NCBI RefSeq assembly: GCF_008843145.1
Contig: NZ_CP030265.1
Coordinates: 5,139,001 to 5,203,000, forward strand
DNA from: Skermanella pratensis
GTDB lineage: Bacteria > Pseudomonadota > Alphaproteobacteria > Azospirillales > Azospirillaceae
Direction: 5' to 3'
Length of the DNA: 64,000 nt
The position numbers were made by a program, and so were the translations under genes. This document shows positions 1 through 64,000 of this stretch, piece after piece. A model generated the notes under the pieces. That model was not told the DNA's origin, searched no databases, and saw nothing but the letters and a program-made list of their open reading frames with translations. Each line of letters begins with the position of its first letter. Positions within the stretch are counted from its first letter, which is position 1.

Positions 1-111
1 CTCATGGAGCCGCCGGACATGGCGGGTCCGTATCTGTTCCTTGCCTCCGACCTCGCGGCCAACGTCACCGGCCAGAGCCTCGGAGCCGACCGGGGGGAAG
101 TGCCGTGGTGA
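1..111 (+). CDS. SDR-family oxidoreductase, C-terminal fragment
   Basis: The window opens inside a gene; 36 codons remain before a TGA. The visible residues (PYLFLASDLAANVTGQSLGA) are the usual end of a short-chain dehydrogenase/reductase, where the last strand carries an F-L-A-S-D motif and a T-G-Q stretch. The stop lies inside the start of the next SDR gene, so the two are probably cotranscribed and translationally coupled. The nucleotide-binding and catalytic parts lie outside the window, so substrate and cofactor cannot be judged. Confidence 0.75.
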   Translation, partial: LMEPPDMAGPYLFLASDLAANVTGQSLGADRGEVPW

Positions 112-830
112 CAGGATTGGACGGACCCGGATTGAACGGACTCAGGGCGCTGGTGACGGGGGCCGCGAGCGGGATCGGCCTTGCCGCCTGCGAGGCCCTG
201 CGGGGCGCCGGTGCCCATGTGGTCGGGCTGGACCGCGCGCCGGCCCCGGCGGACGACGCCGGCCGGGTGGTCGCCGACGTGACCGACGAGGGCCAGGTGA
301 TCGAGGCGGTGGCCCTGGCCGCCGGGCGGCTGGGCGGCCTCGACCTGCTGGTGAACTGCGCCGGCATCGAGATCGAGGCGCCGCTCCACGCGATCGACAT
401 CGCCGACATGGACCGCATGTACGCGGTCAACCTGCGCGGCCCGATCCTGGTGGCGCGGGAAGCCCTGAAGGCCATGGAGCCGGGCGCCCGCATCGTCAAC
501 ATCGCGTCGGAGCTCGCGTATCTCGGCCGCCAGGGCGCTTCGGGCTACTGCGCCACCAAGGGGGCGATGCTGTCGCTGACCCGGTCCTGGGCGCGGGAGC
601 TGGCCCCCGGCATCCTGGTCAACGCCGTGGCCCCCGGTCCGATCGACACGCCGCTGCTGGGCTTCGAGCGCATGACCGATGCCCAGAAGGCGCTGGAGAG
701 CGCCAACCCCCTGGGCCGCATCGGCCGCCCGGAGGAGGTCGCCGCCGCGATCCTCTTCCTGGCGTCCCCTGCGGCCAGCTTCATCACGGGACAATGCATC
801 AGCGTCGACGGCGGCGCGGCGATGCACTGA
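105..830 (+). CDS. Short-chain dehydrogenase/reductase
   Basis: This 241-residue protein has the normal length of a classical SDR. Near the N-terminus it has the Rossmann motif T-G-A-A-S-G-I-G, then N-C-A-G, the catalytic serine region (N-I-A-S-E), and Y-C-A-T-K, the YxxxK active-site pair. The C-terminus has F-L-A-S and T-G-Q. It is expected to be a soluble NAD(P)-dependent oxidoreductase acting on a hydroxyl or carbonyl group. GTG at 105 overlaps the preceding SDR stop. A creatininase-family gene follows after 13 bases, which suggests it oxidises or reduces an intermediate of the pathway encoded downstream. The substrate is unknown. Confidence 0.9.
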   Translation: MVTGLDGPGLNGLRALVTGAASGIGLAACEALRGAGAHVVGLDRAPAPADDAGRVVADVTDEGQVIEAVALAAGRLGGLDLLVNCAGIEIEAPLHAIDIADMDRMYAVNLRGPILVAREALKAMEPGARIVNIASELAYLGRQGASGYCATKGAMLSLTRSWARELAPGILVNAVAPGPIDTPLLGFERMTDAQKALESANPLGRIGRPEEVAAAILFLASPAASFITGQCISVDGGAAMH

Positions 831-843
831 AAGGATCGAACCT

Positions 844-1617
844 ATGGTCGAAAGCGTCTTCATGGCCGAGCTGACCTGGCCGGAGTTCGCCACGAAGGTG
901 GCGGAGGGCGTCACCGTCTTCCTGCCCCTGGGCACCACCGAGCAGCACGGCCCCCACATGGCGATGAACGTGGACGTGGTGCTGCCCACCGCCGTGTGCG
1001 AACGGGTGGCGCGCAACGTCGGCGGCATCGTCGCCCCGACGATCCCCTATGGCTACAAGTCGCAGCCCCGCTCGGGCGGCGGCGAGTCGTTCCCCGGCAC
1101 CACCAGCCTGGATGCCAACACCTTCTCGCTGGTCGTGCGCGACGTGATCCGGAGCTTGGGCACCGACGGCGTGCGCCGGCTCGTGGTGGTGAACGGGCAT
1201 TTCGAGAACTGCTGGCCGGCTGTCGAGGGCGTCGACCTGGGCCTGCGGGAGCTTCGCCGCGACGGGATCGCGGACATGCAGGTGATGCGGCTGGAATACT
1301 GGGACTTCGTCGGCCGCGACACGCTGGACCGGCTCTTCCCCGAGGGGTTCCCCGGCACCGAGCTGGAGCATGCCAGCCTGCTGGAGACGTCCCTGATGCT
1401 GCTGCTGCGACCCGACCTGGTCGATATGGACAAGGTGCCGTCCGACGGGCCGGCGCGGTTCCCCACATACGACCGTTACCCCGTGCCGGAGGGGTTCGTC
1501 CCGGCCTCCGGCGTCCTGGCCCGCGCCCAGGGGTCCTCGGCCGAGAAGGGGCAACTCCTGATGGACGACCATGTCGAGCGGATCACGCGGGCCGTCCGCG
1601 CCGAATTCAACCTGTGA
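844..1617 (+). CDS. Creatininase-family amidohydrolase
   Basis: The 257-residue product is a normal-length creatininase-family enzyme, a metal-dependent hydrolase of cyclic amides. The two-metal ligands are visible at E33, H35, D44, H119 and E121 (T-E-Q-H-G-P-H and N-G-H-F-E-N), one position off the ligands I recall for Pseudomonas creatininase (E34, H36, D45, H120, E122). W153 matches that enzyme's Trp154. The second substrate tryptophan (Trp174, in G-W-D/E-x-E-H) is Thr172 here, so creatinine need not be the substrate. The ATG at 844 was chosen because AAAGGA lies just upstream; the frame is open further upstream only as antisense-like overlap with the SDR. It probably opens a lactam or imide ring ahead of the ureohydrolase encoded next. 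Confidence 0.85.
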   Translation: MVESVFMAELTWPEFATKVAEGVTVFLPLGTTEQHGPHMAMNVDVVLPTAVCERVARNVGGIVAPTIPYGYKSQPRSGGGESFPGTTSLDANTFSLVVRDVIRSLGTDGVRRLVVVNGHFENCWPAVEGVDLGLRELRRDGIADMQVMRLEYWDFVGRDTLDRLFPEGFPGTELEHASLLETSLMLLLRPDLVDMDKVPSDGPARFPTYDRYPVPEGFVPASGVLARAQGSSAEKGQLLMDDHVERITRAVRAEFNL

Positions 1618-1635
1618 GCAGATGATCGTAAGCAG

Positions 1636-2598
1636 ATGATGAGCGACAAGCAGTTCCAGCCTCTCGATTCCGCCGCCGTGCCGCGCTTCGCCGGGCTGCC
1701 GACCTTCATGCGGCTGCCCGTGGCCTCGCCGGAGGAGGTGGACGTGGCCCTGGTCGGCGTCCCGTTCGACGGCGGCACGACGAACCGGCCCGGTCCCCGC
1801 CACGGCCCGCGCGAGGTCCGGAACCAGTCCAGCCTGGTCCGCCGGGTCCACCACGCGACCGGCATCTGCCCGTTCGACCTGGTGCGCGTCGGGGATTGCG
1901 GCGACGCGCCGGTCAACCCGCTCGACCTGATGGAGAGCATCGACCTGATCTCCGGCCACTTCGCCGGGGTGCGCCGGGCGGGCGCCGTCCCGCTGACCGT
2001 CGGCGGCGACCATTTGATCACGCTGCCGGTGCTGCGCGGCATCGTCGCCGACGGGCCGGTCGGGCTGATCCATTTCGACGCCCATTCCGACACCTACGAC
2101 AGCTTCTTCGGCAACCGGTACAACCACGGCACGCCGTTCCGGCGCGCGGTGGAGGAAGGGCTGCTCGATCCGAAGCGCATGGTGCAGATCGGCCTGCGCG
2201 GGGCGATCTCGGACGCGGCCAACTACGACTTCGCCAAGGCCAACGGCATCCGCCTGATCTTCATCGAGGAGTTCGAGGAACGCGGCCCGAAGGAGGTCAT
2301 GGCCGAGGCGCGGGCGATCGTCGGCGACCGGCCGATATACGTGTCGTTCGACATCGACATCCTCGATCCGTCCATAGCGCCCGGCACCGGCACCCCGGAG
2401 ATCGGGGGCGTCACGTCGCGCGAGGCCCAGGCCATGATCCGGCTGCTGCGCGGGCTGGATATCGTCGGGGCCGACCTGGTCGAGGTCTCGCCGCCGTTCG
2501 ACCCTTCGGGCGCCACGGCGCTGACCGCGGCGACCCTGATGTTCGAACTGCTCTGCGTGATGGCGGAGAGCATAAGCCTGAATTCTGCCCAATCCTGA
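1636..2598 (+). CDS. Agmatinase/ureohydrolase family protein
   Basis: A 320-residue arginase/agmatinase-fold enzyme. The binuclear manganese ligands are seen in G-G-D-H, in D-A-H-S-D-T-Y-D and in D-I-D-I-L-D-P, followed by A-P-G-T-G-T-P-E, the signature of the agmatinase and guanidinobutyrase branch. Family members release urea from a guanidino group. The fold cannot tell agmatine from guanidinobutyrate, guanidinopropionate or guanidine. It follows the creatininase gene by 18 bases and precedes an ABC importer, so the substrate is probably the guanidino product of the preceding enzyme. A second ATG lies 3 bases in, so the start may be 1639; the ribosome site is weak. Confidence 0.88.
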   Translation: MMSDKQFQPLDSAAVPRFAGLPTFMRLPVASPEEVDVALVGVPFDGGTTNRPGPRHGPREVRNQSSLVRRVHHATGICPFDLVRVGDCGDAPVNPLDLMESIDLISGHFAGVRRAGAVPLTVGGDHLITLPVLRGIVADGPVGLIHFDAHSDTYDSFFGNRYNHGTPFRRAVEEGLLDPKRMVQIGLRGAISDAANYDFAKANGIRLIFIEEFEERGPKEVMAEARAIVGDRPIYVSFDIDILDPSIAPGTGTPEIGGVTSREAQAMIRLLRGLDIVGADLVEVSPPFDPSGATALTAATLMFELLCVMAESISLNSAQS

Positions 2599-2631
2599 AA
2601 ACGGCGCCTAGTGATTAGGCACTGAAGCGAG

Positions 2632-2675
2632 TCCCGCCTGTCGGCCCCGGCACCGGAACAGGCCGGCAAGCGGGA
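2632..2675 (+). promoter_or_regulatory. Possible structured leader ahead of the ABC importer
   Basis: Between the ureohydrolase and the binding-protein gene, TCCCGC at 2632-2637 can pair with GCGGGA at 2670-2675, and inside it GCCTGT can pair alternatively with ACAGGC. A short hairpin (GCCTA/TAGGC) lies at 2606-2620. The conserved core of the guanidine-I riboswitch was looked for and not seen. This may be a simple terminator or attenuator of the upstream genes. Low confidence. Confidence 0.3.
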
Positions 2676-2692
2676 ATGCACCATGACTTTTG

Positions 2693-2707
2693 TTCAAGTA
2701 ACTTGAA
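2693..2707. promoter_or_regulatory. 15-bp perfect palindrome, candidate operator
   Basis: TTCAAGTAACTTGAA is a perfect 7+1+7 inverted repeat 74 bases before the GTG of the solute-binding protein. It is the right size for a helix-turn-helix dimer, and the cluster ends in an XRE-cupin regulator at 6553. I infer it controls the transporter operon. No second copy was noticed elsewhere in the window. Confidence 0.55.
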
Positions 2708-2780
2708 TGGCATGCATGTTGCTGAAGAAGTCCTGAGCGCCGGTCCAGGCGTCATGCCGTATCCCGCACAGGAGAGTGCC

Positions 2781-3635
2781 GTGTCCCTTTCCCAGTTCGC
2801 CCGCCTGATCAAGACCGCGGCCGTGGTGGTCGCCGCCGCAGGCACCCTTGCTTCCCCGGCCTTCGCCGACCAGCTCGACGAAATCCGGAAGAAGCAGGAG
2901 ATCGTCATCGGGACCGAGGCGCAGTTCCCGCCCTTCGAGTACCTGGAGGACGGCAAGATCGTCGGCTACGCCAGCGACCTCCTGCAACTGGTCGCGGCCG
3001 ACCTGCCGGGCGTCAGGCTGAACCAGCTCGACGTGCCGTGGCCGGCGATCCTGCCGGGCCTCAGCGCCGGCAAGTTCGACTTCGTGGTGACCTCCGTCAC
3101 CGTGACCAGGGAGCGGGCAGAGCAGTACGCCTTCACCGTGCCGATCGCCGAGGCCACGGTCGCCCTGGTCAAGCGCAAGGGCGACGGTTCCATCACCAAG
3201 CCGGAGGACATCGCCGGCAAGGTCGTGGGCTCCCAGACCGCGTCCGCCCAGCTCAAGGCATTGCAGGCCTTCGACGAGAAGCTGCGCGGCACCGGCTCGG
3301 GGGTGGACGGGATCACCGAGTATGTCAGCTTCGACGAGGCCTATGCCGACCTCGCGGCCGGCCGGATCGACGCCGTGTCGCAGGCGCTGTCCAACCTGGC
3401 TCCGCTGGTCAAGGCGCGCGGCGACATGTTCGAGATCGTCGGACCGACCATCGGCCCCAAGACCTACTATGCCTGGGCCGGCCGCAAGGACCCGGCCAGC
3501 GCCTCCCTGGTGAAGCTGTTCAGCGACGGCATCGCCAAGGCCAACACCTCGGGCAGGATGGCGGAGCTTCAGATGAAGTGGTTCGGCTTCACCATGGACG
3601 TGCCGGCCGACGCGGTGCCCGAGCCGACGATGTGA
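2781..3635 (+). CDS. ABC transporter, periplasmic solute-binding protein
   Basis: A 284-residue member of the SBP_bac_3 (polar amino acid) family. GTG at 2781 was preferred over upstream ATGs because AGGAGAG lies 5 bases before it and it gives a clean signal peptide: S-L-S-Q-F-A-R-L-I-K, a hydrophobic Ala/Val stretch, and an A-F-A cleavage site near residue 30. The mature protein starts D-Q-L-D-E-I and has the family motifs P-P-F-E-Y, D-F-V-V-T-S-V-T and a second-lobe Y-x-S-F-D-E-A. It delivers the ligand to the two permeases that follow. The neighbours point to a guanidino or amino acid-like ligand, which is inference only. Confidence 0.92.
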   Translation: MSLSQFARLIKTAAVVVAAAGTLASPAFADQLDEIRKKQEIVIGTEAQFPPFEYLEDGKIVGYASDLLQLVAADLPGVRLNQLDVPWPAILPGLSAGKFDFVVTSVTVTRERAEQYAFTVPIAEATVALVKRKGDGSITKPEDIAGKVVGSQTASAQLKALQAFDEKLRGTGSGVDGITEYVSFDEAYADLAAGRIDAVSQALSNLAPLVKARGDMFEIVGPTIGPKTYYAWAGRKDPASASLVKLFSDGIAKANTSGRMAELQMKWFGFTMDVPADAVPEPTM

Positions 3636-3666
3636 CGAGGTGCTGCGTGTACCCGGGGAACCCCTG

Positions 3667-4320
3667 ATGTTCGATCCCGCCATCATCGTCCCGTACCTGC
3701 CGACCCTGATCGAGGGCGCCGGAATCACGTTCGCGGTGTCGATCCTGGCGATCCTGCTCGGCATCCCCTGCGGGCTGGCCCTGTGCTTCCTTCGGCAGAG
3801 CCGGGGACGGGCGCCGGCGACGGCGGCCGCGGTCTATATCAGCTTCTTCCGGGGCACGCCGCTGCTGGTGCAGCTGCTGGTCTTCTTCTACATCCCCCCG
3901 GCCTACGGGATCGAGCTGCCGGCCTACCTGACGGCGGTCGCGGTGCTGACCATGAACACGACGGCGTTCCAGGCGGAGATCTTCCGCGGCGGTCTCCACG
4001 CGATCCCGCGCGGACAGGTCGAAGCGGCGCGGATGCTGGGCTTCACCCACGGCCAGGTCCGGCGCCGGGTGCTGGTGCCCCAGATGCTTCGGGTCACGCT
4101 GCCGGCCCTGACCAACGAGGCGATCGACATCCTGAAAAGCTCCTCGCTGGTGTCGGTCATCGCGGTGTCCGAGCTGCTGCGGCGCGGACGGCAGGTCGCG
4201 GCCGCCACGTACCACCCGCTGGAAGCCTACGCGGCCACGGCGCTGATGTATCTGCTGCTGGTCTCCCTCATAGCCTATGCCGGGCGCCATGCCGGCCGGC
4301 GGCTCAGCCTGTCGCGGTGA
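3667..4320 (+). CDS. Amino acid-type ABC transporter permease 1
   Basis: A 217-residue inner-membrane permease of the His/Glu/Gln/Arg-opine family, with several hydrophobic segments and the ATPase-coupling (EAA) loop [11 protein letters not shown] at about residues 117-127. [10 protein letters not shown] is the typical first-segment motif. ATG at 3667 keeps the first membrane helix intact; an upstream in-frame start would add only nine residues. The stop overlaps the start of the second permease by one base, so the two are translationally coupled and probably form a heterodimer. Confidence 0.92.
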
Positions 4321-5003
4321 TGCCCATGCCCGACGAGTCCGTCACCCTGCGCTATGCCGGGCGCTTCCTCGACGGCTTCCTCACCACGGCGTGGATCTGC
4401 GGAGTCTCGATCTGCGCCGCCGTGGCACTGGGGCTGGCCCTGTTCCTGGTGCGGCGCCTGCCCTTCGCGCCGGCCCGCTGGTTCTACGACGGCTATGTCG
4501 GGCTGCTGCGGGGCACGCCGTTCCTGATCCAGATCTTCCTGCTGTATTACGGCGGCCCCGGCCTGGGCCTGCGGCTGTCCGCCACGACGACCGCGCTGAT
4601 CGGGCTGAGCGTCTATGGCAGCGCCTATTTCGCGGAGATCTTCCGGGCCGGCTTCGAGGCCGTGCCGCGCGGCCAGGTCGAGGCCGCCCGGATGCTGGGG
4701 TTCGACCGGGGACAGATCCTGCGCAACGTGGAACTGCCGCAGATGGCGGCACTGATCATCCCGCCGTCGGTCAACCAGTGCATCATCCTGATCAAGGAAT
4801 CCGCGGTCCTGTCCGTGATCACCGTGCCGGAACTGACCACCGTCGCCACCCGGGTCGTCTCCGAGACCTTCAGTTTCGCGGAACCCTACCTGCTGCTGGC
4901 GCTGCTCTACTGGCTGCTGGTCGAGACGACGGCCCGCGGCGGCCGGTGGCTGGAGCGCGCCACCGGCCGACACCTGACAACCACCAAGGGCCTGCCCCCA
5001 TGA
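4320..5003 (+). CDS. Amino acid-type ABC transporter permease 2
   Basis: A 227-residue paralogue of the preceding permease, with [10 protein letters not shown] near the first helices and the EAA loop [11 protein letters not shown] about residue 120. ATG at 4320 overlaps the previous stop (TGATG); a second ATG two codons later could be used. The gene end overlaps the ATPase start by four bases. With permease 1 it should form the membrane channel of the importer. Confidence 0.92.
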
Positions 5004-5860
5004 CCAAGACCCAGGGCGCCGCCGTGCTCAGCCTGCGCGGCGTGCGCAAGAGCTTCGGCGACCATACCGTGATCGACGGGATCGACCTGGACGTCCACCG
5101 TTCCGAGGTGATCTGCATCATCGGCCCGTCCGGATCGGGCAAGAGCACGCTGCTCCGCTGCATGAACTTCCTGGAGGAGTACGACGGCGGCGAGGTCGTC
5201 ATCAACGGGCGGCTGCTGGGCTATTCGCGGGACGCCGGGGGGAAGCGGGTGCGCGACCGCGACGTGGTCGTGGACGAGACCCGGCGCGGCGTCGGCATGG
5301 TGTTCCAGCACTTCAACCTGTGGCCCCACATGACGGCTCTGGGGAACGTCACCGCCGCGCTGCGCCTGGTCAAGCAGATGCCGAAGCCCGCGGCCGACGC
5401 GCTGGGGGCGGAGGTGATGGCCAAGGTCGGCCTGTCCGACAAGGCCGGGCAGTATCCGGCCCGCCTGTCCGGCGGGCAGCAGCAGCGCGTCGCCATCGCC
5501 CGCGCGCTGGCGATGCAGCCTTCCATCATGCTGTTCGACGAGCCGACCTCGGCGCTCGACCCGGAGCTGGTCGGCGAGGTGCTCCAGGTGATGCGCGGCC
5601 TCGCGGCGGAGGGCATGACCATGGTGGTCGTGACCCACGAGATGGGCTTCGCCGCCGAAGTGGCCGACCGGGTCGTGTTCATGGACGCCGGCCGTATCGT
5701 CGAGCAGGGGCCGCCCCGGTCGCTGTTCGGAGCTCCCTCCCACCCCCGGCTGCGCCAGTTCCTGGAGACCTGGAGACAGCGCAACGCGGGATTCACCACG
5801 CTCATGCCGGATGCCGCCCGACATCCACATCAGGAAGGAAACCAGATCCATGTCCGCTGA
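5000..5860 (+). CDS. Amino acid-type ABC transporter ATP-binding protein
   Basis: A 286-residue ATPase with Walker A G-P-S-G-S-G-K-S at about residue 43, Q-loop ([10 protein letters not shown]), signature L-S-G-G-Q-Q-Q-R, Walker B with [12 protein letters not shown] and the switch histidine in V-V-T-H-E-M. This is the GlnQ/HisP-type subunit that drives the two permeases. It is somewhat longer than GlnQ: there is an insertion after the first strand-helix unit (about residues 70-95) and a C-terminal tail after L-E-T-W. The tail overlaps the start of the DUF1989 gene. Confidence 0.92.
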
Positions 5861-6461
5861 ACAGCTCGTGACCATTCCCGCCCGCAAGGGCAAGGCCGCC
5901 TTCGTCGCCAAGGGGCAGCTGGTCAAGGTCGTCAACACCCATGGCGAGCAGGTCGTCGATACCTGGGCGTTCCGGCGCGACGACATGTCGGAGTTCATGT
6001 CGAACGAGCATACCCGCGCCCATATGCTGAAGATCATCCCCAAGGCCGGCGACGCGCTGCTGACCAACCGGCGGCGCCCGATCCTGACGCTGGTGGAGGA
6101 TACCTCCGGCGGCATCCACGACATGCTGATCGCCGCCTGCGACCGCTACCGTTACGAGATGCTGGGCTGCGAGGGCCACCACGACAACTGCACGGACAAC
6201 CTCGCGTCGGGCCTGGCCGAGCTGGGCCTGACCCCGCCGGAGACTCCGAGCCCGCTGAACCTGTTCATGAACATTCCCGTGGGCCCCGACAACACCCTGT
6301 CGTTCGAGGCGCCGCCGGCTCCGGTGATGGGCGGTTACGTGGTGCTGCGCGCCGAGATGGACCTGGTGATCGCGTTCTCGGCCTGCCCGCAGGACATCCT
6401 GCCGATCAACGGCACCGCCTGCTCGCCGACCGACGCGCATTTCGCCGTGTACGACGCCTGA
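5850..6461 (+). CDS. DUF1989 (urea carboxylase-associated) family protein
   Basis: A 203-residue DUF1989 protein. ATG at 5850 is preceded by AGGAAGGAA and follows the ATPase gene with an 11-base overlap, so it belongs to the transporter operon. Family traits are [12 protein letters not shown] near residue 28, an S-N-E-H-T-R segment, and G-C-E-G-H-H-D-N-C, a likely metal or active-site patch. Paired DUF1989 proteins were described as carboxyguanidine deiminase in guanidine breakdown; here there is one copy and no urea carboxylase or allophanate hydrolase in view. A role in turning over a guanidino or amidine product is inference. Confidence 0.82.
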
Positions 6462-6462
6462 G

Positions 6463-6480
6463 GGCACGGGCTCCCGTGCC
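6463..6480 (+). terminator. Hairpin terminator after the DUF1989 gene
   Basis: GGCACGGG and CCCGTGCC form a perfect 8-bp stem with a 2-base loop two bases after the stop, followed by GAAATCTTTC. The U-tract is weak, but the position fits an end to the transporter operon before the regulator gene. Confidence 0.55.
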
Positions 6481-6552
6481 GAAATCTTTCAACCTTCCGG
6501 GCGGAGACGGTATAGAGAGGACGCTGCTTCCGCTGCCGAAGGCGACACGATC

Positions 6553-7170
6553 TTGACCGCTGCGAAACATGATCCCGGAACCGGCATGACGGCGACGGAG
6601 GTTCCGGCTCCCGACATCCGGATCGGGGTCAAGCTGCGCCATGCCCGTCTCGTCAGGGGCTTGCGCATGAGCGACGTGGCGCGGCGGGTCGGCTGCTCGG
6701 AAAGCCTGATCTCCAAGCTGGAGCATGACAAGGCGAAGCCGTCCTTCGTCATGCTCCACAAGCTGGTGGCGGCACTGGAGACCAACGTCGCCTATCTCTT
6801 CGCCGATACCGGCGAAAGCGCCGGCCCGGTGGCGCGGGCCGGCGAGCGCCCGGTCATCACCACCGACCCGCTCCGAAACGCCCCCGGCATCCGCCTGGAA
6901 CGGCTGATCCCCTATGCGGAAGGCCATCTGCTCCAGGCGAACGTCCACATCATCGATCCGGGCAGCGGCAGCGACGGCGAGATCGAGCACGACGGCGAGG
7001 AGGTCGGGTATGTCCTGGAAGGCGCGCTGGAGCTGACCGTCGACGGTCAGCTCCACAGTCTGTCGGCGGGCGACTCATTCGTCTTCCGCTCCGACCTGAA
7101 GCACGGCTACCGCAACCCGGGGGATACCACCACCCGGGTGCTCTGGGTCAACACGCCGCCGACCTTCTGA
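6553..7170 (+). CDS. XRE-cupin transcriptional regulator
   Basis: A 205-residue regulator. Residues about 20-75 form an XRE helix-turn-helix (G-V-K-L-R-H-A-R, then S-E-S-L-I-S-K-L-E). After a short linker the C-terminal half (about 125-200) is a cupin barrel with H-D-G-E-E-V-G-Y-V-L-E-G and a distal H-G-Y-R-N-P. This architecture usually binds a small molecule in the cupin and regulates a neighbouring catabolic or transport operon. The TTG at 6553 has GAAGG upstream; ATG at 6586 is an alternative that keeps both domains. It probably controls the preceding cluster, perhaps through the palindrome at 2693. Confidence 0.88.
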   Translation: MTAAKHDPGTGMTATEVPAPDIRIGVKLRHARLVRGLRMSDVARRVGCSESLISKLEHDKAKPSFVMLHKLVAALETNVAYLFADTGESAGPVARAGERPVITTDPLRNAPGIRLERLIPYAEGHLLQANVHIIDPGSGSDGEIEHDGEEVGYVLEGALELTVDGQLHSLSAGDSFVFRSDLKHGYRNPGDTTTRVLWVNTPPTF

Positions 7171-7202
7171 CCGCGCGGCGGCTCGGCGATCCCGGCGGGC
7201 GG

Positions 7203-7541
7203 TCAGACGCTGAAGCTTTCGCCGCAGCCGCAGCGGGCCTTCTCGTTGGGGTTCTTAAAGACGAAGCCGGACTGGATCTTGTCGTCCACGTAGTCCATCT
7301 CGGTGCCGATCAGGAACATGGTGGCGGCCGGATCGATCAGGATCTTGACGCCCTTGTCCTCGACGACCTCCTCGAACTTCTTGATCTCATCGGCGTATTC
7401 GACGGTGTAGCTGAGGCCGGAGCAGCCGCGCGACTTGACGCCGACGCGCAGCCCCAGGGCCGGCTTGTCCGACTTCGCCATGATCTGCTTGACCCGCTCG
7501 GCGGCGGCGTCGGTGATCGTCATTGCCTTGGGAAATGCCAT
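7203..7541 (-). CDS. sufA: A-type Fe-S cluster carrier, SufA/IscA-like
   Basis: A 112-residue A-type carrier of the HesB/IscA family. The three cluster-binding cysteines are present: R-G-C-S-G near residue 40 and C-G-C-G close to the C-terminus (K-A-R-C-G-C-G-E-S-F). It accepts clusters from the SufBCD scaffold and hands them to target proteins in the cytoplasm. It is the last gene of the SUF operon, separated from sufT by 50 bases. IscA and ErpA look alike; the symbol rests on context. Confidence 0.9.
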   Translation of the reverse strand: MAFPKAMTITDAAAERVKQIMAKSDKPALGLRVGVKSRGCSGLSYTVEYADEIKKFEEVVEDKGVKILIDPAATMFLIGTEMDYVDDKIQSGFVFKNPNEKARCGCGESFSV

Positions 7542-7591
7542 TTCGTCCTACTCCGACTTCTGCATGTTCTGTCCAACGCCGAACCGCGGCA

Positions 7592-7948
7592 TCAGAACAT
7601 ATCCAGGGCGACCCTGGCCTCTTCCGACATCATGCCGGGATGCCAGGACGGTTCCCATACAAGTTCGACGCGGCATGATTTCACGGCGTCGAGGTTCTCG
7701 ATGACCTGCTGCACCTGCATCGGCATCTCGCCCGCGACCGGGCAGGACGGCGCCGTCAGGGTCATGTCGACCTCGACGTTCTTCTCGCTGTCCACGTTGA
7801 CCCGGTAGACCAGACCCAGTTCCCAGATGTTCACCGGGATCTCCGGGTCGTAGACGGTCTTGATCGCCTCGATCACTTGGTCCATCAGGGTCTCGTTGTC
7901 CACTACGCCGGTCTGCTCCAGCACTTGGCCGCTCACATCGTCTGGCAT
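7592..7948 (-). CDS. sufT: SufT, DUF59 Fe-S maturation protein
   Basis: A 118-residue DUF59 (MIP18-like) protein with Y-D-P-E-I-P-V-N-I-W-E-L-G-L-V-Y near residues 33-48 and the conserved T-A-P-S-C-P-V-A that carries the family cysteine. SufT helps mature Fe-S proteins when cluster demand is high. The ATG at 7948 is preferred because GAGGAGG lies 7 bases upstream. An in-frame ATG at 7981 would overlap the sufU stop and has no ribosome site. It sits between sufU and sufA. Confidence 0.9.
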   Translation of the reverse strand: MPDDVSGQVLEQTGVVDNETLMDQVIEAIKTVYDPEIPVNIWELGLVYRVNVDSEKNVEVDMTLTAPSCPVAGEMPMQVQQVIENLDAVKSCRVELVWEPSWHPGMMSEEARVALDMF

Positions 7949-7977
7949 TCCATCGCCTCCTCGAACCTGCCGCCCGT

Positions 7978-8472
7978 TCATTCAGTAGAAGCCCTGGCGG
8001 AAGCCCTGGCTCCGCCCGCCAGGGCCGCGTCCAGGGTGTGCCACGCCAGGGTGGCGCACTTGACCCGCATCGGGAACTGGCGGACCCCCGCCAGGACCTG
8101 GAGCCTGTCCAGGGCCTCCTCGTCCACATCGCCGCCATGGACATGCTCGTGGTCGTCCTTGGTGCACATCTCGTGGAAGCGCTCGAACAGGGCCTTCACC
8201 TCCGCCTCGGTCCGGCCGGCGACCAGTTCCGTCATCATCGAGGCCGAGGCGGTGGAAATGGCGCAGCCCCGCCCCTCGAAGGCCGCGTCCTCGACGATGC
8301 CGTCGGGGCTCACCTTCAGGTAGACGGTGACCTTGTCGCCGCACATCGGGTTGTCGCCGCGCGCCTCCCGGTTGGAATCCTCCGGATGGCGGAAGTTCCG
8401 GGGGTTCTTGCCGTGGTCCAGGATGACTTCCTGGTACAGGTCCCGCAGGTCGTCCATCATCAGCCCCGTCAT
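7978..8472 (-). CDS. sufU: SufU-type Fe-S cluster assembly protein
   Basis: A 164-residue SufU/IscU-like protein. The three cysteines of the sulfur-acceptor site are present (N-P-M-C-G-D, G-R-G-C-A-I-S, R-V-K-C-A-T-L-A-W). The stretch before the last cysteine (G-V-R-Q-F-P-x-R-V) marks SufU rather than IscU. It takes persulfide sulfur from SufS; no sufE is in the operon, consistent with SufU as partner. ATG at 8472 overlaps the sufS stop by one base (TGATG). ATGs at 8460 and 8457 are alternatives closer to the family start M-x-D-D-L-R-D-L-Y. Confidence 0.92.
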   Translation of the reverse strand: MTGLMMDDLRDLYQEVILDHGKNPRNFRHPEDSNREARGDNPMCGDKVTVYLKVSPDGIVEDAAFEGRGCAISTASASMMTELVAGRTEAEVKALFERFHEMCTKDDHEHVHGGDVDEEALDRLQVLAGVRQFPMRVKCATLAWHTLDAALAGGARASARASTE

Positions 8473-9740
8473 CAGCCGAAAATCTCCCGAACCCGGCGAA
8501 GCGACGCCGCCAGCGCGTCCACCTCGTCGAAGGTGTTGTAGAGCGCGAAGGAGGCCCGCGCCGTCGCCGGCACATTGTAGAAATCCATCAGCGGCTGGGC
8601 GCAATGATGTCCCGCCCGGACCGCGACGCCGGCCCGGTCGACGATCGTTCCGATGTCGTGCGGATGGGCGTCGCCCAGCGTGAAGGACAGGATGCTCGCC
8701 TTGTCCGGCGAGGTCCCGTAGATCCGCAGCCCCGGGATCTCCGACAGCTGCGCGGTCGCATAGGCCAGCAGGTCGCGCTCGTGCGCCGCGATCCTGTCCA
8801 GCCCCAGATCCATCAGGTACTCCAGCGCCGCCCCCAACCCGATCACCTCGACGATAGCCGGCGTTCCGGCCTCGAAACGATGCGGGATGCCCTTGAAGGT
8901 CGTCTCCTCGAAGGTGACGCGGGCGATCATGTCGCCGCCGCCCTGGTAGGGCGGCATGCCTTCCAGGATCTCCGCCTTGCCGTAGAGCACGCCGATCCCG
9001 GTCGGCCCATAAAGCTTGTGGCCGGAGAAGACGTAGAAGTCGGCGTCCAGGTCCTGCACGTCCACGCCCAGGTGGGTGACGCCCTGGCAGCCGTCGATCA
9101 GCACCGGGATGCCCTTGCCGTGGGCGATCCGGACGATGTCCTTGACCGGGTTGATGGTGCCGAGCGCGTTGGACATGTGGCTGATCGCGACCAGCTTCGT
9201 CTTCGGCCCCAGCAGCTTCTCGTACTCGTCCATCATCAGGGTGCCGGCCTCGTCGATCGGCACGATCTTCAGGACGATGCCCCTCTCGGTCCGGAGCATC
9301 TGCCACGGCACGATATTGGCATGATGTTCCATGTGCGAAATGACGATCTCGTCGCCTTCCCGCAGGTTGGTCCGCCCCCAGCTCGACGCCACCAGGTTGA
9401 TCGCCTCGGTGGCGCTGCGGGTGAAGACGATCTCGCGGTCCTCGCGAGCATTGATGAAGCGCTGCACGGTCTTGCGGGCCGCCTCGAACCGGGTGGTCGC
9501 GGTGGCGCTCAGCCAGTGGACGCCCCGGTGGACGTTGGAGTATTCCTCCGTCATGCAGGAAACCATGGCGTCGATCACCCGGCGCGGTTTCTGGGCGCTG
9601 GCCGCACTGTCCAGATAGACCAGCGGCTTGTCATAGATGGTGCGCGACAGGATGGGGAAGTCCTTGCGGACCTCCTCCACGTCATATCCCGTCGCCGTTC
9701 CGCTATCGAAACCCTGCCGCACCTTGGTGATCTCGTTCAT
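8472..9740 (-). CDS. sufS: Cysteine desulfurase SufS
   Basis: A 422-residue PLP-dependent group II cysteine desulfurase. Visible features are Y-L-D-S-A-A-S-A-Q-K-P near the N-terminus, H-M-E-H-H-A-N at the PLP-stacking histidine, the Schiff-base lysine in F-S-G-H-K-L-Y-G, and the active-site cysteine in R-A-G-H-H-C-A-Q-P near residue 375. It takes sulfur from cysteine for Fe-S synthesis and passes it to SufU. Its stop overlaps the sufU start and sufD lies 51 bases upstream. Confidence 0.96.
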   Translation of the reverse strand: MNEITKVRQGFDSGTATGYDVEEVRKDFPILSRTIYDKPLVYLDSAASAQKPRRVIDAMVSCMTEEYSNVHRGVHWLSATATTRFEAARKTVQRFINAREDREIVFTRSATEAINLVASSWGRTNLREGDEIVISHMEHHANIVPWQMLRTERGIVLKIVPIDEAGTLMMDEYEKLLGPKTKLVAISHMSNALGTINPVKDIVRIAHGKGIPVLIDGCQGVTHLGVDVQDLDADFYVFSGHKLYGPTGIGVLYGKAEILEGMPPYQGGGDMIARVTFEETTFKGIPHRFEAGTPAIVEVIGLGAALEYLMDLGLDRIAAHERDLLAYATAQLSEIPGLRIYGTSPDKASILSFTLGDAHPHDIGTIVDRAGVAVRAGHHCAQPLMDFYNVPATARASFALYNTFDEVDALAASLRRVREIFG

Positions 9741-9791
9741 GTCTTTTCCTGATCCAAAACCCTGCCCGGTCTCCGTCCCGCGATGCCCATC

Positions 9792-11147
9792 TCAGGCGCG
9801 CTGGGACTTCAGCCAGCCGGTGACCATGCCCTGGAAAGCCTCGCGCACCGTGTCGATCCGGACCTCCTCGATCGCGTCCGCCAGGAAGGCGGAGATCAGC
9901 AGGTTCCGGGCGCTCTCCAGGTCGATGCCGCGGGAGCGCAGATAGAAAAGCTGATCGTCGTCGAGTTCGCCGGCGGTGGCGCCGTGGCTGCACTTCACGT
10001 CGTCGGCGTAGATCTCCAGTTCGGGCTTGCTGTCGATCTCGGCCGTGTCGGACAGCAGCAGCGCCCGGTTCAGCTGGTAGCCGTCGGTCTTCTGCGCGTC
10101 CGGGCGCACGATGATCTTGCCTTGGAACACCGCCTTGGCACTGCCGTCGATGACGCCCTTATAGACTTCGCGGCTGGTGCAATGGGGCCGGGCATGGTCG
10201 ATCACCGTGGTGGTATCGCAGTGCTGCTGACCGTTCACCATGTAGGAACCGGACAGCCGGCATTCGACACCCGTGCCGTTCAACACAGGCTTGATTTCAT
10301 TGCGGGACAGCCGGCCGCCCATGGTCAGCACGAAGTTGTCGTAGCTGGCGTCCTTGGCGAGATCGGCGGTGACCGTCGCCATGTGGAAGGCCTGGGCGCT
10401 CTCCCGCTGCACCTTGTAGTGATGCAGCCTGGCCCCCTCGCCGGCCACGATCTCGGTCACGTGGTTGGCGAAATAGACGCCATCCCCCTGTCCCACATGG
10501 TGCTCGACCAGCGTCGCCTCGGCGTTGGCCTCGGCCACCACCAGGATGCGCGGATGGTGCATGGTCGGCTTGCCGGCTCCCGCACCGCCGCCGCTGCCGA
10601 CGAACACGACCTCGATCGGGTCCGGCACCGCCACGTCCTTGGGCAGATGGACCACCAGCCCGTCGGCCAGGAACGCGGTGTTCAGCGCCTGGAAAGGGTT
10701 CGAGTCGGTCACGCCGACATGGCCCAGGTAGCGCTCCAGCAAGGCGGCATGCCCGGTCAGCGCCTGCCCCAGCGAGGTCACGACGGCACCCTCCGGCAGT
10801 GCGCCGACGGAGGACAGGTCGGCCCGGAACGCGCCGTCGACGAACACCAGGCGGTGCGACGCCTGCCCGGCCGGCATCACGGTCGGCAGCACGTCGATCG
10901 AAACCGCGCCGCCCGCGGCGGGAGCCGGTTCGAACGCGACCTTCTCCAGCGGGCGCAGGCTGGTGTAGCGCCACGCCTCGACCCGGGCGGTCGGGAAGCC
11001 CTGCCGGCTGAACCGGGCGAGGCCGGTCTCGCGCAGGGCGGCCAGCCACGGCAGCTCGCCGCCGGGAAGGGCGGCCGCCACCCGGCCGTGGTGGTCCAGG
11101 TAGGGCTGGATCGTGTTGGTATCGGTGGTCATGGAATTCTTCGCCAT
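9792..11147 (-). CDS. sufD: Fe-S assembly scaffold subunit SufD
   Basis: A 451-residue SufB/SufD-family protein. The C-terminal beta-helix part carries D-D-V-K-C-S-H-G-A-T-x-G and, just after, D-D-Q-L-F-Y-L-R-S-R-G, the usual SufD motifs. The N-terminal portion (Q-G-F-P-T-A-R-V-E-A-W-R-Y-T-S-L-R) is typical of SufD. It joins SufB and SufC in the SufBC2D scaffold. Its start overlaps the sufC stop by one base. Confidence 0.95.
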   Translation of the reverse strand: MAKNSMTTDTNTIQPYLDHHGRVAAALPGGELPWLAALRETGLARFSRQGFPTARVEAWRYTSLRPLEKVAFEPAPAAGGAVSIDVLPTVMPAGQASHRLVFVDGAFRADLSSVGALPEGAVVTSLGQALTGHAALLERYLGHVGVTDSNPFQALNTAFLADGLVVHLPKDVAVPDPIEVVFVGSGGGAGAGKPTMHHPRILVVAEANAEATLVEHHVGQGDGVYFANHVTEIVAGEGARLHHYKVQRESAQAFHMATVTADLAKDASYDNFVLTMGGRLSRNEIKPVLNGTGVECRLSGSYMVNGQQHCDTTTVIDHARPHCTSREVYKGVIDGSAKAVFQGKIIVRPDAQKTDGYQLNRALLLSDTAEIDSKPELEIYADDVKCSHGATAGELDDDQLFYLRSRGIDLESARNLLISAFLADAIEEVRIDTVREAFQGMVTGWLKSQRA

Positions 11148-11899
11148 CAGGCGGCCTCGTCCACGCCGAATTCGGCGTAGCCCTTCTCTTCCAGCTCCAG
11201 CGCCAGGCTCTTGTCGCCGGTGCGCATGATGCGGCCGTTGGCCAGCACGTGGACCTTGTCCGGAACGATGTAGTCCAGCAGGCGCTGGTAGTGGGTGATC
11301 ACCAGGATGCCGCGCTCCGGGCCGCGAAGCGCGTTGACGCCGTCGGCGACGATGCGCAGCGCGTCGATGTCGAGCCCGCTGTCGGTCTCGTCCAGCACGC
11401 AGAGCGCCGGGTCCAGCACGGCCATCTGAAGCACCTCGTTGCGCTTCTTCTCGCCGCCGGAGAAGCCTACGTTGACCGCGCGCTTCAGCATCTCGTCGGT
11501 CATGCCGAGCTGCTTGGTCTTGGCCCTGATCAGCTTCAGGAACTCCATGGCGTCGAGCTCCTTCTCCCCGCGCGCCTTGCGGATCGAGTTGAGCGCCGAC
11601 TTCAGGAAGGTCGTGTTGGACACGCCGGGGATCTCGACCGGGTACTGGAACGCCAGGAACACGCCCGAGGCGGCGCGCTCGTCCGGCTCCATCTCCAGCA
11701 GGTCCTGTCCCTTGTACGTCACGCTGCCCTCGGTGACCTCATAGCCGTCGCGGCCCGCCAGCGCATAGCCCAGCGTGCTCTTGCCGGCGCCGTTCGGTCC
11801 CATGATGGCATGCACCTCGCCGGCGCCGATGGTCAGGTCCAGGCCCTTCAGGATCGGCTTGTCGGCGACATTGACGTGGAGATTCTTGATTTCGAGCAT
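11147..11899 (-). CDS. sufC: Fe-S assembly ATPase SufC
   Basis: A 250-residue ABC-type ATPase without membrane partner. Walker A is G-P-N-G-A-G-K-S at about residues 35-42, signature G-F-S-G-G-E-K-K-R-N-E, Walker B followed by D-E-T-D-S-G-L-D, and the switch histidine in V-I-T-H-Y-Q-R. These are diagnostic of SufC. ATP binding drives SufB-SufD rearrangement. Unlike the tight coupling of the other suf genes, a 40-base gap separates it from the DUF29 gene upstream. Confidence 0.97.
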   Translation of the reverse strand: MLEIKNLHVNVADKPILKGLDLTIGAGEVHAIMGPNGAGKSTLGYALAGRDGYEVTEGSVTYKGQDLLEMEPDERAASGVFLAFQYPVEIPGVSNTTFLKSALNSIRKARGEKELDAMEFLKLIRAKTKQLGMTDEMLKRAVNVGFSGGEKKRNEVLQMAVLDPALCVLDETDSGLDIDALRIVADGVNALRGPERGILVITHYQRLLDYIVPDKVHVLANGRIMRTGDKSLALELEEKGYAEFGVDEAA

Positions 11900-11939
11900 C
11901 GTTGCGGTTCCGTATCGAATTGGATGGGTGGCGGCGCCG

Positions 11940-12428
11940 TCAGGCGCGCTCGGGGAAGGCGGTATTATCGGGCAGCCAGTCCGGGTCGAGGATCTGGTCG
12001 AGCGTGTAGGGGCATTCCACCGGCAGGACGGCCGGGTCCAAGCCGTCGTGACGCTGGAGGCTCTTCGCCGCCAGCCGGCGGGCGGTACGATAGATGCCGT
12101 CCAGATCGATGCGCCGGACCAGCGACTTGCTCCGGGCGATCCGTCGTTCCGTGAGCGCGCGGTGGGTATCGACGCTGTCTTCCCACCCGTCGCGCGGGTT
12201 CCGGGCCGGCGAATGCTCCAGCTTCAGCAGGTGTTCGACCACCCGCACGAGATGGCTTTCCACCGCCGCCAGGTCGCTGCCGCCCAAGTCTTCGATCTCC
12301 TCGATCAGATGGTCCAGATCGAGGCCGTCCCAGCGGCGGGAGCGGAGCATTTCGGCCTGCTCGCGCGTCCACGCCACATAGTCCGTCTCATACTTGGTTT
12401 CGGGCTTGGATGCGGGCTGCCCTGTCAT
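11940..12428 (-). CDS. DUF29 family protein inside the suf operon
   Basis: A 162-residue DUF29 protein: Y-E-T-D-Y-V-A-W-T-R-E-Q-A near the N-terminus, D-L-D-H-L-I-E-E-I-E-D-L-G-G in the middle and a helical H-L-V-R-V-V-E-H-L-L-K-L-E region. The family is common in cyanobacteria and proteobacteria and has no agreed function. The gene lies 6 bases after sufB and 40 before sufC on the same strand, so it should be cotranscribed. Its base composition matches its neighbours. Either it works in Fe-S metabolism or it is an inserted passenger; the sequence alone cannot say. Confidence 0.85.
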   Translation of the reverse strand: MTGQPASKPETKYETDYVAWTREQAEMLRSRRWDGLDLDHLIEEIEDLGGSDLAAVESHLVRVVEHLLKLEHSPARNPRDGWEDSVDTHRALTERRIARSKSLVRRIDLDGIYRTARRLAAKSLQRHDGLDPAVLPVECPYTLDQILDPDWLPDNTAFPERA

Positions 12429-12434
12429 GGCCGG

Positions 12435-13899
<1,465 letters not shown>

Positions 13900-13916
<17 letters not shown>

Positions 13917-14409
13917 GCTTCTCTCCTATTTCCCTCATAGTCCGTCCGGTCCGACGGTTATTCATCGTCATGTCGGGCCCCACCTCGGGGAGCGGCAGGA
14001 ATGTCGGCACTGCCGTCATGTCCGCCAGCGAAACCTCTTCCAGCGCGCGGCGCACCGCGCGGTTGACCTTGTCCCAGTTGCCCCGCATGGGGCACAGGCT
14101 CTCGACGTCGCAATGCCCCTCGGCGCCGTCGACGCAGGCGGTCAGGGCGATCGGCCCGTCTACCGCGGTGATGATCTCGGCGATCGAGATACCCTCGGCC
14201 GCGCGGGTCAGCCGGTAGCCGCCGGCGGCCCCGCGATGGGACTCCATCAGGCCGGCGGGGGCCAGCAACTTCATGAGCTTGGCGACGGTGGGAGCCGGTA
14301 CGCCTGTACGCTCGGCAAGCTGCGGGACGGTCTGGACGCAGGCGCCGTCGCGCGCCATCCGCGCCATCACGACCACCGCGTAATCCGTCATCTTGCTGAG
14401 CTTGATCAT
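13900..14409 (-). CDS. Rrf2-family regulator of the SUF operon
   Basis: A 169-residue Rrf2 protein beginning [12 protein letters not shown]. The winged helix covers about residues 1-75, with [13 protein letters not shown] as recognition region and [10 protein letters not shown] as wing. Three cysteines at about 92-107 (A-C-V-D, G-H-C-D, S-L-C-P-M-R-G) are the cluster ligands of the IscR/SufR class. It should sense Fe-S status and repress the operon it heads. ATG at 14409 was chosen over in-frame starts upstream, which would run into the operator and promoter. Confidence 0.93.
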
Positions 14410-14420
14410 ATCAGCGCCCC

Positions 14421-14445
14421 AATCCGTACCAATCTGGTACTGATT
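14421..14445. promoter_or_regulatory. 25-bp inverted repeat, likely Rrf2 operator of suf
   Basis: AATCcGTACC and GGTACtGATT, separated by AATCT, form a 25-bp inverted repeat with one mismatch, 12 bases before the regulator ATG and overlapping the -10 region on its upstream side. This is the position and size expected for autorepression by the Rrf2 protein encoded next to it. Confidence 0.75.
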
Positions 14446-14472
14446 AAGTGAGGAGCGCGGGGTGAAAGTCAA
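14443..14472 (-). promoter_or_regulatory. Probable suf operon promoter
   Basis: Read leftwards, TTGACT at 14472-14467 is a good -35 box and CTTAAT at 14448-14443 (18-base spacing) a fair -10 box. The adjoining inverted repeat overlaps the -10 end, consistent with repression by promoter blocking. Confidence 0.5.
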
Positions 14473-14766
14473 GGTGGAAGGTGGCCTTATCATAGGCCTT
14501 TCAGCAGGTTCGCGAAAGACCCAGCGCATTTGTGGGGCTTTCGGGGCACAGGGGCAGACTGCGGCATTCTGCCGCTGGTATGATCTTCATGCCGCGCGCT
14601 TTCCCGAAGGAGAGCACTTGACTGAACTACAAACGATCCAGATCCGCGCTTTGCGCCCGTGGCATAAAGCACATCATTCGATCACTGAAAAGCCTTGAGC
14701 CGATAATTTCATTGCAATTGTCAATAAATCCGCCGTACACGCGTTCACTGACGCGGAGACTGAAAC
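14473..14766. other. AT-richer gene-poor stretch before the fic gene
   Basis: About 290 bases without a convincing gene. A short open frame on each strand exists, but neither has a ribosome site or family resemblance. The base composition drops towards the fic gene. A small inverted repeat CGCGT/ACGCG at 14740-14755 lies just before the fic start and could be a regulatory site; TTGCAA about 14713 is a possible -35 element. Confidence 0.4.
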
Positions 14767-15900
14767 ATGAAGTTCGAGACATTCAAGGCTGGCCATTGGC
14801 AACCCCGCTATCAATATAAGAGCTTCGAACCAGTCCTTGTAAATCACGAATGGACTTGGGAAGATCCCGTTATAAACACGTTGCTGGAAGCAGCCAATCG
14901 GGCGTTGGGCGAGCTGAACGCGTTCTCTCTTATCATTCCCGATATAGATTTATTTATTCAGATGCATGTGGTCAAAGAGGCTCAGACATCAAGCCGAATT
15001 GAGGGAACACAGACGGGGATCGATGAAGCTTTGATGACGGAGGAACAGGTTCTTCCGGAAAAGCGGGACGACTGGCGTGAGGTACACAACTACATCGCCG
15101 CCGTTAATACGGCAATTGCGGAACTTGATGACCTTCCACTTTCAAATCGACTGTTAAAGCAGACTCATACGACTCTCATGCAGGGCGTTCGCGGTGAGCA
15201 TAAGCAGCCTGGAGAGTTTCGCATCAGCCAGAACTGGATTGGAGGATCCGGAGTCAGCGATGCTGTGTTCATTCCTCCACATCCTCAAGAAGTGAATGAA
15301 ATGATGAGCGATTTGGAAAAATTCTGGCACAATGACGCCATCACAGTCCCTCATCTGGTTCGAATTGCAATCAGTCATTATCAATTCGAAACCATCCACC
15401 CTTTTCTCGACGGCAATGGCCGCATTGGTCGTTTGCTAATTCCATTGTATCTTGTTGGCCATGGACTGCTGGCAAAGCCATCGCTTTACCTGTCTGACTT
15501 TTTTGAACGCAACCGTGCCAGCTACTACGACGCCCTAATGCGTGTTAGAGTGTCGAATGATATCATCCATTGGGTACGCTTTTTCCTCAGAGGAGTGGCC
15601 GAAACCGCTACCAAGGGTCGCGACGTATTCCGACAGATACTTGAACTGCGCACGGAAACAGAGCAGTCCATCCTGGGGCTTGGCAAACGTACCCCGAACG
15701 CACGGCAGGCATTGAACCTCCTGTATCGCAAACCGATCATCTCTGCGTCCGATATAGAACGAAGCCTTGAGGTCAGCACGCCGACGGCCAACGTCCTGAT
15801 CCGCGATCTCATACGATTGGGCATTCTTGTCGAGGTGAGCGGGCAGCAAAGGTGGCGGATCTACGCCTTCCATCGTTACCTTAGCCTTTTCGTAAGTTAA
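14767..15900 (+). CDS. Fic-domain protein (class II) with C-terminal winged helix
   Basis: A 377-residue Fic protein, a probable AMP transferase acting on a protein hydroxyl. The N-terminal Fic_N region carries the self-inhibitory motif S-S-R-I-E-G (pattern S/TxxxE-G/N) at about residue 78. The catalytic loop H-P-F-L-D-G-N-G-R-I-G-R is complete near residue 211. The last 80 residues look like a winged helix (A-S-D-I-E-R-S-L-E-V-S-T-P-T-A-N). Codon use is much less GC-biased than in neighbouring genes, and no antitoxin partner is adjacent, consistent with horizontal arrival. The final codons lie in one arm of a perfect 31-bp inverted repeat. The target is unknown. Confidence 0.93.
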   Translation: MKFETFKAGHWQPRYQYKSFEPVLVNHEWTWEDPVINTLLEAANRALGELNAFSLIIPDIDLFIQMHVVKEAQTSSRIEGTQTGIDEALMTEEQVLPEKRDDWREVHNYIAAVNTAIAELDDLPLSNRLLKQTHTTLMQGVRGEHKQPGEFRISQNWIGGSGVSDAVFIPPHPQEVNEMMSDLEKFWHNDAITVPHLVRIAISHYQFETIHPFLDGNGRIGRLLIPLYLVGHGLLAKPSLYLSDFFERNRASYYDALMRVRVSNDIIHWVRFFLRGVAETATKGRDVFRQILELRTETEQSILGLGKRTPNARQALNLLYRKPIISASDIERSLEVSTPTANVLIRDLIRLGILVEVSGQQRWRIYAFHRYLSLFVS

Positions 15901-15941
15901 GGGAAACCCATTTCCCTTAACTTACGAAAAGGCTAAGGTAA
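15876..15941. repeat. Perfect 31-bp inverted repeat with 4-base loop
   Basis: Bases 15876-15906 and 15911-15941 are exact reverse complements around CCCA. The left arm encodes the last residues of the Fic protein (Y-L-S-L-F-V-S) and its stop. The arm is much longer than a normal terminator stem and has no following T-run. It will form a strong RNA hairpin and could act as a bidirectional terminator. Its perfection suggests a recent inverted duplication, perhaps the edge of a transferred segment. Confidence 0.95.
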
Positions 15942-16011
15942 GGGAGAGGCCTGTAGATCACGCGAGGCGGCAGGGATACCGCCATGGTGGCATCGGTTCC
16001 CATATCCAATG

Positions 16012-16049
16012 GGTTACGGCCCTCGCCCGCGAGGACAAGGGCCGTAACC
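16012..16049 (-). terminator. asd: Hairpin downstream of asd
   Basis: GGTTACGGCCCT and AGGGCCGTAACC are perfect 12-bp arms with a 14-base loop, 19 bases past the asd stop. No T-run follows, so termination may need Rho. It is well placed to end the asd transcript. Confidence 0.6.
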
Positions 16050-16068
16050 GCCGATTTCCATTCAGGAC

Positions 16069-17085
16069 TCAGAGCGTCAGCTCCGCGATCTGCACCGCGT
16101 TCAGCGCCGCGCCCTTGAGCAGCTGGTCGCCGCAGAGGAAGAAGTCCAGGCCGTTTTCGCCGAACACCGGGTTGGCGCGGATGCGGCCGACCTCCACGTC
16201 GAACTCGCCGGTCGCGGTCAGCGGCATCGGATAGACGCCGTTGGCCGGATCGTCGACCAGCTTGACGCCGGCGGCCTCGGCCAGCACCGCGCGGGCGGCG
16301 TCGGCGGTCACCGGGCGCAGGGTCTCGATGGTGACGCTCTCGGAATGGGCGCGATACGTGGGGATGCGCACCGCCGTGCAGCTCGCCAGCAGGTCGGGGA
16401 TGCCCAGGATCTTCCGGCTCTCCCACGTCACCTTCATTTCCTCCTTGGTATAGCCGTTGTCCTGGAAGGCGTCGATCTGGGGGATGACGTTGAACGGGAT
16501 CGGATGGCGGAAGAAGCTGTTGGTGACCGGACGCCCGGACAGCTGGTTGCGGGTCTGCTCCTCCAGCTCGGCCATGCCCTCCGCCCCGGCGCCGCTGGTC
16601 GCCTGGTAGGTGGAGACGATCACCCGCTTCAGGCCGAACGCCTGGTGCAGCGGACCCAGCGCCAGCACCAGGATGGCCGTGGTGCAGTTGGGGTTGGCGA
16701 TCAGCCGGCTGGTGCCGAGCGCCCCGGCGTTGATCTCCGGCACGATCAGCGGGATCTCGGGGTCGTAGCGGAAGGCCGAGGAGTTGTCGATCACGACGGC
16801 GCCGGCCGATGCCAGCGTCGGCGCGTGCTCCTTGGCGAAGTCGCCGGATACCGCCATCAGGACAATGTCGTAACCCTTGACCACGTCCGGGTTGAAGGCG
16901 GCCAGCGTCTTCACGCCGAACGGGGTTTCCATCGTGCGGCCGGCGCTGCGCTCCGAGGCGAACAGGCCGAGCTCGGCCACCGGGAAGGCCCGGCGGTGAA
17001 GCACGCTGACCATTTCGCGGCCGACGGCGCCGGTGGCGCCGACGATGGCGACGCGGCGGGGGGAGGAATTCGAAGAGGGGCTCAT
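16069..17085 (-). CDS. asd: Aspartate-semialdehyde dehydrogenase
   Basis: A 338-residue Asd that reduces aspartyl phosphate to aspartate semialdehyde with NADPH, the branch point for lysine/diaminopimelate, threonine and methionine. [11 protein letters not shown] is the nucleotide-binding loop at about residues 12-22. The catalytic cysteine lies in N-P-N-C-T-T near residue 135, and P-F-N-V-I-P and R-I-P-T-Y-R-A-H-S carry the substrate-binding residues and catalytic histidine. Length is normal. The 198 bases upstream of its start hold a Thr-rich leader peptide and hairpins that suggest attenuation. Confidence 0.97.
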
Positions 17086-17147
17086 GTGATCAAGTTCCGT
17101 CCTGTTGCATGCCCGTACTGAGCGCAGGACGAAACCCCGATACGACG

Positions 17148-17174
17148 AGGCCCCGTCCGTGTCCGGCGGGGCCT
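17148..17174 (-). terminator. GC-rich hairpin in the asd leader, candidate attenuator stem
   Basis: Read leftwards, AGGCCCCG and CGGGGCCT form a perfect 8-bp stem with an 11-base loop, 29 bases after the leader-peptide stop and about 60 before the asd start. No clear U-run follows. Upstream, GGTGG in the leader can pair either with CCACC near the Thr codons or with CCACC just before this stem, giving the switch expected in an attenuator. Confidence 0.5.
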
Positions 17175-17202
17175 TCGTGGTGGATGAAGCGTCTCTAACC
17201 GA

Positions 17203-17283
17203 TCAACGCATACCACCGACCGACGGCCCGCCGCAGCGGGTCGTTTTGGGGGTGGTAGTCTTGATGGCGCGCGAACGGTTCAT
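17203..17283 (-). CDS. Thr-rich leader peptide upstream of asd (candidate)
   Basis: A 26-codon open frame on the asd strand starts at ATG 17283 and contains I-K-T-T-T-P-K-T-T, five threonines and two lysines within nine codons. Asd feeds threonine and lysine synthesis, so such a run is what a transcription attenuator would use to sense those charged tRNAs. Hairpin-forming segments follow (see 17148-17174). The ribosome site is weak. A possible promoter (TTTACA, 17 bases, TAACAG at 17319-17291) would start transcription almost at this ATG. Whether it is translated is untested. Confidence 0.5.
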   Translation of the reverse strand: MNRSRAIKTTTPKTTRCGGPSVGGMR

Positions 17284-17333
17284 GGCCGGTCTGTTACCAA
17301 GGCTCCCGCAATTTGTAAAGCGTCCCTTTCGAC

Positions 17334-17870
17334 TCACCCCAGCGGGTATTCCCTCAACGGGTCGTAGACCGGTCCGCCGTTACCCGGCCGGCTCTCGAAC
17401 AGGGTGAAGTGCTCCACCCGGATCGGTCCGGCGCGGAACAGGCCGCGATCCTGGATGAACCGCCCGACCCGCTCCTGCGGCGCGTCGCGCAGGCGGGCCA
17501 GGGTCACGTGCGGGCTGAAGCGCCGCTCCTCGCGCGGCAGCCCGGCGCGGACCAGTGCCGATTCCACCTTCTGGTTCAGGTGGACAAGGGCGTCGTTGCG
17601 CTCCACCCCGGCCCACAGGACGCGCGACCGGCTGCCGCTGCCGAACTGCCCGACCCCGTCCAGGACGAGGTCGAAGGCCGGGGCCGAGACGCTGCCCAGC
17701 GCCGCGTCGATGTCGGGCAGCAGGCCGTTCTCCACCTCGCCGACGAAACGCACCGTCAGGTGCAGGTTCTCCGGCTCGGTCCAGCGGGCGCCGGGCACGC
17801 CGCCACCCAGGCCGACCAGACGCTCGCGGACGGCTTCGGGCAGTTCAAGGGCGACGAACAGACGGATCAT
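17334..17870 (-). CDS. thpR: RNA 2',3'-cyclic phosphodiesterase
   Basis: A 178-residue 2H phosphoesterase of the LigT/ThpR family. The two catalytic HxTx motifs are H-L-T-V-R-F-V-G at about residue 37 and H-V-T-L-A-R-L near 120. M-I-R-L-F-V-A-L-E-L-P is the usual family start. The enzyme opens 2',3'-cyclic phosphates on RNA ends. It lies upstream of the asd leader on the same strand but is separated by the leader region, so cotranscription is uncertain. Confidence 0.92.
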   Translation of the reverse strand: MIRLFVALELPEAVRERLVGLGGGVPGARWTEPENLHLTVRFVGEVENGLLPDIDAALGSVSAPAFDLVLDGVGQFGSGSRSRVLWAGVERNDALVHLNQKVESALVRAGLPREERRFSPHVTLARLRDAPQERVGRFIQDRGLFRAGPIRVEHFTLFESRPGNGGPVYDPLREYPLG

Positions 17871-17906
17871 GGCAACGTGTCGTAAGTGTCAGGCGCAGGA
17901 TCGGGA

Positions 17907-18950
17907 TCAGGGACAGGGATTCGGGAACCGGGCGTTGACCTCCTCGATCTCCTTCAACACCGCGTCGGTCAAGGTGATCCCGATCGAATCGATGTTCGTC
18001 TTAAGGTGCTCCATCGACGTGGCGCCGATGATGTTCGACGTCACGAAAGGCTGCCGGGTGACGAAGGCCAGCGCCATCTGCGCCGGGTCCAGCCCATGGC
18101 GCTTCGCCACGTCCTGATAGGCCCGCACCGCCGCGTCGGCGTTCACCGTGTCGTAGCGCGACTTGCGGTGGTCCAGCGCGCGGCGGGTCCCCGGCGGGAT
18201 CCGGCCGTCCAGGTACTTGCCGGTCAGCGTCGCCGCCGCCAGCGGCGAATAGGCCAGCAGCCCGCACCGCTCGCGGATCGAGACCTCGGCCAAGCCGTCC
18301 TCGTAGGTCCGGTTCAGCAGGTTGTAAGCGTTCTGGACGCTGACCACCCGGGGCAGTCCCAGCTCGTCGGCCAGCCGCAGGAACGCCATGGTGCCCCAGG
18401 GCGTCTCGTTGGACAGGCCGACATGGCGGATCTTGCCCGAGCGGACCAGCTCGTCCAGCGCCCGCAGGGTCTCCTCGATCGGGGTAGCACCCTCGTCGTC
18501 GCCGTCCTTCCAGCCACGGGCGCCGAAGCGGGCGGTGGTCCGGTCGGGCCAGTGGAGCTGGTACAGGTCGATATAGTCGGTGCGCAGCCGGGTCAGGCTG
18601 TCCTCGACCGCGCGCACCAGGTTTTCCCGGTCCAGCCGGGCCTTGCCCCCGCGGACCCAGCCGAAGCCGCCGGGCGCGCGGCCGATCGCCTTGCTCGCCA
18701 GCACGACCTTGTCGCGCCCGCCCCGGCTGGCGAACCATGAGCCGATGATCCGCTCGGTCGAGCCGTGGCTCTCCTCGATCGGCGGGATCGCGTACATTTC
18801 CGCCGTGTCCCAGAAATTGACGCCGCGCTCCAGCGCGTAGTCCATCTGTGCATGGCCCTCGGCCTCGGTGTTCTGGCGGCCCCAGGTCATCGTGCCCAGG
18901 CAGATCGCGCTGACCTGCACGTCGGTGCGGCCCAAAGGACGGTATTCCAT
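17907..18950 (-). CDS. Aldo/keto reductase, Tas-like
   Basis: A 347-residue NADPH-dependent aldo/keto reductase beginning M-E-Y-R-P-L-G-R-T-D-V. The tetrad is visible as D-T-A-E-M-Y (Asp and Tyr), the Lys in L-A-S-K-A-I-G, and the His in L-Y-Q-L-H-W-P-D-R. The long loop after the His (F-G-A-R-G-W) and the C-terminal N-I-I-G-A-T-S segment resemble E. coli Tas. Its substrate is not evident. It is followed 36 bases later by thpR on the same strand. Confidence 0.92.
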   Translation of the reverse strand: MEYRPLGRTDVQVSAICLGTMTWGRQNTEAEGHAQMDYALERGVNFWDTAEMYAIPPIEESHGSTERIIGSWFASRGGRDKVVLASKAIGRAPGGFGWVRGGKARLDRENLVRAVEDSLTRLRTDYIDLYQLHWPDRTTARFGARGWKDGDDEGATPIEETLRALDELVRSGKIRHVGLSNETPWGTMAFLRLADELGLPRVVSVQNAYNLLNRTYEDGLAEVSIRERCGLLAYSPLAAATLTGKYLDGRIPPGTRRALDHRKSRYDTVNADAAVRAYQDVAKRHGLDPAQMALAFVTRQPFVTSNIIGATSMEHLKTNIDSIGITLTDAVLKEIEEVNARFPNPCP

Positions 18951-19002
18951 GTGGATCCTTGATTGACAGGCTTGAAGGTTCGCGGCCCCCGGCGGGGCTT
19001 CT

Positions 19003-20154
19003 TCAGAGGAAGAGCGTGAGTACGCCGGTATAGCCGTAGAGCCTGTTGTGGGAAATCTCCCCGTTGGCGAAAAACCCCACCAGCGGAAAATCGCCCAGCT
19101 GGTCCCGGATCGCCTTCAGCTCCTCGCTGTCGTCGCCGAACAGCGCCGGCCCGCGCGCCAGGCACGACACGTAGATGCCGCCGCGCGGCGGTCCCTTCAG
19201 CCGCTTCTTCAGCATCGCCAGCATGCGCTCCAGGTCGGCCTCGGCGCTCGCCCGGTCGCGCCGCGCGAACATGATGCTGCGGCCCGGCTCGACCATGTCG
19301 CCGATCGCGATCAACCCGTGGTTCGGGTCGATGCCGACCAGGTTGCGCACGAGGTAGTCGCCGGTGTCGGACCCGGTGATCGGCAGCGCCGCGAAGATGT
19401 AGCCGGCGACCCGGCGAAGGTCGCGCGCCAGCAGCTCGCCGATGTCCTCCTTGAAGACCTCCAGCGCGGGCCGGCCGTCGATTTCGACGATGATGTTGTT
19501 CTGGGCCCGTGTGATCTTGTGGATCGGCCCGATCGGCGTGCAGCCCTGGGTCAGGCCGGTCGCGACCGGCACCTCGCCGGAAAACAGGACGCCGGACACG
19601 CCGCCCTCGACCACCGGCGCCGTGCCGGGCCGGCCGCCGAACTGGCCGTAGTTGGTCCGCGACGAGGTCAGCCCGCCGACCAGGAATCCTCCCAGCGCGT
19701 CGGACAGCTCGGGGATGATCTCGTGGGTCTGCGGGTTGCGCGGATCGCCGTGGACAAGTCCCAGGACCGGGGCGTGGGTCTTCAGCCATTCCGCCGTCTC
19801 GGGCTCGAACCCCTCGATGCTCTCGGTGATCGGCGCCGGCAGGTGGAAGCTGCCAGGCGGAAGCTGGGCGGTCATCACCGCGATGGCCGGGCGGTCGAAC
19901 AGTTCCTCGCCCGTGGCGCAGACCCCGATGCCGACCGTGCCGACCCAGTCCTTGATGCCCGTGACTCCCCGCATCAGCGTCACGATGCTGACCGCGTCGG
20001 CCGCCAGCGCGTCCGAGATGTACAGGAACCCCAGATTGCAGCCTTCGACCGGTCCCAGCTTGCCCAGGCAAGCCTTGACCGTCGTGCGCCAGTCCTCGCC
20101 CGTCGCGGAGGCTGCGGCGAAGCGGGCCCCCGTGGGGGCGTCCATCCCGCTCAT
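19003..20154 (-). CDS. FIST N/C-domain signal protein
   Basis: A 383-residue protein with the FIST N and FIST C domains. Marks are V-G-T-V-G-I-G-V-C-A-T-G in the N-terminal part, the central G-G-L-T-S-S-R, T-Q-G-C-T-P-I-G-P, and the C-terminal V-G-F-F-A-N-G-E-I-S. FIST domains are thought to bind small ligands such as amino acids in sensory pathways. There is no signal peptide or output domain. ATG at 20154 overlaps the stop of the upstream esterase (ATGA), so the two are translationally coupled, an unusual partnership. Confidence 0.88.
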   Translation of the reverse strand: MSGMDAPTGARFAAASATGEDWRTTVKACLGKLGPVEGCNLGFLYISDALAADAVSIVTLMRGVTGIKDWVGTVGIGVCATGEELFDRPAIAVMTAQLPPGSFHLPAPITESIEGFEPETAEWLKTHAPVLGLVHGDPRNPQTHEIIPELSDALGGFLVGGLTSSRTNYGQFGGRPGTAPVVEGGVSGVLFSGEVPVATGLTQGCTPIGPIHKITRAQNNIIVEIDGRPALEVFKEDIGELLARDLRRVAGYIFAALPITGSDTGDYLVRNLVGIDPNHGLIAIGDMVEPGRSIMFARRDRASAEADLERMLAMLKKRLKGPPRGGIYVSCLARGPALFGDDSEELKAIRDQLGDFPLVGFFANGEISHNRLYGYTGVLTLFL

Positions 20155-20895
20155 CCCCTGATGTCCGGCTTCGGGGCGTCCGGACGGGGAAGATCGTCGA
20201 GCAGCCCGGTCAGATGCGGCAGGATGCCGTCCACCATGATCGCCACGCCCTGGGCATTGGGATGCATGCCATCCTCCTGATTCAGCTTCCGGTCGAGCGC
20301 CACCCCTTCCAGAAAGAAGGGGTAGAGAGGGACATCGTATTTCGCCGCGAGCTCGGGGTAAATCGCATTGAAGCGCTCGCCGTAGTCGCGACCCAGGTTG
20401 GGCGGCGCGTACATGCCGGCGAGCAGGGTCGGAACGTCGCGCTCCTTCAGGGTTGCCAGTATGGCGTCCAGGTTCTCGCGGGTAGAGGCCGGATCGACGC
20501 CGCGCAGCCCGTCGTTGGCGCCCAGCGCAACCACGACGGCCCGGGGCTGGTCGGCCAAGGCCCATTCCAGCCGCGCCCGCCCGCCGGCCGTCGTGTCGCC
20601 CGACACGCCGGCGTTGATGACGTCAGCCTGATAACCCTTGTCGCGCAGCGCCCGCTGGAGCCGCGCGGTGAAACCGTCCTGCTCGGGCAACCCATAGCCG
20701 GCGGTCAGGCTGTCGCCCAGCGCCAGGATCCTGACCGGCTCCGCGGCGCGCGCGGGCTGCCCGGCCGGTACGGCGGCCAGGGCCACCAGCGCCACCAGCG
20801 CGAGCGCCGCCGCGGCGGCGGTCTTCGCACCTGCGTTGAAAAGCCGGTGGCGCGTGCCATATCCGCTTGAGCTGTCACGAATGTCTGGAAGACCC

Positions 20896-20897
<2 letters not shown>
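20151..20897 (-). CDS. Periplasmic TesA-like arylesterase (SGNH hydrolase)
   Basis: A protein of about 248 residues. After a basic start and an Ala/Leu-rich signal segment ending A-R-A, the mature part begins E-P-V-R-I-L-A-L-G-D-S-L-T-A-G-Y-G-L, SGNH block I with the nucleophilic serine. G-V-S-G-D-T-T-A-G-G, A-L-G-A-N-D-G-L-R-G and D-G-M-H-P-N follow, completing the catalytic set. It hydrolyses esters or thioesters in the periplasm. The only full-length in-frame ATG (20897) shares bases with the start of the divergent ABC gene and has a weak ribosome site, so the start is uncertain. A tesA/ybbA/ybbP divergent order is also found in E. coli. Confidence 0.87.
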
Positions 20898-21639
<742 letters not shown>

Positions 21640-21654
21640 CCCCGGATACCTGTG

Positions 21655-24195
21655 ATGAACGGCTTTTCCCTGTCCACCCTGTCCGTCGCCTGGACCATCG
21701 CGCGGCGGGAGCTGCGCGGCGGGCTCAAGGGCTTCCGGATCTTCCTCGCCTGCCTGACCCTGGGCGTCGCGGCCATCGCGACGGTCCAGTCGCTGTCCGG
21801 CGGCATCATCGAGGGTCTGCGCGCCGACGGCAGGGCGATCCTCGGCGGCGACGTGGCGCTGCGCGTGCTCTACACCCCGATCGGCGAGGCGGAACGCTCC
21901 TACCTGGACAGCCAGGGCCGCGTCTCGGTCGCGGCCGACGCCCGGGCCATGGCCCGGCGCGAGGACGGCGCCCGCTCCACCCTGGTGGAGCTGAAGGCGG
22001 TGGACGACAGCTATCCGCTCTACGGCGACTTCACCCTGCGCGAGGGCGGCGCGCTGCCCGACGCGATCGGCCGGCGGGACGGCGTCTGGGGCGCCGTGGT
22101 CGAGGAGACCGTGGGCCAGCGCCTGGACGTGGCCGTCGGCGACACGGTGCGGGTCGGCGAGACATCCTTCCGGATCCGCGGCACCATCCTGCGCGAGCCC
22201 GACCGGGCCGGCGGGGGAGGCTTCACCCTGGGTCCGCGCCTGCTGATCGACCTGGACGCGCTGGACAGCACCGGCCTGATCCAACCCGGCAGCATGATCT
22301 ACTGGCATTACCGGATCGGCCTGAACCCCGGCACCGACCTCCAGGCGTGGCAGGCGGACCTCCAGGCCCGCTTTCCCGAGCAGAGCTGGCGGGTGCGCGA
22401 CTTCACCAACGCCGCCCCGCAGATCGAGCGTTTCATCACCCGCCTGACCTTGTTCCTGACGCTGGTCGGACTGACGGCATTGCTGGTCGGCGGCGTCGGG
22501 GTCGGCAACGCCGTGCGCAGCTATCTCGACGGCAAGGTCGCGACCATCGCGACGCTGAAATGCGTCGGCGCGCCGGGACCGCTGGTGTTCCAGGCCTACC
22601 TGCTGCAGATCCTGGTTCTCGCCTCGCTCGGAATCGGGCTCGGCCTGGTCATCGGCGCGGTCGCTCCCCTGGTCGCGGCGGCCGTGCTGGCCGACGTGCT
22701 GCCGATCACGGCTCGCATCGGGATCTATCCCGGCGGCCTCGCCATAGCCGCCGCCTTCGGCTTCCTGACCGCCCTGACCTTCTCCCTGTGGCCGCTGGGC
22801 AGGGCGCGCGAGGTGCCGGCCGGCGCGTTGTTCCGCGACGTGGTCTCGCCGGCGGGCGGACGTCCGCGCGGCGCCTACCTGCTGGCCGGCGTCCTGTCCG
22901 GGCTCGCGCTGGCGGCACTCGCGATCCTGACCGCGCAGGAGAAGCTGTTCGCCGCCTGGTTCGTCGGCGGCGCGTTCCTGACCCTGCTGGCGTTCCGGGC
23001 GGCGGCCCAGGGCGTCACCTGGGCGGCGGCGCGGGCCGGCCGGCCGCGCCATCCCGGTTTCCGGCTGGCGCTCGCAAACCTGCACCGGCCGGGCAACCCG
23101 ACCGGCAGCGTCGTGCTGTCGCTCGGACTGGGCCTGACCGTCCTGGTCGCCATCGCCCTGATCGAAGGCAACTTCTCCGCCCGCGTCAACGAGAGCATCC
23201 CGAAGGACGCTCCGGCCTATTTCTTCATCGACATCCAGCCGAACCAGCGGGAGGCGTTCAACGCGACCGTGCTGGGCGTGCCCGGCGCCACCGACCTGCG
23301 GGAGGTGCCGATGCTGCGCGGCCGGATCACCAAGGCCAAGGGCGTGGACGCCGAGCAGGCGATCGTCAACCCGGAGCACGCCTGGGTGCTGCGCGGCGAC
23401 CGCGGCATCACCTATTCGGCGCGCCCGCCGGCCGACGCCGAGATCACCGCGGGCCAGTGGTGGCCGGAGGACTACCGGGGCAAGCCGCTGATCTCGATCT
23501 ATTCCGACATCGCCGAGGCGTTCGGCCTCAAGCTCGGCGACAGCATGACGGTCAACGTGCTGGGCCGCGACCTGACGGCGGAGGTCGCCAGCATCCGGGC
23601 GATCGACTTCTCGACCATGAACATCAATTTCACCATGATCTTCTCCCCCGGCATCCTGGAAGGCGCACCCCAGACCTTCCTGGCGACCGTCCGCGCCACA
23701 CCGGAGGCGGAACCGCTGATCCAGCGCGCGGTGACCGACCGCTTCGCCAACATCACCTCGGTCCGGGTCAAGGACGCGCTGGACACGGTCAACGAGCTGC
23801 TCGGCAATATCGGCACCGCCGTCAGGGTCACCGCCGCCATCACGCTGCTGGCCGGCACCCTGGTTCTCGCCGGCGCGGTGGCCGCCGGGCACCGGCGCCG
23901 GGTCTACGACTCGGTTGTGCTGAAGGTGCTGGGCGCCACCCGGGCCGACGTGCTGAAGGCCTTCCTGGTCGAGTACGGCCTGCTGGGGCTGATCACCGCG
24001 GCGATCGCTGGCGCCATCGGCACCATCACCGCCTGGGCGGTGCTGACCCAGGTGATGGACTGGGAATGGACTTTCCTGCCGTCGGCCGTGCTGGTCACGG
24101 CGGCGCTCTGCACCGCGATCACGCTGGCCTTCGGCTTCGTCGGCACCTGGCGGGCGCTCGGCCAGCCGGCGGCACCGCTGCTGAGAAACGACTGA
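21655..24195 (+). CDS. YbbP-like FtsX-type ABC permease
   Basis: An 846-residue inner-membrane protein. An N-terminal membrane helix (G-F-R-I-F-L-A-C-L-T-L-G-V) leads to a periplasmic domain, then a group of helices at about 255-420, a second large periplasmic domain (about 480-720) and a final FtsX group ending in L-G-Q-P-A-A-P-L-L-R-N. This duplicated FtsX layout matches YbbP. With YbbA and TesA next door it forms a conserved gene neighbourhood whose job is unsettled. GTG at 21652 is one codon upstream of the chosen ATG. Confidence 0.92.
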   Translation: MNGFSLSTLSVAWTIARRELRGGLKGFRIFLACLTLGVAAIATVQSLSGGIIEGLRADGRAILGGDVALRVLYTPIGEAERSYLDSQGRVSVAADARAMARREDGARSTLVELKAVDDSYPLYGDFTLREGGALPDAIGRRDGVWGAVVEETVGQRLDVAVGDTVRVGETSFRIRGTILREPDRAGGGGFTLGPRLLIDLDALDSTGLIQPGSMIYWHYRIGLNPGTDLQAWQADLQARFPEQSWRVRDFTNAAPQIERFITRLTLFLTLVGLTALLVGGVGVGNAVRSYLDGKVATIATLKCVGAPGPLVFQAYLLQILVLASLGIGLGLVIGAVAPLVAAAVLADVLPITARIGIYPGGLAIAAAFGFLTALTFSLWPLGRAREVPAGALFRDVVSPAGGRPRGAYLLAGVLSGLALAALAILTAQEKLFAAWFVGGAFLTLLAFRAAAQGVTWAAARAGRPRHPGFRLALANLHRPGNPTGSVVLSLGLGLTVLVAIALIEGNFSARVNESIPKDAPAYFFIDIQPNQREAFNATVLGVPGATDLREVPMLRGRITKAKGVDAEQAIVNPEHAWVLRGDRGITYSARPPADAEITAGQWWPEDYRGKPLISIYSDIAEAFGLKLGDSMTVNVLGRDLTAEVASIRAIDFSTMNINFTMIFSPGILEGAPQTFLATVRATPEAEPLIQRAVTDRFANITSVRVKDALDTVNELLGNIGTAVRVTAAITLLAGTLVLAGAVAAGHRRRVYDSVVLKVLGATRADVLKAFLVEYGLLGLITAAIAGAIGTITAWAVLTQVMDWEWTFLPSAVLVTAALCTAITLAFGFVGTWRALGQPAAPLLRND

Positions 24196-24402
24196 CGACG
24201 GAAAACGCCGGCCCCCTGTCGAAATTCCGGGATTAAAGAAGCGGCTCGCGCGTAGTGCCGGTTCGGCCAATTTAATCGATGCAGGTCAAAGGGTTGCGCG
24301 CTCGGGCAGGAACTTTCGAAGAATCCGATTTTTGTTGAATTGAGCGAGCCGCTCCCCAATATCCTTGCTCAAGTGACATCTACCTTTCGGATTGAGGATC
24401 AC

Positions 24403-25134
24403 ATGGCAAACGGCATGTTCAATCGGTACGCGACCACCGGCCGCGCGGTCGATCAGGCCCAGTACGACGAAGGCCTGCGTCAGCACATGCTGAGCGTGTA
24501 CAACTACATGATGGTTGGTCTCGGCGTGACCGGCGTGGTGGCCTTCGCGACAGCCATGCTCGCTGCCTCCAACCCGGCCTTCGCGCAGGCCCTCTACGGC
24601 TCGCCGCTCAAGTGGGTGGTCATGCTGGCCCCGCTCGGATTCGTGTTCTTCCTGTCGGCGAAGATCCACTCCATGTCGATGTCGACGGCGCAGATGACCT
24701 TCTGGGCCTTCGCCGCGGTCATGGGCCTGTCGCTGTCGTCCATCTTCCTGGTGTTCACCGGCGCAAGCATCGCGCGGGTGTTCTTCATCACGGCGGCGAC
24801 CTTCGGCGGCATGAGCCTTTGGGGCTACACGACCAAGCGTGACCTCTCGGGGATGGGCTCGTTCCTGATGATGGGCCTGATCGGCATCATCATCGCGAGC
24901 GTGGTCAACATCTTCATCGGCTCGACCGCCCTGCAGTTCGCCGTGTCGGTCATCGGCGTGCTGGTCTTCACCGGCCTGACCGCCTACGACACACAGCGCA
25001 TCAAGGAAGAGTACAGCGAGAGCTACGGCTCCGAGTCGCTCGGCAAGATGGCCCTGATGGGCGCCTTGTCGCTGTACCTGAACTTCATCAACCTGTTCAC
25101 GATGCTGCTGTCGCTCTTCGGCAACCGCGAATAA
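24403..25134 (+). CDS. Bax inhibitor-1/YccA family membrane protein
   Basis: A 243-residue protein with seven predicted membrane segments (from about residue 37 on). The family marks T-A-Y-D-T-Q-R-I-K near residue 195 and A-L-S-L-Y-L-N-F-I-N-L-F near the end are present. BI-1 proteins are pH-sensitive calcium leak channels or membrane stress proteins; YccA interacts with FtsH in E. coli. ATG at 24403 follows GAGG. The gene stands alone between an intergenic region of about 200 bases and a strong terminator. Confidence 0.93.
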   Translation: MANGMFNRYATTGRAVDQAQYDEGLRQHMLSVYNYMMVGLGVTGVVAFATAMLAASNPAFAQALYGSPLKWVVMLAPLGFVFFLSAKIHSMSMSTAQMTFWAFAAVMGLSLSSIFLVFTGASIARVFFITAATFGGMSLWGYTTKRDLSGMGSFLMMGLIGIIIASVVNIFIGSTALQFAVSVIGVLVFTGLTAYDTQRIKEEYSESYGSESLGKMALMGALSLYLNFINLFTMLLSLFGNRE

Positions 25135-25148
25135 ACAGGCTGGACCGA

Positions 25149-25204
25149 GCGTCCCCTCCCCGGGGGACGCCTGAAGAACCCGGGCTTTCGAGCCCGGGTT
25201 TTTT
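25149..25204 (+). terminator. Rho-independent terminator after the BI-1 gene
   Basis: AACCCGGGCT, TTCG loop, AGCCCGGGTT, then TTTT at 25177-25204: a perfect 10-bp stem with tetraloop and U-run. It is preceded by a second hairpin, GCGTCCCC/GGGGACGC at 25149-25170. This is the clearest intrinsic terminator in the window. Confidence 0.93.
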
Positions 25205-25306
25205 AATGCGCGGATGACGGCGTGCCGCGCCGGCCCGAAGCAGGAGATTCCCTCGACGCCGCCCATGTCCTAAAGTATATAGAGTATCCTATTACCAAAA
25301 GGGCAT

Positions 25307-25332
25307 GAGCATATGCATACTGGGATATGCTC
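25307..25332. promoter_or_regulatory. Inverted repeat covering the kinase start codon
   Basis: GAGCATAT at 25307-25314 and ATATGCTC at 25325-25332 are perfect 8-bp arms with a 10-base spacer. The right arm contains the kinase ATG at 25327 and there is no evident ribosome site. It may be an operator or an RNA hairpin hiding the start codon. The upstream AT-rich stretch (25270-25300) holds TATATAGAG-like promoter elements. Confidence 0.5.
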
Positions 25333-26769
25333 ACCGTAAGGCGCTCCCCAGCCGCTCCCAACCATACCGATGGTCAGGCCGGCGACCGCACGGACGACCG
25401 GGCCGGACGGCGCCGGGCGATCAACGTGACCATCGTCTACGCCCTGGCCGCGGGCTTCTGGATCCTGCTGTCCGACGGTCTGCTCAACCTGCTGTTCGGC
25501 AACGCCGCGTCCCTGGCTCTTTCCCTGTGGCAGACCGTCAAGGGCCTGACCTTCATCCTGATCACCTCGGTGCTGCTTCACGCGCTGATCAGGCATATCG
25601 GCGTCGCCGCGCGCGCCGAGGTCGTCCTGCGTCAGGATCAGGCACGCCTCCTCGTCATGCTGGAGAACATGCCGGTGCTGGTGGCGGCCCTGGACGAGGA
25701 GGGACGGCTCGCCCTCTGGAACCGGGAGGCCGAGCGGATCACCGGCTACAGCGCCGCGGAGGCGATCGGCAACCCGCAGCTATTGTCGCAGCTTCTGCCG
25801 GACCCCGACTATCGGCGGGCGACAGCCGCCGCCTTCCGCCGCGCCGACCTGTGCTGCCGCGACTGGGAACGGCGGATCACCTGCAGGGACGGCCAGGTGC
25901 GTACCATCGCGATCTCCTGCATCGCACGCGATTTCCCCATCGCCGATTATCCCGGCGGATGGGGGATCGGCGTCGACGTGACCGCGCGCCTTGCGCGCGA
26001 GCGGGAACTCGCCGAGGCGAGCGAGGCGCTGGAAAGCGCCCGCGCCGAAGCGGAGGCGGCCAGCCGCGCCAAATCCGATTTCCTCGCTCTGGTCAGCCAC
26101 GAGCTGCGGACTCCGCTGACCGCGGTGATCGGCTTCGCCGACGTGATGCGGGCGGAGTATTTCGGACCCCTGGGTTCTCCCCGCTACCATGATTATTGTC
26201 GCGACATCGAAACCAGCGGGCGTCATCTGCTGAGCCTGATAGACGGAATCCTCGATCTCGCCAAGACCGAAACCGGCCGCTATGTGCTCACCGAGAAGGA
26301 GATCGACCTGTCGGCGCTGGCGACGGGAGCGATCCAGCTGCTCGGCGACCGGCCGTCCAGGAAAGGCATTTCCCTGACCCTCAGGATGGACCGGCCCATG
26401 CGGGTCCGGGGCGACGAGATGGCGCTGACCCAGGTATTGGTCAATCTGCTGGGCAACGCGGTCAAATACACGCCACCGGGAGGACGGGTCGAGCTGTCCG
26501 CAGCGCCCGACGGTGCCGGCGGGCTGGCGCTCGTCGTCGCCGACACCGGCATCGGCATCCCCTCGGCGGAACTCGCCACCGTCCTCGAACCGTTCAGCCA
26601 AGCGAGCAACGCGGGCCGGACGGGCGAGAGCGGGTCCGGGCTGGGGCTGTCGATCGTACGCACCCTGGTCGACCTGCACGGCGGCCTCCTGTCGGTCGAC
26701 AGCCACCTGGACGCCGGCACCCGGGTGACGGTCCGCCTTCCGGCCGAGCGGGTGCTCCCTTTCCCCTGA
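25327..26769 (+). CDS. PAS-domain sensor histidine kinase
   Basis: A 480-residue membrane kinase. Two hydrophobic helices lie at about residues 34-50 and 68-90 with almost no periplasmic loop between them. A PAS domain follows at about 105-225 (L-W-N-R-E-A-E-R-I-T-G-Y). HisKA carries the phosphorylated His in L-V-S-H-E-L-R-T-P-L, near residue 258. The ATPase domain has N-L-L-G-N-A-V-K-Y-T, D-T-G-I-G-I and G-S-G-L-G-L-S-I-V. A lone receiver gene follows after 54 bases and is the probable partner. The signal is unknown; its lack of an outer loop favours an intramembrane or cytosolic cue. Confidence 0.92.
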   Translation: MLTVRRSPAAPNHTDGQAGDRTDDRAGRRRAINVTIVYALAAGFWILLSDGLLNLLFGNAASLALSLWQTVKGLTFILITSVLLHALIRHIGVAARAEVVLRQDQARLLVMLENMPVLVAALDEEGRLALWNREAERITGYSAAEAIGNPQLLSQLLPDPDYRRATAAAFRRADLCCRDWERRITCRDGQVRTIAISCIARDFPIADYPGGWGIGVDVTARLARERELAEASEALESARAEAEAASRAKSDFLALVSHELRTPLTAVIGFADVMRAEYFGPLGSPRYHDYCRDIETSGRHLLSLIDGILDLAKTETGRYVLTEKEIDLSALATGAIQLLGDRPSRKGISLTLRMDRPMRVRGDEMALTQVLVNLLGNAVKYTPPGGRVELSAAPDGAGGLALVVADTGIGIPSAELATVLEPFSQASNAGRTGESGSGLGLSIVRTLVDLHGGLLSVDSHLDAGTRVTVRLPAERVLPFP

Positions 26770-26823
26770 CCGCCCGGTAGGTTAAGGTTAAGAGAGTATT
26801 CAGCACCCTCATCGACCCGGGCC

Positions 26824-27219
26824 ATGCCGATCTCCGCGACGACACCGCCCCACGCCCCGAAAGCCGCGCGCCGCATCCTCGTGGTGGAGGACGAGACCCT
26901 CGTCGCCATGGATCTGGAGGACATGCTGCTGTCGCTGGGCTGCGAAGTGGTCGGTCCCGTCGCCAAAGTCGCGCGCGGCCTGGTCCTGGCCCGGGAAGAG
27001 CCCCTGGACGGGGCCATCCTCGACATCAACGTGGCCGGCGAACTGGTCTACCCCATCGCGGAAGTCCTAAATGCCCGGGGCATCGCCCTGGTCTTCGCCT
27101 CCGGCTACGACCGCGGCCTCGGCGTCCCGGCGAATCTCGCGGACTATCCCAGGATTCGAAAGCCCTACACGATCCATGACATCGAGCGGTCGGTCGATGC
27201 CTTCATGCGAAAAGATTGA
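26824..27219 (+). CDS. Single-domain response regulator
   Basis: A 131-residue CheY-like receiver with no output domain. The acidic pocket is in V-V-E-D-E, the phospho-acceptor Asp is in A-I-L-D-I-N-V near residue 66, and the conserved Lys is in R-K-P-Y. It resembles the receivers paired with PAS histidine kinases in alphaproteobacterial stress pathways. It probably relays phosphate from the kinase 54 bases upstream to another protein. Confidence 0.9.
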   Translation: MPISATTPPHAPKAARRILVVEDETLVAMDLEDMLLSLGCEVVGPVAKVARGLVLAREEPLDGAILDINVAGELVYPIAEVLNARGIALVFASGYDRGLGVPANLADYPRIRKPYTIHDIERSVDAFMRKD

Positions 27220-27243
27220 AGCAATAGGACGTGGCCGGGGAGT

Positions 27244-27600
27244 TCAGGCCTGCTTCAGTATCCCGAGATGAGCCAGGATCGCATCGAGGCTCCGGTTCAT
27301 ATGGAACTGGTTTTCGAGCAGCGCGGCCTGTCCGTTTTCGAGATTGGTCAACTGCTTGGTGTGCGTCGCCAGGATCTCGCCATGCTCTCCCAAGGTCCTG
27401 GTATGCTCTCCCAGGATCCTGGTGTGCTCGTTCAGGGTCGTGGTGTGCTCATCGAGTATCCTGGTATGCTCATCCAGTATCCTGGTGTGCTCGTTCAGGG
27501 TCTGGGTGTGCTCCGCCTGGACCTGCAGAATCTTGTCGACCTTTTGCCCCAGGCTCAAGGTGCTGACAGCCAAACGTGTGACCCTACCACCATCGCTCAT
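27244..27600 (-). CDS. Heptad-repeat coiled-coil protein
   Basis: A 118-residue protein of unknown family. Eight consecutive seven-residue repeats with consensus E-H-T-R-I-L-D occupy about residues 30-85, after V-D-K-I-L-Q-V-Q-A. Leu/Ile at fixed heptad positions predicts a long parallel coiled coil. The C-terminus (N-R-S-L-D-A-I-L-A-H-L-G-I-L) looks like another helix. ATG at 27600 is chosen because GGAG lies 8-12 bases upstream; ATG at 27612 is an alternative. No membrane segment or signal peptide is visible. It is convergent with the response regulator gene and has no evident operon partner. Confidence 0.7.
   Translation of the reverse strand: MSDGGRVTRLAVSTLSLGQKVDKILQVQAEHTQTLNEHTRILDEHTRILDEHTTTLNEHTRILGEHTRTLGEHGEILATHTKQLTNLENGQAALLENQFHMNRSLDAILAHLGILKQA
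27346..27513. repeat. Eight 21-bp tandem units encoding the heptads
   Basis: The DNA encoding the heptads is itself a degenerate 21-bp tandem repeat, with neighbouring units such as the GTGCTCATC(G/C)AGTATCCTG type nearly identical. Whole-unit gain or loss would keep the reading frame, so copy number may vary between strains. Confidence 0.85.
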
Positions 27601-27828
27601 CTTCAACTCCATAGTCCGCCGGCATTCTACACGCCGACGCCGACCAGTTCCACACCGATGCGTGATCCCCGGGACCGCACGGAAGAAATCCGCAACCACC
27701 ATGAGGCAATTTCCTGCCGACAGTCGCGTGATGGCGGATCAAGCCGCACCGAACGTTTTTTCGCCGCGCCCTGTCGGCCACGGGCATAATCGTCCGTCCT
27801 TGGTTGCAGGACCGCGAAAGGACCCGAG

Positions 27829-28200
27829 ATGCTCTACGCCATCCTTTGCTACGATTCAGAAGACGTCGTCTGTTCCTGGACGAAGGAGCAGGACGCCGCC
27901 GCCATGGCCCGGCTCGGGGTGGTCCAGCGGAAGCTCGCCGCCGAGGGGCGTCTGGGACCGGTCGCGCGCCTGCTGCCCACGACAGCGGCGACGACGGTTC
28001 GCAAGGGCGCCGAGCCCCTGGTGATCGACGGCCCCTTCGCCGAGACCAAGGAACAGCTCCTGGGGTTCTACATCGTCGAGTGCGAATCGCTGGACCAGGC
28101 GATCGGGACCGCAGGCGACCTGGCGCGCGCCAGCAGTTCCTCCGGCGCCTATGAGATCCGCCCGCTGGCCGTCTTCCGGCCGGGGGACCTCGGGGCATGA
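27829..28200 (+). CDS. YciI/DGPF-domain protein
   Basis: A 123-residue YCII-related (DGPF) protein. M-L-Y-A-I-L-C-Y-D-S-E-D at the start and V-I-D-G-P-F-A-E-T-K-E-Q-L-L-G-F-Y near residue 65 are the family marks. ATG at 27829 follows AAAGGA. It overlaps the ECF sigma factor gene by four bases (ATGA). Such pairs are common and the YciI protein is presumed to be a partner or regulator of the sigma factor; its biochemical role is not established. Confidence 0.93.
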   Translation: MLYAILCYDSEDVVCSWTKEQDAAAMARLGVVQRKLAAEGRLGPVARLLPTTAATTVRKGAEPLVIDGPFAETKEQLLGFYIVECESLDQAIGTAGDLARASSSSGAYEIRPLAVFRPGDLGA

Positions 28201-29456
28201 CGGACCTCGCCTGGATCGATGCGGCGCTGACCGCGGCGCGCCCCCAGGCGCTCGGGGCGCTGCTCCGCTATTTCCGCGACCTCGACGCCGCCGAGGAAGC
28301 ATTCCAGGAAGCCTGCCTGCGCGCGCTCGGGAACTGGCCGCGCAACGGCCCGCCGCGCGATCCCGCGGCCTGGCTGATCTTTGTCGGGCGGAACGCCGCG
28401 ATCGACCAGGTGCGCCACCGGGCGAGGCGGCAGCCGCTGCCGCCCGACGAACTGATCTCGGACCTGGAGGACACCGAGTCCGCCATGGCCGAGCGCCTGG
28501 ACGGGTCCCACTACCGCGACGACGTGCTCAGGCTCCTGTTCATCTGCTGCCATCCCGGCCTGCCCGCGACCCAGCAGATCGCGCTGGCGCTGCGCATCGT
28601 CTCCGGCCTGCCGGTCCGGCGGATCGCCCGCGCCTTCCTGGTCGGCGAGAGCGCCATGGAGCAGCGGATCACCCGGGCGAAGGCCCGCATCGCGGGGGCC
28701 GACGTGCCGTTCGAGGCGCCGGGCCCGGTCGAGCGCGCGGAACGCCTCGCCGCCGTGTCCGCCATGATCTACCTGGTGTTCAACGAAGGATATTCCGCCG
28801 CCGGCGACGACACGTCCCGGCGGGCACCCCTGTGCGACGAGGCGATCCGGCTCGCCCGGCTGCTGCTGCGGCTGTTCCCCGCCGAACCCGAGATCATGGG
28901 GCTGACGGCCCTGCTGCTGCTCCAGCACTCCCGCGCGCCGGCGCGGTTCGACGCCGCGGGCGGCGTCGTGCTGCTGGAGGACCAGGTCCGCACCCTCTGG
29001 AACCGGGAGATGATCGCCGAGGGTCTGGCCCTGATCGACAAGGCGATGCGCCACCGGCGGACCGGCCCCTACCAGGTCCAGGCCGCCATCGCGGCGCTCC
29101 ATGCCCGGGCCTCCCGGCCCGAGGAGACGGACTGGGCGCAGATCGACCTGCTCTACGCCACGCTCGAGCGGCTTCAGCCGTCGCCGGTCGTGACGCTCAA
29201 CCGGTCCGTCGCGGTCGCCAAGACCCTTGGCCCGGAGGCCGCCCTCGCCCTGATCGGGCCGCTGGAGCCCCGGCTGTCCGGCTATTTCCACTTCTTCGGG
29301 GTCAAAGGCGCGCTCCTGATGCAGCTCGGCCGCGCCGATGATGCCCGCTGCGCCTTCGGCCAAGCCATCGCGCTGGCCAACACCGCGGCGGAAGCCGCCC
29401 ACATCCGGCAGCATCTCGACCGGCTCGCCCCGGACCCGGACCAGAAACGGGACTGA
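28197..29456 (+). CDS. ECF sigma factor with C-terminal DUF6596-type extension
   Basis: A 419-residue RNA polymerase sigma factor of the ECF class paired with YciI proteins. Region 2 lies at about residues 10-85 (A-E-E-A-F-Q-E-A-C-L-R-A-L, then R-N-A-A-I-D-Q-V-R). Region 4 lies at about 110-160 with Q-I-A-L-A-L-R and V-R-R-I-A-R-A-F. The remaining 250 residues are the helical extension that follows (Y-L-V-F-N-E-G-Y, R-A-P-L-C-D-E-A-I-R-L-A-R). No anti-sigma gene is visible; the extension or the coupled YciI protein may do that job. Confidence 0.92.
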   Translation: MTDLAWIDAALTAARPQALGALLRYFRDLDAAEEAFQEACLRALGNWPRNGPPRDPAAWLIFVGRNAAIDQVRHRARRQPLPPDELISDLEDTESAMAERLDGSHYRDDVLRLLFICCHPGLPATQQIALALRIVSGLPVRRIARAFLVGESAMEQRITRAKARIAGADVPFEAPGPVERAERLAAVSAMIYLVFNEGYSAAGDDTSRRAPLCDEAIRLARLLLRLFPAEPEIMGLTALLLLQHSRAPARFDAAGGVVLLEDQVRTLWNREMIAEGLALIDKAMRHRRTGPYQVQAAIAALHARASRPEETDWAQIDLLYATLERLQPSPVVTLNRSVAVAKTLGPEAALALIGPLEPRLSGYFHFFGVKGALLMQLGRADDARCAFGQAIALANTAAEAAHIRQHLDRLAPDPDQKRD

Positions 29457-29462
29457 CCCGCG

Positions 29463-29483
29463 CCGGGAACGGCCCGGTCCCGG
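29463..29483. terminator. GC hairpin between convergent genes
   Basis: CCGGGA and TCCCGG arms with a 9-base loop sit exactly between the sigma factor stop and the end of the small membrane-protein gene. There is no T-run. Possible shared terminator. Confidence 0.35.
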
Positions 29484-29627
29484 TCACGGACTCGCGAACA
29501 GCACCAGGAGCAGAAGGCCGGCGCTCAGCGCCAGGGCGATCTCCAGGCCGAGCTCCACCCGGTCGAAGCCGCGGCGGCAGTCGCGCACGGAGGTGAGAAC
29601 TTGGGAAGCGAATTGCTGGGTGGTCAT
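29484..29627 (-). CDS. Small single-pass membrane protein, 47 residues
   Basis: A short gene starting at ATG 29627 with AAAGGAG 6 bases upstream, overlapping the stop of the 140-residue gene before it (ATGA). The product begins M-T-T-Q-Q-F-A-S-Q, has a basic patch (R-D-C-R-R-G-F), and ends with a hydrophobic helix (A-L-A-L-S-A-G-L-L-L-L-V-L-F). It probably sits in the inner membrane with its N-terminus inside. The ribosome site and coupling make it a credible gene. Function unknown. Confidence 0.6.
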   Translation of the reverse strand: MTTQQFASQVLTSVRDCRRGFDRVELGLEIALALSAGLLLLVLFASP

Positions 29628-30046
29628 GGCGAACTCCTTTCTTTTTGTTCTTCCGCCAGCCTGGATTCAGTGTATCCCGCTTTGCGCATGGCTTTCTTGA
29701 GGTCCTCCCAGGCGAGCCGGATGTCCGCCGCATGGACGGCAGCCTGCTCATCGCCTTCGGAACCGGTGGCGTGATGCCGGAAGTAGTCTGCCGCTCGGCG
29801 CATCCGCTCCGCGAGGGTGCCGGTGTCGTCCCGGATCGTTTCGGTCCGCAAGGCGGTTTCCCGTTCGGCAAGCCAGGTTTCGATTTCCGCCACTTCGGCC
29901 TGGGTGCAGGCCCTGCGCAGTTTCTCCGGGATGACAGGGGCGTCCTTGTCGATCTTGCCGACCACTTCCGACCGTCCGCGCTTGAGGGCGGGGTCATAGA
30001 TGGTGCGGATGACCTGGATGACGCGGCGGCGCTCGCGGAACTGCAT
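29624..30046 (-). CDS. Hypothetical protein, charged and helical
   Basis: A 140-residue protein I do not recognise. It begins M-Q-F-R-E-R-R-R-V-I-Q-V-I-R and contains V-V-G-K-I-D-K-D-A-P, then long Arg/Glu-rich helical stretches (E-V-A-E-I-E-T-W-L-A-E-R). No membrane segment, cysteines or catalytic motif is visible. It is coupled to a small membrane-protein gene by an ATGA overlap and preceded by a region of paired repeats that may hold an operator. A DNA-binding role is possible from its basic N-terminus, but this is a guess. Confidence 0.65.
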   Translation of the reverse strand: MQFRERRRVIQVIRTIYDPALKRGRSEVVGKIDKDAPVIPEKLRRACTQAEVAEIETWLAERETALRTETIRDDTGTLAERMRRAADYFRHHATGSEGDEQAAVHAADIRLAWEDLKKAMRKAGYTESRLAEEQKERSSP

Positions 30047-30080
30047 GCTGGCGGAAACTCTCTGACCGGGCGGGCCGTCC

Positions 30081-30152
30081 TATGCGGTCCGAACATGGGC
30101 AGTATATTGCCCCGATCCGGGCCGCATATCAAGCCCGATTTCGGGCCGCATA
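30081..30152. repeat. Inverted and direct repeats ahead of the hypothetical pair
   Basis: TCGGGCCGCATA-type 11-12-mers occur at 30118-30128 and 30142-30152 (24-base period) and, inverted with one mismatch, at 30081-30092. Between them GGGCA/TGCCC arms flank GTATAT at 30097-30112. The set lies 35-106 bases upstream of the 140-residue gene start and could be its operator and promoter. Confidence 0.6.
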
Positions 30153-30179
30153 ACACTTTTTTGCGAACCGGAAAATCCG

Positions 30180-31187
30180 TCAGCGTCCCCGCCGCCCGGC
30201 CAGCGGCCAGTCGTTGCTGATCGCGAAGTTGCGCGCCAGGAACCGGTAGGTGTCCTTGAGCAGCGCCTCAATGTCGGGAGACCGCTCGACCGTCACGGCG
30301 GCCCACGGATTGATCATCTCGTCCCACAGCATCAGCCGGTGGTGCAACTCGTCGCGCATTTCGCGGATGAACTTGGTCTGCGCGCCGATGTTGCGCAGCA
30401 CGGCCAGGATCTCGCCGGTCTGGGCGTCGGCCTGGGTGAACATGCTGTCGAAATCGGCCAGCGGCGCCCGGATCAGCACCTGCATGCGGAAGATTTCGTT
30501 CCGCACGCCGGGTTCGCGCTTGTAGAGCTTCGACAGAAGGGCGAGCTGCGCGCCGATATACTGGACCCGGGTATAGCGGTCGCGCAGCGCCTCGATATAG
30601 GACAACTCGCGGGCTAGCTTGTCGATCATGTCGACGACTTCCTGCTTGCGGTCCGCGCCGATGCCCAGCTTTTCGGCCGCGCGGGAGAAGGCCTCCTGCA
30701 CGCGGGCCTTGGTCTGCGGGTCCTCGGACAGCTGCTCCAGCTGGGTCAGGTCGACCACCTGCGTCTCGCCGCCGCTCAGCCAGGACACCAGCTGCACGGT
30801 CAGGCGGTTGCGCGCGATGACTCGGTGCTTCTCCTCGACCGTCCACGAGGCGGTGCCGTCCAGCAACTCGTGCGGGATCGAGTCGTTGGGCCGGATCTCC
30901 CGCACGTAGCGCAGCGACTTCTCGACGATCCCCAGCAGCTTGCCGTCCTTGGTGTCCGGGTTCAGGTCGAACTCCGACCGCAGCACCGGGATCGCGATCG
31001 ACCCCTTGAGGTCGCCGAGCGGGATGTGGAACGCCGCTTCCTGGGTGTTCTTGACGTAGGAGAAGTATCCCCCGTCCATCGAGAAGACCTTGTGCTCGAA
31101 CTTGAAGGTCTGGCTGCGCTCATCGGAATCAGGGTCCGCCGCCGGCGTTGTGCCGGTCGCCTGCGAAAGCTGGTCAGCCGCGGTCAT
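30180..31187 (-). CDS. Conserved hypothetical protein
   Basis: A 335-residue soluble protein I cannot assign. The N-terminal third (F-K-F-E-H-K-V-F-S-M-D-G-G-Y-F, V-L-R-S-E-F-D-L-N-P) looks beta-rich. The rest is helical with many charged residues (L-S-Y-I-E-A-L-R-D-R-Y-T-R-V, F-I-R-E-M-R-D-E-L-H-H-R-L), suggesting a coiled-coil assembly or scaffold. No signal peptide, membrane segment or nucleotide-binding motif is seen. It stands alone, divergent from pepN across about 186 bases. Confidence 0.75.
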   Translation of the reverse strand: MTAADQLSQATGTTPAADPDSDERSQTFKFEHKVFSMDGGYFSYVKNTQEAAFHIPLGDLKGSIAIPVLRSEFDLNPDTKDGKLLGIVEKSLRYVREIRPNDSIPHELLDGTASWTVEEKHRVIARNRLTVQLVSWLSGGETQVVDLTQLEQLSEDPQTKARVQEAFSRAAEKLGIGADRKQEVVDMIDKLARELSYIEALRDRYTRVQYIGAQLALLSKLYKREPGVRNEIFRMQVLIRAPLADFDSMFTQADAQTGEILAVLRNIGAQTKFIREMRDELHHRLMLWDEMINPWAAVTVERSPDIEALLKDTYRFLARNFAISNDWPLAGRRGR

Positions 31188-31373
31188 GACCTGAAACTCA
31201 TCCGTCCGATGGTGGTAACCACAACTCTACTTATACAGTGCCGGCGCGGTTACGGAAAGCACGGCTTTCGGGATAGCGCGGCGCTCCGTCCAGTCGGCAT
31301 GCGACAATACGCCGTTCGCCCTGTTAGGATGCCCTTACGGCCCGCCGTACCGGAAGCAAGCGCGAGACCTCCC

Positions 31374-34025
31374 ATGGACAAGAGCACCCCCCAGGCCATC
31401 CACCTGAAGGACTACGCCCCGCCGCCCTACCTGATCGACACGGTCGATCTGGCCTTCGACCTGGGCGAGGAGGTGACGCGGGTCCGGTCCGCGCTGGCGC
31501 TCCGGGCCAACCCCGATGCCGCCTCCCCCGCCGGCGCGTTGGTGCTGGACGGGCAGGACATGCGCCTGGTCTCGGTGGCGCTCGACGGGCGGACGCTCGA
31601 CCCATCGGAATACTCGTTCGGACCGGAGAGCCTGACCATCCCCGACCCGCCGGAATCCTTCTCCCTGGAGGTGGTAACCGAGCTGAAGCCGCAGGAGAAC
31701 ACCTCCCTGTCCGGCCTGTACCGGACCAGCGGCAATTTCTGCACCCAGTGCGAGGCCGAGGGTTTCCGAAAGATCACCTATTTCCTCGACCGTCCCGACG
31801 TGATGGCGCGCTACCGCACCACCATCACCGCCGACGCCCTTAAGTATCCCGTCATGCTGTCCAACGGCAACCTGGTCGCGTCCTCGAAGATGGAAGCGGA
31901 CGGCCGCCACGCCGTCACCTGGGAAGACCCCTTCGCCAAGCCCTCCTACCTGTTCGCGCTGGTCGCCGGCGTGCTGGTCCATGTGGAGGACAGCTATGTC
32001 ACCCGCTCCGGCCGGACCGTGACCCTGCGGATCTATGTGGAGCCGGGCAACCAGGACAAGTGCGGCCACGCCATGGCCTCGCTGAAGAAGTCGATGGCCT
32101 GGGACGAGGAGGTGTTCGGGCTGGAATACGACCTGGACATCTTCATGATCGTCGCGGTCGGCGACTTCAACATGGGGGCCATGGAGAACAAGGGCCTCAA
32201 CGTCTTCAACACCAAATACGTGCTGGCCAAGCCGGAGACCGCGACCGACTCCGACTTCCTGGGCGTCGAGGCGGTGGTCGCGCACGAGTATTTCCACAAT
32301 TGGACCGGCAACCGGGTGACCTGCCGCGACTGGTTCCAGCTCAGCCTCAAGGAGGGGCTGACCGTGTTCCGCGACCAGGAATTCTCCTCCGACATGCATT
32401 CCCGTCCGGTCAAGCGGATCGCCGACGTGCAGCGCCTACGATCCTCCCAGTTCCCCGAGGACAGCGGCCCCATGGCGCACCCGGTGCGCCCCGACAGCTA
32501 TATCGAGATCAACAATTTCTACACGACCACGGTCTACGAGAAGGGCGCCGAGGTCGTGCGCATGATCCACACGCTGCTGGGGGCCGATGGCTTCCGCAAG
32601 GGCATGGACCTCTACTTCGAGCGCCACGACGGGCAGGCCGTCACCTGCGACGACTTCGTCGCCGCGATGGAGGACGCCACGGGCAAGGACCTGGGCCGGT
32701 TCCGCCGCTGGTACTCCCAGGCCGGAACGCCGGAGCTGGCCGTGACCGGGGAGTACGACGCCGCCGCGCGCTCTTACCGCCTGACGGTGCGGCAGTCCTG
32801 CCCGCCGACGCCGGGCCAGCCGACCAAGCTGCCGTTCCACATCCCGCTGGCCCTCGGCCTGCTAGACCCATCGGGCGCCGACATCCCCCTGCGCCTCGCG
32901 GGGGAGCCGGCGCCCTCCGGCACCTCGCGCGTGCTCGACGTGACCGAGCCCGAGCAGGTCTTCGAGTTCATCGACGTGCCGCACCGGCCGGTGCCGTCGC
33001 TGCTGCGGGGCTTCTCCGCCCCGGTCAAGCTGCGCGCGCCCTACACCGACGACGACCTGACCTTCCTGATGGCGCATGACGGTGACGCCTTCAACCGCTG
33101 GGAGGCGGGCCAGACCCTGGCGACCCGGCTGCTGCTCGACCTGGTCGCCGACGGGGCGGAAAACCGCCCGCTCGATCTGTCGCCCGGCTTCATCGACGCC
33201 TTCTCCCGGATCCTCAAGGACCCGGACCTCGACCCCGCCTTCGCGGCGCAGGCCCTTACCCTGCCGTCCGAAGGCTATCTCGGCCAGCAGATGCCGGTGA
33301 TCGACGTGGACGGCATCCACGAGGTGCGCAAGTTCGCCAAGCGCGCCATAGCCGGGCGGCTGCGCGACGACCTCCTGGCCGCGTACCGCGCGGGCGGCAA
33401 CGAGCCCTTTTCGATCGACGCCGCCGCGATCGGCCGGCGCGCCCTGAAGAACCTGGCGCTGGGATACCTGATGGCGCTGGAAGACGCCGAGACGGTCGAG
33501 ATATGCGTCGGCCAGTTCCACAACGCCCACGCCATGACCGACGTGATCGCGGCGCTGGGCCTGCTGAACGACACCCGCCTGCTCCAGCGCGAAGCGGCGC
33601 TCCATCGCTTCTACGACCTGTGGAAGGACGAGCCGCTGGTGATGGACAAGTGGTTCTCGATCCAGGCCATGTCGGAACGGCCGGAGACGCTGGACGAGGT
33701 CAAGGCCCTGCTAGGCCACCCCGCCTTCGAGATCCGCAACCCGAACAAGGTCTACGCCCTGATCGGCGGCTTCGCCGGCGGCAACCCGGTGCGTTTCCAC
33801 GACGCGGGCGGCGGCGGCTACAAGTTCCTGGCCGACCAGGTCCTGACGCTGAACGGCCTCAACCCCCAGGTGGCGTCGCGCATGGTCAAGATGTTCGCCC
33901 GCTGGCGCAAATACGACCCGCGGCGCCAAGCCCTGATGCGCGCCGAACTGGAACGCATCGTCGCCACGCCCGGCCTGTCCCGCGACGTGTTCGAGATCGC
34001 GTCGAAGAGCCTGGAAGCCCCCTGA
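31374..34025 (+). CDS. pepN: Aminopeptidase N
   Basis: An 883-residue M1 zinc aminopeptidase. The exopeptidase motif G-A-M-E-N-K lies near residue 265. The zinc site H-E-Y-F-H-N-W-T-G-N-R and the third ligand in K-E-G-L-T-V-F-R lie near 305-330. The following D-Q-E-F and K-R-I-A-D-V segments match the bacterial PepN type. It removes N-terminal residues from peptides in the cytoplasm. ATG at 31374 gives the typical start; in-frame ATG at 31329 would add 15 residues. A hairpin follows the stop. Confidence 0.96.
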   Translation: MDKSTPQAIHLKDYAPPPYLIDTVDLAFDLGEEVTRVRSALALRANPDAASPAGALVLDGQDMRLVSVALDGRTLDPSEYSFGPESLTIPDPPESFSLEVVTELKPQENTSLSGLYRTSGNFCTQCEAEGFRKITYFLDRPDVMARYRTTITADALKYPVMLSNGNLVASSKMEADGRHAVTWEDPFAKPSYLFALVAGVLVHVEDSYVTRSGRTVTLRIYVEPGNQDKCGHAMASLKKSMAWDEEVFGLEYDLDIFMIVAVGDFNMGAMENKGLNVFNTKYVLAKPETATDSDFLGVEAVVAHEYFHNWTGNRVTCRDWFQLSLKEGLTVFRDQEFSSDMHSRPVKRIADVQRLRSSQFPEDSGPMAHPVRPDSYIEINNFYTTTVYEKGAEVVRMIHTLLGADGFRKGMDLYFERHDGQAVTCDDFVAAMEDATGKDLGRFRRWYSQAGTPELAVTGEYDAAARSYRLTVRQSCPPTPGQPTKLPFHIPLALGLLDPSGADIPLRLAGEPAPSGTSRVLDVTEPEQVFEFIDVPHRPVPSLLRGFSAPVKLRAPYTDDDLTFLMAHDGDAFNRWEAGQTLATRLLLDLVADGAENRPLDLSPGFIDAFSRILKDPDLDPAFAAQALTLPSEGYLGQQMPVIDVDGIHEVRKFAKRAIAGRLRDDLLAAYRAGGNEPFSIDAAAIGRRALKNLALGYLMALEDAETVEICVGQFHNAHAMTDVIAALGLLNDTRLLQREAALHRFYDLWKDEPLVMDKWFSIQAMSERPETLDEVKALLGHPAFEIRNPNKVYALIGGFAGGNPVRFHDAGGGGYKFLADQVLTLNGLNPQVASRMVKMFARWRKYDPRRQALMRAELERIVATPGLSRDVFEIASKSLEAP

Positions 34026-34031
34026 CCCGGC

Positions 34032-34050
34032 GGCCGGGAACTTTCCGGCC
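34032..34050 (+). terminator. Hairpin after pepN
   Basis: GGCCGGGAA and TTTCCGGCC pair with one mismatch around a single base, 7 bases past the pepN stop. The loop must open to about 5-7 bases and there is no T-run. Probable weak terminator. Confidence 0.4.
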
Positions 34051-34431
34051 ACGGATGGACGCCGATGAACCTGGACACCCGCTCACCGCATGACGCGGGG
34101 ATCAGGTTCGTCGGCGGACCCTGGCCCCACCCTCACTTGCTTTGGTCATCGATCCTACGTGGAACATCCGATCCTCATGAGCCCACGGGAGTTCCCCGAG
34201 ATCACCTGCGACGGCTTCGACGCGTGGTTTCGCCGGACCGCCCCTCGTTCCATCGGATAAGCGCACCACGACGCATGCCGATGATCGACTTTCTCCTTAT
34301 TTAAGTAGATTTCCCTTGCAATTGCGCGCGACGGTAAACAGTATCCGGCATCTTGTGGGACAGGCTCCGAACGAGAGCCCGGCTTCACGCACGTCAATAT
34401 TGACAATCCTGAAAGAGATGCTCTCTCGCGT
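34051..34431. other. Gene-poor stretch, possible gene remnants
   Basis: About 380 bases with no convincing gene. A 27-codon frame at 34178-34261 (M-S-P-R-E-F-P-E-I-T-C) looks protein-like but stops early. The frame of the gene at 34432 stays open upstream to about 34309 without a normal start codon, with protein-like residues (G-F-T-H-V-N-I-D-N-P). These may be remains of degraded or transferred genes. Confidence 0.4.
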
Positions 34432-34704
34432 ATGCTCGAACGGGATGAAGGTGATGGAATGACCGTGCCAGTCGTGGACAAGCCCGGCAGCAGGGATTTC
34501 GCTTTGATCGACAATGGTATGGAACCATGGGATCCCGATCAAGCTGAGCGGGATGAATCCATCCAGGTGATGGAACTCAATGCCACTTCCCAGAACAGCA
34601 ACGAAAACGCCGGCGTGGCGGTCGATAGCATCATCGATGTCACCAGGCGTGTCGCTGCGGGAAACCTCACCGTCGCAGAAAAAATAAACAGCCTGCTCGA
34701 CTGA
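34432..34704 (+). CDS. Hypothetical acidic protein
   Basis: A 90-residue acidic product (R-D-F-A-L-I-D-N-G-M-E-P-W-D-P-D-Q) ending in a helix-like V-A-A-G-N-L-T-V-A-E-K-I-N-S-L-L-D. I recognise no family. The frame is open for another 40 codons upstream but has no ATG, GTG or TTG there, so the protein may be N-terminally truncated or start earlier at an unusual codon. A 13-base gap leads to the next gene, suggesting an operon. Base composition is lower in GC than the surroundings. A competing antisense frame exists, so confidence is limited. Confidence 0.45.
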   Translation: MLERDEGDGMTVPVVDKPGSRDFALIDNGMEPWDPDQAERDESIQVMELNATSQNSNENAGVAVDSIIDVTRRVAAGNLTVAEKINSLLD

Positions 34705-34717
34705 TCGGTTTGCCGGA

Positions 34718-35332
34718 ATGACGTCTCCGCTATGCTCGGACCCGGCGAAAGCCATGGATCTCGCGATAAATCTTCAGCGCGCCACGGGCAAACTGCTTAG
34801 CGAGCGCATGGAAATTCGGGCCAATCTGTCGAGGCAGCTCTTCCTCGACATCGCTGTGAACTGGTTTCGGGACTTTGACCGGATCAAACTGGACGAAACG
34901 AAGGGTGTTCGCCCGGCCCGTCTGATCGCCTACCTGATGTTCTGGATCAGGAAGGTCAAACCGGTGTCCGCAGCCTACCGGGAGGCCGACCTGAGAGCAG
35001 CAAGGTTGTCAGGTGGCTCAGTACCCTCTTCCAAAGAAATCATCGACATCAATGAGCGCGTAGCCATCCTTCTCGCGTTCGAGTTCCTGGCGGATTATGC
35101 GAAAGGCAAGTCGATCATCGTCTACGATGCTTCGCTCGGCATGGACAGGCCGTACATCTACGACAGAACCAAGTTCGACGCTGCGGTCGACAGATACCTG
35201 AACCAGAGGCTTGGCTCGGATGGCAAGTCCGTGCTCCAGACGCTGATCCGCGACATGCGCTACAAGGCCTTTGGCCCGCACAATCTGGTCCATCTCATGG
35301 ACCAGTTCGTTTTCAGGCTGGTATCCGAGTAG
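34718..35332 (+). CDS. Hypothetical helical protein
   Basis: A 204-residue protein of no family known to me. Notable segments are F-L-D-I-A-V-N-W-F-R-D-F-D-R-I, A-R-L-I-A-Y-L-M-F-W-I-R-K, D-I-N-E-R-V-A-I-L-L-A-F-E-F-L and a C-terminal G-P-H-N-L-V-H-L-M-D-Q-F-V-F. It appears mostly helical and soluble. ATG at 34754 is an alternative start that drops 12 weak residues. Its reduced GC, the partner gene upstream and the tRNA-Sec gene 150 bases downstream fit an acquired cassette next to a tRNA, but no integrase or repeats are visible. Confidence 0.6.
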   Translation: MTSPLCSDPAKAMDLAINLQRATGKLLSERMEIRANLSRQLFLDIAVNWFRDFDRIKLDETKGVRPARLIAYLMFWIRKVKPVSAAYREADLRAARLSGGSVPSSKEIIDINERVAILLAFEFLADYAKGKSIIVYDASLGMDRPYIYDRTKFDAAVDRYLNQRLGSDGKSVLQTLIRDMRYKAFGPHNLVHLMDQFVFRLVSE

Positions 35333-35482
35333 CGGGGAGCCATCCGCTACCGTGATCGCCCGCACGGGTGCTTGGTCGACGAGGACATCTCCTTGTCCAC
35401 CAGGCGGCCAGATGAGGCCGAACCAATGAACCCTTGAAATCGTCAAATCGGTTCGCATGTGCTCGTCGGAACATGTCACGCC

Positions 35483-35575
35483 GGAGGCGACAAGGGTCTG
35501 GTGGCCCTCCTGGTCTTCAAAACCAGCGGCACGCCCCAAGCGTGCGGTGGGTTCGATTCCCATCCGCCTCCGCCA
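35483..35575 (+). tRNA. selC: tRNA-Sec (anticodon TCA)
   Basis: The 93-base gene folds as a selenocysteine tRNA. GGAGGCG pairs with CGCCTCC in the long acceptor stem, the anticodon loop is CTTCAAA with TCA at 35517-35519, the long variable arm is a stem (GGCACGC/GCGTGC), and the T-arm holds GGTTCGATTCC. CCA is encoded. It reads UGA as selenocysteine, so the organism should carry selA, selB, selD and at least one selenoprotein such as formate dehydrogenase; none of these lies in the window. Confidence 0.97.
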
Positions 35576-35719
35576 TCCCCCAGCGCATCGACACAGGGGA
35601 TATGCACCTTTTTCCATGAAGCCCGGTACTCGGAAGGCCTATGTGACAAAAACAGGCTGCGCGATCGGGGTTACCTAATCGATTGAACCTCACCCGAATG
35701 AGTTTGTTAGGAAGAGGGT

Positions 35720-35953
35720 GTGGCATGGCTTTCAGGCACATTTGGAATGTATTCTGCGCTTATGGAAAAATCCGGTCCGACGACCACGGTCTCCACGGTC
35801 AGCCCGGCCGACCGGAAACTCGTTTGGGTGCCCAACGTCTCCACTCCCGTCGTCCTGGTCGAGCTTTTCGAAGGATGGGCGCTGGTCGAGGACCCGTCCG
35901 GCCAGGTCCACGCCGTCGATGCGGATCAGGTCGAATACGCCGAGCCGGCCTGA
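35720..35953 (+). CDS. Small conserved-looking protein of unknown function
   Basis: Up to 77 residues. The C-terminal core (R-K-L-V-W-V-P-N-V-S-T-P-V-V-L-V-E-L-F-E-G-W) followed by D-P-S-G-Q-V-H-A-V-D-A reads as a small beta-barrel-like domain. GTG at 35720 has GAAGAGG just upstream, though the spacing is short; ATG at 35762 (M-E-K-S-G-P) would give 63 residues and removes an unlikely N-terminus. It lies between tRNA-Sec and the convergent cellulose operon. Function unknown. Confidence 0.5.
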   Translation: MAWLSGTFGMYSALMEKSGPTTTVSTVSPADRKLVWVPNVSTPVVLVELFEGWALVEDPSGQVHAVDADQVEYAEPA

Positions 35954-35990
35954 TCCGCTTTCCGAACGCCTGACTGCCCCTCCCAGCCGC

Positions 35991-37751
35991 TCAGTCCCAA
36001 CGCCGGTTGACCTGCGCCGTCGCCAGCCGCAATCCCTCTTTCGCCTCGGCGCTGCCATAGACGTCGGCGAGGCGACGGAAGGCGGTCTCGGCCTCGGCGA
36101 AGCGGTTGCTCTTGTACAAGCTCCAGGCCTCGATCATGGCGAGCGACCGGTCCTCCGGGGTGAGCCGCTTGACCTGGGCGACCAGCCGCAGCGTCTCGCC
36201 GTAAAGGCCCCGGTTGAACGCGGCCAGCGCGTCCTGGCTCAGGATGCCTGCATCCAACGTCGCGGACTTCTCCGGAGCCACCGCATGGGCCTCGACGACC
36301 GCGCGGGCTTCGCGCGACAGGCCCTGGGCGTTCTTCGCCAGAGCCAACCCCTGCGCCGCGTCGGACGTCCGGGCCGGGTCGGAGCCGGCCTGCTTCAGGG
36401 CGGCCTCGAAGGCGCGGGCCGCCTCGGCATGGCGGTTCAGCTTCATCAGGGTCCAGCCGCGCAGGCTCTGGCCGGTCGCCGCTTCCCGACCGCGGCCGGG
36501 TTCGGTAAGGCTCAGCACTGTCGCGTACTCGCCCGCCTTGAAGGCCGCGGCGGCGGCGGAACCGCCCCCGCCCTCCAGCACCTGCTTCAGCTTCGGCGCC
36601 TTGTCGGCCCAGGCCGCGGCGAGCGCCCGGGCGTCCTCGGCGCGGCCGAGCTTCTGGTAGGCGAAGACCAGCCCCTCCGCCGCCTTGGCCCCGTCCTTGC
36701 CGGAAGGCTTCCAGTCCAGCGCCGTCTTGAACCAGGTTCCGGCCTCGTCCCACCTCTTCGCGTTGAAGTGATGCCAGCCGAGCGCCTGGGCGGCGCGCGC
36801 ATCCCGCCGGTCGCGGGCGGTCCGGCCGATCCAGTCCAGTTCGGCCGCATCCGACCGTCCCTTGGCGAGCCGGCCCAGCGCCTCGCCCAGCCTGTCCCGC
36901 GCCTCCGCCGCCGGCCCGCCGCCGGCCCCGTTCCCGCCGCCGAAATCCTTCAGGATGGCGGCGAAGCGGGCCTGCTGCTCGGCCGATCTCGGCGACGCCG
37001 CCTCCCGCTCGATCAGCGCCTTCAGCGCCGCCGTGTCCCGGTTGGCGAGCGCCTTCTGCAGGGTGGACAGGCGCAGGTCGGCGGTCTGGCAGGTCGCCAT
37101 GGCGTCGCTGTAGGTCGCATAGGCGGCCTTGGCGTCACCGGTCTTGAACTGCGCCTCGGCCAGATCCCAAAGGTTCTCGACATGGCGGCAGGTGAACAGC
37201 CCGGGCTTGCCGGCGGCCAGCCTCACGATGGTGCCCCAGTCACCGGCGCCGCTCGCGGCCGCGACCGCGTCGCGCGTCCGCCGGGCATCCACCAGCTCGG
37301 TCAGGCGGGCCGGCGGCGTCCAGCCGGGATTCAGGCTGCGCAGGATCGCGGTCTCGCGGTCCACCGCCGCCAGGTCGCCGCGCTCCCAGCTGGCCCACAG
37401 CCCGCGCTCGTCCACCGCCGCCGCCTTCGGCGCGAACAGTTCGGTCGGCGGCGACCAGCCCGGGTGCAGCGCTTTCAGGCGGCGGATCTCGTCGTCCACC
37501 CGCTGGTAGTCGAAGCGCGAGGCGTAGGCCCGCAGCAGCGAGACGTCGACCTCCGCGCCGGCCTCCGGCCCCTGGATGGAATCGTCGGCGGGGCCGGCGC
37601 GCTCGACCGTCAGGTCGACGGTGACCCCCTGGCGCATGGCGCGGTACCGGTTGTCCTGCTGGGCGCCGGCCGGCGCGGAGAAGACGGCGGGAGCGGCGGC
37701 CAGCAGCAGCGCCGCGAGGGCGGACGCGGTGCGCGGTGCGAAATACTTCAT
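35991..37751 (-). CDS. Exported TPR protein of the cellulose operon
   Basis: A 586-residue protein with a signal peptide (A-L-A-A-L-L-L-A-A-A-P-A-V-F-S-A-P-A-G-A). The rest is helical repeats of TPR type (A-L-G-W-H-H-F-N-A-K-R-W-D-E-A, L-R-G-W-T-L-M-K-L-N-R-H). It lacks the outer-membrane barrel of BcsC, so it is not a full export channel; it resembles the TPR protein called BcsK in bcsD-less operons. It presumably organises the export complex in the periplasm. Its start overlaps the bcsZ end by four bases. Confidence 0.85.
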   Translation of the reverse strand: MKYFAPRTASALAALLLAAAPAVFSAPAGAQQDNRYRAMRQGVTVDLTVERAGPADDSIQGPEAGAEVDVSLLRAYASRFDYQRVDDEIRRLKALHPGWSPPTELFAPKAAAVDERGLWASWERGDLAAVDRETAILRSLNPGWTPPARLTELVDARRTRDAVAAASGAGDWGTIVRLAAGKPGLFTCRHVENLWDLAEAQFKTGDAKAAYATYSDAMATCQTADLRLSTLQKALANRDTAALKALIEREAASPRSAEQQARFAAILKDFGGGNGAGGGPAAEARDRLGEALGRLAKGRSDAAELDWIGRTARDRRDARAAQALGWHHFNAKRWDEAGTWFKTALDWKPSGKDGAKAAEGLVFAYQKLGRAEDARALAAAWADKAPKLKQVLEGGGGSAAAAAFKAGEYATVLSLTEPGRGREAATGQSLRGWTLMKLNRHAEAARAFEAALKQAGSDPARTSDAAQGLALAKNAQGLSREARAVVEAHAVAPEKSATLDAGILSQDALAAFNRGLYGETLRLVAQVKRLTPEDRSLAMIEAWSLYKSNRFAEAETAFRRLADVYGSAEAKEGLRLATAQVNRRWD

Positions 37752-38782
37752 CGCATGAACCTTTCGGAGAAAGCGATTTTCGTGAGCAGAATGAGCGTGG
37801 CGGAGTAATAGTCGTCGGCATCGCCGAGGCTCGGCAGCAGGGGCAGCGCGTCGCCGCGGAACCGGGTCAGCACGCTGACCGCCCGGCCGCCCGCTGACAG
37901 GCCGTAGGGCGCCCTGGCATTGGTGGCAAGATCGACCGTCGCCGGAATGTAGGGCGCGCCGTCATGGCCGCTCCACCAGGAGATGACCGGCCGGTTCAGC
38001 GCGTCGGCGTCGTCGAGGCCGCCCCAGATCGCGTAAAGCGGCACGCGGATCGCGTTGAAGCCGAAGACGGTCTCGAATCCCGACGGAAGCCGCATCCCGG
38101 TGCCGGCCAGTTCGACCCAGTCGGGCGGCAGCCCGGCCTCGCCAAACCGGGCCCGCCGGATCAGCGCCCGGCCGCTGTCCGACACAGCGCGCCACAGGTC
38201 CCCGTCATGGCGGCGGGCGAAGGCTTCCAGGGCCGGGAAGACCCAGTAGGACGGGTTGAGCACGACCGATCCGTCCCGGACGAACCCCTCCGGGCCGGGC
38301 AGCAGGACCCTGCCGAGGGAGGTCTCGACGACCAGGCGGTCCCGGACATCATCCAGGATCGCCAGCGCCGCCGCGGCGTAGCCCTCGTCGTTCCACGTGC
38401 CGGCCGCCCGCAGCAAGCCCCAGGCGATAAGGATGTCGCCGTCGGACGCGCTGTTCAGGTCGGTCGCCGCGGCCGGCCCGGGTTCCCACTTCCAGGCGAA
38501 CAGGTGATCGCCGCGGACCTGCAGGTTCGCCGCCGTCCACCGCCACAGCCGGTCGAAGGTCTCCCTGTCGCCGTAGGCGGTCGCCATGACCATGCCGTAG
38601 CCCTGGCCCTCGCTGTGGCTGATGCCCTTGTTGCCGGTATCGGACACCCGCCCCTCCGGCAGGACGAAGCGGGTCACGAAGGCCTGCCACTCCGACCGGT
38701 GGAGGGGAGCGCCGGCGGACGCGGCGCCCGCGCCCCCGACGGTGGCGCCCAGCAGCGCCAGGATGAGAAGGATCGCCCGCAT
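37748..38782 (-). CDS. bcsZ: Periplasmic endoglucanase BcsZ (GH8)
   Basis: A 344-residue glycoside hydrolase family 8 enzyme with a signal peptide ending about residue 24 (A-S-A-G). The general acid Glu lies in S-H-S-E-G-Q-G-Y-G-M near residue 58, and N-S-A-S-D-G-D carries the base region. It cuts beta-1,4-glucan and is required for normal cellulose output. It sits between bcsB and the TPR gene; the gap from bcsB is 3 bases and the overlap with the TPR gene is 4, so coupling is tight. Confidence 0.94.
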   Translation of the reverse strand: MRAILLILALLGATVGGAGAASAGAPLHRSEWQAFVTRFVLPEGRVSDTGNKGISHSEGQGYGMVMATAYGDRETFDRLWRWTAANLQVRGDHLFAWKWEPGPAAATDLNSASDGDILIAWGLLRAAGTWNDEGYAAAALAILDDVRDRLVVETSLGRVLLPGPEGFVRDGSVVLNPSYWVFPALEAFARRHDGDLWRAVSDSGRALIRRARFGEAGLPPDWVELAGTGMRLPSGFETVFGFNAIRVPLYAIWGGLDDADALNRPVISWWSGHDGAPYIPATVDLATNARAPYGLSAGGRAVSVLTRFRGDALPLLPSLGDADDYYSATLILLTKIAFSERFMR

Positions 38783-38785
38783 GCC

Positions 38786-41134
38786 TCAGGTATCCTTCCG
38801 CTTGTTCAGCGCGGCCTGGGTTAGAACCGTCATCACCAGCAGACCGGCCAGGGCGAGGAATGTCCAGGCTACCGGATTGCGGGCGAACAAAGCGTTGACG
38901 AACAGGATGCGCTGGCTCCAGCTGTCCGGGAGGGTGCCGACGCGGTAGCTCTCCTCGGCCGCCCAGGACTGCATCGCCAGGGTGCCGGGGTTCCAGGCGA
39001 CGGTGCCGCCGGACAGGCGGTCCCACAGGGCCGGCCGGACCAGCGCCGCGATCCCCGTCTCCACCGCCTCGCCGGACGCCGCGGTGATCAGGGTCACGGT
39101 TCCCTGCGGCCGGAGCGGATTCTCGAACGCGGCCATCAGCGCGCTGCCCTCGTCGATCGCGGACAGGCTTGCCGCGGCGCGTCCGTAACGGTCCGGCCAC
39201 AGCGTCTCGCGGAACTCCCGGGACAGTTCGGCGGTCCAGTCGATCGCCTGCTCCAGCATCCGGAGATCGGCCAGGGAGGCGGTCATCGGAGCCGCGGCCC
39301 TGCCGGAGGAGATCCCCGACAGGAACTGCGGCGCCTGTTCGAAGGGTGCGAGCGCCGGGCGCAGGGCCTCACGGACGTTTCGCGCCGCCGCCGGCAGGCC
39401 GGGGACCATCCGGCCGTCCAGCGCGTCGGCCGGGCCGATCATCAGCACGTCGCCCGCGTACCGGGCGCTCGACCCGATGGTGAAGTTGCCGATCGGGTGG
39501 CCAGACGTCCGGGCCAGCTTCGCCAGCAGCGTCCAGGCGCCGCCGATGGTGCCGTCGTCGGCGCCGGTCAGCACCACCTCGAACTCCCGGCGCGGACCGG
39601 AACGATCGTCCGGAGTTCCGGCATAGGGGAAACCTCCGGACGCGAAGAGCTGCAGATCCGGCAGCGAGGCGACCCGCGCCATGTCGGGGATCGTGATCAC
39701 CGACTCGCCGGAGATCGCGACGCTCCTGCCGGCGCCCGGACGGACCAGGCAGCCGGAGGCGGCGTCGCTGCCGATCATCGGCTCGAAGGCGATCGTGTTG
39801 GTGCCCGGCCGCAGCCGGTCGATCGGCAGCAGGACCCGCTGCTTCGCGGCGGTGGCGCCGTTCGGGTCGTTCAGGGCGACCATGGAGGCGTAGCGGCCGT
39901 TGACCAGCACGTTCACGACGGAGTTGGGCGACAGGTTCGGCGCGTAGGAATAGTCCAGCTCCAGCAGGATCTTGCGCCCGCCGGCCGGCAGCGTGTCGGC
40001 CGGCAGGTTCAGTTCCAGGCCGGTGCGCGCCTCGGTGCCGTTGCTGATCCCGCCCGAGACGGCCTGGAGTTCCCGGAAACGGTAGCTGCGGCCGGGTTCC
40101 TGCAGCGGGCGGACCCGCCGCTCGGGCTGCCGGACCGCCCCGACCTCCCAATCCGCGGCGGCGGGCAGGACCGCCGACGGATCGGCGAAGGCGCCGGCCG
40201 CCTTCAGGACCTCGGCATCGTCGCGTCCGGTGACGATCAGCAGCGGACCGGCTCCCGGCATCTCGCGCAGGGCGATATGGGGTCCGGCGATCCCGTCGAG
40301 TCCGCCGATGCCGGCCTCCAGGCCGCGCAGCGCCTCGACGGTGCCGATCAGCACCTTGCCGTCGCGGCCCGACAGCGCTCCGGCTTCCGCCGTCCGATGG
40401 CGCGCCGCGATGCCGCTGTCCGGCAGCCGCAGCGAGAAACCCTGGGCGACCAGCGCGCCGGCCTTCAGCGTGGCCCCGGTGCGCCCCACGGGGGTCAGCA
40501 GCTCGATCCGCTCGGCGCCGGCCCCCACGAAGAAGGCCGGATCGGCCAGCCCGGCAAGGGTGAAGTCGCGCTCGGCATGAAGCGTCTCCAGGGCGATGTA
40601 GGAATTCGCCGGGTCTAGCCGGGTCCACAGCGCCGCCGAACTGTCGGCGTCGCACCCCCGGCTGTTTTCCTGCTGGACCCACAGGGACAGCAGGTTCTGC
40701 CCGGACGCCAGAAGCTCCGGCGGCAGGACGATGTCGGCCCGCAAGGCGTCGTCGCCGCTGGCCAGCGGCAGTTGGGCGATGCCTTGCTGATTCAGGTAGA
40801 CCCACATCTTGGAGCGTTCGGACACGACGGCGTCGGCCGTGTGGTAGACCAGCCGCAGCCGGGCGTCACGCACCGCGGCCCCGGCTTCCACCGGCACGCG
40901 GAACTGGAGCTGGCCGGCCTGGCCGCGCAGTTCGAGCTGGCCGCCCTGGTTGTCCACCGCCCGCAGCGGGATCACCCTCAGGTCGGTGCCGGTCGCCAAG
41001 CCGGCGCCGTCCGGCTCGGGGGCGGTGACGGTTACCGGAGCGGCGGCCCCGGCGGCGCCGGCATCGGTCGGATACAGGACGGCGCCCAGACCAATCATCA
41101 GGGCCATCTTGGCGGTGTATAGTCTGTTCACCAT
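38786..41134 (-). CDS. bcsB: Cellulose synthase subunit BcsB
   Basis: A 782-residue periplasmic subunit with an N-terminal signal segment (A-L-M-I-G-L-G-A-V-L-Y) and one C-terminal membrane anchor (T-F-L-A-L-A-G-L-L-V-M-T-V). D-L-R-V-I-P-L-R and long alternating carbohydrate-binding and flavodoxin-like domains fit BcsB. It guides the glucan chain from BcsA across the periplasm. ATG at 41134 is preferred for its GAGGAACGAG ribosome site. It lies 43 bases after bcsA. Confidence 0.93.
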   Translation of the reverse strand: MVNRLYTAKMALMIGLGAVLYPTDAGAAGAAAPVTVTAPEPDGAGLATGTDLRVIPLRAVDNQGGQLELRGQAGQLQFRVPVEAGAAVRDARLRLVYHTADAVVSERSKMWVYLNQQGIAQLPLASGDDALRADIVLPPELLASGQNLLSLWVQQENSRGCDADSSAALWTRLDPANSYIALETLHAERDFTLAGLADPAFFVGAGAERIELLTPVGRTGATLKAGALVAQGFSLRLPDSGIAARHRTAEAGALSGRDGKVLIGTVEALRGLEAGIGGLDGIAGPHIALREMPGAGPLLIVTGRDDAEVLKAAGAFADPSAVLPAAADWEVGAVRQPERRVRPLQEPGRSYRFRELQAVSGGISNGTEARTGLELNLPADTLPAGGRKILLELDYSYAPNLSPNSVVNVLVNGRYASMVALNDPNGATAAKQRVLLPIDRLRPGTNTIAFEPMIGSDAASGCLVRPGAGRSVAISGESVITIPDMARVASLPDLQLFASGGFPYAGTPDDRSGPRREFEVVLTGADDGTIGGAWTLLAKLARTSGHPIGNFTIGSSARYAGDVLMIGPADALDGRMVPGLPAAARNVREALRPALAPFEQAPQFLSGISSGRAAAPMTASLADLRMLEQAIDWTAELSREFRETLWPDRYGRAAASLSAIDEGSALMAAFENPLRPQGTVTLITAASGEAVETGIAALVRPALWDRLSGGTVAWNPGTLAMQSWAAEESYRVGTLPDSWSQRILFVNALFARNPVAWTFLALAGLLVMTVLTQAALNKRKDT

Positions 41135-41177
41135 GATCTCGTTCCTCTGGAGATACTTCCCTGGAAATGCGGCGGGA

Positions 41178-43475
41178 TCAGCGGCCGATCGGATGCTCGA
41201 AGGGAGCGGCGCCCAGGGCCGCGGCCCGCCGGGCCGAGGGGCGCAGGGCGCCGGCCATCGCCAGCGACCTCTTGAGACCGCGCAGGAACAGGCCCAGCAC
41301 GCCCGCCAGGATCGGCACCCGCTTCCGGCGGCTTTCCTGGAACGCGACCCAGACCGCGCTGTCGCCATAGCAGAGGCGGACCAGGTCGCCGTCGTCCTCG
41401 GCATCGCGCGGCATGTAGCGGACCTCGATGATCAGGCCGTGTCCCGCCGCCGGCGTGCTGCCCTCGACCACCACGGGGATGCTGCTCAGGTCGTCGCGGC
41501 CCGGCACGACGAGCTGCACCGCCGCCTTGCCGCCGGCGAGCGCCAGGGCATGGGCATGGATCCCCTCGACCAGGATGCGGCCGGTCTCGATCGTGGTCTC
41601 GATCAGGGTCGCGCGGACTGCGCCCTCGGGGGTGATCAGGTTCAGCGGCTTGGACCGGGGGATGGCGCCGGCCACCTGATGGCGGGCCCGCTCGTACATC
41701 ACGCCGAAGGCGCCGGTCGCCAGCACGATGTTGACCAGGTGCCAGACCATCACGATCATCAGGTGCTCGCGCTCCAGCGGGAACTCGATCCAGCGGTAGA
41801 CGCCGATCGCGGTGGTGCCGAGCAGGATCGCCAGGATCACTGCGAAGGGCTTGGCCAGCTGGGAAACGAAGTCCTGGTCCACCGTTTCGGCCTTGGGCGT
41901 CACCTTGAAGGTCGGCTTCCGCGGATTGACCAGGACCGAAAGCAGGGCTCCGAACGTGAACACCGCCTGGAGCAATTCGTAGAGGTCGGAGACGAAGGGC
42001 CGGCGATGCCTGCCGAACAGGTAGTTGCTCATGGTCAGCGAGCAGACCACGTGGAACACCGCGAAGGCGTAGAACTCCGCCAGGTTCGCCTCGAACACCT
42101 TCAGGCCGAAGATCAGGTAGAACAGCGGCGCCACCAGGAAGACCAGCCGGGCGAACGGGAACAGCCAGAAGCTGGAGCTGCTGAGGTAGCACAGGCGCTG
42201 GGCCAGCGTCAGGCCCCGCTTGAAGGCCGGGTTCTTGAGCAGCAGGATCTGGAACATGCCCTGAGCCCAGCGGGTGCGCTGCACGACGAAGGACGAGAAG
42301 GTCTCGGGCGACAGGCCGGCCACCATCGGGCGGTCGACATAGACGCTCTTGTAGCCCCTCGCGTGCAGGTCCAGCGCCGTCTCGGCGTCCTCGGTGATCG
42401 AGGTGCCGGCGATGCCGCCGACCGACATCAGGTGCGTCCGCCGCAGCACGGCGGCCGAGCCGCAGAAGAAGGAGGCGTTCCAGCTGTCCAGGCCCTTCTG
42501 GATCACGCCGTAGAACATCTCGTTCTCGCCGGGCGCCGAGCCGAAGGTGCCGAGATTGTGCTCGATCGGGTCGGGATTGATGAAGAAGTGCGGCGTCTGC
42601 ACCAGGAACAGCTCGGGATCCTTCAGGAAATGCCCGACCGTGCGCTGCAGGATATCCTGGGTCGGCACGTGGTCGGCGTCCAGGATCAGGATGAGCTCAC
42701 CCGACGTATGGGCCAGCGCGGCGTTGATGTTGCCGGCCTTGGCCGAGGTGTTGCGCTCCCGGGTCAGGTAGCTGACGCCCAGTTCGGCGCACAGGGCCTT
42801 CAGGGTCTCGTGCCGGTCCAGCGCTTCGGCCGCCTTGCGCGGGTCGGCATCCCCCCGCTTCTGCACCGTGCCGCCGTCGTCCAGGAGATGGATGGCCAGC
42901 TTGCCCGCCGGATAGGCGACCTGGGTCGCCGCCATCAAGGTGACGCGCAGCAGGTCCGGCTCCTCGTTGTAGCTCGGCACCAGGATATCGACGGTCGGCA
43001 GCAGTTCCGGGTCCTGCGGCAGCGGCGCGTCGGCCCGGTCCATCGGCCGGACATTGACGAAAAGGCCGAGCATGTAGACGACCATGCCCTGCAGTTCGGC
43101 CAGGTACAGCAGCAGGCCGGCGACGAAACCGGAGCTGTCGACCGGCGGGATGGTGTACAGCGTGCGCCAGGCGAAGTAGCGGATCGACACGAAGGCGACC
43201 AGAAGGATCAGCAACACGCGGACCGCGCCGGTCGGCTTGAACAGATGCAGCACGGCAAGCCCGGCCAGCGCCGCGGCGCCGAGCAGGTACTGGCCATCCA
43301 GCCCGACGTCCTGGGCGGCGAACCAGACCAGGGCCGCGGCGTGGGCGATCCACAGCAAGGTCAGGAAAAGCGGGGTGCGCCGTCGCGGCGCGGGCGCCCG
43401 GCGGACGGTGCCCGTTCCTGTTCCGGCGGGTCTTGTCTTTCCGGCTATCGCCGCGGTGGGGATAAGATGGGTCAT
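41178..43475 (-). CDS. bcsA: Cellulose synthase catalytic subunit BcsA
   Basis: A 765-residue UDP-forming processive glycosyltransferase with multiple membrane helices. Active-site motifs are complete: L-L-D-D-G-G-T near residue 197, the DxD in L-D-A-D-H-V-P near 265, T-E-D near 360 and Q-R-T-R-W near 402. The C-terminal PilZ domain is degenerate: the second Arg of RxxxR and the D/N-x-S-x-x-G motif are missing (E-R-A-R-H-Q-V and T-T-I-E-T-G). In other BcsA proteins c-di-GMP at PilZ frees the gating loop. Control here may differ. Confidence 0.95.
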   Translation of the reverse strand: MTHLIPTAAIAGKTRPAGTGTGTVRRAPAPRRRTPLFLTLLWIAHAAALVWFAAQDVGLDGQYLLGAAALAGLAVLHLFKPTGAVRVLLILLVAFVSIRYFAWRTLYTIPPVDSSGFVAGLLLYLAELQGMVVYMLGLFVNVRPMDRADAPLPQDPELLPTVDILVPSYNEEPDLLRVTLMAATQVAYPAGKLAIHLLDDGGTVQKRGDADPRKAAEALDRHETLKALCAELGVSYLTRERNTSAKAGNINAALAHTSGELILILDADHVPTQDILQRTVGHFLKDPELFLVQTPHFFINPDPIEHNLGTFGSAPGENEMFYGVIQKGLDSWNASFFCGSAAVLRRTHLMSVGGIAGTSITEDAETALDLHARGYKSVYVDRPMVAGLSPETFSSFVVQRTRWAQGMFQILLLKNPAFKRGLTLAQRLCYLSSSSFWLFPFARLVFLVAPLFYLIFGLKVFEANLAEFYAFAVFHVVCSLTMSNYLFGRHRRPFVSDLYELLQAVFTFGALLSVLVNPRKPTFKVTPKAETVDQDFVSQLAKPFAVILAILLGTTAIGVYRWIEFPLEREHLMIVMVWHLVNIVLATGAFGVMYERARHQVAGAIPRSKPLNLITPEGAVRATLIETTIETGRILVEGIHAHALALAGGKAAVQLVVPGRDDLSSIPVVVEGSTPAAGHGLIIEVRYMPRDAEDDGDLVRLCYGDSAVWVAFQESRRKRVPILAGVLGLFLRGLKRSLAMAGALRPSARRAAALGAAPFEHPIGR

Positions 43476-43490
43476 TTCAGGTGTCCCGGC

Positions 43491-44134
43491 TCACAGGTCG
43501 AGGCGAAGGGAATCGAAGGCCGCGATCAGTTCGGCCGGCTGGGCCCGGGCGTCGCATACCCGCATCTGGATGCCGGCGCGGCGCGGCGCGGCGCTGCCGA
43601 CCTGGCTCAAATCGGCGCCGTCGAGCACCTGCCAGGCCAGGACGCATTTCGCCTGCCCCGGATAGTCCGCCGAGACGTAGCCGTAGAGCCCATAGCGGTT
43701 CTTGCGGATCTGCGGTTCACCCTGAAGAATGGCGCGCGCAGCATCTCGCCGATCAGGTGGTTCAGCGACGCGGGTTCCATGGCGTAGCGGCCGACCTTGG
43801 CAGCATGGATGTCGGCCTGGAAAATGCTGGCCGGACCGTGATCGAAGGCCGCGACCAGTTCATTGTCTCCCGGCACCGCGGTGTTGTTCGGAAGCGTCAG
43901 CGTCTGGACCAGCTCGCCCTGGGCCGTCCGGAACTCGCGCGCCGCCAGGGGTTCCACGGCGGTCGGGGCGGCCAGCGCCACCCGGGCCCGGCCCGGCTCC
44001 ACCGGCACCCACCGGCCGATATCGCCGGAAACCGCGGCGGCCGGATAGGGATCGGAGGTGGTGACGCAGGCGGAAGTCAGCAGGGCGGCGGCGACGGCCG
44101 AAGCCCTGGCTATGCGATGGAGGATTGGGGTCAC
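43491..44134 (-). pseudogene. bcsN: bcsN, apparently frameshifted
   Basis: A lipoprotein-like start from GTG 44134 (L-T-S-A-C lipobox near residue 23) runs in one frame to about 43735. A second frame then continues as Q-I-R-K-N-R-Y-G-L-Y-G-Y-V, A-K-C-V-L-A-W-Q-V and ends at 43491, 15 bases before bcsA. Both halves look like one BcsN of about 214 residues. The break lies in a GC-only run (43731-43739), so one base seems missing; a sequencing error, pseudogene or unusual frameshifting are all possible. BcsN is an accessory of alphaproteobacterial cellulose operons. GTGA at the start overlaps the previous gene. Confidence 0.75.
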
Positions 44135-44709
44135 GAGACGCTCCTGGGGAACCTGGGCTGGCTGGCGCCGATCACCTGGGACAGGTCGGACACGGCCTTG
44201 CCGAGCCGGTCGAGCTGCCCGTCGATCCGGGCTTCATGGGAGTCTTGGATGGGCGGCTGGTCCCGGATCACCATGGCGCGCATGAGGTCGAGAAGCTGCT
44301 TCTCGCGGCTGTCGAGGAACTGCAGGAACAGCTTCGTCGTTTCCAGCGCGCTGTCGTGGTGCGGTGCCGGCGGCACGGGCGCCGGCATCTCCGGCTCGGA
44401 CCGGGCGCGGGGCGGATCGACGGCCGAGTCGGGCTCGGGCTTCCGCCCGCCGGCCGGAACCGCGGGCTCGCCGATGGCCGCCATCGCCTCGATCGACAGG
44501 CGCTGGTACTCGGTGCGAAAGTCCGCCCCGCGCTCGCGCGCCCGGCTGATGGACCGGGCGAAGCCGGACCGGGCGGGACCGGGCTGTTGCGGGATCTGGG
44601 CCAGGCCGGCGGGCTGGTGAACGGCGATGCGCCGGTTGACCGCATCGAGCGCCTCGTCCAGCAGCAAAGCCTCTTTCGTCGAAGTGACGGTCCGGGATTC
44701 GGTCGACAT
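44131..44709 (-). CDS. Hypothetical protein of the cellulose operon
   Basis: A 192-residue soluble protein I do not recognise. The N-terminal third is helical (S-T-K-E-A-L-L-L-D-E-A-L-D-A-V-N), the middle is Pro/Ala-rich and probably disordered (about 95-130), and the C-terminal part is helical (L-F-L-Q-F-L-D-S-R-E-K-Q-L-L-D-L). ATG at 44709 has GGAG upstream. It lies between the LuxR-type regulator (11-base gap) and bcsN (4-base overlap), so it is expected to help cellulose synthesis, but no function can be read from it. Confidence 0.75.
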   Translation of the reverse strand: MSTESRTVTSTKEALLLDEALDAVNRRIAVHQPAGLAQIPQQPGPARSGFARSISRARERGADFRTEYQRLSIEAMAAIGEPAVPAGGRKPEPDSAVDPPRARSEPEMPAPVPPAPHHDSALETTKLFLQFLDSREKQLLDLMRAMVIRDQPPIQDSHEARIDGQLDRLGKAVSDLSQVIGASQPRFPRSVS

Positions 44710-44720
44710 TGGATACTCCG

Positions 44721-45446
44721 TTACGCGTTCTGGGGACCGCCCTCCAGGGCGGCCCGGCGCTGGGCCAGGGCGGGCGCGTGGCGCCAGGCGAAAATCGCGG
44801 CCTCGGTGCGGTTGCGGCATTGCAGCCGCGCCAGTAGCTGGCGCACCAGGAGCTTGGTGGTCGGCAGGGTGGCGCCGATGGCGCCGGAGATCTCCTCGTC
44901 GGTCATCCCCTGCTCGAGGAGCGGCAGCAGCGCCAGATGCGCCTCTCCCAGCGTGTCCAGCAGGGTCAGGCGGTGCTGGTCGGCGGCCATGACCGAGATC
45001 ATGGCCGGGGCGACGATCGCGTAGCCGGCGGCGGCCAGGTTCAGCTTGGCGCGCAGATCGTCGGCCGAACCGCTCCAGACCAGCCAGCCGTCGAGCAGGG
45101 TGACGAACTCGCGCACCCGGCCGAGCTGGCTCGGCATGAAGACTCCCAGCGTGTGGATGCCCCGCATCAGCCCCGCATTGCCGCTCGAAATGATGTCCTG
45201 GAGCCGGTCGAGGGAACGCACGCTCAGCAGCAGCGTCTCCGAACTCCAGCGAAGCGATTCCAGATCCTGCAGCCCGTCGATCCGGCGTACCCTTAAGCCG
45301 ATGACCTCGGTCAGGGCCGGCTGGACCTGGGGCAGCGCCGTCAGGCAGCGCTTGAACGCCGCGAAATTCTTGCCGGTCTGACCGTCCGAATTCGGACGAA
45401 GTCCGGGCGTGGCGGCGCCGCGGGCCGCAGATGACAGATTTGGCAA
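44721..45446 (-). CDS. LuxR-type regulator heading the cellulose operon
   Basis: A 241-residue regulator. The C-terminal 60 residues form a GerE/LuxR helix-turn-helix (T-D-E-E-I-S-G-A-I-G-A-T-L-P-T-T-K and R-N-R-T-E-A-A). The N-terminal part resembles a receiver fold but I find no clear phospho-acceptor Asp, so it may be a pseudo-receiver. The TTG start at 45446 is supported by AAAGGA 7 bases upstream. As first gene of the operon it may autoregulate bcs. A TTAA-N7-TTAA site lies about 190 bases upstream. Confidence 0.82.
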   Translation of the reverse strand: MPNLSSAARGAATPGLRPNSDGQTGKNFAAFKRCLTALPQVQPALTEVIGLRVRRIDGLQDLESLRWSSETLLLSVRSLDRLQDIISSGNAGLMRGIHTLGVFMPSQLGRVREFVTLLDGWLVWSGSADDLRAKLNLAAAGYAIVAPAMISVMAADQHRLTLLDTLGEAHLALLPLLEQGMTDEEISGAIGATLPTTKLLVRQLLARLQCRNRTEAAIFAWRHAPALAQRRAALEGGPQNA

Positions 45447-45635
45447 TCTACTGTCCTTTGATTTGCTGTAGTATCGACGGGCCGGCTGATACTTGCTTCT
45501 CGGCTGCGCCCATTGTTGCTGGCAGGTTGGTCTTCTCGTCCTGTACTCACCGATCGAACGGTCGGAACTGCCTATCCGTTCGCACTATCTTTGTACCAGC
45601 TCTAACCCGAAAATGCGGGGAGAACATGAATAATT
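45447..45635. other. Upstream region of the cellulose operon
   Basis: About 190 bases without a gene, between the LuxR-type start and an AT-rich stretch. It must contain the operon promoter, but I see no convincing -35/-10 pair. Confidence 0.4.
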
Positions 45636-45650
45636 TTAACAATTTTTTAA
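45636..45650. promoter_or_regulatory. CtrA-type site upstream of the cellulose operon
   Basis: TTAA at 45636-45639, seven bases, TTAA at 45647-45650 match the TTAA-N7-TTAA CtrA consensus. The surrounding stretch is AT-rich, so a chance match is plausible. About 190 bases from the LuxR-type start. Confidence 0.35.
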
Positions 45651-45789
45651 GCTAACCCGCGAGTCATTTGCAGGTGCCATGGATTCTCTCGAAAGGGGTA
45701 TGATCCTGCAGGAAGTGGTGGCGCCGCCCGGTCGGGCCGTGGCTGTCCGGCGCGAATATCACCTGCTCAACCAAGCGAGGCTTTTCCGG

Positions 45790-46250
45790 CCGAGCTTGCA
45801 CTCTTTCATCGTCACGACCGGATCAAGTCCACGGCTGTCCGGCACGGTGATTGCCTGTTACGGGAAAGGGTTAATCGCGGGCAGAAGCACTCCGTTTTCG
45901 TCATGGCCGGACTTGATCCACGGCTGTCCGGCACGGTAATTGCCGCCTCAACCAGTGGATGCTTTTCTGGTGGGGCGCTCCTCCCTTCATCGTCATGACC
46001 GGGCTTGACCCGGTCATCGCTTGCGGACTCCATCAGCGCCGCCGTGCGGTGAGATACCCGGATCAAGTCCGGGTATGACGAAAAGGGGGCGCTTCTGCCC
46101 ATAGTTCAGCCTTTTGAGCGTTAGACAACAACCGTGCCGGACAGCCGTGGATCAAGTCCAGGCATGACGAGAAGGGGGTTTTTCTGGCCCTATCAGGCAC
46201 TTTTGCGTGATTAGGAAAAAACGTGCCGGACAGCCGTGGATCCGATCCCC
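45790..46250. repeat. Intergenic repeat cluster with four GTGCCGGACAGCC copies
   Basis: GTGCCGGACAGCCGTGGATC-like units lie inverted at 45821-45848 and 45915-45937 and direct at 46131-46153 and 46221-46242. Between them are palindromes of the form GGATCAAGTCCGG/CATGAC, for example 45991-46018 and 46054-46079. Short open frames here come from the repeats. The arrangement resembles dispersed repetitive extragenic elements of high-GC alphaproteobacteria. No transposase is present. Confidence 0.85.
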
Positions 46251-46285
46251 GCGTCGCGTCCGCACCGGCCTGACCGAAAACAGGA

Positions 46286-47650
46286 TCAGGGGCGCAGGGC
46301 CGCGACCAGGGGCTCGGCGCCGTCGAGGCTGCCGTCGGGCCGGAGCATCAGCCGCAGGCCGAGACCGCGCGGCGGAGCGTCCCCTGGGAAGGTGACGACG
46401 CCGAGCAGCGGCTTCTCCGCCAGGGTCGAAAGCTCGGCCCATCCGACCGGCTCAGGACCCGGATCAAGCCAGAGCACGGCCCTCACCGGCCTCGTCACGG
46501 CCAGGTGGCGGATGAACGGACCATGGAAGCCGGCGGCCAGGATATGGCCGAGGGTGTAGCCGCCCGCCCGGGCGGGAGACCGCTCGGGCCCGGCGGCCTT
46601 GCCGGTCCGGACCAGGCAGAGCGAGGTGCCGTCGCCCAGCGTCCGGGATATCCGTTCCTCCAGCCCCGGCTGGTCGCGGCCGGACAGGACCAGCAGCACC
46701 ATCGGCCTGTCCTGGTCGTACTGGCGGCGGTCGTCCAGGTTGGCAAAGGGATCGATGACCGGACGGTCGCGGTAGCCGCGCCGGATCGTGCGGCGGACGT
46801 CGGCATCCTCGAACACTTCCCGGTTGCGCCGGTAGATGTGGTCGAACAACTCGGCGTGCCGCTTGCGCGCCCGGTTCATGAAGGCGGCGGGATGCCGGCG
46901 GTAGTTGACCAGCGGCTCGGGGATCACCTCGCCGCGGTGCCCCTCGGCCCCCAGCCTAAGCCAGAATTCCCAGTCCTCGTAGCCTTCGCGCATGGCGGCG
47001 CAGAAACCACCGCCCGACAGCCCGACCTCACGGCGGAACACGGCGGATATGCTGACATGATTGTAGTAGCGCAGGCGGTCGAGATCGAGCGATTCGGATT
47101 TCCAGATCCGCTCCTCGCTGCCGGTCACGCGCAGCCAGGAATAGGCCAGCGACACGCCGGCATTGCCCTCCATCAGAAGGACGCATTTCTCCAGGTATGT
47201 GGGCTCCATCGTGTCGTCGGCGTCGAGACAGCAGACATAGAGCCCGCGGGCGACCCGCAAGCCGACGTTGCGGGCGGCCGGCGCGCCCTGGTTCTCCTGA
47301 CGCATCACGGTGACGTCGCCGGAATTCTCCAACGCCTTCAGCACCTCGTGGGTGACGTCGTCGGTCGATCCGTCGTCGACCACGATGATCTCCAGGTCGC
47401 GCAGGGTCTGGGCCCGCACGCTGGCGATCGCCTCGTCCAGGAAGCGGCCGTAATTGTAGCAGGGGATCACCACCGAAATGAGCGGCTGGCGCTCCTGGCG
47501 CCGTACCGGCGGCGCGTCGAGCCATTCCACCGGTGCCGCCAGCGGCGGGCGCGGCGGAAACAGCACCGCCCGCACCGTCTCCTTGAGCCCCCTCGGGATC
47601 ATCAGGACGAGTTGCTGGAGGACCAGCATCCGTGTGACGGCGAAGCTCAT
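46286..47650 (-). CDS. Family 2 glycosyltransferase
   Basis: A 454-residue cytoplasmic or membrane-edge GT-A enzyme. After a hydrophobic N-terminal patch, I-S-V-V-I-P-C-Y-N-Y-G-R-F-L-D opens the domain at about residue 50, with V-V-D-D-G-S-T-D and the DxD-type C-L-D-A-D-D near 135. An extra C-terminal domain of about 150 residues (V-L-L-V-L-S-G-R-D) is of no family I know. GGGAGG just ahead of ATG 47650 fixes the start; an ATG 5 codons earlier lacks one. It follows the GT4 gene by 11 bases, suggesting a surface-glycan pair. Confidence 0.9.
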   Translation of the reverse strand: MSFAVTRMLVLQQLVLMIPRGLKETVRAVLFPPRPPLAAPVEWLDAPPVRRQERQPLISVVIPCYNYGRFLDEAIASVRAQTLRDLEIIVVDDGSTDDVTHEVLKALENSGDVTVMRQENQGAPAARNVGLRVARGLYVCCLDADDTMEPTYLEKCVLLMEGNAGVSLAYSWLRVTGSEERIWKSESLDLDRLRYYNHVSISAVFRREVGLSGGGFCAAMREGYEDWEFWLRLGAEGHRGEVIPEPLVNYRRHPAAFMNRARKRHAELFDHIYRRNREVFEDADVRRTIRRGYRDRPVIDPFANLDDRRQYDQDRPMVLLVLSGRDQPGLEERISRTLGDGTSLCLVRTGKAAGPERSPARAGGYTLGHILAAGFHGPFIRHLAVTRPVRAVLWLDPGPEPVGWAELSTLAEKPLLGVVTFPGDAPPRGLGLRLMLRPDGSLDGAEPLVAALRP

Positions 47651-47661
47651 GCCAGCCTCCC

Positions 47662-48915
47662 TCACCTGCCCGCCTCCGCCTCCGCCGTGCCGGGCGCCTC
47701 AACGAGGCGGCGGTACAGGCCGGCGACCCGGTCGCCGATGACAGCCAGGGAAAACCGCGTCTCGACCAGCTCGCGCGCCGCGGCGCCGTAGCGCCGGCGC
47801 AGTTCCTCCGAGGACGCCAGCCGCTCCAGGGCCCGGGCCAGGGCCGCCGTATCGCCCAGCGGCACGGTCAGTCCGTTGACCCCGTCCACGACGACGTCGC
47901 GGCAGCCCGGAACGTCGGTCGCAACCATCGGGCGTCCGCACGCCGCCGCCTCGAGCAGGCTGACCGGCAGGCCCTCGCGGCGCGACGGCAGCACGGCGAT
48001 ATGGGCTTTCGCCCAGACCTCCTCGGCGATCCGGTCGACATGGCCGAGCCAGGTGATGCCGGGTTCCCGGTTCCAGTCCTCGAGCTGCTCCTCGGGGATT
48101 GCGGTCGGGTTGCGGCCGTCCTGCCGGCCGACCAGCAGCAGCTCCGCGTCCGGCACCGCCGCGCGCACCTTCCGGAACGCCTCGACCAGCGGGGCCAGGC
48201 CCTTGTCCTCGATCATCCGCGTGGTGATCGCGATCGTCACGGGGCCGGCGGCGGGGAAAGGCAGGACCGGGTAGCGGTCCAGATCCAGGCCGGTGCCGCC
48301 GATCACGTGGACATGGTCCGGCCGGCGGAGCTTCCAGCCCATCAGCACGTCGCGGTCCGTCGCGTTCATGGTCACGAGATGCACCTCGTGACCGGCGAAG
48401 GCGGCCCGCATGCCGAGCATCACCAGCGGGCGCAGCAGCCGCGCCTTCAGGTGGCTGGAGGAGAACAGGTATCCCAGCCCGGCGAAATGGTTGAGGATGC
48501 GGATGCCCCCGACCAGCCGGGAGGCCAGGGTGCCGATCAGGATCGGCTTCATGCCGACGCAGTGGATCAGGTCGGGCCGTTCGCGCCGGAGATAGGAGAT
48601 CAGCGCCGAGGCGATCCGGACGTCGTTCAGGACGTTGAGGCCGGAGCGGTCCAGCCGCAGCGGGACGACCTCGAAGCCCGCCTGCTCGATCCGCGCGTGG
48701 TCGGTCCCGACATTGCAGATCACCGCGATGCGGTAGCCCCGCTCCTTCAGCCGCACGGCGAGGTTCAGCCAGTGCAGGCAGAACCACCAGTCCTCGGACA
48801 CGAAGAAGACCACCTTCAGGGCCTGCGCGGCGGGCCGGGGCGGAACTGCGGGGAGAATTTCGGGTCTGTCGTCTTCAGGCATCGTCGGGCGTCGGCGAAC
48901 AGTCCTGACATTCAT
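47662..48915 (-). CDS. Family 4 glycosyltransferase
   Basis: A 417-residue GT-B enzyme of the GT4 family. The N-terminal domain has V-V-F-F-V-S-E-D-W-W-F-C-L-H-W (about residue 35) and D-L-I-H-C-V-G-M-K-P. The C-terminal domain has the nucleotide-sugar motif P-S-R-R-E-G-L-P-V-S-L-L-E-A-A-A-C-G-R-P, with the conserved E-x7-E pair, near residue 315. It resembles transferases of capsule or O-antigen synthesis, for example those using an N-acetylated sugar. A good promoter lies upstream. Product sugar unknown. Confidence 0.92.
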   Translation of the reverse strand: MNVRTVRRRPTMPEDDRPEILPAVPPRPAAQALKVVFFVSEDWWFCLHWLNLAVRLKERGYRIAVICNVGTDHARIEQAGFEVVPLRLDRSGLNVLNDVRIASALISYLRRERPDLIHCVGMKPILIGTLASRLVGGIRILNHFAGLGYLFSSSHLKARLLRPLVMLGMRAAFAGHEVHLVTMNATDRDVLMGWKLRRPDHVHVIGGTGLDLDRYPVLPFPAAGPVTIAITTRMIEDKGLAPLVEAFRKVRAAVPDAELLLVGRQDGRNPTAIPEEQLEDWNREPGITWLGHVDRIAEEVWAKAHIAVLPSRREGLPVSLLEAAACGRPMVATDVPGCRDVVVDGVNGLTVPLGDTAALARALERLASSEELRRRYGAAARELVETRFSLAVIGDRVAGLYRRLVEAPGTAEAEAGR

Positions 48916-48966
48916 GTTCTGCTCCAGGCGCGCCCGCCGATTTATGGAATTGGTGAAAGTACCGGT

Positions 48967-48995
48967 TAACTAATCGTGAACGGGATCGTTGTCAA
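48967..48995 (-). promoter_or_regulatory. Sigma-70-type promoter for the glycosyltransferase pair
   Basis: Read leftwards, a perfect TTGACA at 48995-48990, a 17-base spacer and TAGTTA at 48972-48967. The initiation point would be about 45 bases before the GT4 start. The -35 box overlaps the end of the pseudouridine synthase gene. Confidence 0.7.
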
Positions 48996-49672
48996 AGATA
49001 ACCGCAGGCGGCCAAATCGTCTCGCATATGGGCCGGCGGCGGCGCCACGGCCGAGATCGGCGGCATTCCGACATGCAGCGGCAGCGTCACGGAGCGGGCG
49101 AGCAGCCGCAAGGGGCCATTCTCCCCCTCCCCTTCGCCACCATAGAACGGATCCCCCAGGATCGGCGTGCCGAGCGACGCGCAATGGATGCGGAGCTGGT
49201 GGGTGCGGCCGGTCAGAGGATTAAGTTCCAGCCAGCTCATCCCCGCTCCGGCGCCGAGCACGCGGTACTCGGTCACCGCCGGCAACCCGGCCGGGTCGGG
49301 CCGTATCCGCCAGCCGCCCGTCTCGGGCAGCACCTTGAGCAGGGGCAGGTCGACGCGTCCCCGGCCGGCCGGCGGATACCCGCGCACGACCGCCCAATAG
49401 GTCTTCCCGACCAGCCCGCGCGCGAACAGCCGCCCCAGCTTCTTCAACGCCTTCTGGTGCCGTCCAAGCACCAGGCACCCGCTGGTGTCGCGGTCCAGCC
49501 GATGGGCCAGCGCCGGCGGCCGGGCCATCTCGAACCACAGGCCGGGCAGGAAGTCGCCCAGGCTGCCCTGGCCGCGCGGCCCGGGATGGACCAGCAGCCC
49601 GGCGGGCTTGTCCAGAATCAGCACGTCGTGGTCCAGGTGCAGCACCCGGGCGCGCAGCTCCTCCGCGGTCAC
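48992..49672 (-). CDS. RluA-family RNA pseudouridine synthase
   Basis: A 226-residue RluA-type enzyme lacking an S4 domain. The catalytic Asp is in H-R-L-D-R-D-T-S-G near residue 55. L-I-L-D-K-P-A-G-L-L-V-H-P lies before it, and G-R-T-H-Q-L-R-I-H near 165 completes the fold. It isomerises uridine in rRNA or tRNA. GTG at 49672 was chosen, with GGAGG about 10 bases upstream; no ATG in frame precedes the conserved region. The target uridine cannot be told from sequence. Confidence 0.88.
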   Translation of the reverse strand: MTAEELRARVLHLDHDVLILDKPAGLLVHPGPRGQGSLGDFLPGLWFEMARPPALAHRLDRDTSGCLVLGRHQKALKKLGRLFARGLVGKTYWAVVRGYPPAGRGRVDLPLLKVLPETGGWRIRPDPAGLPAVTEYRVLGAGAGMSWLELNPLTGRTHQLRIHCASLGTPILGDPFYGGEGEGENGPLRLLARSVTLPLHVGMPPISAVAPPPAHMRDDLAACGYL

Positions 49673-49701
49673 GATCGGAAAGCCTCCGGCATCTCGGTCA
49701 C

Positions 49702-50775
49702 TCAGCCTGACGGGATGGTGATGACGGGAAGGGGGGATTCCCCCGACGTCTGCATGACGGCCGCCAGCAGCATCAGCAGGCCGAAGACGCGTTTCGACAT
49801 GAAATCGTCGTTCCGAACATAGTACCAGGCGTCGTCGTATTCCACGGCGACGAAGGCGCCCTCGGGGCGGACGGATCGCGACTCGATGCGCAAGGAGTTG
49901 TCGGCCGGACGCAGGGGCGAGCGGGTCGGATAGGTCCGGCCCTCCCGGACGGCGGCCTCGGGCACCTGGACCTCGTCGGCGACCGTGTTGAGGATCTCGA
50001 TCAGCGAGCGGGTATAGATCGAGATCTCGTCGGACCGGTCCTGGCGGAACCCGAACACGATCCGGAACTTGCGGGCGGAGGGATCGAGCTGGAGAAGCCC
50101 CAGCAGCCTGGCGGCCCGGGGGTCGAGCCTGCCGTCGGCCTCGTCGACCAGCAGGGAGACCTGGCGGTGGTCGCCGTGCCCCCTGAATTCCAGGCCGAGC
50201 ATGCCCGCGGCCCTCAGTTCCTCCATCAGCTCCAAGGCTTCCCGGTTGCGCCACCCTTCCGGCCTCGTCCCCTCCCGCGCCGGCCCGACGGGGATGCCGT
50301 TCAGGCTCTTGATCGCCAGCCGCAGGGTCGCGTCGGCCGGAGCGCCCGTCGTCAGCATCGCGACCAGTTCGTAGGGCGGCAGCGGCGTCAGCAGCATCCT
50401 GGCATAGTCGGCGCCGCGGACAGGGTTGTAGGTGATCGTCGGGCGGTCGCTGAAGGTGCCGCCGATCCCGACCGAGACGTCGTCCCGGAACCAGTATTCG
50501 GGCCGGATGAGGCTGGTGCCGAGATCGACCCGCCCCTCGACCGAGTAGCCGGCGACGATCTGGCCGACCGTGCTCAGGGTCGGGGTATCGCCGAAACGCA
50601 GCTTCACGATGTTCAGGAGCATCTCGCGCTGGGCGGACTGGGCGGTCGCCTGGGCGTAGCCGAGACCGTCCCAGCCGATCGCCCGCGGACCGACTCCGGA
50701 ACAGCCCGGCAGCAGGGCCAGCAATCCGCCGCACAGGATCCAGACGGCCCGCCGGGGGCCTCTTCGCAGGGGCAT
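49702..50775 (-). CDS. Conserved hypothetical lipoprotein
   Basis: A 357-residue lipoprotein: basic start, hydrophobic helix and lipobox L-L-P-G-C near residue 25. The mature part is rich in short strands (F-R-I-V-F-G-F-R-Q-D-R-S-D-E-I) with Q-R-E-M-L-L-N-I-V-K-L-R-F-G-D-T-P near the start. A late hydrophobic helix (V-F-G-L-L-M-L-L-A-A-V-M) may be a second membrane contact. I recognise no family. It probably sits in the outer or inner membrane facing the periplasm. The gene is followed closely by the pseudouridine synthase on the same strand. Confidence 0.75.
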   Translation of the reverse strand: MPLRRGPRRAVWILCGGLLALLPGCSGVGPRAIGWDGLGYAQATAQSAQREMLLNIVKLRFGDTPTLSTVGQIVAGYSVEGRVDLGTSLIRPEYWFRDDVSVGIGGTFSDRPTITYNPVRGADYARMLLTPLPPYELVAMLTTGAPADATLRLAIKSLNGIPVGPAREGTRPEGWRNREALELMEELRAAGMLGLEFRGHGDHRQVSLLVDEADGRLDPRAARLLGLLQLDPSARKFRIVFGFRQDRSDEISIYTRSLIEILNTVADEVQVPEAAVREGRTYPTRSPLRPADNSLRIESRSVRPEGAFVAVEYDDAWYYVRNDDFMSKRVFGLLMLLAAVMQTSGESPLPVITIPSG

Positions 50776-50947
50776 GCCCTCTCCTCTTCCGTCGCCTCGC
50801 GGGAGTGTGCAGCGCCGCGGCGGGATCGGCCAGCGCCCCTTGGCGGCGCATCGGGAGAGCCGGGGTTGCCATCGCCCGGCTAAATTGGGTTAACTTCGGC
50901 TCGAACACGCCTCGACGGTGTTGAACAGACCCAACGGAAAAGATGTC

Positions 50948-51259
50948 ATGGACTTCGTCACGCCGAACGACTTCACCGCCGACCGCGCCTGGGGAGCGCT
51001 CGACATCGCCGAGATCGACGGCGCCACCGTCCGCCTGCACTGGACCGACCAACCCTATGTCTGGCACGTCAACGACGGGCCGGAGGTGTTCGTCGTGCTG
51101 GACGGCATCGTCGACATGAAATTCGGCGACCCCGCCGCCCCGCTGGTGCGCCGCATGACGAAGGGCGACATCTTCCACGCCGCCGAGGGCGAAGCCCACG
51201 TCGCCCACCCCGAGGGCGTCGCCCGCGTGCTGGTGATCGAGCGCAAGGGCAGCGTCTGA
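50948..51259 (+). CDS. Small cupin-domain protein
   Basis: A 103-residue single cupin. W-H-V-N-D-G-P-E-V-F-V-V-L-D-G corresponds to cupin motif 1 (first His, Glu), and H-P-E-G-V-A-R-V-L in the C-terminal strand to motif 2 (last His). It may bind a metal and a small ligand. ATG at 50948 follows GGAAAAG. It could be an isomerase or a sensor; no neighbour explains it. Confidence 0.82.
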   Translation: MDFVTPNDFTADRAWGALDIAEIDGATVRLHWTDQPYVWHVNDGPEVFVVLDGIVDMKFGDPAAPLVRRMTKGDIFHAAEGEAHVAHPEGVARVLVIERKGSV

Positions 51260-51358
51260 GGTGGCGGGCGCTTCCGTTGCATGCCGGAAAAACTTGATCG
51301 ATATCGAGCCGACGCGCACAAGCATCTGGTTCATCGAAGGCAAAGGGACGAAGACGAC

Positions 51359-51763
51359 ATGCCCCGGGATTACGCTCAATCCGCCGTAAGGCATTACCGG
51401 GACGCTGAGCATCTGGCTCAGGCCAGCCGCTTCTGCGGCGCGGGGCATCTGGTCGGGCTGGCCGTGGAGCGCGCGCTGAAGCATACCGTCCGGAACTATA
51501 CCAATCCAAGGAATGCGGAGATCGAAGGACACCTGCCGATTCTGAAACGGGAAATTCGAAGACTGCTCTCAGGAAGAGGAGGCCGGCCGCTAAGCCTCGC
51601 CAATGACCGGACCTTCTTCGAGGACTGGCACATAACCGACCGCTATCAGGATGACGCTCATGTGGACGCGGAGCGTTACGATGCCTGGAAGAACTCCACC
51701 CTGCGAACACTCGGTATCGCCCAACCGCCTTCGGGAGCAGCCCCCAATGCCCCGGCGCCCTGA
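51359..51763 (+). CDS. HEPN-like helical protein
   Basis: A 134-residue helical protein. The region Y-A-Q-S-A-V-R-H-Y-R-D-A-E-H-L followed by G-A-G-H-L-V-G-L-A-V-E-R-A-L-K-H is the pattern of HEPN-type domains, some of which are RNases or toxin parts. I do not see the R-x4-6-H nuclease motif clearly. ATG at 51359 follows AAAGGGACG. It overlaps the next, frameshifted gene by 17 bases, so the two are probably an operon and might be a toxin-antitoxin-like pair. Function uncertain. Confidence 0.55.
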   Translation: MPRDYAQSAVRHYRDAEHLAQASRFCGAGHLVGLAVERALKHTVRNYTNPRNAEIEGHLPILKREIRRLLSGRGGRPLSLANDRTFFEDWHITDRYQDDAHVDAERYDAWKNSTLRTLGIAQPPSGAAPNAPAP

Positions 51764-52260
51764 CTTCACTTTCGACACCGCTCTCCCCGAACTGGCACGG
51801 TTGGTCGGCCTCGAACTTGGCAACGACGCCGTTACCCGCGGCGATGTGCTTTTCCTGCGAGACGCGAGGGGCATCCTGACTGCCGTTCCCCGCACAGGGA
51901 TCGCCAAGGAGAGCCGCGAGCGCCTGGAACGGGCTTGCGGCCGCTCTGGCACCCTATATCGACTCCGGAGCGCTTGAAGGGCTCGAGGTGCCCTGCAAAC
52001 CGTCGAGCTTCACCGATCGGTGGCGCGAGCGGGGGACGGTCGATGCTATCCGCAAGAGCCTGACGAACACCGGCAAGTTGGGGCCGATCGAGCTGAAAAG
52101 CGATCCGCAGGACAGGGAAAGCGCCCTGCTTCAGGCGCTCATAACCATTGGCGTGGTTGAGCGCCGCGCGGAGAACCATATCAACATGCCCGATCTGTTT
52201 CGGGTAGAGGCGAAGATCAAGCGCCGGGGCGGGGTCAAGCCGCCGGCGCGGCCTCGGTAA
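51747..52260 (+). pseudogene. Hypothetical gene with apparent frameshift
   Basis: ATG 51747 opens M-P-R-R-P-D-F-T-F-D-T-A-L-P-E-L and reads to a stop at 51977. Another frame from about 51930 continues with L-A-A-A-L-A-P-Y-I-D-S-G-A-L-E, then P-S-S-F-T-D-R-W-R-E-R-G-T-V-D and ends at 52260. Together they make one protein of about 170 residues, so an extra base near 51930 is likely. It follows the HEPN-like gene with an overlap. If real, the locus is broken; if a sequencing error, the gene is whole. No family is recognised. Confidence 0.65.
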
Positions 52261-52356
52261 TTCTCCACCCGCTCCGGAAAGCCTTTCCCGGGGCCGGAAC
52301 CCCCTTCTTCGTTGCAGTGTTCCGCACTCCGGGGTGCTTGAGGAAATGGACGGGGA

Positions 52357-53439
52357 ATGCAGAAGCCGGACGAAGGAAGAAGCAACAGGAAAACCGCTCG
52401 CCGCCGCAACCGCCGCCGCAAGCCGGGCGGGCTGGTTCTCCATGTGAACTCCAGCCTGTCCCCCGAAAAGACCTTGCTGGTCCGCGGCGGCATCATCCTG
52501 GCGCTGGTCGCCACCGTCATCGCCGTCTTCTGGTTCGACCGCGAAGGGCTGAAGGACAATCTCGACAACCACATCAGCTTCAGTGACATCCTCTACTTCA
52601 CCGCCGTCACCATCACCACGGTCGGCTACGGCGACATCGTTCCGGTCAGCGACACCGCCAGGTTGATCGACGCCTTCGCCGTCACTCCGATCCGGATCTT
52701 CATCTGGTTCATCTTCCTGGGCACGGCCTACGAGTTCGTCGTCCAGAAGATCGTCGAGGATTACCGCATGAGCCGCATCCAGCAGAATCTCCGGGATCAT
52801 GTCGTGCTGTGCGGGTTCGGCCACAGCGCGATGATCGCCGCCAAGGAGATGATCGCCAAGGGGCATCCCGACGACGGGATCGTCGCCATCGACGTGTCGG
52901 AGGAACGGGTCCGCGCCGCCGCCGATGCCGGATTCATCGGCCTGCTCGGCGACGCCACCAGCGAGGAGCTGTTGACCAAAGCCTGCGTCGAGAGCGCCAA
53001 GGCGGTACTGGTCAACACCCGGCGCGACGACACCAACATCCTGGTCATCCTGACCGTCCGGCACCTGTCGTCACGGACCCGGATCGTCGCCAGCATACGG
53101 GACGAGGAGAACATCAAGCTCGCCCGGCTGAGCGGCGCCGACCTGGTGGTGACGCCGACCCGGATCGGCGGCTATCTGCTGGCCGACGCGGTCGCCTCGC
53201 AGCATGCCACGCCGTTCCTGTGCGACTTGATGTCGACCGGCGGGCATATGGTCATGGAAGAGCGCCCGGCCGGTCCTGAAGACGTCGGCAAGACCATGGC
53301 GCAGGTGAACCCGGGGGTGGTCGTCCATGTCCATTCCAGCGGACACGAGATCCCGTTCATCGACCGCGAGCGCTACGTCATCCGCGAAGGCGACCGGCTG
53401 CTGATGATCTGCCCGTCGCCCCGGCGCCAGCCGGGCTGA
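52357..53439 (+). CDS. Potassium channel with RCK (TrkA-N) domain
   Basis: A 360-residue channel. The first 30 residues are strongly basic (R-R-R-N-R-R-R-K). Two membrane helices flank the pore loop T-I-T-T-V-G-Y-G-D, whose V-G-Y-G is the potassium filter, near residue 88. A cytoplasmic Rossmann RCK domain starts at V-V-L-C-G-F-G-H-S (about 148) and a C-terminal TrkA-C-like part ends at E-G-D-R-L-L-M-I-C. It resembles Kch/MthK-type tetramers gated by ligand or nucleotide. ATG at 52357 follows a GGGGA stretch. Confidence 0.93.
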   Translation: MQKPDEGRSNRKTARRRNRRRKPGGLVLHVNSSLSPEKTLLVRGGIILALVATVIAVFWFDREGLKDNLDNHISFSDILYFTAVTITTVGYGDIVPVSDTARLIDAFAVTPIRIFIWFIFLGTAYEFVVQKIVEDYRMSRIQQNLRDHVVLCGFGHSAMIAAKEMIAKGHPDDGIVAIDVSEERVRAAADAGFIGLLGDATSEELLTKACVESAKAVLVNTRRDDTNILVILTVRHLSSRTRIVASIRDEENIKLARLSGADLVVTPTRIGGYLLADAVASQHATPFLCDLMSTGGHMVMEERPAGPEDVGKTMAQVNPGVVVHVHSSGHEIPFIDRERYVIREGDRLLMICPSPRRQPG

Positions 53440-53445
53440 CCCGCT

Positions 53446-55704
53446 TCAGCTGGTCTTGGCGGCGGTCCGCCGGCGCGGCGGCTTGCCGCCGCCCTTGGCC
53501 GCGGGCGCGTTGATCGTTGCCCCCTTCGCGGCGGCCTTGCCGTTCCGCTGGGGATGGTGGTAGCGGTGCTTCGCCTGCTGCACCGGGCGGCCGGCGGCGC
53601 GGTCTTCCAGCCGGCCGGCATGGCAGGCGTCGCAGATCCTGAAACGGTGGGCCGCCTTCAGGGTGGCGCCGCAGGACGGGCAGGCGCGCGGCAGGCTGCG
53701 GGCGGCCAGGGTCCGCTCGATGAAGGAGTTCAGCTCCTGCCGGCGCTCCAGGCACAGGTCCATCTCGGGATAGGCGTCCGGGAAGCGGTAGGCCAGCCAG
53801 GCATAGGCGGTCAGGTCCTTCACCGCCTTCTCCGACGCCTCCAGCTCCACGTCGGTGCCGGTGTCGTGGGTGAAGCGGCCGGAGACGCCGGGGCTCGGGT
53901 TGGGCTGGCCTCGGCCCTGGTTGACCGCCCACATGCGCAGCAGCCGGAGCTGGTTGGGATCGCGAACGTCGATCGGGCAGCGCGACAGCAGGTCGCGGGT
54001 CTCCAGCGGCAGCTTCGCGTGGTCCACCGCCAGCGCCGCCTGGATGCGCCCTTCCAGGTCGGTCATCCGGAAGGTCTGGTGGGCGCGCAGCAGTTCCTGC
54101 CCCGCCGTGCGCAGCACCCGGGCGAGGCTGTCCGTCCCCAGCTCGTGGGCGATCGCCTTGACGTGCGAGGTCGCGGGCGAGATCCACGGCCGCGGGTCCT
54201 CCGGATCGACCGGCTTGGAGGTCAGGGCGCGCCGGACCGGGCTGATGTTCTCGCCCTCCAGCACCGCGACGCGGCCCTCCTCGTGCATTCCGAAGCGCCC
54301 CGCCCGGCCGCCGATCTGGCGGACCTCCGGCGGAAGCAGGTCGCGTTCCTCGCGGCCGTCGTACTTGCGGGTGGTGGACAGGATGATGCGGGCGATCGGC
54401 AGGTTCAGGCCCATGCCGATCGCGTCGGTCGCGACCAGCACGTCCGCCTGCCCCTCGCGGAACCGGCGCGCCTCGGCGCGGCGCACCTCGGGCGACAGCG
54501 CGCCATAGATCACCGCGACCGAGTGGCCGCGCTGGAGCAACTCGGCGCGCAGCCCCAGCACGTCGCGGCGGGAGAAGGCGACCAGCGCGTCGGCCCGGCG
54601 GATGTCGCCCAGCGAGACCCCGCCCTCCTGGACGCGGAGCGGCGACTTGCGGGTGAACTCGACGATCTCCAGCTCCTCCCCCGTCGCCGCGGCGAGCCGC
54701 TGGATATAGGGGATCGCGTCGGCCGACCCGGTCATGATGATCTCGGAAGCGGCCATGCCGGCCACGGCGGCGGTCCAGGCCCAGCCGCGGTCGTGGTCGC
54801 CGATCATCTGGATCTCGTCGATCACGCACACGTCCATGACGCGGTTGGTGTTCGCCATCTCGATGGTGGAGGACACGAAGTCGGCGCCGGGGCGCACGTC
54901 GCGCTCCTCGCCGGTGATCAGGCTGCACGGCCGGCCGCGGGTCTCGATCGCCTCCTGCCCTTCCAGCGCCAGCAGGCGCAGCGGCGCCAGGTAGGCGCCC
55001 TTGCGGCCCTCGGCCAACCGGTCCATGGCGGCGTGGGTCTTGCCCGAATTGGTCGGCCCGACGAACAGCCGGAGCTTCCGGAGCATGGCGCGGGCCGCCG
55101 CGAAGCTGTCGAGATAGACGCCGAGCCCCGACGCGGACTCCAGCGACGCGCGGCGCACCCGGACGCCGGCGCGGGCCGCCGCCGTCGCGAAGGCTTCCTC
55201 CAGCGCGTCGAGCAGGGTTTCCAGGCGCGGGGTCCGTCCGCCGAAGCCCAGCACGCGCACAAGGTCGTCCGAGAAGGCCTGCGGCTTCCAGGTGCCGCCG
55301 AACGCCTTCGCCCGCTCGGCGACCGATTCGACCCACGCGTCGATCTGCGCCTCGGCCTCCTCGATCCGGCCGGAGCCCTTGACCGCCGCCTTGACCCGCC
55401 TGGCCAGCGCCTTGATCTCGTTGCGGCCGACGCCCTCCGGCGTCTCCAGCAGGTCGACCAGTTCGCGCTCGACGTCCTCGACCGGGCCGACCACGGTCCG
55501 GAAGCGGGATTTCAGCCGGCGCTTCGGGTTGGCGCCGGGGATCACGAAGTCATGGGCGCCGGCGATCGACCAGCGGGCGGGCACGACGTCGAGGTCGACC
55601 TCGATGCCGTCTCCGCGCAGGATGGCCGCCATCGCGCGCAGCGCGTCGCGCCGTTCCAAGCTGTCCGTCAGTTCCGCCATGTCGCGACCGTCATTCCCTG
55701 TCAT
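53446..55704 (-). CDS. SUV3-like RNA helicase with C-terminal zinc finger
   Basis: A 752-residue superfamily 2 helicase. Walker A is G-P-T-N-S-G-K-T near residue 216, motif II is V-I-D-E-I-Q-M (DEIQ, as in SUV3), and Q-I-G-G-R-A-G-R-F-G is motif VI. The C-terminus carries C-P-S-C and, after about 18 residues, C-D-A-C, a probable zinc finger, then a basic tail. SUV3 helicases unwind RNA and act with an exoribonuclease. ATG at 55704 follows GAGGGGAGC. Domain order suggests RNA decay or translation-linked work; target not determinable. Confidence 0.9.
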   Translation of the reverse strand: MTGNDGRDMAELTDSLERRDALRAMAAILRGDGIEVDLDVVPARWSIAGAHDFVIPGANPKRRLKSRFRTVVGPVEDVERELVDLLETPEGVGRNEIKALARRVKAAVKGSGRIEEAEAQIDAWVESVAERAKAFGGTWKPQAFSDDLVRVLGFGGRTPRLETLLDALEEAFATAAARAGVRVRRASLESASGLGVYLDSFAAARAMLRKLRLFVGPTNSGKTHAAMDRLAEGRKGAYLAPLRLLALEGQEAIETRGRPCSLITGEERDVRPGADFVSSTIEMANTNRVMDVCVIDEIQMIGDHDRGWAWTAAVAGMAASEIIMTGSADAIPYIQRLAAATGEELEIVEFTRKSPLRVQEGGVSLGDIRRADALVAFSRRDVLGLRAELLQRGHSVAVIYGALSPEVRRAEARRFREGQADVLVATDAIGMGLNLPIARIILSTTRKYDGREERDLLPPEVRQIGGRAGRFGMHEEGRVAVLEGENISPVRRALTSKPVDPEDPRPWISPATSHVKAIAHELGTDSLARVLRTAGQELLRAHQTFRMTDLEGRIQAALAVDHAKLPLETRDLLSRCPIDVRDPNQLRLLRMWAVNQGRGQPNPSPGVSGRFTHDTGTDVELEASEKAVKDLTAYAWLAYRFPDAYPEMDLCLERRQELNSFIERTLAARSLPRACPSCGATLKAAHRFRICDACHAGRLEDRAAGRPVQQAKHRYHHPQRNGKAAAKGATINAPAAKGGGKPPRRRTAAKTS

Positions 55705-55839
55705 GCTCCCCTCGTATGGTATGCGGCGACGGGGATATCAACCATCGCGATGTGCGAATCGGCGCGCTCGGACCTGTTTTTTCCACCCCGCATGCTGCTA
55801 GGCTGTGACACGGATCGGTTCCGCGGGAAGGCGAAGGGG

Positions 55840-56865
55840 ATGATCAGGCGAATCGGTATCGGGCTGGCCGGCTGCGCGGCCGTCGGGGCCGCCCTGTCGG
55901 CCGTCGTGTTCCTCGCCGTGCCGGACGACCTGCGCGACCCCACCGACGAGGAGATCCGCGGCGCCGTCGCCGCGACGGTCCGCGCCCTGGCCCCGCGCGG
56001 GGAGCTGGAGCGGCGGATCGCCGTGAGCCTGGACTCCGGCGACCCGGAGGAGACGGAAGACTGGTTCCACCTCGCCGACCTGACCGGCGTCGAGATCGAT
56101 CCCGCCCTGCGCCGCCGATACGACGAGCAGACGGCGCCCCTTCCCACCCTGCTGCGCTCGGCCGCCGCCGGCGCGGCCGGCTTCGTAACCGGCGCGGGGG
56201 AGAGCACCGCCGCGACCGTGGGGGCCTTCATGTCCGACCTGACCGTCGTCGGCGACCTGCGGGACGCGGCGGCCCAGACCGGCAACATGATCCAGGGCGA
56301 ACCGGTGGACGAGGTGATCCTGGCCCTGTCCGCCGCCGGGATCGGCCTGACCGCCGCGACCCTGGCGACCGGCGGAACCGCCCTGCCGGTCAAGCTGGGC
56401 GCCTCGGTGGTCAAGGTGGCCCACAAGACGGGCCGCATGACCAGGGGCTTCGCCCGGTCCCTCACGGACCTGGGCCGGCTGAAGGACACCGCGAAGCTGG
56501 AAAGGTCGCTGGAGTCGCTGGGCGCCCTGGGCAAGGCGACCTCGCCGCGCGGCGCCCTGACCGTGATGCGCAGCCTGGAGCACGTGGACGACCTGCCCCG
56601 GGCCGAGCGGCTGGCCGTCGCCGTCGGCAAGCCCACGGCGGGCGTCTTCAAGATCGCCGGCCGCCGGGCCTTCGACGGCCTTGCGAAAGTCGCGGTGCGC
56701 TCGGCCGCCGCGGTCTGGGCCCTGGCGGCCCTTCTGATCTCCGCCGCGGTCGGGTTCGTCGGCCTCGTGCTGTCGGCCCTCGGAATGCTCGGGACTCTGA
56801 GGATGGTGTGGCGAATGGTCGCCGGCCGGCCCGCCGTCAGCCGATCAGGCGCATCGCGGCCATGA
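55840..56865 (+). CDS. Hypothetical membrane-associated protein
   Basis: A 341-residue protein. The first helix (I-G-I-G-L-A-G-C-A-A-V-G-A-A-L-S-A-V-V) is a membrane anchor or uncleaved signal. A-L-A-A-L-L-I-S-A-A-V-G-F-V and the following stretch near residue 295-325 form one or two more helices. In between are glycine/alanine-rich segments (about 100-190). ATG at 55840 directly follows GAAGGGG. No family is recognised. Its end overlaps the antisense 33-residue gene. It may anchor in the inner membrane. Confidence 0.7.
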   Translation: MIRRIGIGLAGCAAVGAALSAVVFLAVPDDLRDPTDEEIRGAVAATVRALAPRGELERRIAVSLDSGDPEETEDWFHLADLTGVEIDPALRRRYDEQTAPLPTLLRSAAAGAAGFVTGAGESTAATVGAFMSDLTVVGDLRDAAAQTGNMIQGEPVDEVILALSAAGIGLTAATLATGGTALPVKLGASVVKVAHKTGRMTRGFARSLTDLGRLKDTAKLERSLESLGALGKATSPRGALTVMRSLEHVDDLPRAERLAVAVGKPTAGVFKIAGRRAFDGLAKVAVRSAAAVWALAALLISAAVGFVGLVLSALGMLGTLRMVWRMVAGRPAVSRSGASRP

Positions 56866-56938
56866 AGGCGCCCGCCAGGGCGCCCAGTCCCAGGAAGAAG
56901 ATGGCTGTCCGCCGGATCGTCTCGGTCATGCCCTGCAT
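56837..56938 (-). CDS. 33-residue membrane peptide
   Basis: A short gene from ATG 56938 with GGGAGG 8 bases upstream. The product, M-Q-G-M-T-E-T-I-R-R-T-A then one hydrophobic helix (F-F-L-G-L-G-A-L-A-G-A-F), is a typical single-pass small membrane protein. The frame is open farther upstream but lacks a better ribosome site. It overlaps the end of the gene on the other strand by 29 bases. Unknown function. Confidence 0.5.
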   Translation of the reverse strand: MQGMTETIRRTAIFFLGLGALAGAFMAAMRLIG

Positions 56939-57049
56939 TGCTGATCCCTCCCCCGAAGTTCTCGCGGACGCTTTTGCATCCTTTGGTAGCCGCTTCAACA
57001 GCGCGGCGGGGGGATCGTCACGAATATCTCCTACTACGTCAATAGACAT

Positions 57050-57106
57050 TTGTAGGCCGCGAAGGGCGCCGCCTCCCGCGCGGCCTACTTCACGCGACAG
57101 GTGCTT
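57050..57106. other. Short spacer before the inverted repeat
   Basis: No gene or motif seen in these bases; GC-rich with a GCGCG stretch. Confidence 0.4.
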
Positions 57107-57242
57107 GGATCACGGATGGACACGGATAGGCACGGATGGACACGGATTAGAAGTAATCCCGTCCGGGGCAGACGCCAGCCGGGAAGGCACGGCTCGCCGG
57201 GAATCCGTGCCCATCCGTGCCTATCCTGTTCATCCGTGATCC
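57107..57242. repeat. 41-42-bp imperfect inverted repeat of CACGGAT units
   Basis: 57107-57148 and 57202-57242 are nearly exact reverse complements, both built from CACGGATGGACA-type units with a 10-bp rhythm. The 53-base spacer holds no gene. Such CACGGATGG repeats recur in many proteobacterial spacers. They would form a large hairpin between the membrane-peptide gene and the HNH nuclease gene. Confidence 0.85.
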
Positions 57243-57258
57243 TTGACGTTACCGCCCA

Positions 57259-57648
57259 TCAACCTTTCGCCGCCTTCAGGCACTTTTCCGGATATTGATC
57301 AAGGAAAACGGCTTCATCCCCCTCCGCCGCGACCGCCCTCGCCACCACGATCCATTCCTCCCCCTCCTCCGCGTCCAGCAGCGCCAGGATCGGGGGCCAG
57401 ACCGGGAGCTTGGCGCGGCGGCGCTGCTCGACCAGGGTCTCGATCTCGTCGGGGGTCGGCAGGCGGTCGCCCTTCAGGATGTTGCAGCGGCGGTGGGCCA
57501 GCACCGTGTTTGCGATGGCGTCGATGCCGCCGTAGCATCGCGGGATGAAGTGGTCGACGGTGGCCTTCGCGCCCACCGGCTCGCCGCAGTAGAAGCAGCG
57601 CCCCTCCTGGCTGATCGCCATCAGCTTCGGATCGCCCGCTTTCAGCAT
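57259..57648 (-). CDS. HNH endonuclease-type protein
   Basis: A 129-residue HNH protein. C-F-Y-C-G-E-P supplies the first zinc cysteines, V-D-H-F-I-P-R contains the catalytic histidine, N-T-V-L-A-H-R-R-C-N carries the second H-N and a third cysteine; K-G-D follows. Similar free-standing HNH proteins act in DNA restriction or have unknown targets. It is 21 bases downstream of the cyanase stop on the same strand. The C-terminus (E-W-I-V-V-A-R-A-V-A) is unremarkable. Confidence 0.9.
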   Translation of the reverse strand: MLKAGDPKLMAISQEGRCFYCGEPVGAKATVDHFIPRCYGGIDAIANTVLAHRRCNILKGDRLPTPDEIETLVEQRRRAKLPVWPPILALLDAEEGEEWIVVARAVAAEGDEAVFLDQYPEKCLKAAKG

Positions 57649-57669
57649 GCCGCCGGTCCCTCTCCCGTC

Positions 57670-58125
57670 TCAGTACTGCCGGTACTTCAGGAACTTCCCG
57701 CTGAGGGTGATGGCGACGCGGTCTCCGGCCGGATCGGGCTTCCGGGTGATGTCCATGTCGAAGTCGATGGCGCTCATGATGCCGTCGCCGAACTCCTCCT
57801 CGATCAGGGCCTTGAAGGTCGTGCCGTAGACCTGGACCAGCTCGTAGAACCGGTAGATCAGCGGATCGGTCGGGACCGCCTGCCCCAGCGAGCCGCGCGA
57901 CGGGATCTGCTGGAGCAGCTTGACCTCGTACTCGTTGAGGTCGAGCGCGTCGCCGACCTTCGCCGCCGCGTCGGCCGGTAGCGCCATCTGGCCCATCAGG
58001 GCGGCGGTCGTGAACTCCTTGGACAGGCCCGCCTCCTCCGCGATGCCTTTCCAGGTGAGGTCCCGGTCGATCTTGATGCGGACGATCTTCTCGGTCAGTT
58101 CGGCGCGCGTCATGGCGTGATTCAT
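57670..58125 (-). CDS. cynS: Cyanase (cyanate hydratase)
   Basis: A 151-residue cyanase that converts cyanate and bicarbonate to ammonia and CO2. The catalytic residues are seen: Arg and Glu in Y-R-F-Y-E-L-V-Q-V-Y-G (about 91-101) and Ser in M-S-A-I-D-F near 120. The N-terminal helical part (T-W-K-G-I-A-E-E-A-G-L-S) is the HTH-like fold of the family. ATG at 58125 follows a GGAGGAG site. No cynT or cynX is adjacent; it is divergent from eutB. Confidence 0.96.
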   Translation of the reverse strand: MNHAMTRAELTEKIVRIKIDRDLTWKGIAEEAGLSKEFTTAALMGQMALPADAAAKVGDALDLNEYEVKLLQQIPSRGSLGQAVPTDPLIYRFYELVQVYGTTFKALIEEEFGDGIMSAIDFDMDITRKPDPAGDRVAITLSGKFLKYRQY

Positions 58126-58279
58126 GATGACTGTCTCCTCCCCTGGGACATGCGGTGAGGCTATTCTACCAGGAGTGAGCACCGGGGGTAAGCCGGTCCC
58201 GCGCGCGCGCCGCGCGAGGCTTGCCAGACCGGCGGATTGTTGCAACGCTGTCGCGGTCGGCATCTCGGGACCATCGCGC

Positions 58280-59683
58280 ATGGCATATCACCAGGACATC
58301 GGCGGCACCCGCCACGGCTTCGCGGACCTGAAGGACCTGCTGGCGAAGGCCTCGCCGGCCCGCTCGGGCGACCACCTCGCCGGGCTGGCCGCCGACAGCG
58401 CGGAGCAGCGGGTCGCCGCCCGCCTCGCCCTCGCCGACCTGCCGCTCAGGACCTTCCTGACCGAGGCGGTCGTCCCCTACGAGCGGGACGAGGTGACGCG
58501 GCTGATCGCCGACACACACGACGCCCGGGCCTTCGCGCCGGTGGCGTCCCTCACGGTCGGGGGGTTCCGCGACTGGCTGCTGTCCGACGAGGCCGATACC
58601 CCCGCCCTGAAGGCGCTGGCGCCCGGCATCACGCCGGAGATGGCCGCCGCCGTCTCCAAGCTGATGCGCAACCAGGACCTGATCGCGGTCGCCCGCCGCA
58701 TCCGGGTCGTCACCGGCTTCCGCACCACGATCGGGCTGCCCGGCCGGCTGTCGGTCCGCATCCAGCCGAACCACCCCTCGGACGACGCCCGGGGCATCGC
58801 CGCCTCCATGCTGGACGGGCTGCTCTACGGCTGCGGCGACGCCGTGGTCGGGATCAACCCGGCGAGCGACAACATCCCGACGACCCTGCGGCTGCTGGAG
58901 ATGCTGGACGAATTCCGCGTCCGCTACGACGTGCCCATGCAGTCCTGCATCCTGGCCCACGTCACCAACACGCTGGAGGCGATCCGCCGGGGCGCGCCGG
59001 TGGACCTGACCTTCCAGTCCGTCGCCGGCACCCAGGCCGCCAACGAGAGCTTCGGCATCTCCCTCGACTTGCTGGCGGAGGCGCACGCCGCGACCCTGGC
59101 GCTGAACCGCGGCACGGTCGGCGACAACGTGATGTATTTCGAGACCGGCCAGGGCAGCGCGCTGTCGGCCGACGCCCACCACGGCGTCGACCAGCAGACC
59201 GTCGAATGCCGGGCCTACGCGGTCGCCCGCCGGTTCAGGCCCCTGCTGGTCAACACCGTGGTCGGGTTCATCGGCCCGGAATACCTGTACGACGGCAAGC
59301 AGATCCTGCGCGCCGGGCTGGAGGACCATTTCTGCGGCAAGCTGCTGGGACTGCCCATGGGGGTGGACGTCTGCTACACCAACCATGCCGAGGCCGACCA
59401 GGACGACATGGACAACCTGCTGACCCTGCTCGGGGTCGCGGGCGTCAATTTCGTGATGGGCGTGCCGGGTGCCGACGACATCATGCTGAACTACCAGAGC
59501 ACCTCCTACCACGACGCGCTCTATGTCCGCTCGGCCTTGGGCCTGCGGCCGGCGCCCGAGTTCGAGGACTGGCTGCGCCGCATGGCGATCCTGGACCGGG
59601 CCGGCCGGGTCCGCCCCGCGCTGGCCGGAGAGGCCGGAGCCGCCGCCCTGCTGGGCTACGCGGAGGCGGCGCACCATGACTGA
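58280..59683 (+). CDS. eutB: Ethanolamine ammonia-lyase large subunit
   Basis: A 467-residue EutB, the TIM-barrel subunit that splits ethanolamine to acetaldehyde and ammonia using adenosylcobalamin. R-I-Q-P-N-H-P-S-D-D, G-D-A-V-V-G-I-N-P-A and F-G-I-S-L-D-L-L-A-E-A-H are typical. Near the C-terminus N-F-V-M-G-V-P-G-A-D-D-I-M-L-N-Y-Q-S-T-S carries cobalamin-contact residues. It lies in an eutBC operon without microcompartment genes nearby. Its stop overlaps eutC by eight bases. Confidence 0.96.
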   Translation: MAYHQDIGGTRHGFADLKDLLAKASPARSGDHLAGLAADSAEQRVAARLALADLPLRTFLTEAVVPYERDEVTRLIADTHDARAFAPVASLTVGGFRDWLLSDEADTPALKALAPGITPEMAAAVSKLMRNQDLIAVARRIRVVTGFRTTIGLPGRLSVRIQPNHPSDDARGIAASMLDGLLYGCGDAVVGINPASDNIPTTLRLLEMLDEFRVRYDVPMQSCILAHVTNTLEAIRRGAPVDLTFQSVAGTQAANESFGISLDLLAEAHAATLALNRGTVGDNVMYFETGQGSALSADAHHGVDQQTVECRAYAVARRFRPLLVNTVVGFIGPEYLYDGKQILRAGLEDHFCGKLLGLPMGVDVCYTNHAEADQDDMDNLLTLLGVAGVNFVMGVPGADDIMLNYQSTSYHDALYVRSALGLRPAPEFEDWLRRMAILDRAGRVRPALAGEAGAAALLGYAEAAHHD

Positions 59684-60473
59684 CGACATCGACACCTTCG
59701 AAGAAAAGCCCGCAGATCCCCGGCCCACCGATCCCCGGCCCGCGGATCCCTGGAGCGCGCTACGACGCCACACCGCCGCGCGGATCGCCCTGGGCCGCAG
59801 CGGCGACGGCCTGCCGACGCGCCACCTGCTCGATTTCCAGCTCGCCCACGCGCGGGCACGCGACGCCGTCCACTTCGCTTTCGATCCGGAAGCCATCGCC
59901 GCTTCCCTGCCGCCCGGCCTCGCCGCCGTCACGGTGCGCAGCCGGGCGCCGGACCGGGCGACCTATCTCCAGCATCCCGACCTGGGCCGCCGGCTCGACC
60001 CGGAGGACCTCCCCCTGCTGCGCCGGGGCGAGTACGACGTCGCGTTCGTCCTGGCCGACGGGCTGTCGGCCCGCGCCGTCCACGACCACGCGGCAAGCCT
60101 GCTCCTGGCCACGCTCGACCTGCTGCCGGGGTGGCGGGCCGCCCCGGTCGTGCTGGCGCGCCAGGCCCGCGTGGCGCTCGGCGACGAGATCGCGGCGGCC
60201 CTGGGCGCCGCCTCGGTCGTCATGCTGATCGGCGAGCGGCCCGGCCTCAGCGCCGCCGACAGCCTGGGCGCCTACCTGACCTTCGGCCCGCGCCCCGGCC
60301 TGCAGAACGCCGACCGCAACTGCGTCTCCAACATCCGGCCGGACGGGCTGGCGATCCCGCCCGCGGCCCGCAAGCTCGCCTTCCTGCTGGCCGAGGCGCG
60401 CCGGCTCAAGCTGTCCGGGGTCGGGCTGAAGGACGACGTCCCGGCCGACCTGCTGGCTCCTCCCGACCCTTGA
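59676..60473 (+). CDS. eutC: Ethanolamine ammonia-lyase small subunit
   Basis: A 265-residue EutC that pairs with EutB and helps bind B12. The N-terminal tail is acidic and Pro-rich with a repeated D-P-R-P motif and probably flexible. R-I-A-L-G-R-S-G-D-G-L-P-T-R is the family start, and L-I-G-E-R-P-G-L-S-A-A-D-S-L-G-A-Y follows near residue 190. The C-terminal N-C-V-S-N-I-R-P-D-G-L supports assignment. Translational coupling to eutB should balance the subunits. Confidence 0.95.
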   Translation: MTDDIDTFEEKPADPRPTDPRPADPWSALRRHTAARIALGRSGDGLPTRHLLDFQLAHARARDAVHFAFDPEAIAASLPPGLAAVTVRSRAPDRATYLQHPDLGRRLDPEDLPLLRRGEYDVAFVLADGLSARAVHDHAASLLLATLDLLPGWRAAPVVLARQARVALGDEIAAALGAASVVMLIGERPGLSAADSLGAYLTFGPRPGLQNADRNCVSNIRPDGLAIPPAARKLAFLLAEARRLKLSGVGLKDDVPADLLAPPDP

Positions 60474-60518
60474 TCCCGTCCGCCGCCGACTTTGCCCGTA
60501 TTACCTTGGGTTTCAAAG

Positions 60519-60533
60519 TTAACTTAACGTTAA
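60519..60533. promoter_or_regulatory. CtrA-type site before the LytS-like kinase
   Basis: TTAA at 60519-60522, seven bases, TTAA at 60530-60533 give TTAA-N7-TTAA, and CTTAACGTTAAG within is itself palindromic. The site lies 17 bases before the kinase ATG and is the only AT-rich stretch locally. It could recruit CtrA or block transcription. Confidence 0.55.
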
Positions 60534-60549
60534 GCATGCTTGCCCGACG

Positions 60550-62322
60550 ATGGCGCCCCGGGCATCCCGCCTCATCCGCAGCGAGCACGTGCTGGCCTCC
60601 ACCCCCTCCCCGCATGACATCCTGATCCAGCTGGCGCAGCATACCGGGCTGTTCGCGCTGCTGGCGCTCGTCTTCTCGCAGATTATCCATGCTTCCCGGC
60701 TGCACCGCAGCCGGTGGCGGCCGGTGTTCCTGGGGGGCGCTTTCGGCGCCTTCGCGGTCCTGTGCATGATGATCCCGGTGACCATCGGCGGGGGCCTGAT
60801 CGTGGACGGCCGGATCGTCATGACGGCGCTGTCCGGGATGCTCGGCGGGCCGGTCGCGGCGGCGATCGCGGGGACCGCCGCCGCAGCATACCGGACCTGG
60901 CTCGGCGGTCCGACCGCCGCGGCGGCCTGCGCCGTCATCCTGGTCAGCGTTCTGGCCGGCACCGCGGTCTGGTGGCTGGCCGCCCGGCGCGCCCGGCGCG
61001 CCCGGTTCCGCGACCTGCTCCTGCTCGCGGGGCTGGTGGCGATGGTCGGCCAGGCGCCGATCCTGATGCTTCCCTCGCCCGAGACGGCCTGGACCTATCT
61101 CACCCTGGCGGCGCTGCCGCTCGCCGCCTCCACCGCCGGCGGCATCGTGGTGCTGGGCGGGCTTCTGCTGATCGAACTGCGCCGGCTGGTCGAGGAGGAC
61201 AAGCTGCGCCTGCTCGCGGCCCACGCCACCGACATCATCTCGCGCTCCGACCAGGCGGGTCGGCACCTCTACGTCTCGCCCGCCTGCCGCGAGATCCTGG
61301 GCTTCGACGCCGAGGAGCTGGTCGGCAGCTCGATCGACTCGCTGGTCCACCCCGACGACCTGCTCTCCGTGAGGGCCGTGATGGCGTCGCTGACGCCGCA
61401 GGCGCCGCGCCAGATCTTCACCTGCCGGGCCAAGCGGAAGAACGGCGGCCATGTCTGGGTCGAGGTGACGCTTCGGCTTGTCCCGGCGACCTCGTCCGAC
61501 ACCCTGTGGAACGGCCCGGCCGAGATCGTCAGCGTCGCCCGCGACATCAGCAAGCGCAAGGCGGTGGAAGCCCAGCTGGCCGCCGCCAAGGCCCAAGCCG
61601 AGGCGGCGAACCGGGCCAAGTCCGGCTTCCTCGCCAACATGAGCCACGAGCTGCGGACCCCGCTGAACGCCATCATCGGCTTTGCCGAGCTGATCCGGAC
61701 GGAGACCATGGGTCCCGTCGGCAACCGGACCTACCTCGACTACGCCAAAGACATCCACGACAGCGGCCACCATCTGCTGAGCCTGATCAACGACGTTCTG
61801 GACCTGTCCAAGATCGAGGCCGACCGCCTGGTGCTGGACGAGGAGACGGTCGACCTGAACGCCCTCGTCGCCACCTGCATCCGCATGTCGCGCACCCAGG
61901 CGACCCGCGGCGGCGTGACCCTGGACGCCTGCGTCGATCCCGAAGCGGTGCTGGTCCGGGGCGAGCAGCGCCGGCTGGTGCAGGTGCTGCTCAACCTCGT
62001 CTCCAACGCGATCAAGTACACCAGGCCGGGCGGCTCGGTCCGGATCGCGACCCGGATGCGGCCCGACGGCTGCCTGGACATGAGCGTGAGCGACACAGGC
62101 TGCGGCATCGACGAGCGCGACCTTGCGACGGTGATGCAGCCCTTCGGCCAGATCGACAACGCCTACAACCGGATCAGCCAGGGCACCGGGCTCGGGCTGC
62201 CCCTGGCCCGCCGCCTGGTCGAGATGCACGACGGCAGGCTGGCGCTGGAAAGCAAGGTCGGCGTCGGCACCACCGCGACGGTGACCCTGCCCGCGGTCCG
62301 GGTGATCGAACCGGTCGCCTGA
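60550..62322 (+). CDS. LytS-type sensor histidine kinase with PAS domain
   Basis: A 590-residue membrane kinase. The 5TM_LYT sensor spans about residues 28-210, with T-I-G-G-G-L-I-V-D-G-R and T-A-L-S-G-M-L-G-G-P. A PAS domain follows at about 215-340 (Y-V-S-P-A-C-R-E-I-L-G-F). The HisKA motif N-M-S-H-E-L-R-T-P-L-N lies near residue 362, and the ATPase domain has N-L-V-S-N-A-I-K-Y-T and D-T-G-C-G-I. No response regulator is adjacent. The sensor type usually detects cell-wall or pyruvate-like signals. Confidence 0.92.
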   Translation: MAPRASRLIRSEHVLASTPSPHDILIQLAQHTGLFALLALVFSQIIHASRLHRSRWRPVFLGGAFGAFAVLCMMIPVTIGGGLIVDGRIVMTALSGMLGGPVAAAIAGTAAAAYRTWLGGPTAAAACAVILVSVLAGTAVWWLAARRARRARFRDLLLLAGLVAMVGQAPILMLPSPETAWTYLTLAALPLAASTAGGIVVLGGLLLIELRRLVEEDKLRLLAAHATDIISRSDQAGRHLYVSPACREILGFDAEELVGSSIDSLVHPDDLLSVRAVMASLTPQAPRQIFTCRAKRKNGGHVWVEVTLRLVPATSSDTLWNGPAEIVSVARDISKRKAVEAQLAAAKAQAEAANRAKSGFLANMSHELRTPLNAIIGFAELIRTETMGPVGNRTYLDYAKDIHDSGHHLLSLINDVLDLSKIEADRLVLDEETVDLNALVATCIRMSRTQATRGGVTLDACVDPEAVLVRGEQRRLVQVLLNLVSNAIKYTRPGGSVRIATRMRPDGCLDMSVSDTGCGIDERDLATVMQPFGQIDNAYNRISQGTGLGLPLARRLVEMHDGRLALESKVGVGTTATVTLPAVRVIEPVA

Positions 62323-62344
62323 ACGGCCGGCCTGCCCCGGACGC

Positions 62345-62383
62345 CACGGCCGGAAGACACGGCCGGAAGACATGGCCGGAAGA
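62345..62383. repeat. Three 13-bp tandem repeats
   Basis: Three consecutive copies of CACGGCCGGAAGA (the third with one mismatch) lie between the kinase stop and the chemoreceptor gene. Copy number may vary. No gene lies in this spacer. Confidence 0.85.
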
Positions 62384-62483
62384 TACGGGCGAAGGAAATT
62401 CCTGCACTGCGACAAAGCGTTGTTAGGCCCGAGGAACACTTCATGATAGTTCGGGTCATCCAATATGATCGCGGTGATCGGCC

Positions 62484-64000
62484 ATGGCCTCGCTTTCCTT
62501 TTCCTTCGGCAGGTCGATCGGCGCAAGACTGACCGTCCTGATTGTCATCATGGTGGTCGGCGCCGTCGCCATCGCCGGCTTCGGCCTTCGGGAACTTCGG
62601 CTCACGCTGCTCGGCGACCGCCAGGACAAGACCCGGAACCTGGTCGAGATCGCCTACGGCATCGTCGAACATTACGGCAGCATGGCCGAGCGGGGCGAGA
62701 TCGGCCTCGACGCCGCCCGGGACGGGGCCAAGGCGGCGCTGCGCCGGCTGCGCTACGACGGGAAGGAGTATTTCTGGGTCAACGACATGACCCCGAGGAT
62801 GGTCATGCATCCGTTCCGCCCGGACCTGGAAGGCCAGGACCTGTCCACCAGCAAGGACCCGGCCGGCAAGCTCCTGTTCGTCGAGTTCGTCCGGACGGTG
62901 GAGGCGCGGGGCGCCGGCTTCGTCGATTACCTGTGGCCGCAGCCGGGCGGCACCGATCCGGTGCCCAAGCTGTCCTACGTCAAGGGCTACCAGCCGTGGG
63001 GCTGGGTGATCGGCTCCGGCATCTACATCGACGACGTCGACGCCATCTTCGGCCGGCAGGCGGCGATCACCGCGTCCATCGCGGCGGTGATCTTCACGCT
63101 GGCGGTAGTGCTGGCGCTGCGCATCGTGCGCGGCATCGTGCGGCCGATCCGGGACCTCCGGAAGGCCATGGCCGACCTGTCCGACGGCCACCTGGACGTC
63201 ACCGTGCCCGGCACGGCGGCCCGCGACGAGCTGGGCGACATGGCCCGCACCCTGGACGCCCTGAAGGAGGTCGCGGTCGCGGCGGTGCGCTCCGGCAGCG
63301 GCCTGGACCATGTCGGCTCCTGCATCATGATGGTCGACGGCGCCGGCACGGTGTTCTACGCCAACCAGGCCGTCGCGGCGCTGTTCGGCGCCTGCGCCGG
63401 GGAGATCCGCCGGACGGTTCCCGGGTTCGATCCGGGCCGGCTGGCCGGCCTGCCGATCGACGGCTTCGGAAGCCCCTCCGCCGCGCCGGGGGCCGGCCTG
63501 CACGCGGCCTTGCTGGCCGGCGGAGAGGCCGGCCTTGAGCTGGGCGGCCGCACCTTCCTGCTGATCGCCCACCCGGTCGCGGGGCGCCACGGCGAGCCGC
63601 TGGGCACGGTGGTCGAGTGGCGCGACCGGACCGATGAGCGCCGGATCGAGGCGGAGATCAGCGGCATGGTGGCGACCGCGGTGCGCGGCGACCTGTCGGC
63701 CCGCATCGCGCTTGAGGGCAAGACCGGCTTCTTCCTGACCGTCAGCGAGGGGATCAACCGGCTGGCCGACACCATCGCCGTCGTGTCGGAGGAATTGGCC
63801 GAGATGCTCGGCCACCTCGCCCGGGGCGACCTGACCCGGCGCATCGGGTCGGACTACGACGGCGTGTTCCTGCGCCTCAAGAACGACTTCAACAGCACGG
63901 CCGATACGCTGTCCGACGTGGTCGGCCGGATCGAGACGGCGGCCTCGACCATCGCGTCGGCCGCGGGCCAGGTCTCGGCCGGAAGCCGCGACCTCGCGGA
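62484..64000 (+). CDS. Methyl-accepting chemotaxis protein, truncated by the window end
   Basis: The first 505 codons of a chemoreceptor; no stop before the end. An N-terminal helix (L-T-V-L-I-V-I-M-V-V-G-A-V-A-I) leads to a periplasmic single-Cache domain at about 35-185 (F-W-V-N-D, M-H-P, G-W-V-I-G-S-G-I-Y-I-D-D-V), a second helix near 195-215, a HAMP domain (I-V-R-P-I-R-D-L), a PAS-like segment at about 275-380 and further HAMP-like repeats. The signalling tip lies beyond the window. The ligand may be a small carboxylate, judging from the Cache type, which is inference. Confidence 0.9.
   Translation, partial: MASLSFSFGRSIGARLTVLIVIMVVGAVAIAGFGLRELRLTLLGDRQDKTRNLVEIAYGIVEHYGSMAERGEIGLDAARDGAKAALRRLRYDGKEYFWVNDMTPRMVMHPFRPDLEGQDLSTSKDPAGKLLFVEFVRTVEARGAGFVDYLWPQPGGTDPVPKLSYVKGYQPWGWVIGSGIYIDDVDAIFGRQAAITASIAAVIFTLAVVLALRIVRGIVRPIRDLRKAMADLSDGHLDVTVPGTAARDELGDMARTLDALKEVAVAAVRSGSGLDHVGSCIMMVDGAGTVFYANQAVAALFGACAGEIRRTVPGFDPGRLAGLPIDGFGSPSAAPGAGLHAALLAGGEAGLELGGRTFLLIAHPVAGRHGEPLGTVVEWRDRTDERRIEAEISGMVATAVRGDLSARIALEGKTGFFLTVSEGINRLADTIAVVSEELAEMLGHLARGDLTRRIGSDYDGVFLRLKNDFNSTADTLSDVVGRIETAASTIASAAGQVSAGSRDLA

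Follow-up and report, generated by a model that had tools for sequence, protein, structure and literature searches.

The asd locus and its leader region

The asd gene analysed here lies on the minus strand of the window (the whole stretch of 64,000 nucleotides that was analysed). It is preceded by a short open reading frame, a set of predicted RNA helices and promoter-like boxes (Table 1). A preliminary description of this DNA pointed to a 26-codon frame in which a stretch of nine codons includes five for Thr and two for Lys, and this is exact at positions 17283–17203 of the minus strand, where leader codons 8–16 encode K T T T P K T T R. The segments said to pair in two ways are present as well, with positions 17231–17225 common to both pairings. 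The GC stem also stands, but it consists of ten pairs and one bulged A instead of 8 bp. The element exceeds the interval 17140–17320 first given for it, extending from the −35 box starting at 17319 to the end, at 17089, of a predicted hairpin that masks the asd Shine-Dalgarno (SD) sequence.

Table 1. Features of the asd leader region, with positions in the window.
Feature	Position	Strand	Remarks
RNA 2′,3′-cyclic phosphodiesterase gene	17870–17334	(−)	upstream neighbour of the leader
−35 box TTTACA	17314..17319	(−)	TTTACA or TTCACA 29–33 nt 5′ of the leader ATG in 53/54 loci (47/48 genomes)
−10 box TAACAG	17291..17296	(−)	3/6 matches to TATAAT; 17-nt spacer; ends 7 nt 5′ of the leader ATG
Leader ORF MNRSRAIKTTTPKTTRCGGPSVGGMR	17203..17283	(−)	26 codons + stop; kept in 48/48 genomes
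Putative regulatory Thr/Lys codons 8–15 of the leader ORF	17262–17239	(−)	
Hairpin 1 (proposed OFF state)	17223..17244	(−)	17244–17236 with 17231–17223; 97.2% of cells paired, 22 sequences
Antiterminator 2:3 (proposed ON state)	17165..17232	(−)	17232–17225/17173–17165; 17217–17213/17183–17179; inner 17209–17205/17193–17189; 94.4% of cells paired, 22 sequences
GC hairpin 3:4 (terminator-like)	17149..17173	(−)	17173–17163 with 17159–17149; −21.2 kcal/mol
Hairpin 5:6 over the asd SD region AGGACGGA	17089..17141	(−)	17141–17125 with 17104–17089; predicted
asd, aspartate-semialdehyde dehydrogenase	16069..17085	(−)	338 aa; passes the TIGR01296 and PRK14874 cut-offs

The folding of the 205 nt leader beats 199 of 200 shuffles (z = −3.27). 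The density of Thr codons is also above chance, as antisense-strand small open reading frames (sORFs) in 141 other asd-upstream regions show no more than 3 Thr per nine codons. The genome carries two asd genes, which share 45% identity over most of their length. A plus-strand open reading frame (14767–15900) ends in an inverted repeat of 31 bp without mismatches, the arms of which enclose a loop of 4 nt (15876–15941).

With standard promoter spacing, the transcript would begin at the leader ATG or no more than about 4 nt from it. The geometry of the −35 and −10 boxes therefore points to a start at or near the ATG, and the leader ORF is likely to be leaderless. Among the 54 loci compared, which consist of 48 genomes and six named loci with leaders duplicating six of the 48, only L148 is without the −35 box. 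Predicted anti-SD pairing is weaker before the leader ATG than before asd in all 11 representatives. In several Azospirillum loci, e.g. L003 and L134, the −35 box is flanked by a palindrome that spans roughly nt −60 to −25 relative to the leader ATG. By eye, its arms differ between loci but match each other (GAATGCGCAGG / CCTGCGCATTC in L003), and it may represent a terminator of the upstream gene or an operator.

Conservation of the leader and of its alternative helices

The window's asd has close orthologues in 4 of 5 genomes of its own genus and, in the genus of G014, in 44 of 45; the one other genome of each genus lacks a close orthologue. The genus of G014 is taken as Azospirillum because six named Azospirillum loci share leaders identical to loci of that genus. 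A Thr-rich leader is present ahead of the asd orthologue in all 48 genomes at a distance of 194–216 nt from asd, with the leader ATG slightly further up in three of the 48. Thus the conservation of the Thr run in relatives, which the preliminary description put forward as a check, is seen in all 48 of these orthologues.

There are 39 distinct leader sequences among the 48 genomes. They contain 4–8 Thr and 1–4 Lys, and their length is nearly constant at 25–29 codons. One Thr and one Lys position adjoining the pairing segment are invariant (48/48). The Thr codons drift synonymously among ACC, ACT and ACG with the reading frame kept; L146 carries a whole extra codon within the Thr run, and in the L083 leader (genome G001) the number of Thr is down to 4 and the stop is shifted. 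No such leader is found before the asd orthologues of Arenibaculum (L007, L091) and of L092. Within the window's own genome, nine-codon stretches before other genes hold at most 1 Thr for hom, 2 for thrC and 1 for the second asd (L082). The gene upstream of the leader is a phosphodiesterase in the window and a member of the glycogen phosphorylase family in A. brasilense L001, while the kind of leader stays the same; thus the leader travels with asd. Genes for asd 61–67% identical to that of the window are also present in L016, L018 and L020, on contigs labelled Methanococcoides and Patescibacteria, which may reflect transfer or binning errors.

Two partners are open to the segment GGCGGGCC: pairing with upstream sequence gives hairpin 1, and pairing with the 5′ arm of the GC stem gives the antiterminator. 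The two helices are mutually exclusive, as columns 56–60 and 62 of alignment A1 are paired in both structures. An unguided RNAalifold prediction with 22 sequences recovers hairpin 1, the distal antiterminator helix and the GC stem, with changes on both sides in 4 of 35 pairs. In these sequences hairpin 1 displays 8 cells changed on both sides and the antiterminator 18; one antiterminator pair is GC in 10 sequences, CG in 8, UG in 1 and unpaired in 3. For both helices, the cells paired, the cells changed on both sides and the covariation score exceed those of all 500 shuffles and of every slid control. The switchable stems thus covary, which was the second check proposed at the outset. The number of pairs changed on both sides is only 2 per helix; for the antiterminator 369 of 500 shuffles reach this value, and 86 of 500 do so in the case of hairpin 1. 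Further pair types do not rise above shuffles either (reached by 500/500 and 86/500, respectively).

Pairing between segments 2 and 3 is stronger than with a dinucleotide-shuffled segment 2 in 11 of 11 representatives, the fraction of shuffles at least as strong being 0.001–0.040. In a cross-species duplex permutation with 11 and 14 representatives, the 2:3 pairing is not significant (p = 0.15 and 0.13) and 1:2 is marginal (p = 0.16 and 0.03), with lower values for the 3:4 flank (p = 0.024 and 0.019) and 5:6 (p = 0.023 and 0.004). When wider segments are used (11 representatives), p = 0.063 for 5:6, 0.094 for 1:2 and 0.070 for 2:3, and 3:4 is uninformative. The column-based counts for 2:3 are thus stronger than the cross-species duplex tests.

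Folding with a ribosome placed on the third Thr codon gives an antiterminator probability above 0.5 in 54/54 loci. With the ribosome at the stop codon the antiterminator is found in 0/54, segment 2 being covered by construction. Folding without a ribosome predicts the antiterminator in 29/54 loci, with a value of 0.00 in the window, and an untranslated leader would therefore not be uniformly OFF. In all three settings the RNA is taken before segment 4 emerges.

Related leaders before thrS, dapA and other asd genes

Two covariance models, R1 from asd leaders and the broader R2, give matches outside the asd orthologues. R1 matches at least 19 of 59 relatives (E = 0.01) and at least 14 of 190 class genomes (E = 0.001). 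R2 matches at least 17 of 39 (E = 0.02) and at least 38 of 385 genomes drawn from a larger class set (E = 0.0001). All four counts are lower bounds, because in each genome scoring covered only a fraction of the first-look candidates. R2 matches nothing but the asd leader in the genome of the window. Forty-two further loci were examined (L286–L328 minus the duplicate L320), and 18 more matches lie outside this count. The scaffold is situated before a short thrS in 15 loci, a full-length thrS in 1, asd in 9, dapA in 2 and GNAT acetyltransferases in 5 (L294, L299, L300, L302, L310). The remaining 10 are weak or carry no assigned gene; L307, L308, L311 and L312 show no convincing leader. At L287 and L292 the scaffold is found 200–300 nt before an aminoglycoside-acetyltransferase-family gene and an ABC transporter gene.

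The short thrS loci (L286, L291, L295, L301, L303, L313–L315, L321, L322 and L324–L328) each display a putative Thr-rich attenuator; 14 are called by TIGR00418 on the open reading frame and L327 by position. The short threonyl-tRNA synthetase has about 400 aa and matches the profile only from position 161–171 of 565 onward. A full-length thrS is present in addition in 12 of 12 searched short-thrS genomes (of 15), and is in pieces in G364. Among 16 regions upstream of full-length thrS from 15 genomes, G364 excluded, the element is found only in Azospirillum (G014, L309). The only thrS over the cut-off in the window's genome (G000:C1:5263463-5265144) shows profile pieces 1–37 and 39–564 that look out of frame, possibly from a frameshift or assembly error near the start.

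The leaders differ in their codons according to the gene that follows. Short-thrS leaders contain 3–8 Thr in nine codons and 0–2 Lys, the nine other asd scaffold leaders 2–7 Thr (only 2 in L288) and 2–5 Lys, and the two dapA leaders 1 Thr and 2 Lys each. Lys is more frequent in the asd (9) than in the thrS (16) leaders (one-sided Mann-Whitney p = 2.4e-5; p = 1.9e-4 with obvious sister pairs merged, shared ancestry being otherwise uncorrected). Nine of the 18 pairs of the A3 structure (25 sequences) are changed on both sides, more than in any of 500 shuffles, though this alignment was adjusted to its structure and is biased towards it. Of the 42 loci, 34 have a loose −35 motif 29–33 nt 5′ of the leader ATG, but the starts were chosen with a preference for this spacing. 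Most leaders of the acetyltransferase and transporter genes show no enrichment in any single amino acid, as would be expected from a general sensing of stalled translation.

These loci may thus represent a modular leaderless attenuator cassette across the Alphaproteobacteria, a reading to which we give an even chance. One scaffold with interchangeable sensor codons would then serve a Thr/Lys regulon, with Thr and Lys codons before asd, Thr codons before an inducible second threonyl-tRNA synthetase without the editing domain, and Lys codons before dapA. It would perhaps act as a general stall sensor before acetyltransferase and transporter genes, and in the window's lineage be supplemented by a lock on the asd ribosome-binding site.

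Leaders rich in Thr and Lys are also found before asd genes elsewhere. The 141 other asd-upstream regions consist of 10 named loci, sets of 22 and 29 loci and 80 stretches, with a few genes present twice. Eight of them (L102, L166, L175, L176, L193, L199, L256 and L258, with seven family labels) contain a Thr/Lys leader with a score of 7–9, where other sense regions reach at most 4 and antisense at most 5; L173, for example, has no leader. The terminator score (the d'Aubenton Carafa formula, designed for E. coli) is positive for L175, L176, L199 and L166 and negative for L102, L193 and L256. In the Rhizobiaceae loci L267, L268, L269 and L272, sequence after the leader stop (GTCTCT, GCTCTCTCC) is complementary to the asd SD region. 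This could form a translational attenuator, however the predicted opening energies do not bear it out.

Eleven records of a plasmid collection carry asd at 60–80% identity, and the upstream sequence was examined in 7. Leaders ending in KTTTKTV precede asd in S. meliloti, a Sinorhizobium sp., Shinella and a Rhizobium sp. No Thr/Lys leader is found before asd in the records of Ruegeria, Methylobacterium bullatum and Sphingomonas parapaucimobilis, or before two less closely related asd copies on accessory plasmids of S. meliloti. In S. meliloti CP090106.1, an sORF ending in KTTAKTTTKTV is situated before an annotated aspartate-semialdehyde dehydrogenase gene and fits the description of SEP5. As given in the accessible text of PMC10117765, SEP5 is a translated sORF of S. 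meliloti with six Thr and three Lys codons near its 3′ end. It is proposed there as the leader peptide of an "aspartate dehydrogenase" gene and is said to be conserved only in Sinorhizobium. With the CP090106.1 sORF matched to SEP5 by description, the target gene of SEP5 is most likely asd. Thus the preliminary description, which knew of no such leader ahead of asd in this group, needs a slight correction, since SEP5 appears to have been suggested already (PMC10117765). SEP5 is the only asd-linked leader peptide found in the literature covered, with subscription journals mostly outside its scope, and priority is uncertain.

Output step, proposed mechanism and comparison with known systems

The tail that follows the GC stem in the window (TCGTCGTATC) is a weak U-tract, and the terminator score by the E. 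coli formula is −10.6. By the same formula five of 11 representatives are above zero and six below. The U-tracts of the 48 asd loci have a mean of 3.21 T in 8 nt. Two other asd scaffold members show 1 (L297) and 0 (L305), and the U-rich tails of the 15 short-thrS loci a mean of 5.67. Most scaffold relatives have better U-tracts than the window. A generic terminator scan over 10 kb yields no excess of U-tract terminators (3 found, 5.2 expected), and the scan is therefore unable to calibrate the weak U-tract of the window.

In 14 of the 16 sequences folded, the asd SD is predicted to be largely paired (mean of at least 0.5), and the hairpin partners that cover it change between species. The poor U-tract of the window combined with a hairpin masking the SD suggests that plain termination may not be the whole story. 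The stall could instead alter access to the asd ribosome-binding site, with the SD hairpin as the real output. We consider such translational attenuation unlikely, though it deserves weight, as the weak U-tract and the paired SD both agree with it. The better pairing of 5:6 within its own species than across species (p values above) points the same way, as does the possible pairing between the SD region and the sequence that follows the leader stop in the Rhizobiaceae asd leaders. A free segment 4 also eases the predicted opening of the SD in the A. brasilense group, e.g. from 9.8 to 2.5 kcal/mol in L087. However a lowering of more than 1 kcal/mol is found in only 4 of 16 sequences, and in the window the predicted opening cost is 12.0 and 11.0 kcal/mol with segment 4 free or not, so that the SD is predicted to stay closed. 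SD access shows no consistent change between stalled and finished ribosomes in the 16 leaders or in 12 other loci. Stability of the SD hairpin beyond shuffles (z of −2 or lower) is seen in 7 of 16 sequences, with z above −2 in the other 9, and L131 appears to have lost the hairpin. The better U-tracts of most scaffold relatives also argue against it. Because no response of the SD hairpin to ribosome position could be shown, transcription attenuation is favoured for the family, with a possible translational component.

The motif GGACGG, shared by segment 4 and the asd SD, suggested a cascade of 1:2/3:4/5:6 alternating with 2:3/4:5, which would free the SD. This was dropped as a general mechanism, as only 4 of 16 sequences fit when folded with and without segment 4 (L087, L112 and L121 of the A. 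brasilense group, and L129).

The sORF could also encode a small protein with a function of its own, with the RNA structures incidental. The nearly constant leader length would agree with this, and the trp leader peptide of S. meliloti is described as acting in trans (PMC7298713, accessible text). But the C-terminal half of the leader tracks the RNA pairing segments, and among the scaffold relatives the RNA form is kept although the peptide is for the most part different, which makes this explanation quite improbable. That the Thr run arose by chance in a GC-rich spacer, with nothing in its favour beyond generic GC-rich folding, is already refuted by the 48/48 conservation, with the antisense controls and the covariation also against it, and has a negligible probability.

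The element in the window is thus, with good confidence, a ribosome-mediated attenuator that senses threonine and probably also lysine. Computation gives a conserved ORF, its Thr and Lys codons, mutually exclusive covarying helices and the promoter geometry; from these we infer stalling, termination and the direction of the response. Ribosome-mediated attenuation through the Thr codons is very likely. Sensing of Lys is likely, and is supported by the invariant Lys codon (48/48) and by the higher Lys content of the nine other asd leaders on the same scaffold compared with the 16 thrS leaders. The control of asd by Thr and Lys codons that the preliminary description envisaged thus gains support from the conserved Thr run and the covarying stems. 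Transcription would start at or beside the leader ATG, and the first ribosome would load on the 5′ end. With charged Thr- and Lys-tRNA, the ribosome would reach the stop codon and cover segment 2, the GC hairpin 3:4 would form and asd expression would be low. With uncharged tRNAs, it would stall on the Thr/Lys run and leave segment 2 free to pair with segment 3; the GC hairpin would then not form and asd would be on. The hairpin over the asd SD may be a further lock. The switch belongs to a scaffold that occurs elsewhere in the Alphaproteobacteria, with different sensor codons, ahead of thrS, dapA and further genes.

The Thr_leader of gammaproteobacterial thrABC (RF00506) consists of a Thr-rich leader peptide and alternative hairpins, with Ile as the second residue. 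The window element shares the Thr-rich leader peptide and the alternative hairpins, but its target is asd and Lys replaces Ile. A search of window positions 16500–18000 against Rfam with E up to 10 shows no Thr_leader (RF00506), T-box, lysine riboswitch or other cis-regulator; it yields three sub-threshold chance matches to unrelated families. Synthetase genes under comparable control are B. subtilis thrZ, with a T-box that senses tRNA directly, and E. coli pheST, with an attenuator and a Phe leader. The short-thrS relatives would resemble both in that a synthetase gene is proposed to be induced by lack of charged tRNA, and differ by their Thr-rich leader ORF. A 2004 survey of proteobacterial attenuators by Vitreschak reportedly lists threonine attenuators in its abstract, not asd.

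SEP5 resembles the window leader as a Thr/Lys-rich sORF in the 5′ UTR of a probable alphaproteobacterial asd (PMC10117765). However it belongs to a different asd paralogue and a different RNA, its Thr/Lys codons lie directly before the stop, and the accessible text of PMC10117765 describes no structural switch. Conservation only in Sinorhizobium, as stated in that text, contrasts with the Thr/Lys tail found here in a Shinella and a Rhizobium record as well. S. meliloti trpL, by the accessible text of PMC7298713, is a ribosome-dependent transcription attenuator with a leaderless leader ORF; both trpL and SEP5 (the latter in PMC10117765) are reported to be translated. The window element is likewise an alphaproteobacterial attenuator by prediction, with a putatively leaderless leader ORF, but it combines Thr/Lys codons with asd where trpL combines Trp codons with trpE. 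The principle is thus known. What seems new is the gene controlled, the sensing of two residues and the arrangement of the promoter, and most of all that asd and thrS share one scaffold.

Lys, Thr, Met and Ile all depend on the product of asd as their branch-point enzyme. A leader that senses Thr and Lys would, if true, be a compact means by which two end products set the flux. With the scaffold also ahead of a second threonyl-tRNA synthetase, Thr synthesis and Thr charging would be coupled. The scaffold family is a natural experiment in which the same RNA carries different sensor codons, and the element offers a tractable case of attenuation from a probably leaderless ORF in Azospirillum, a plant-growth-promoting genus.
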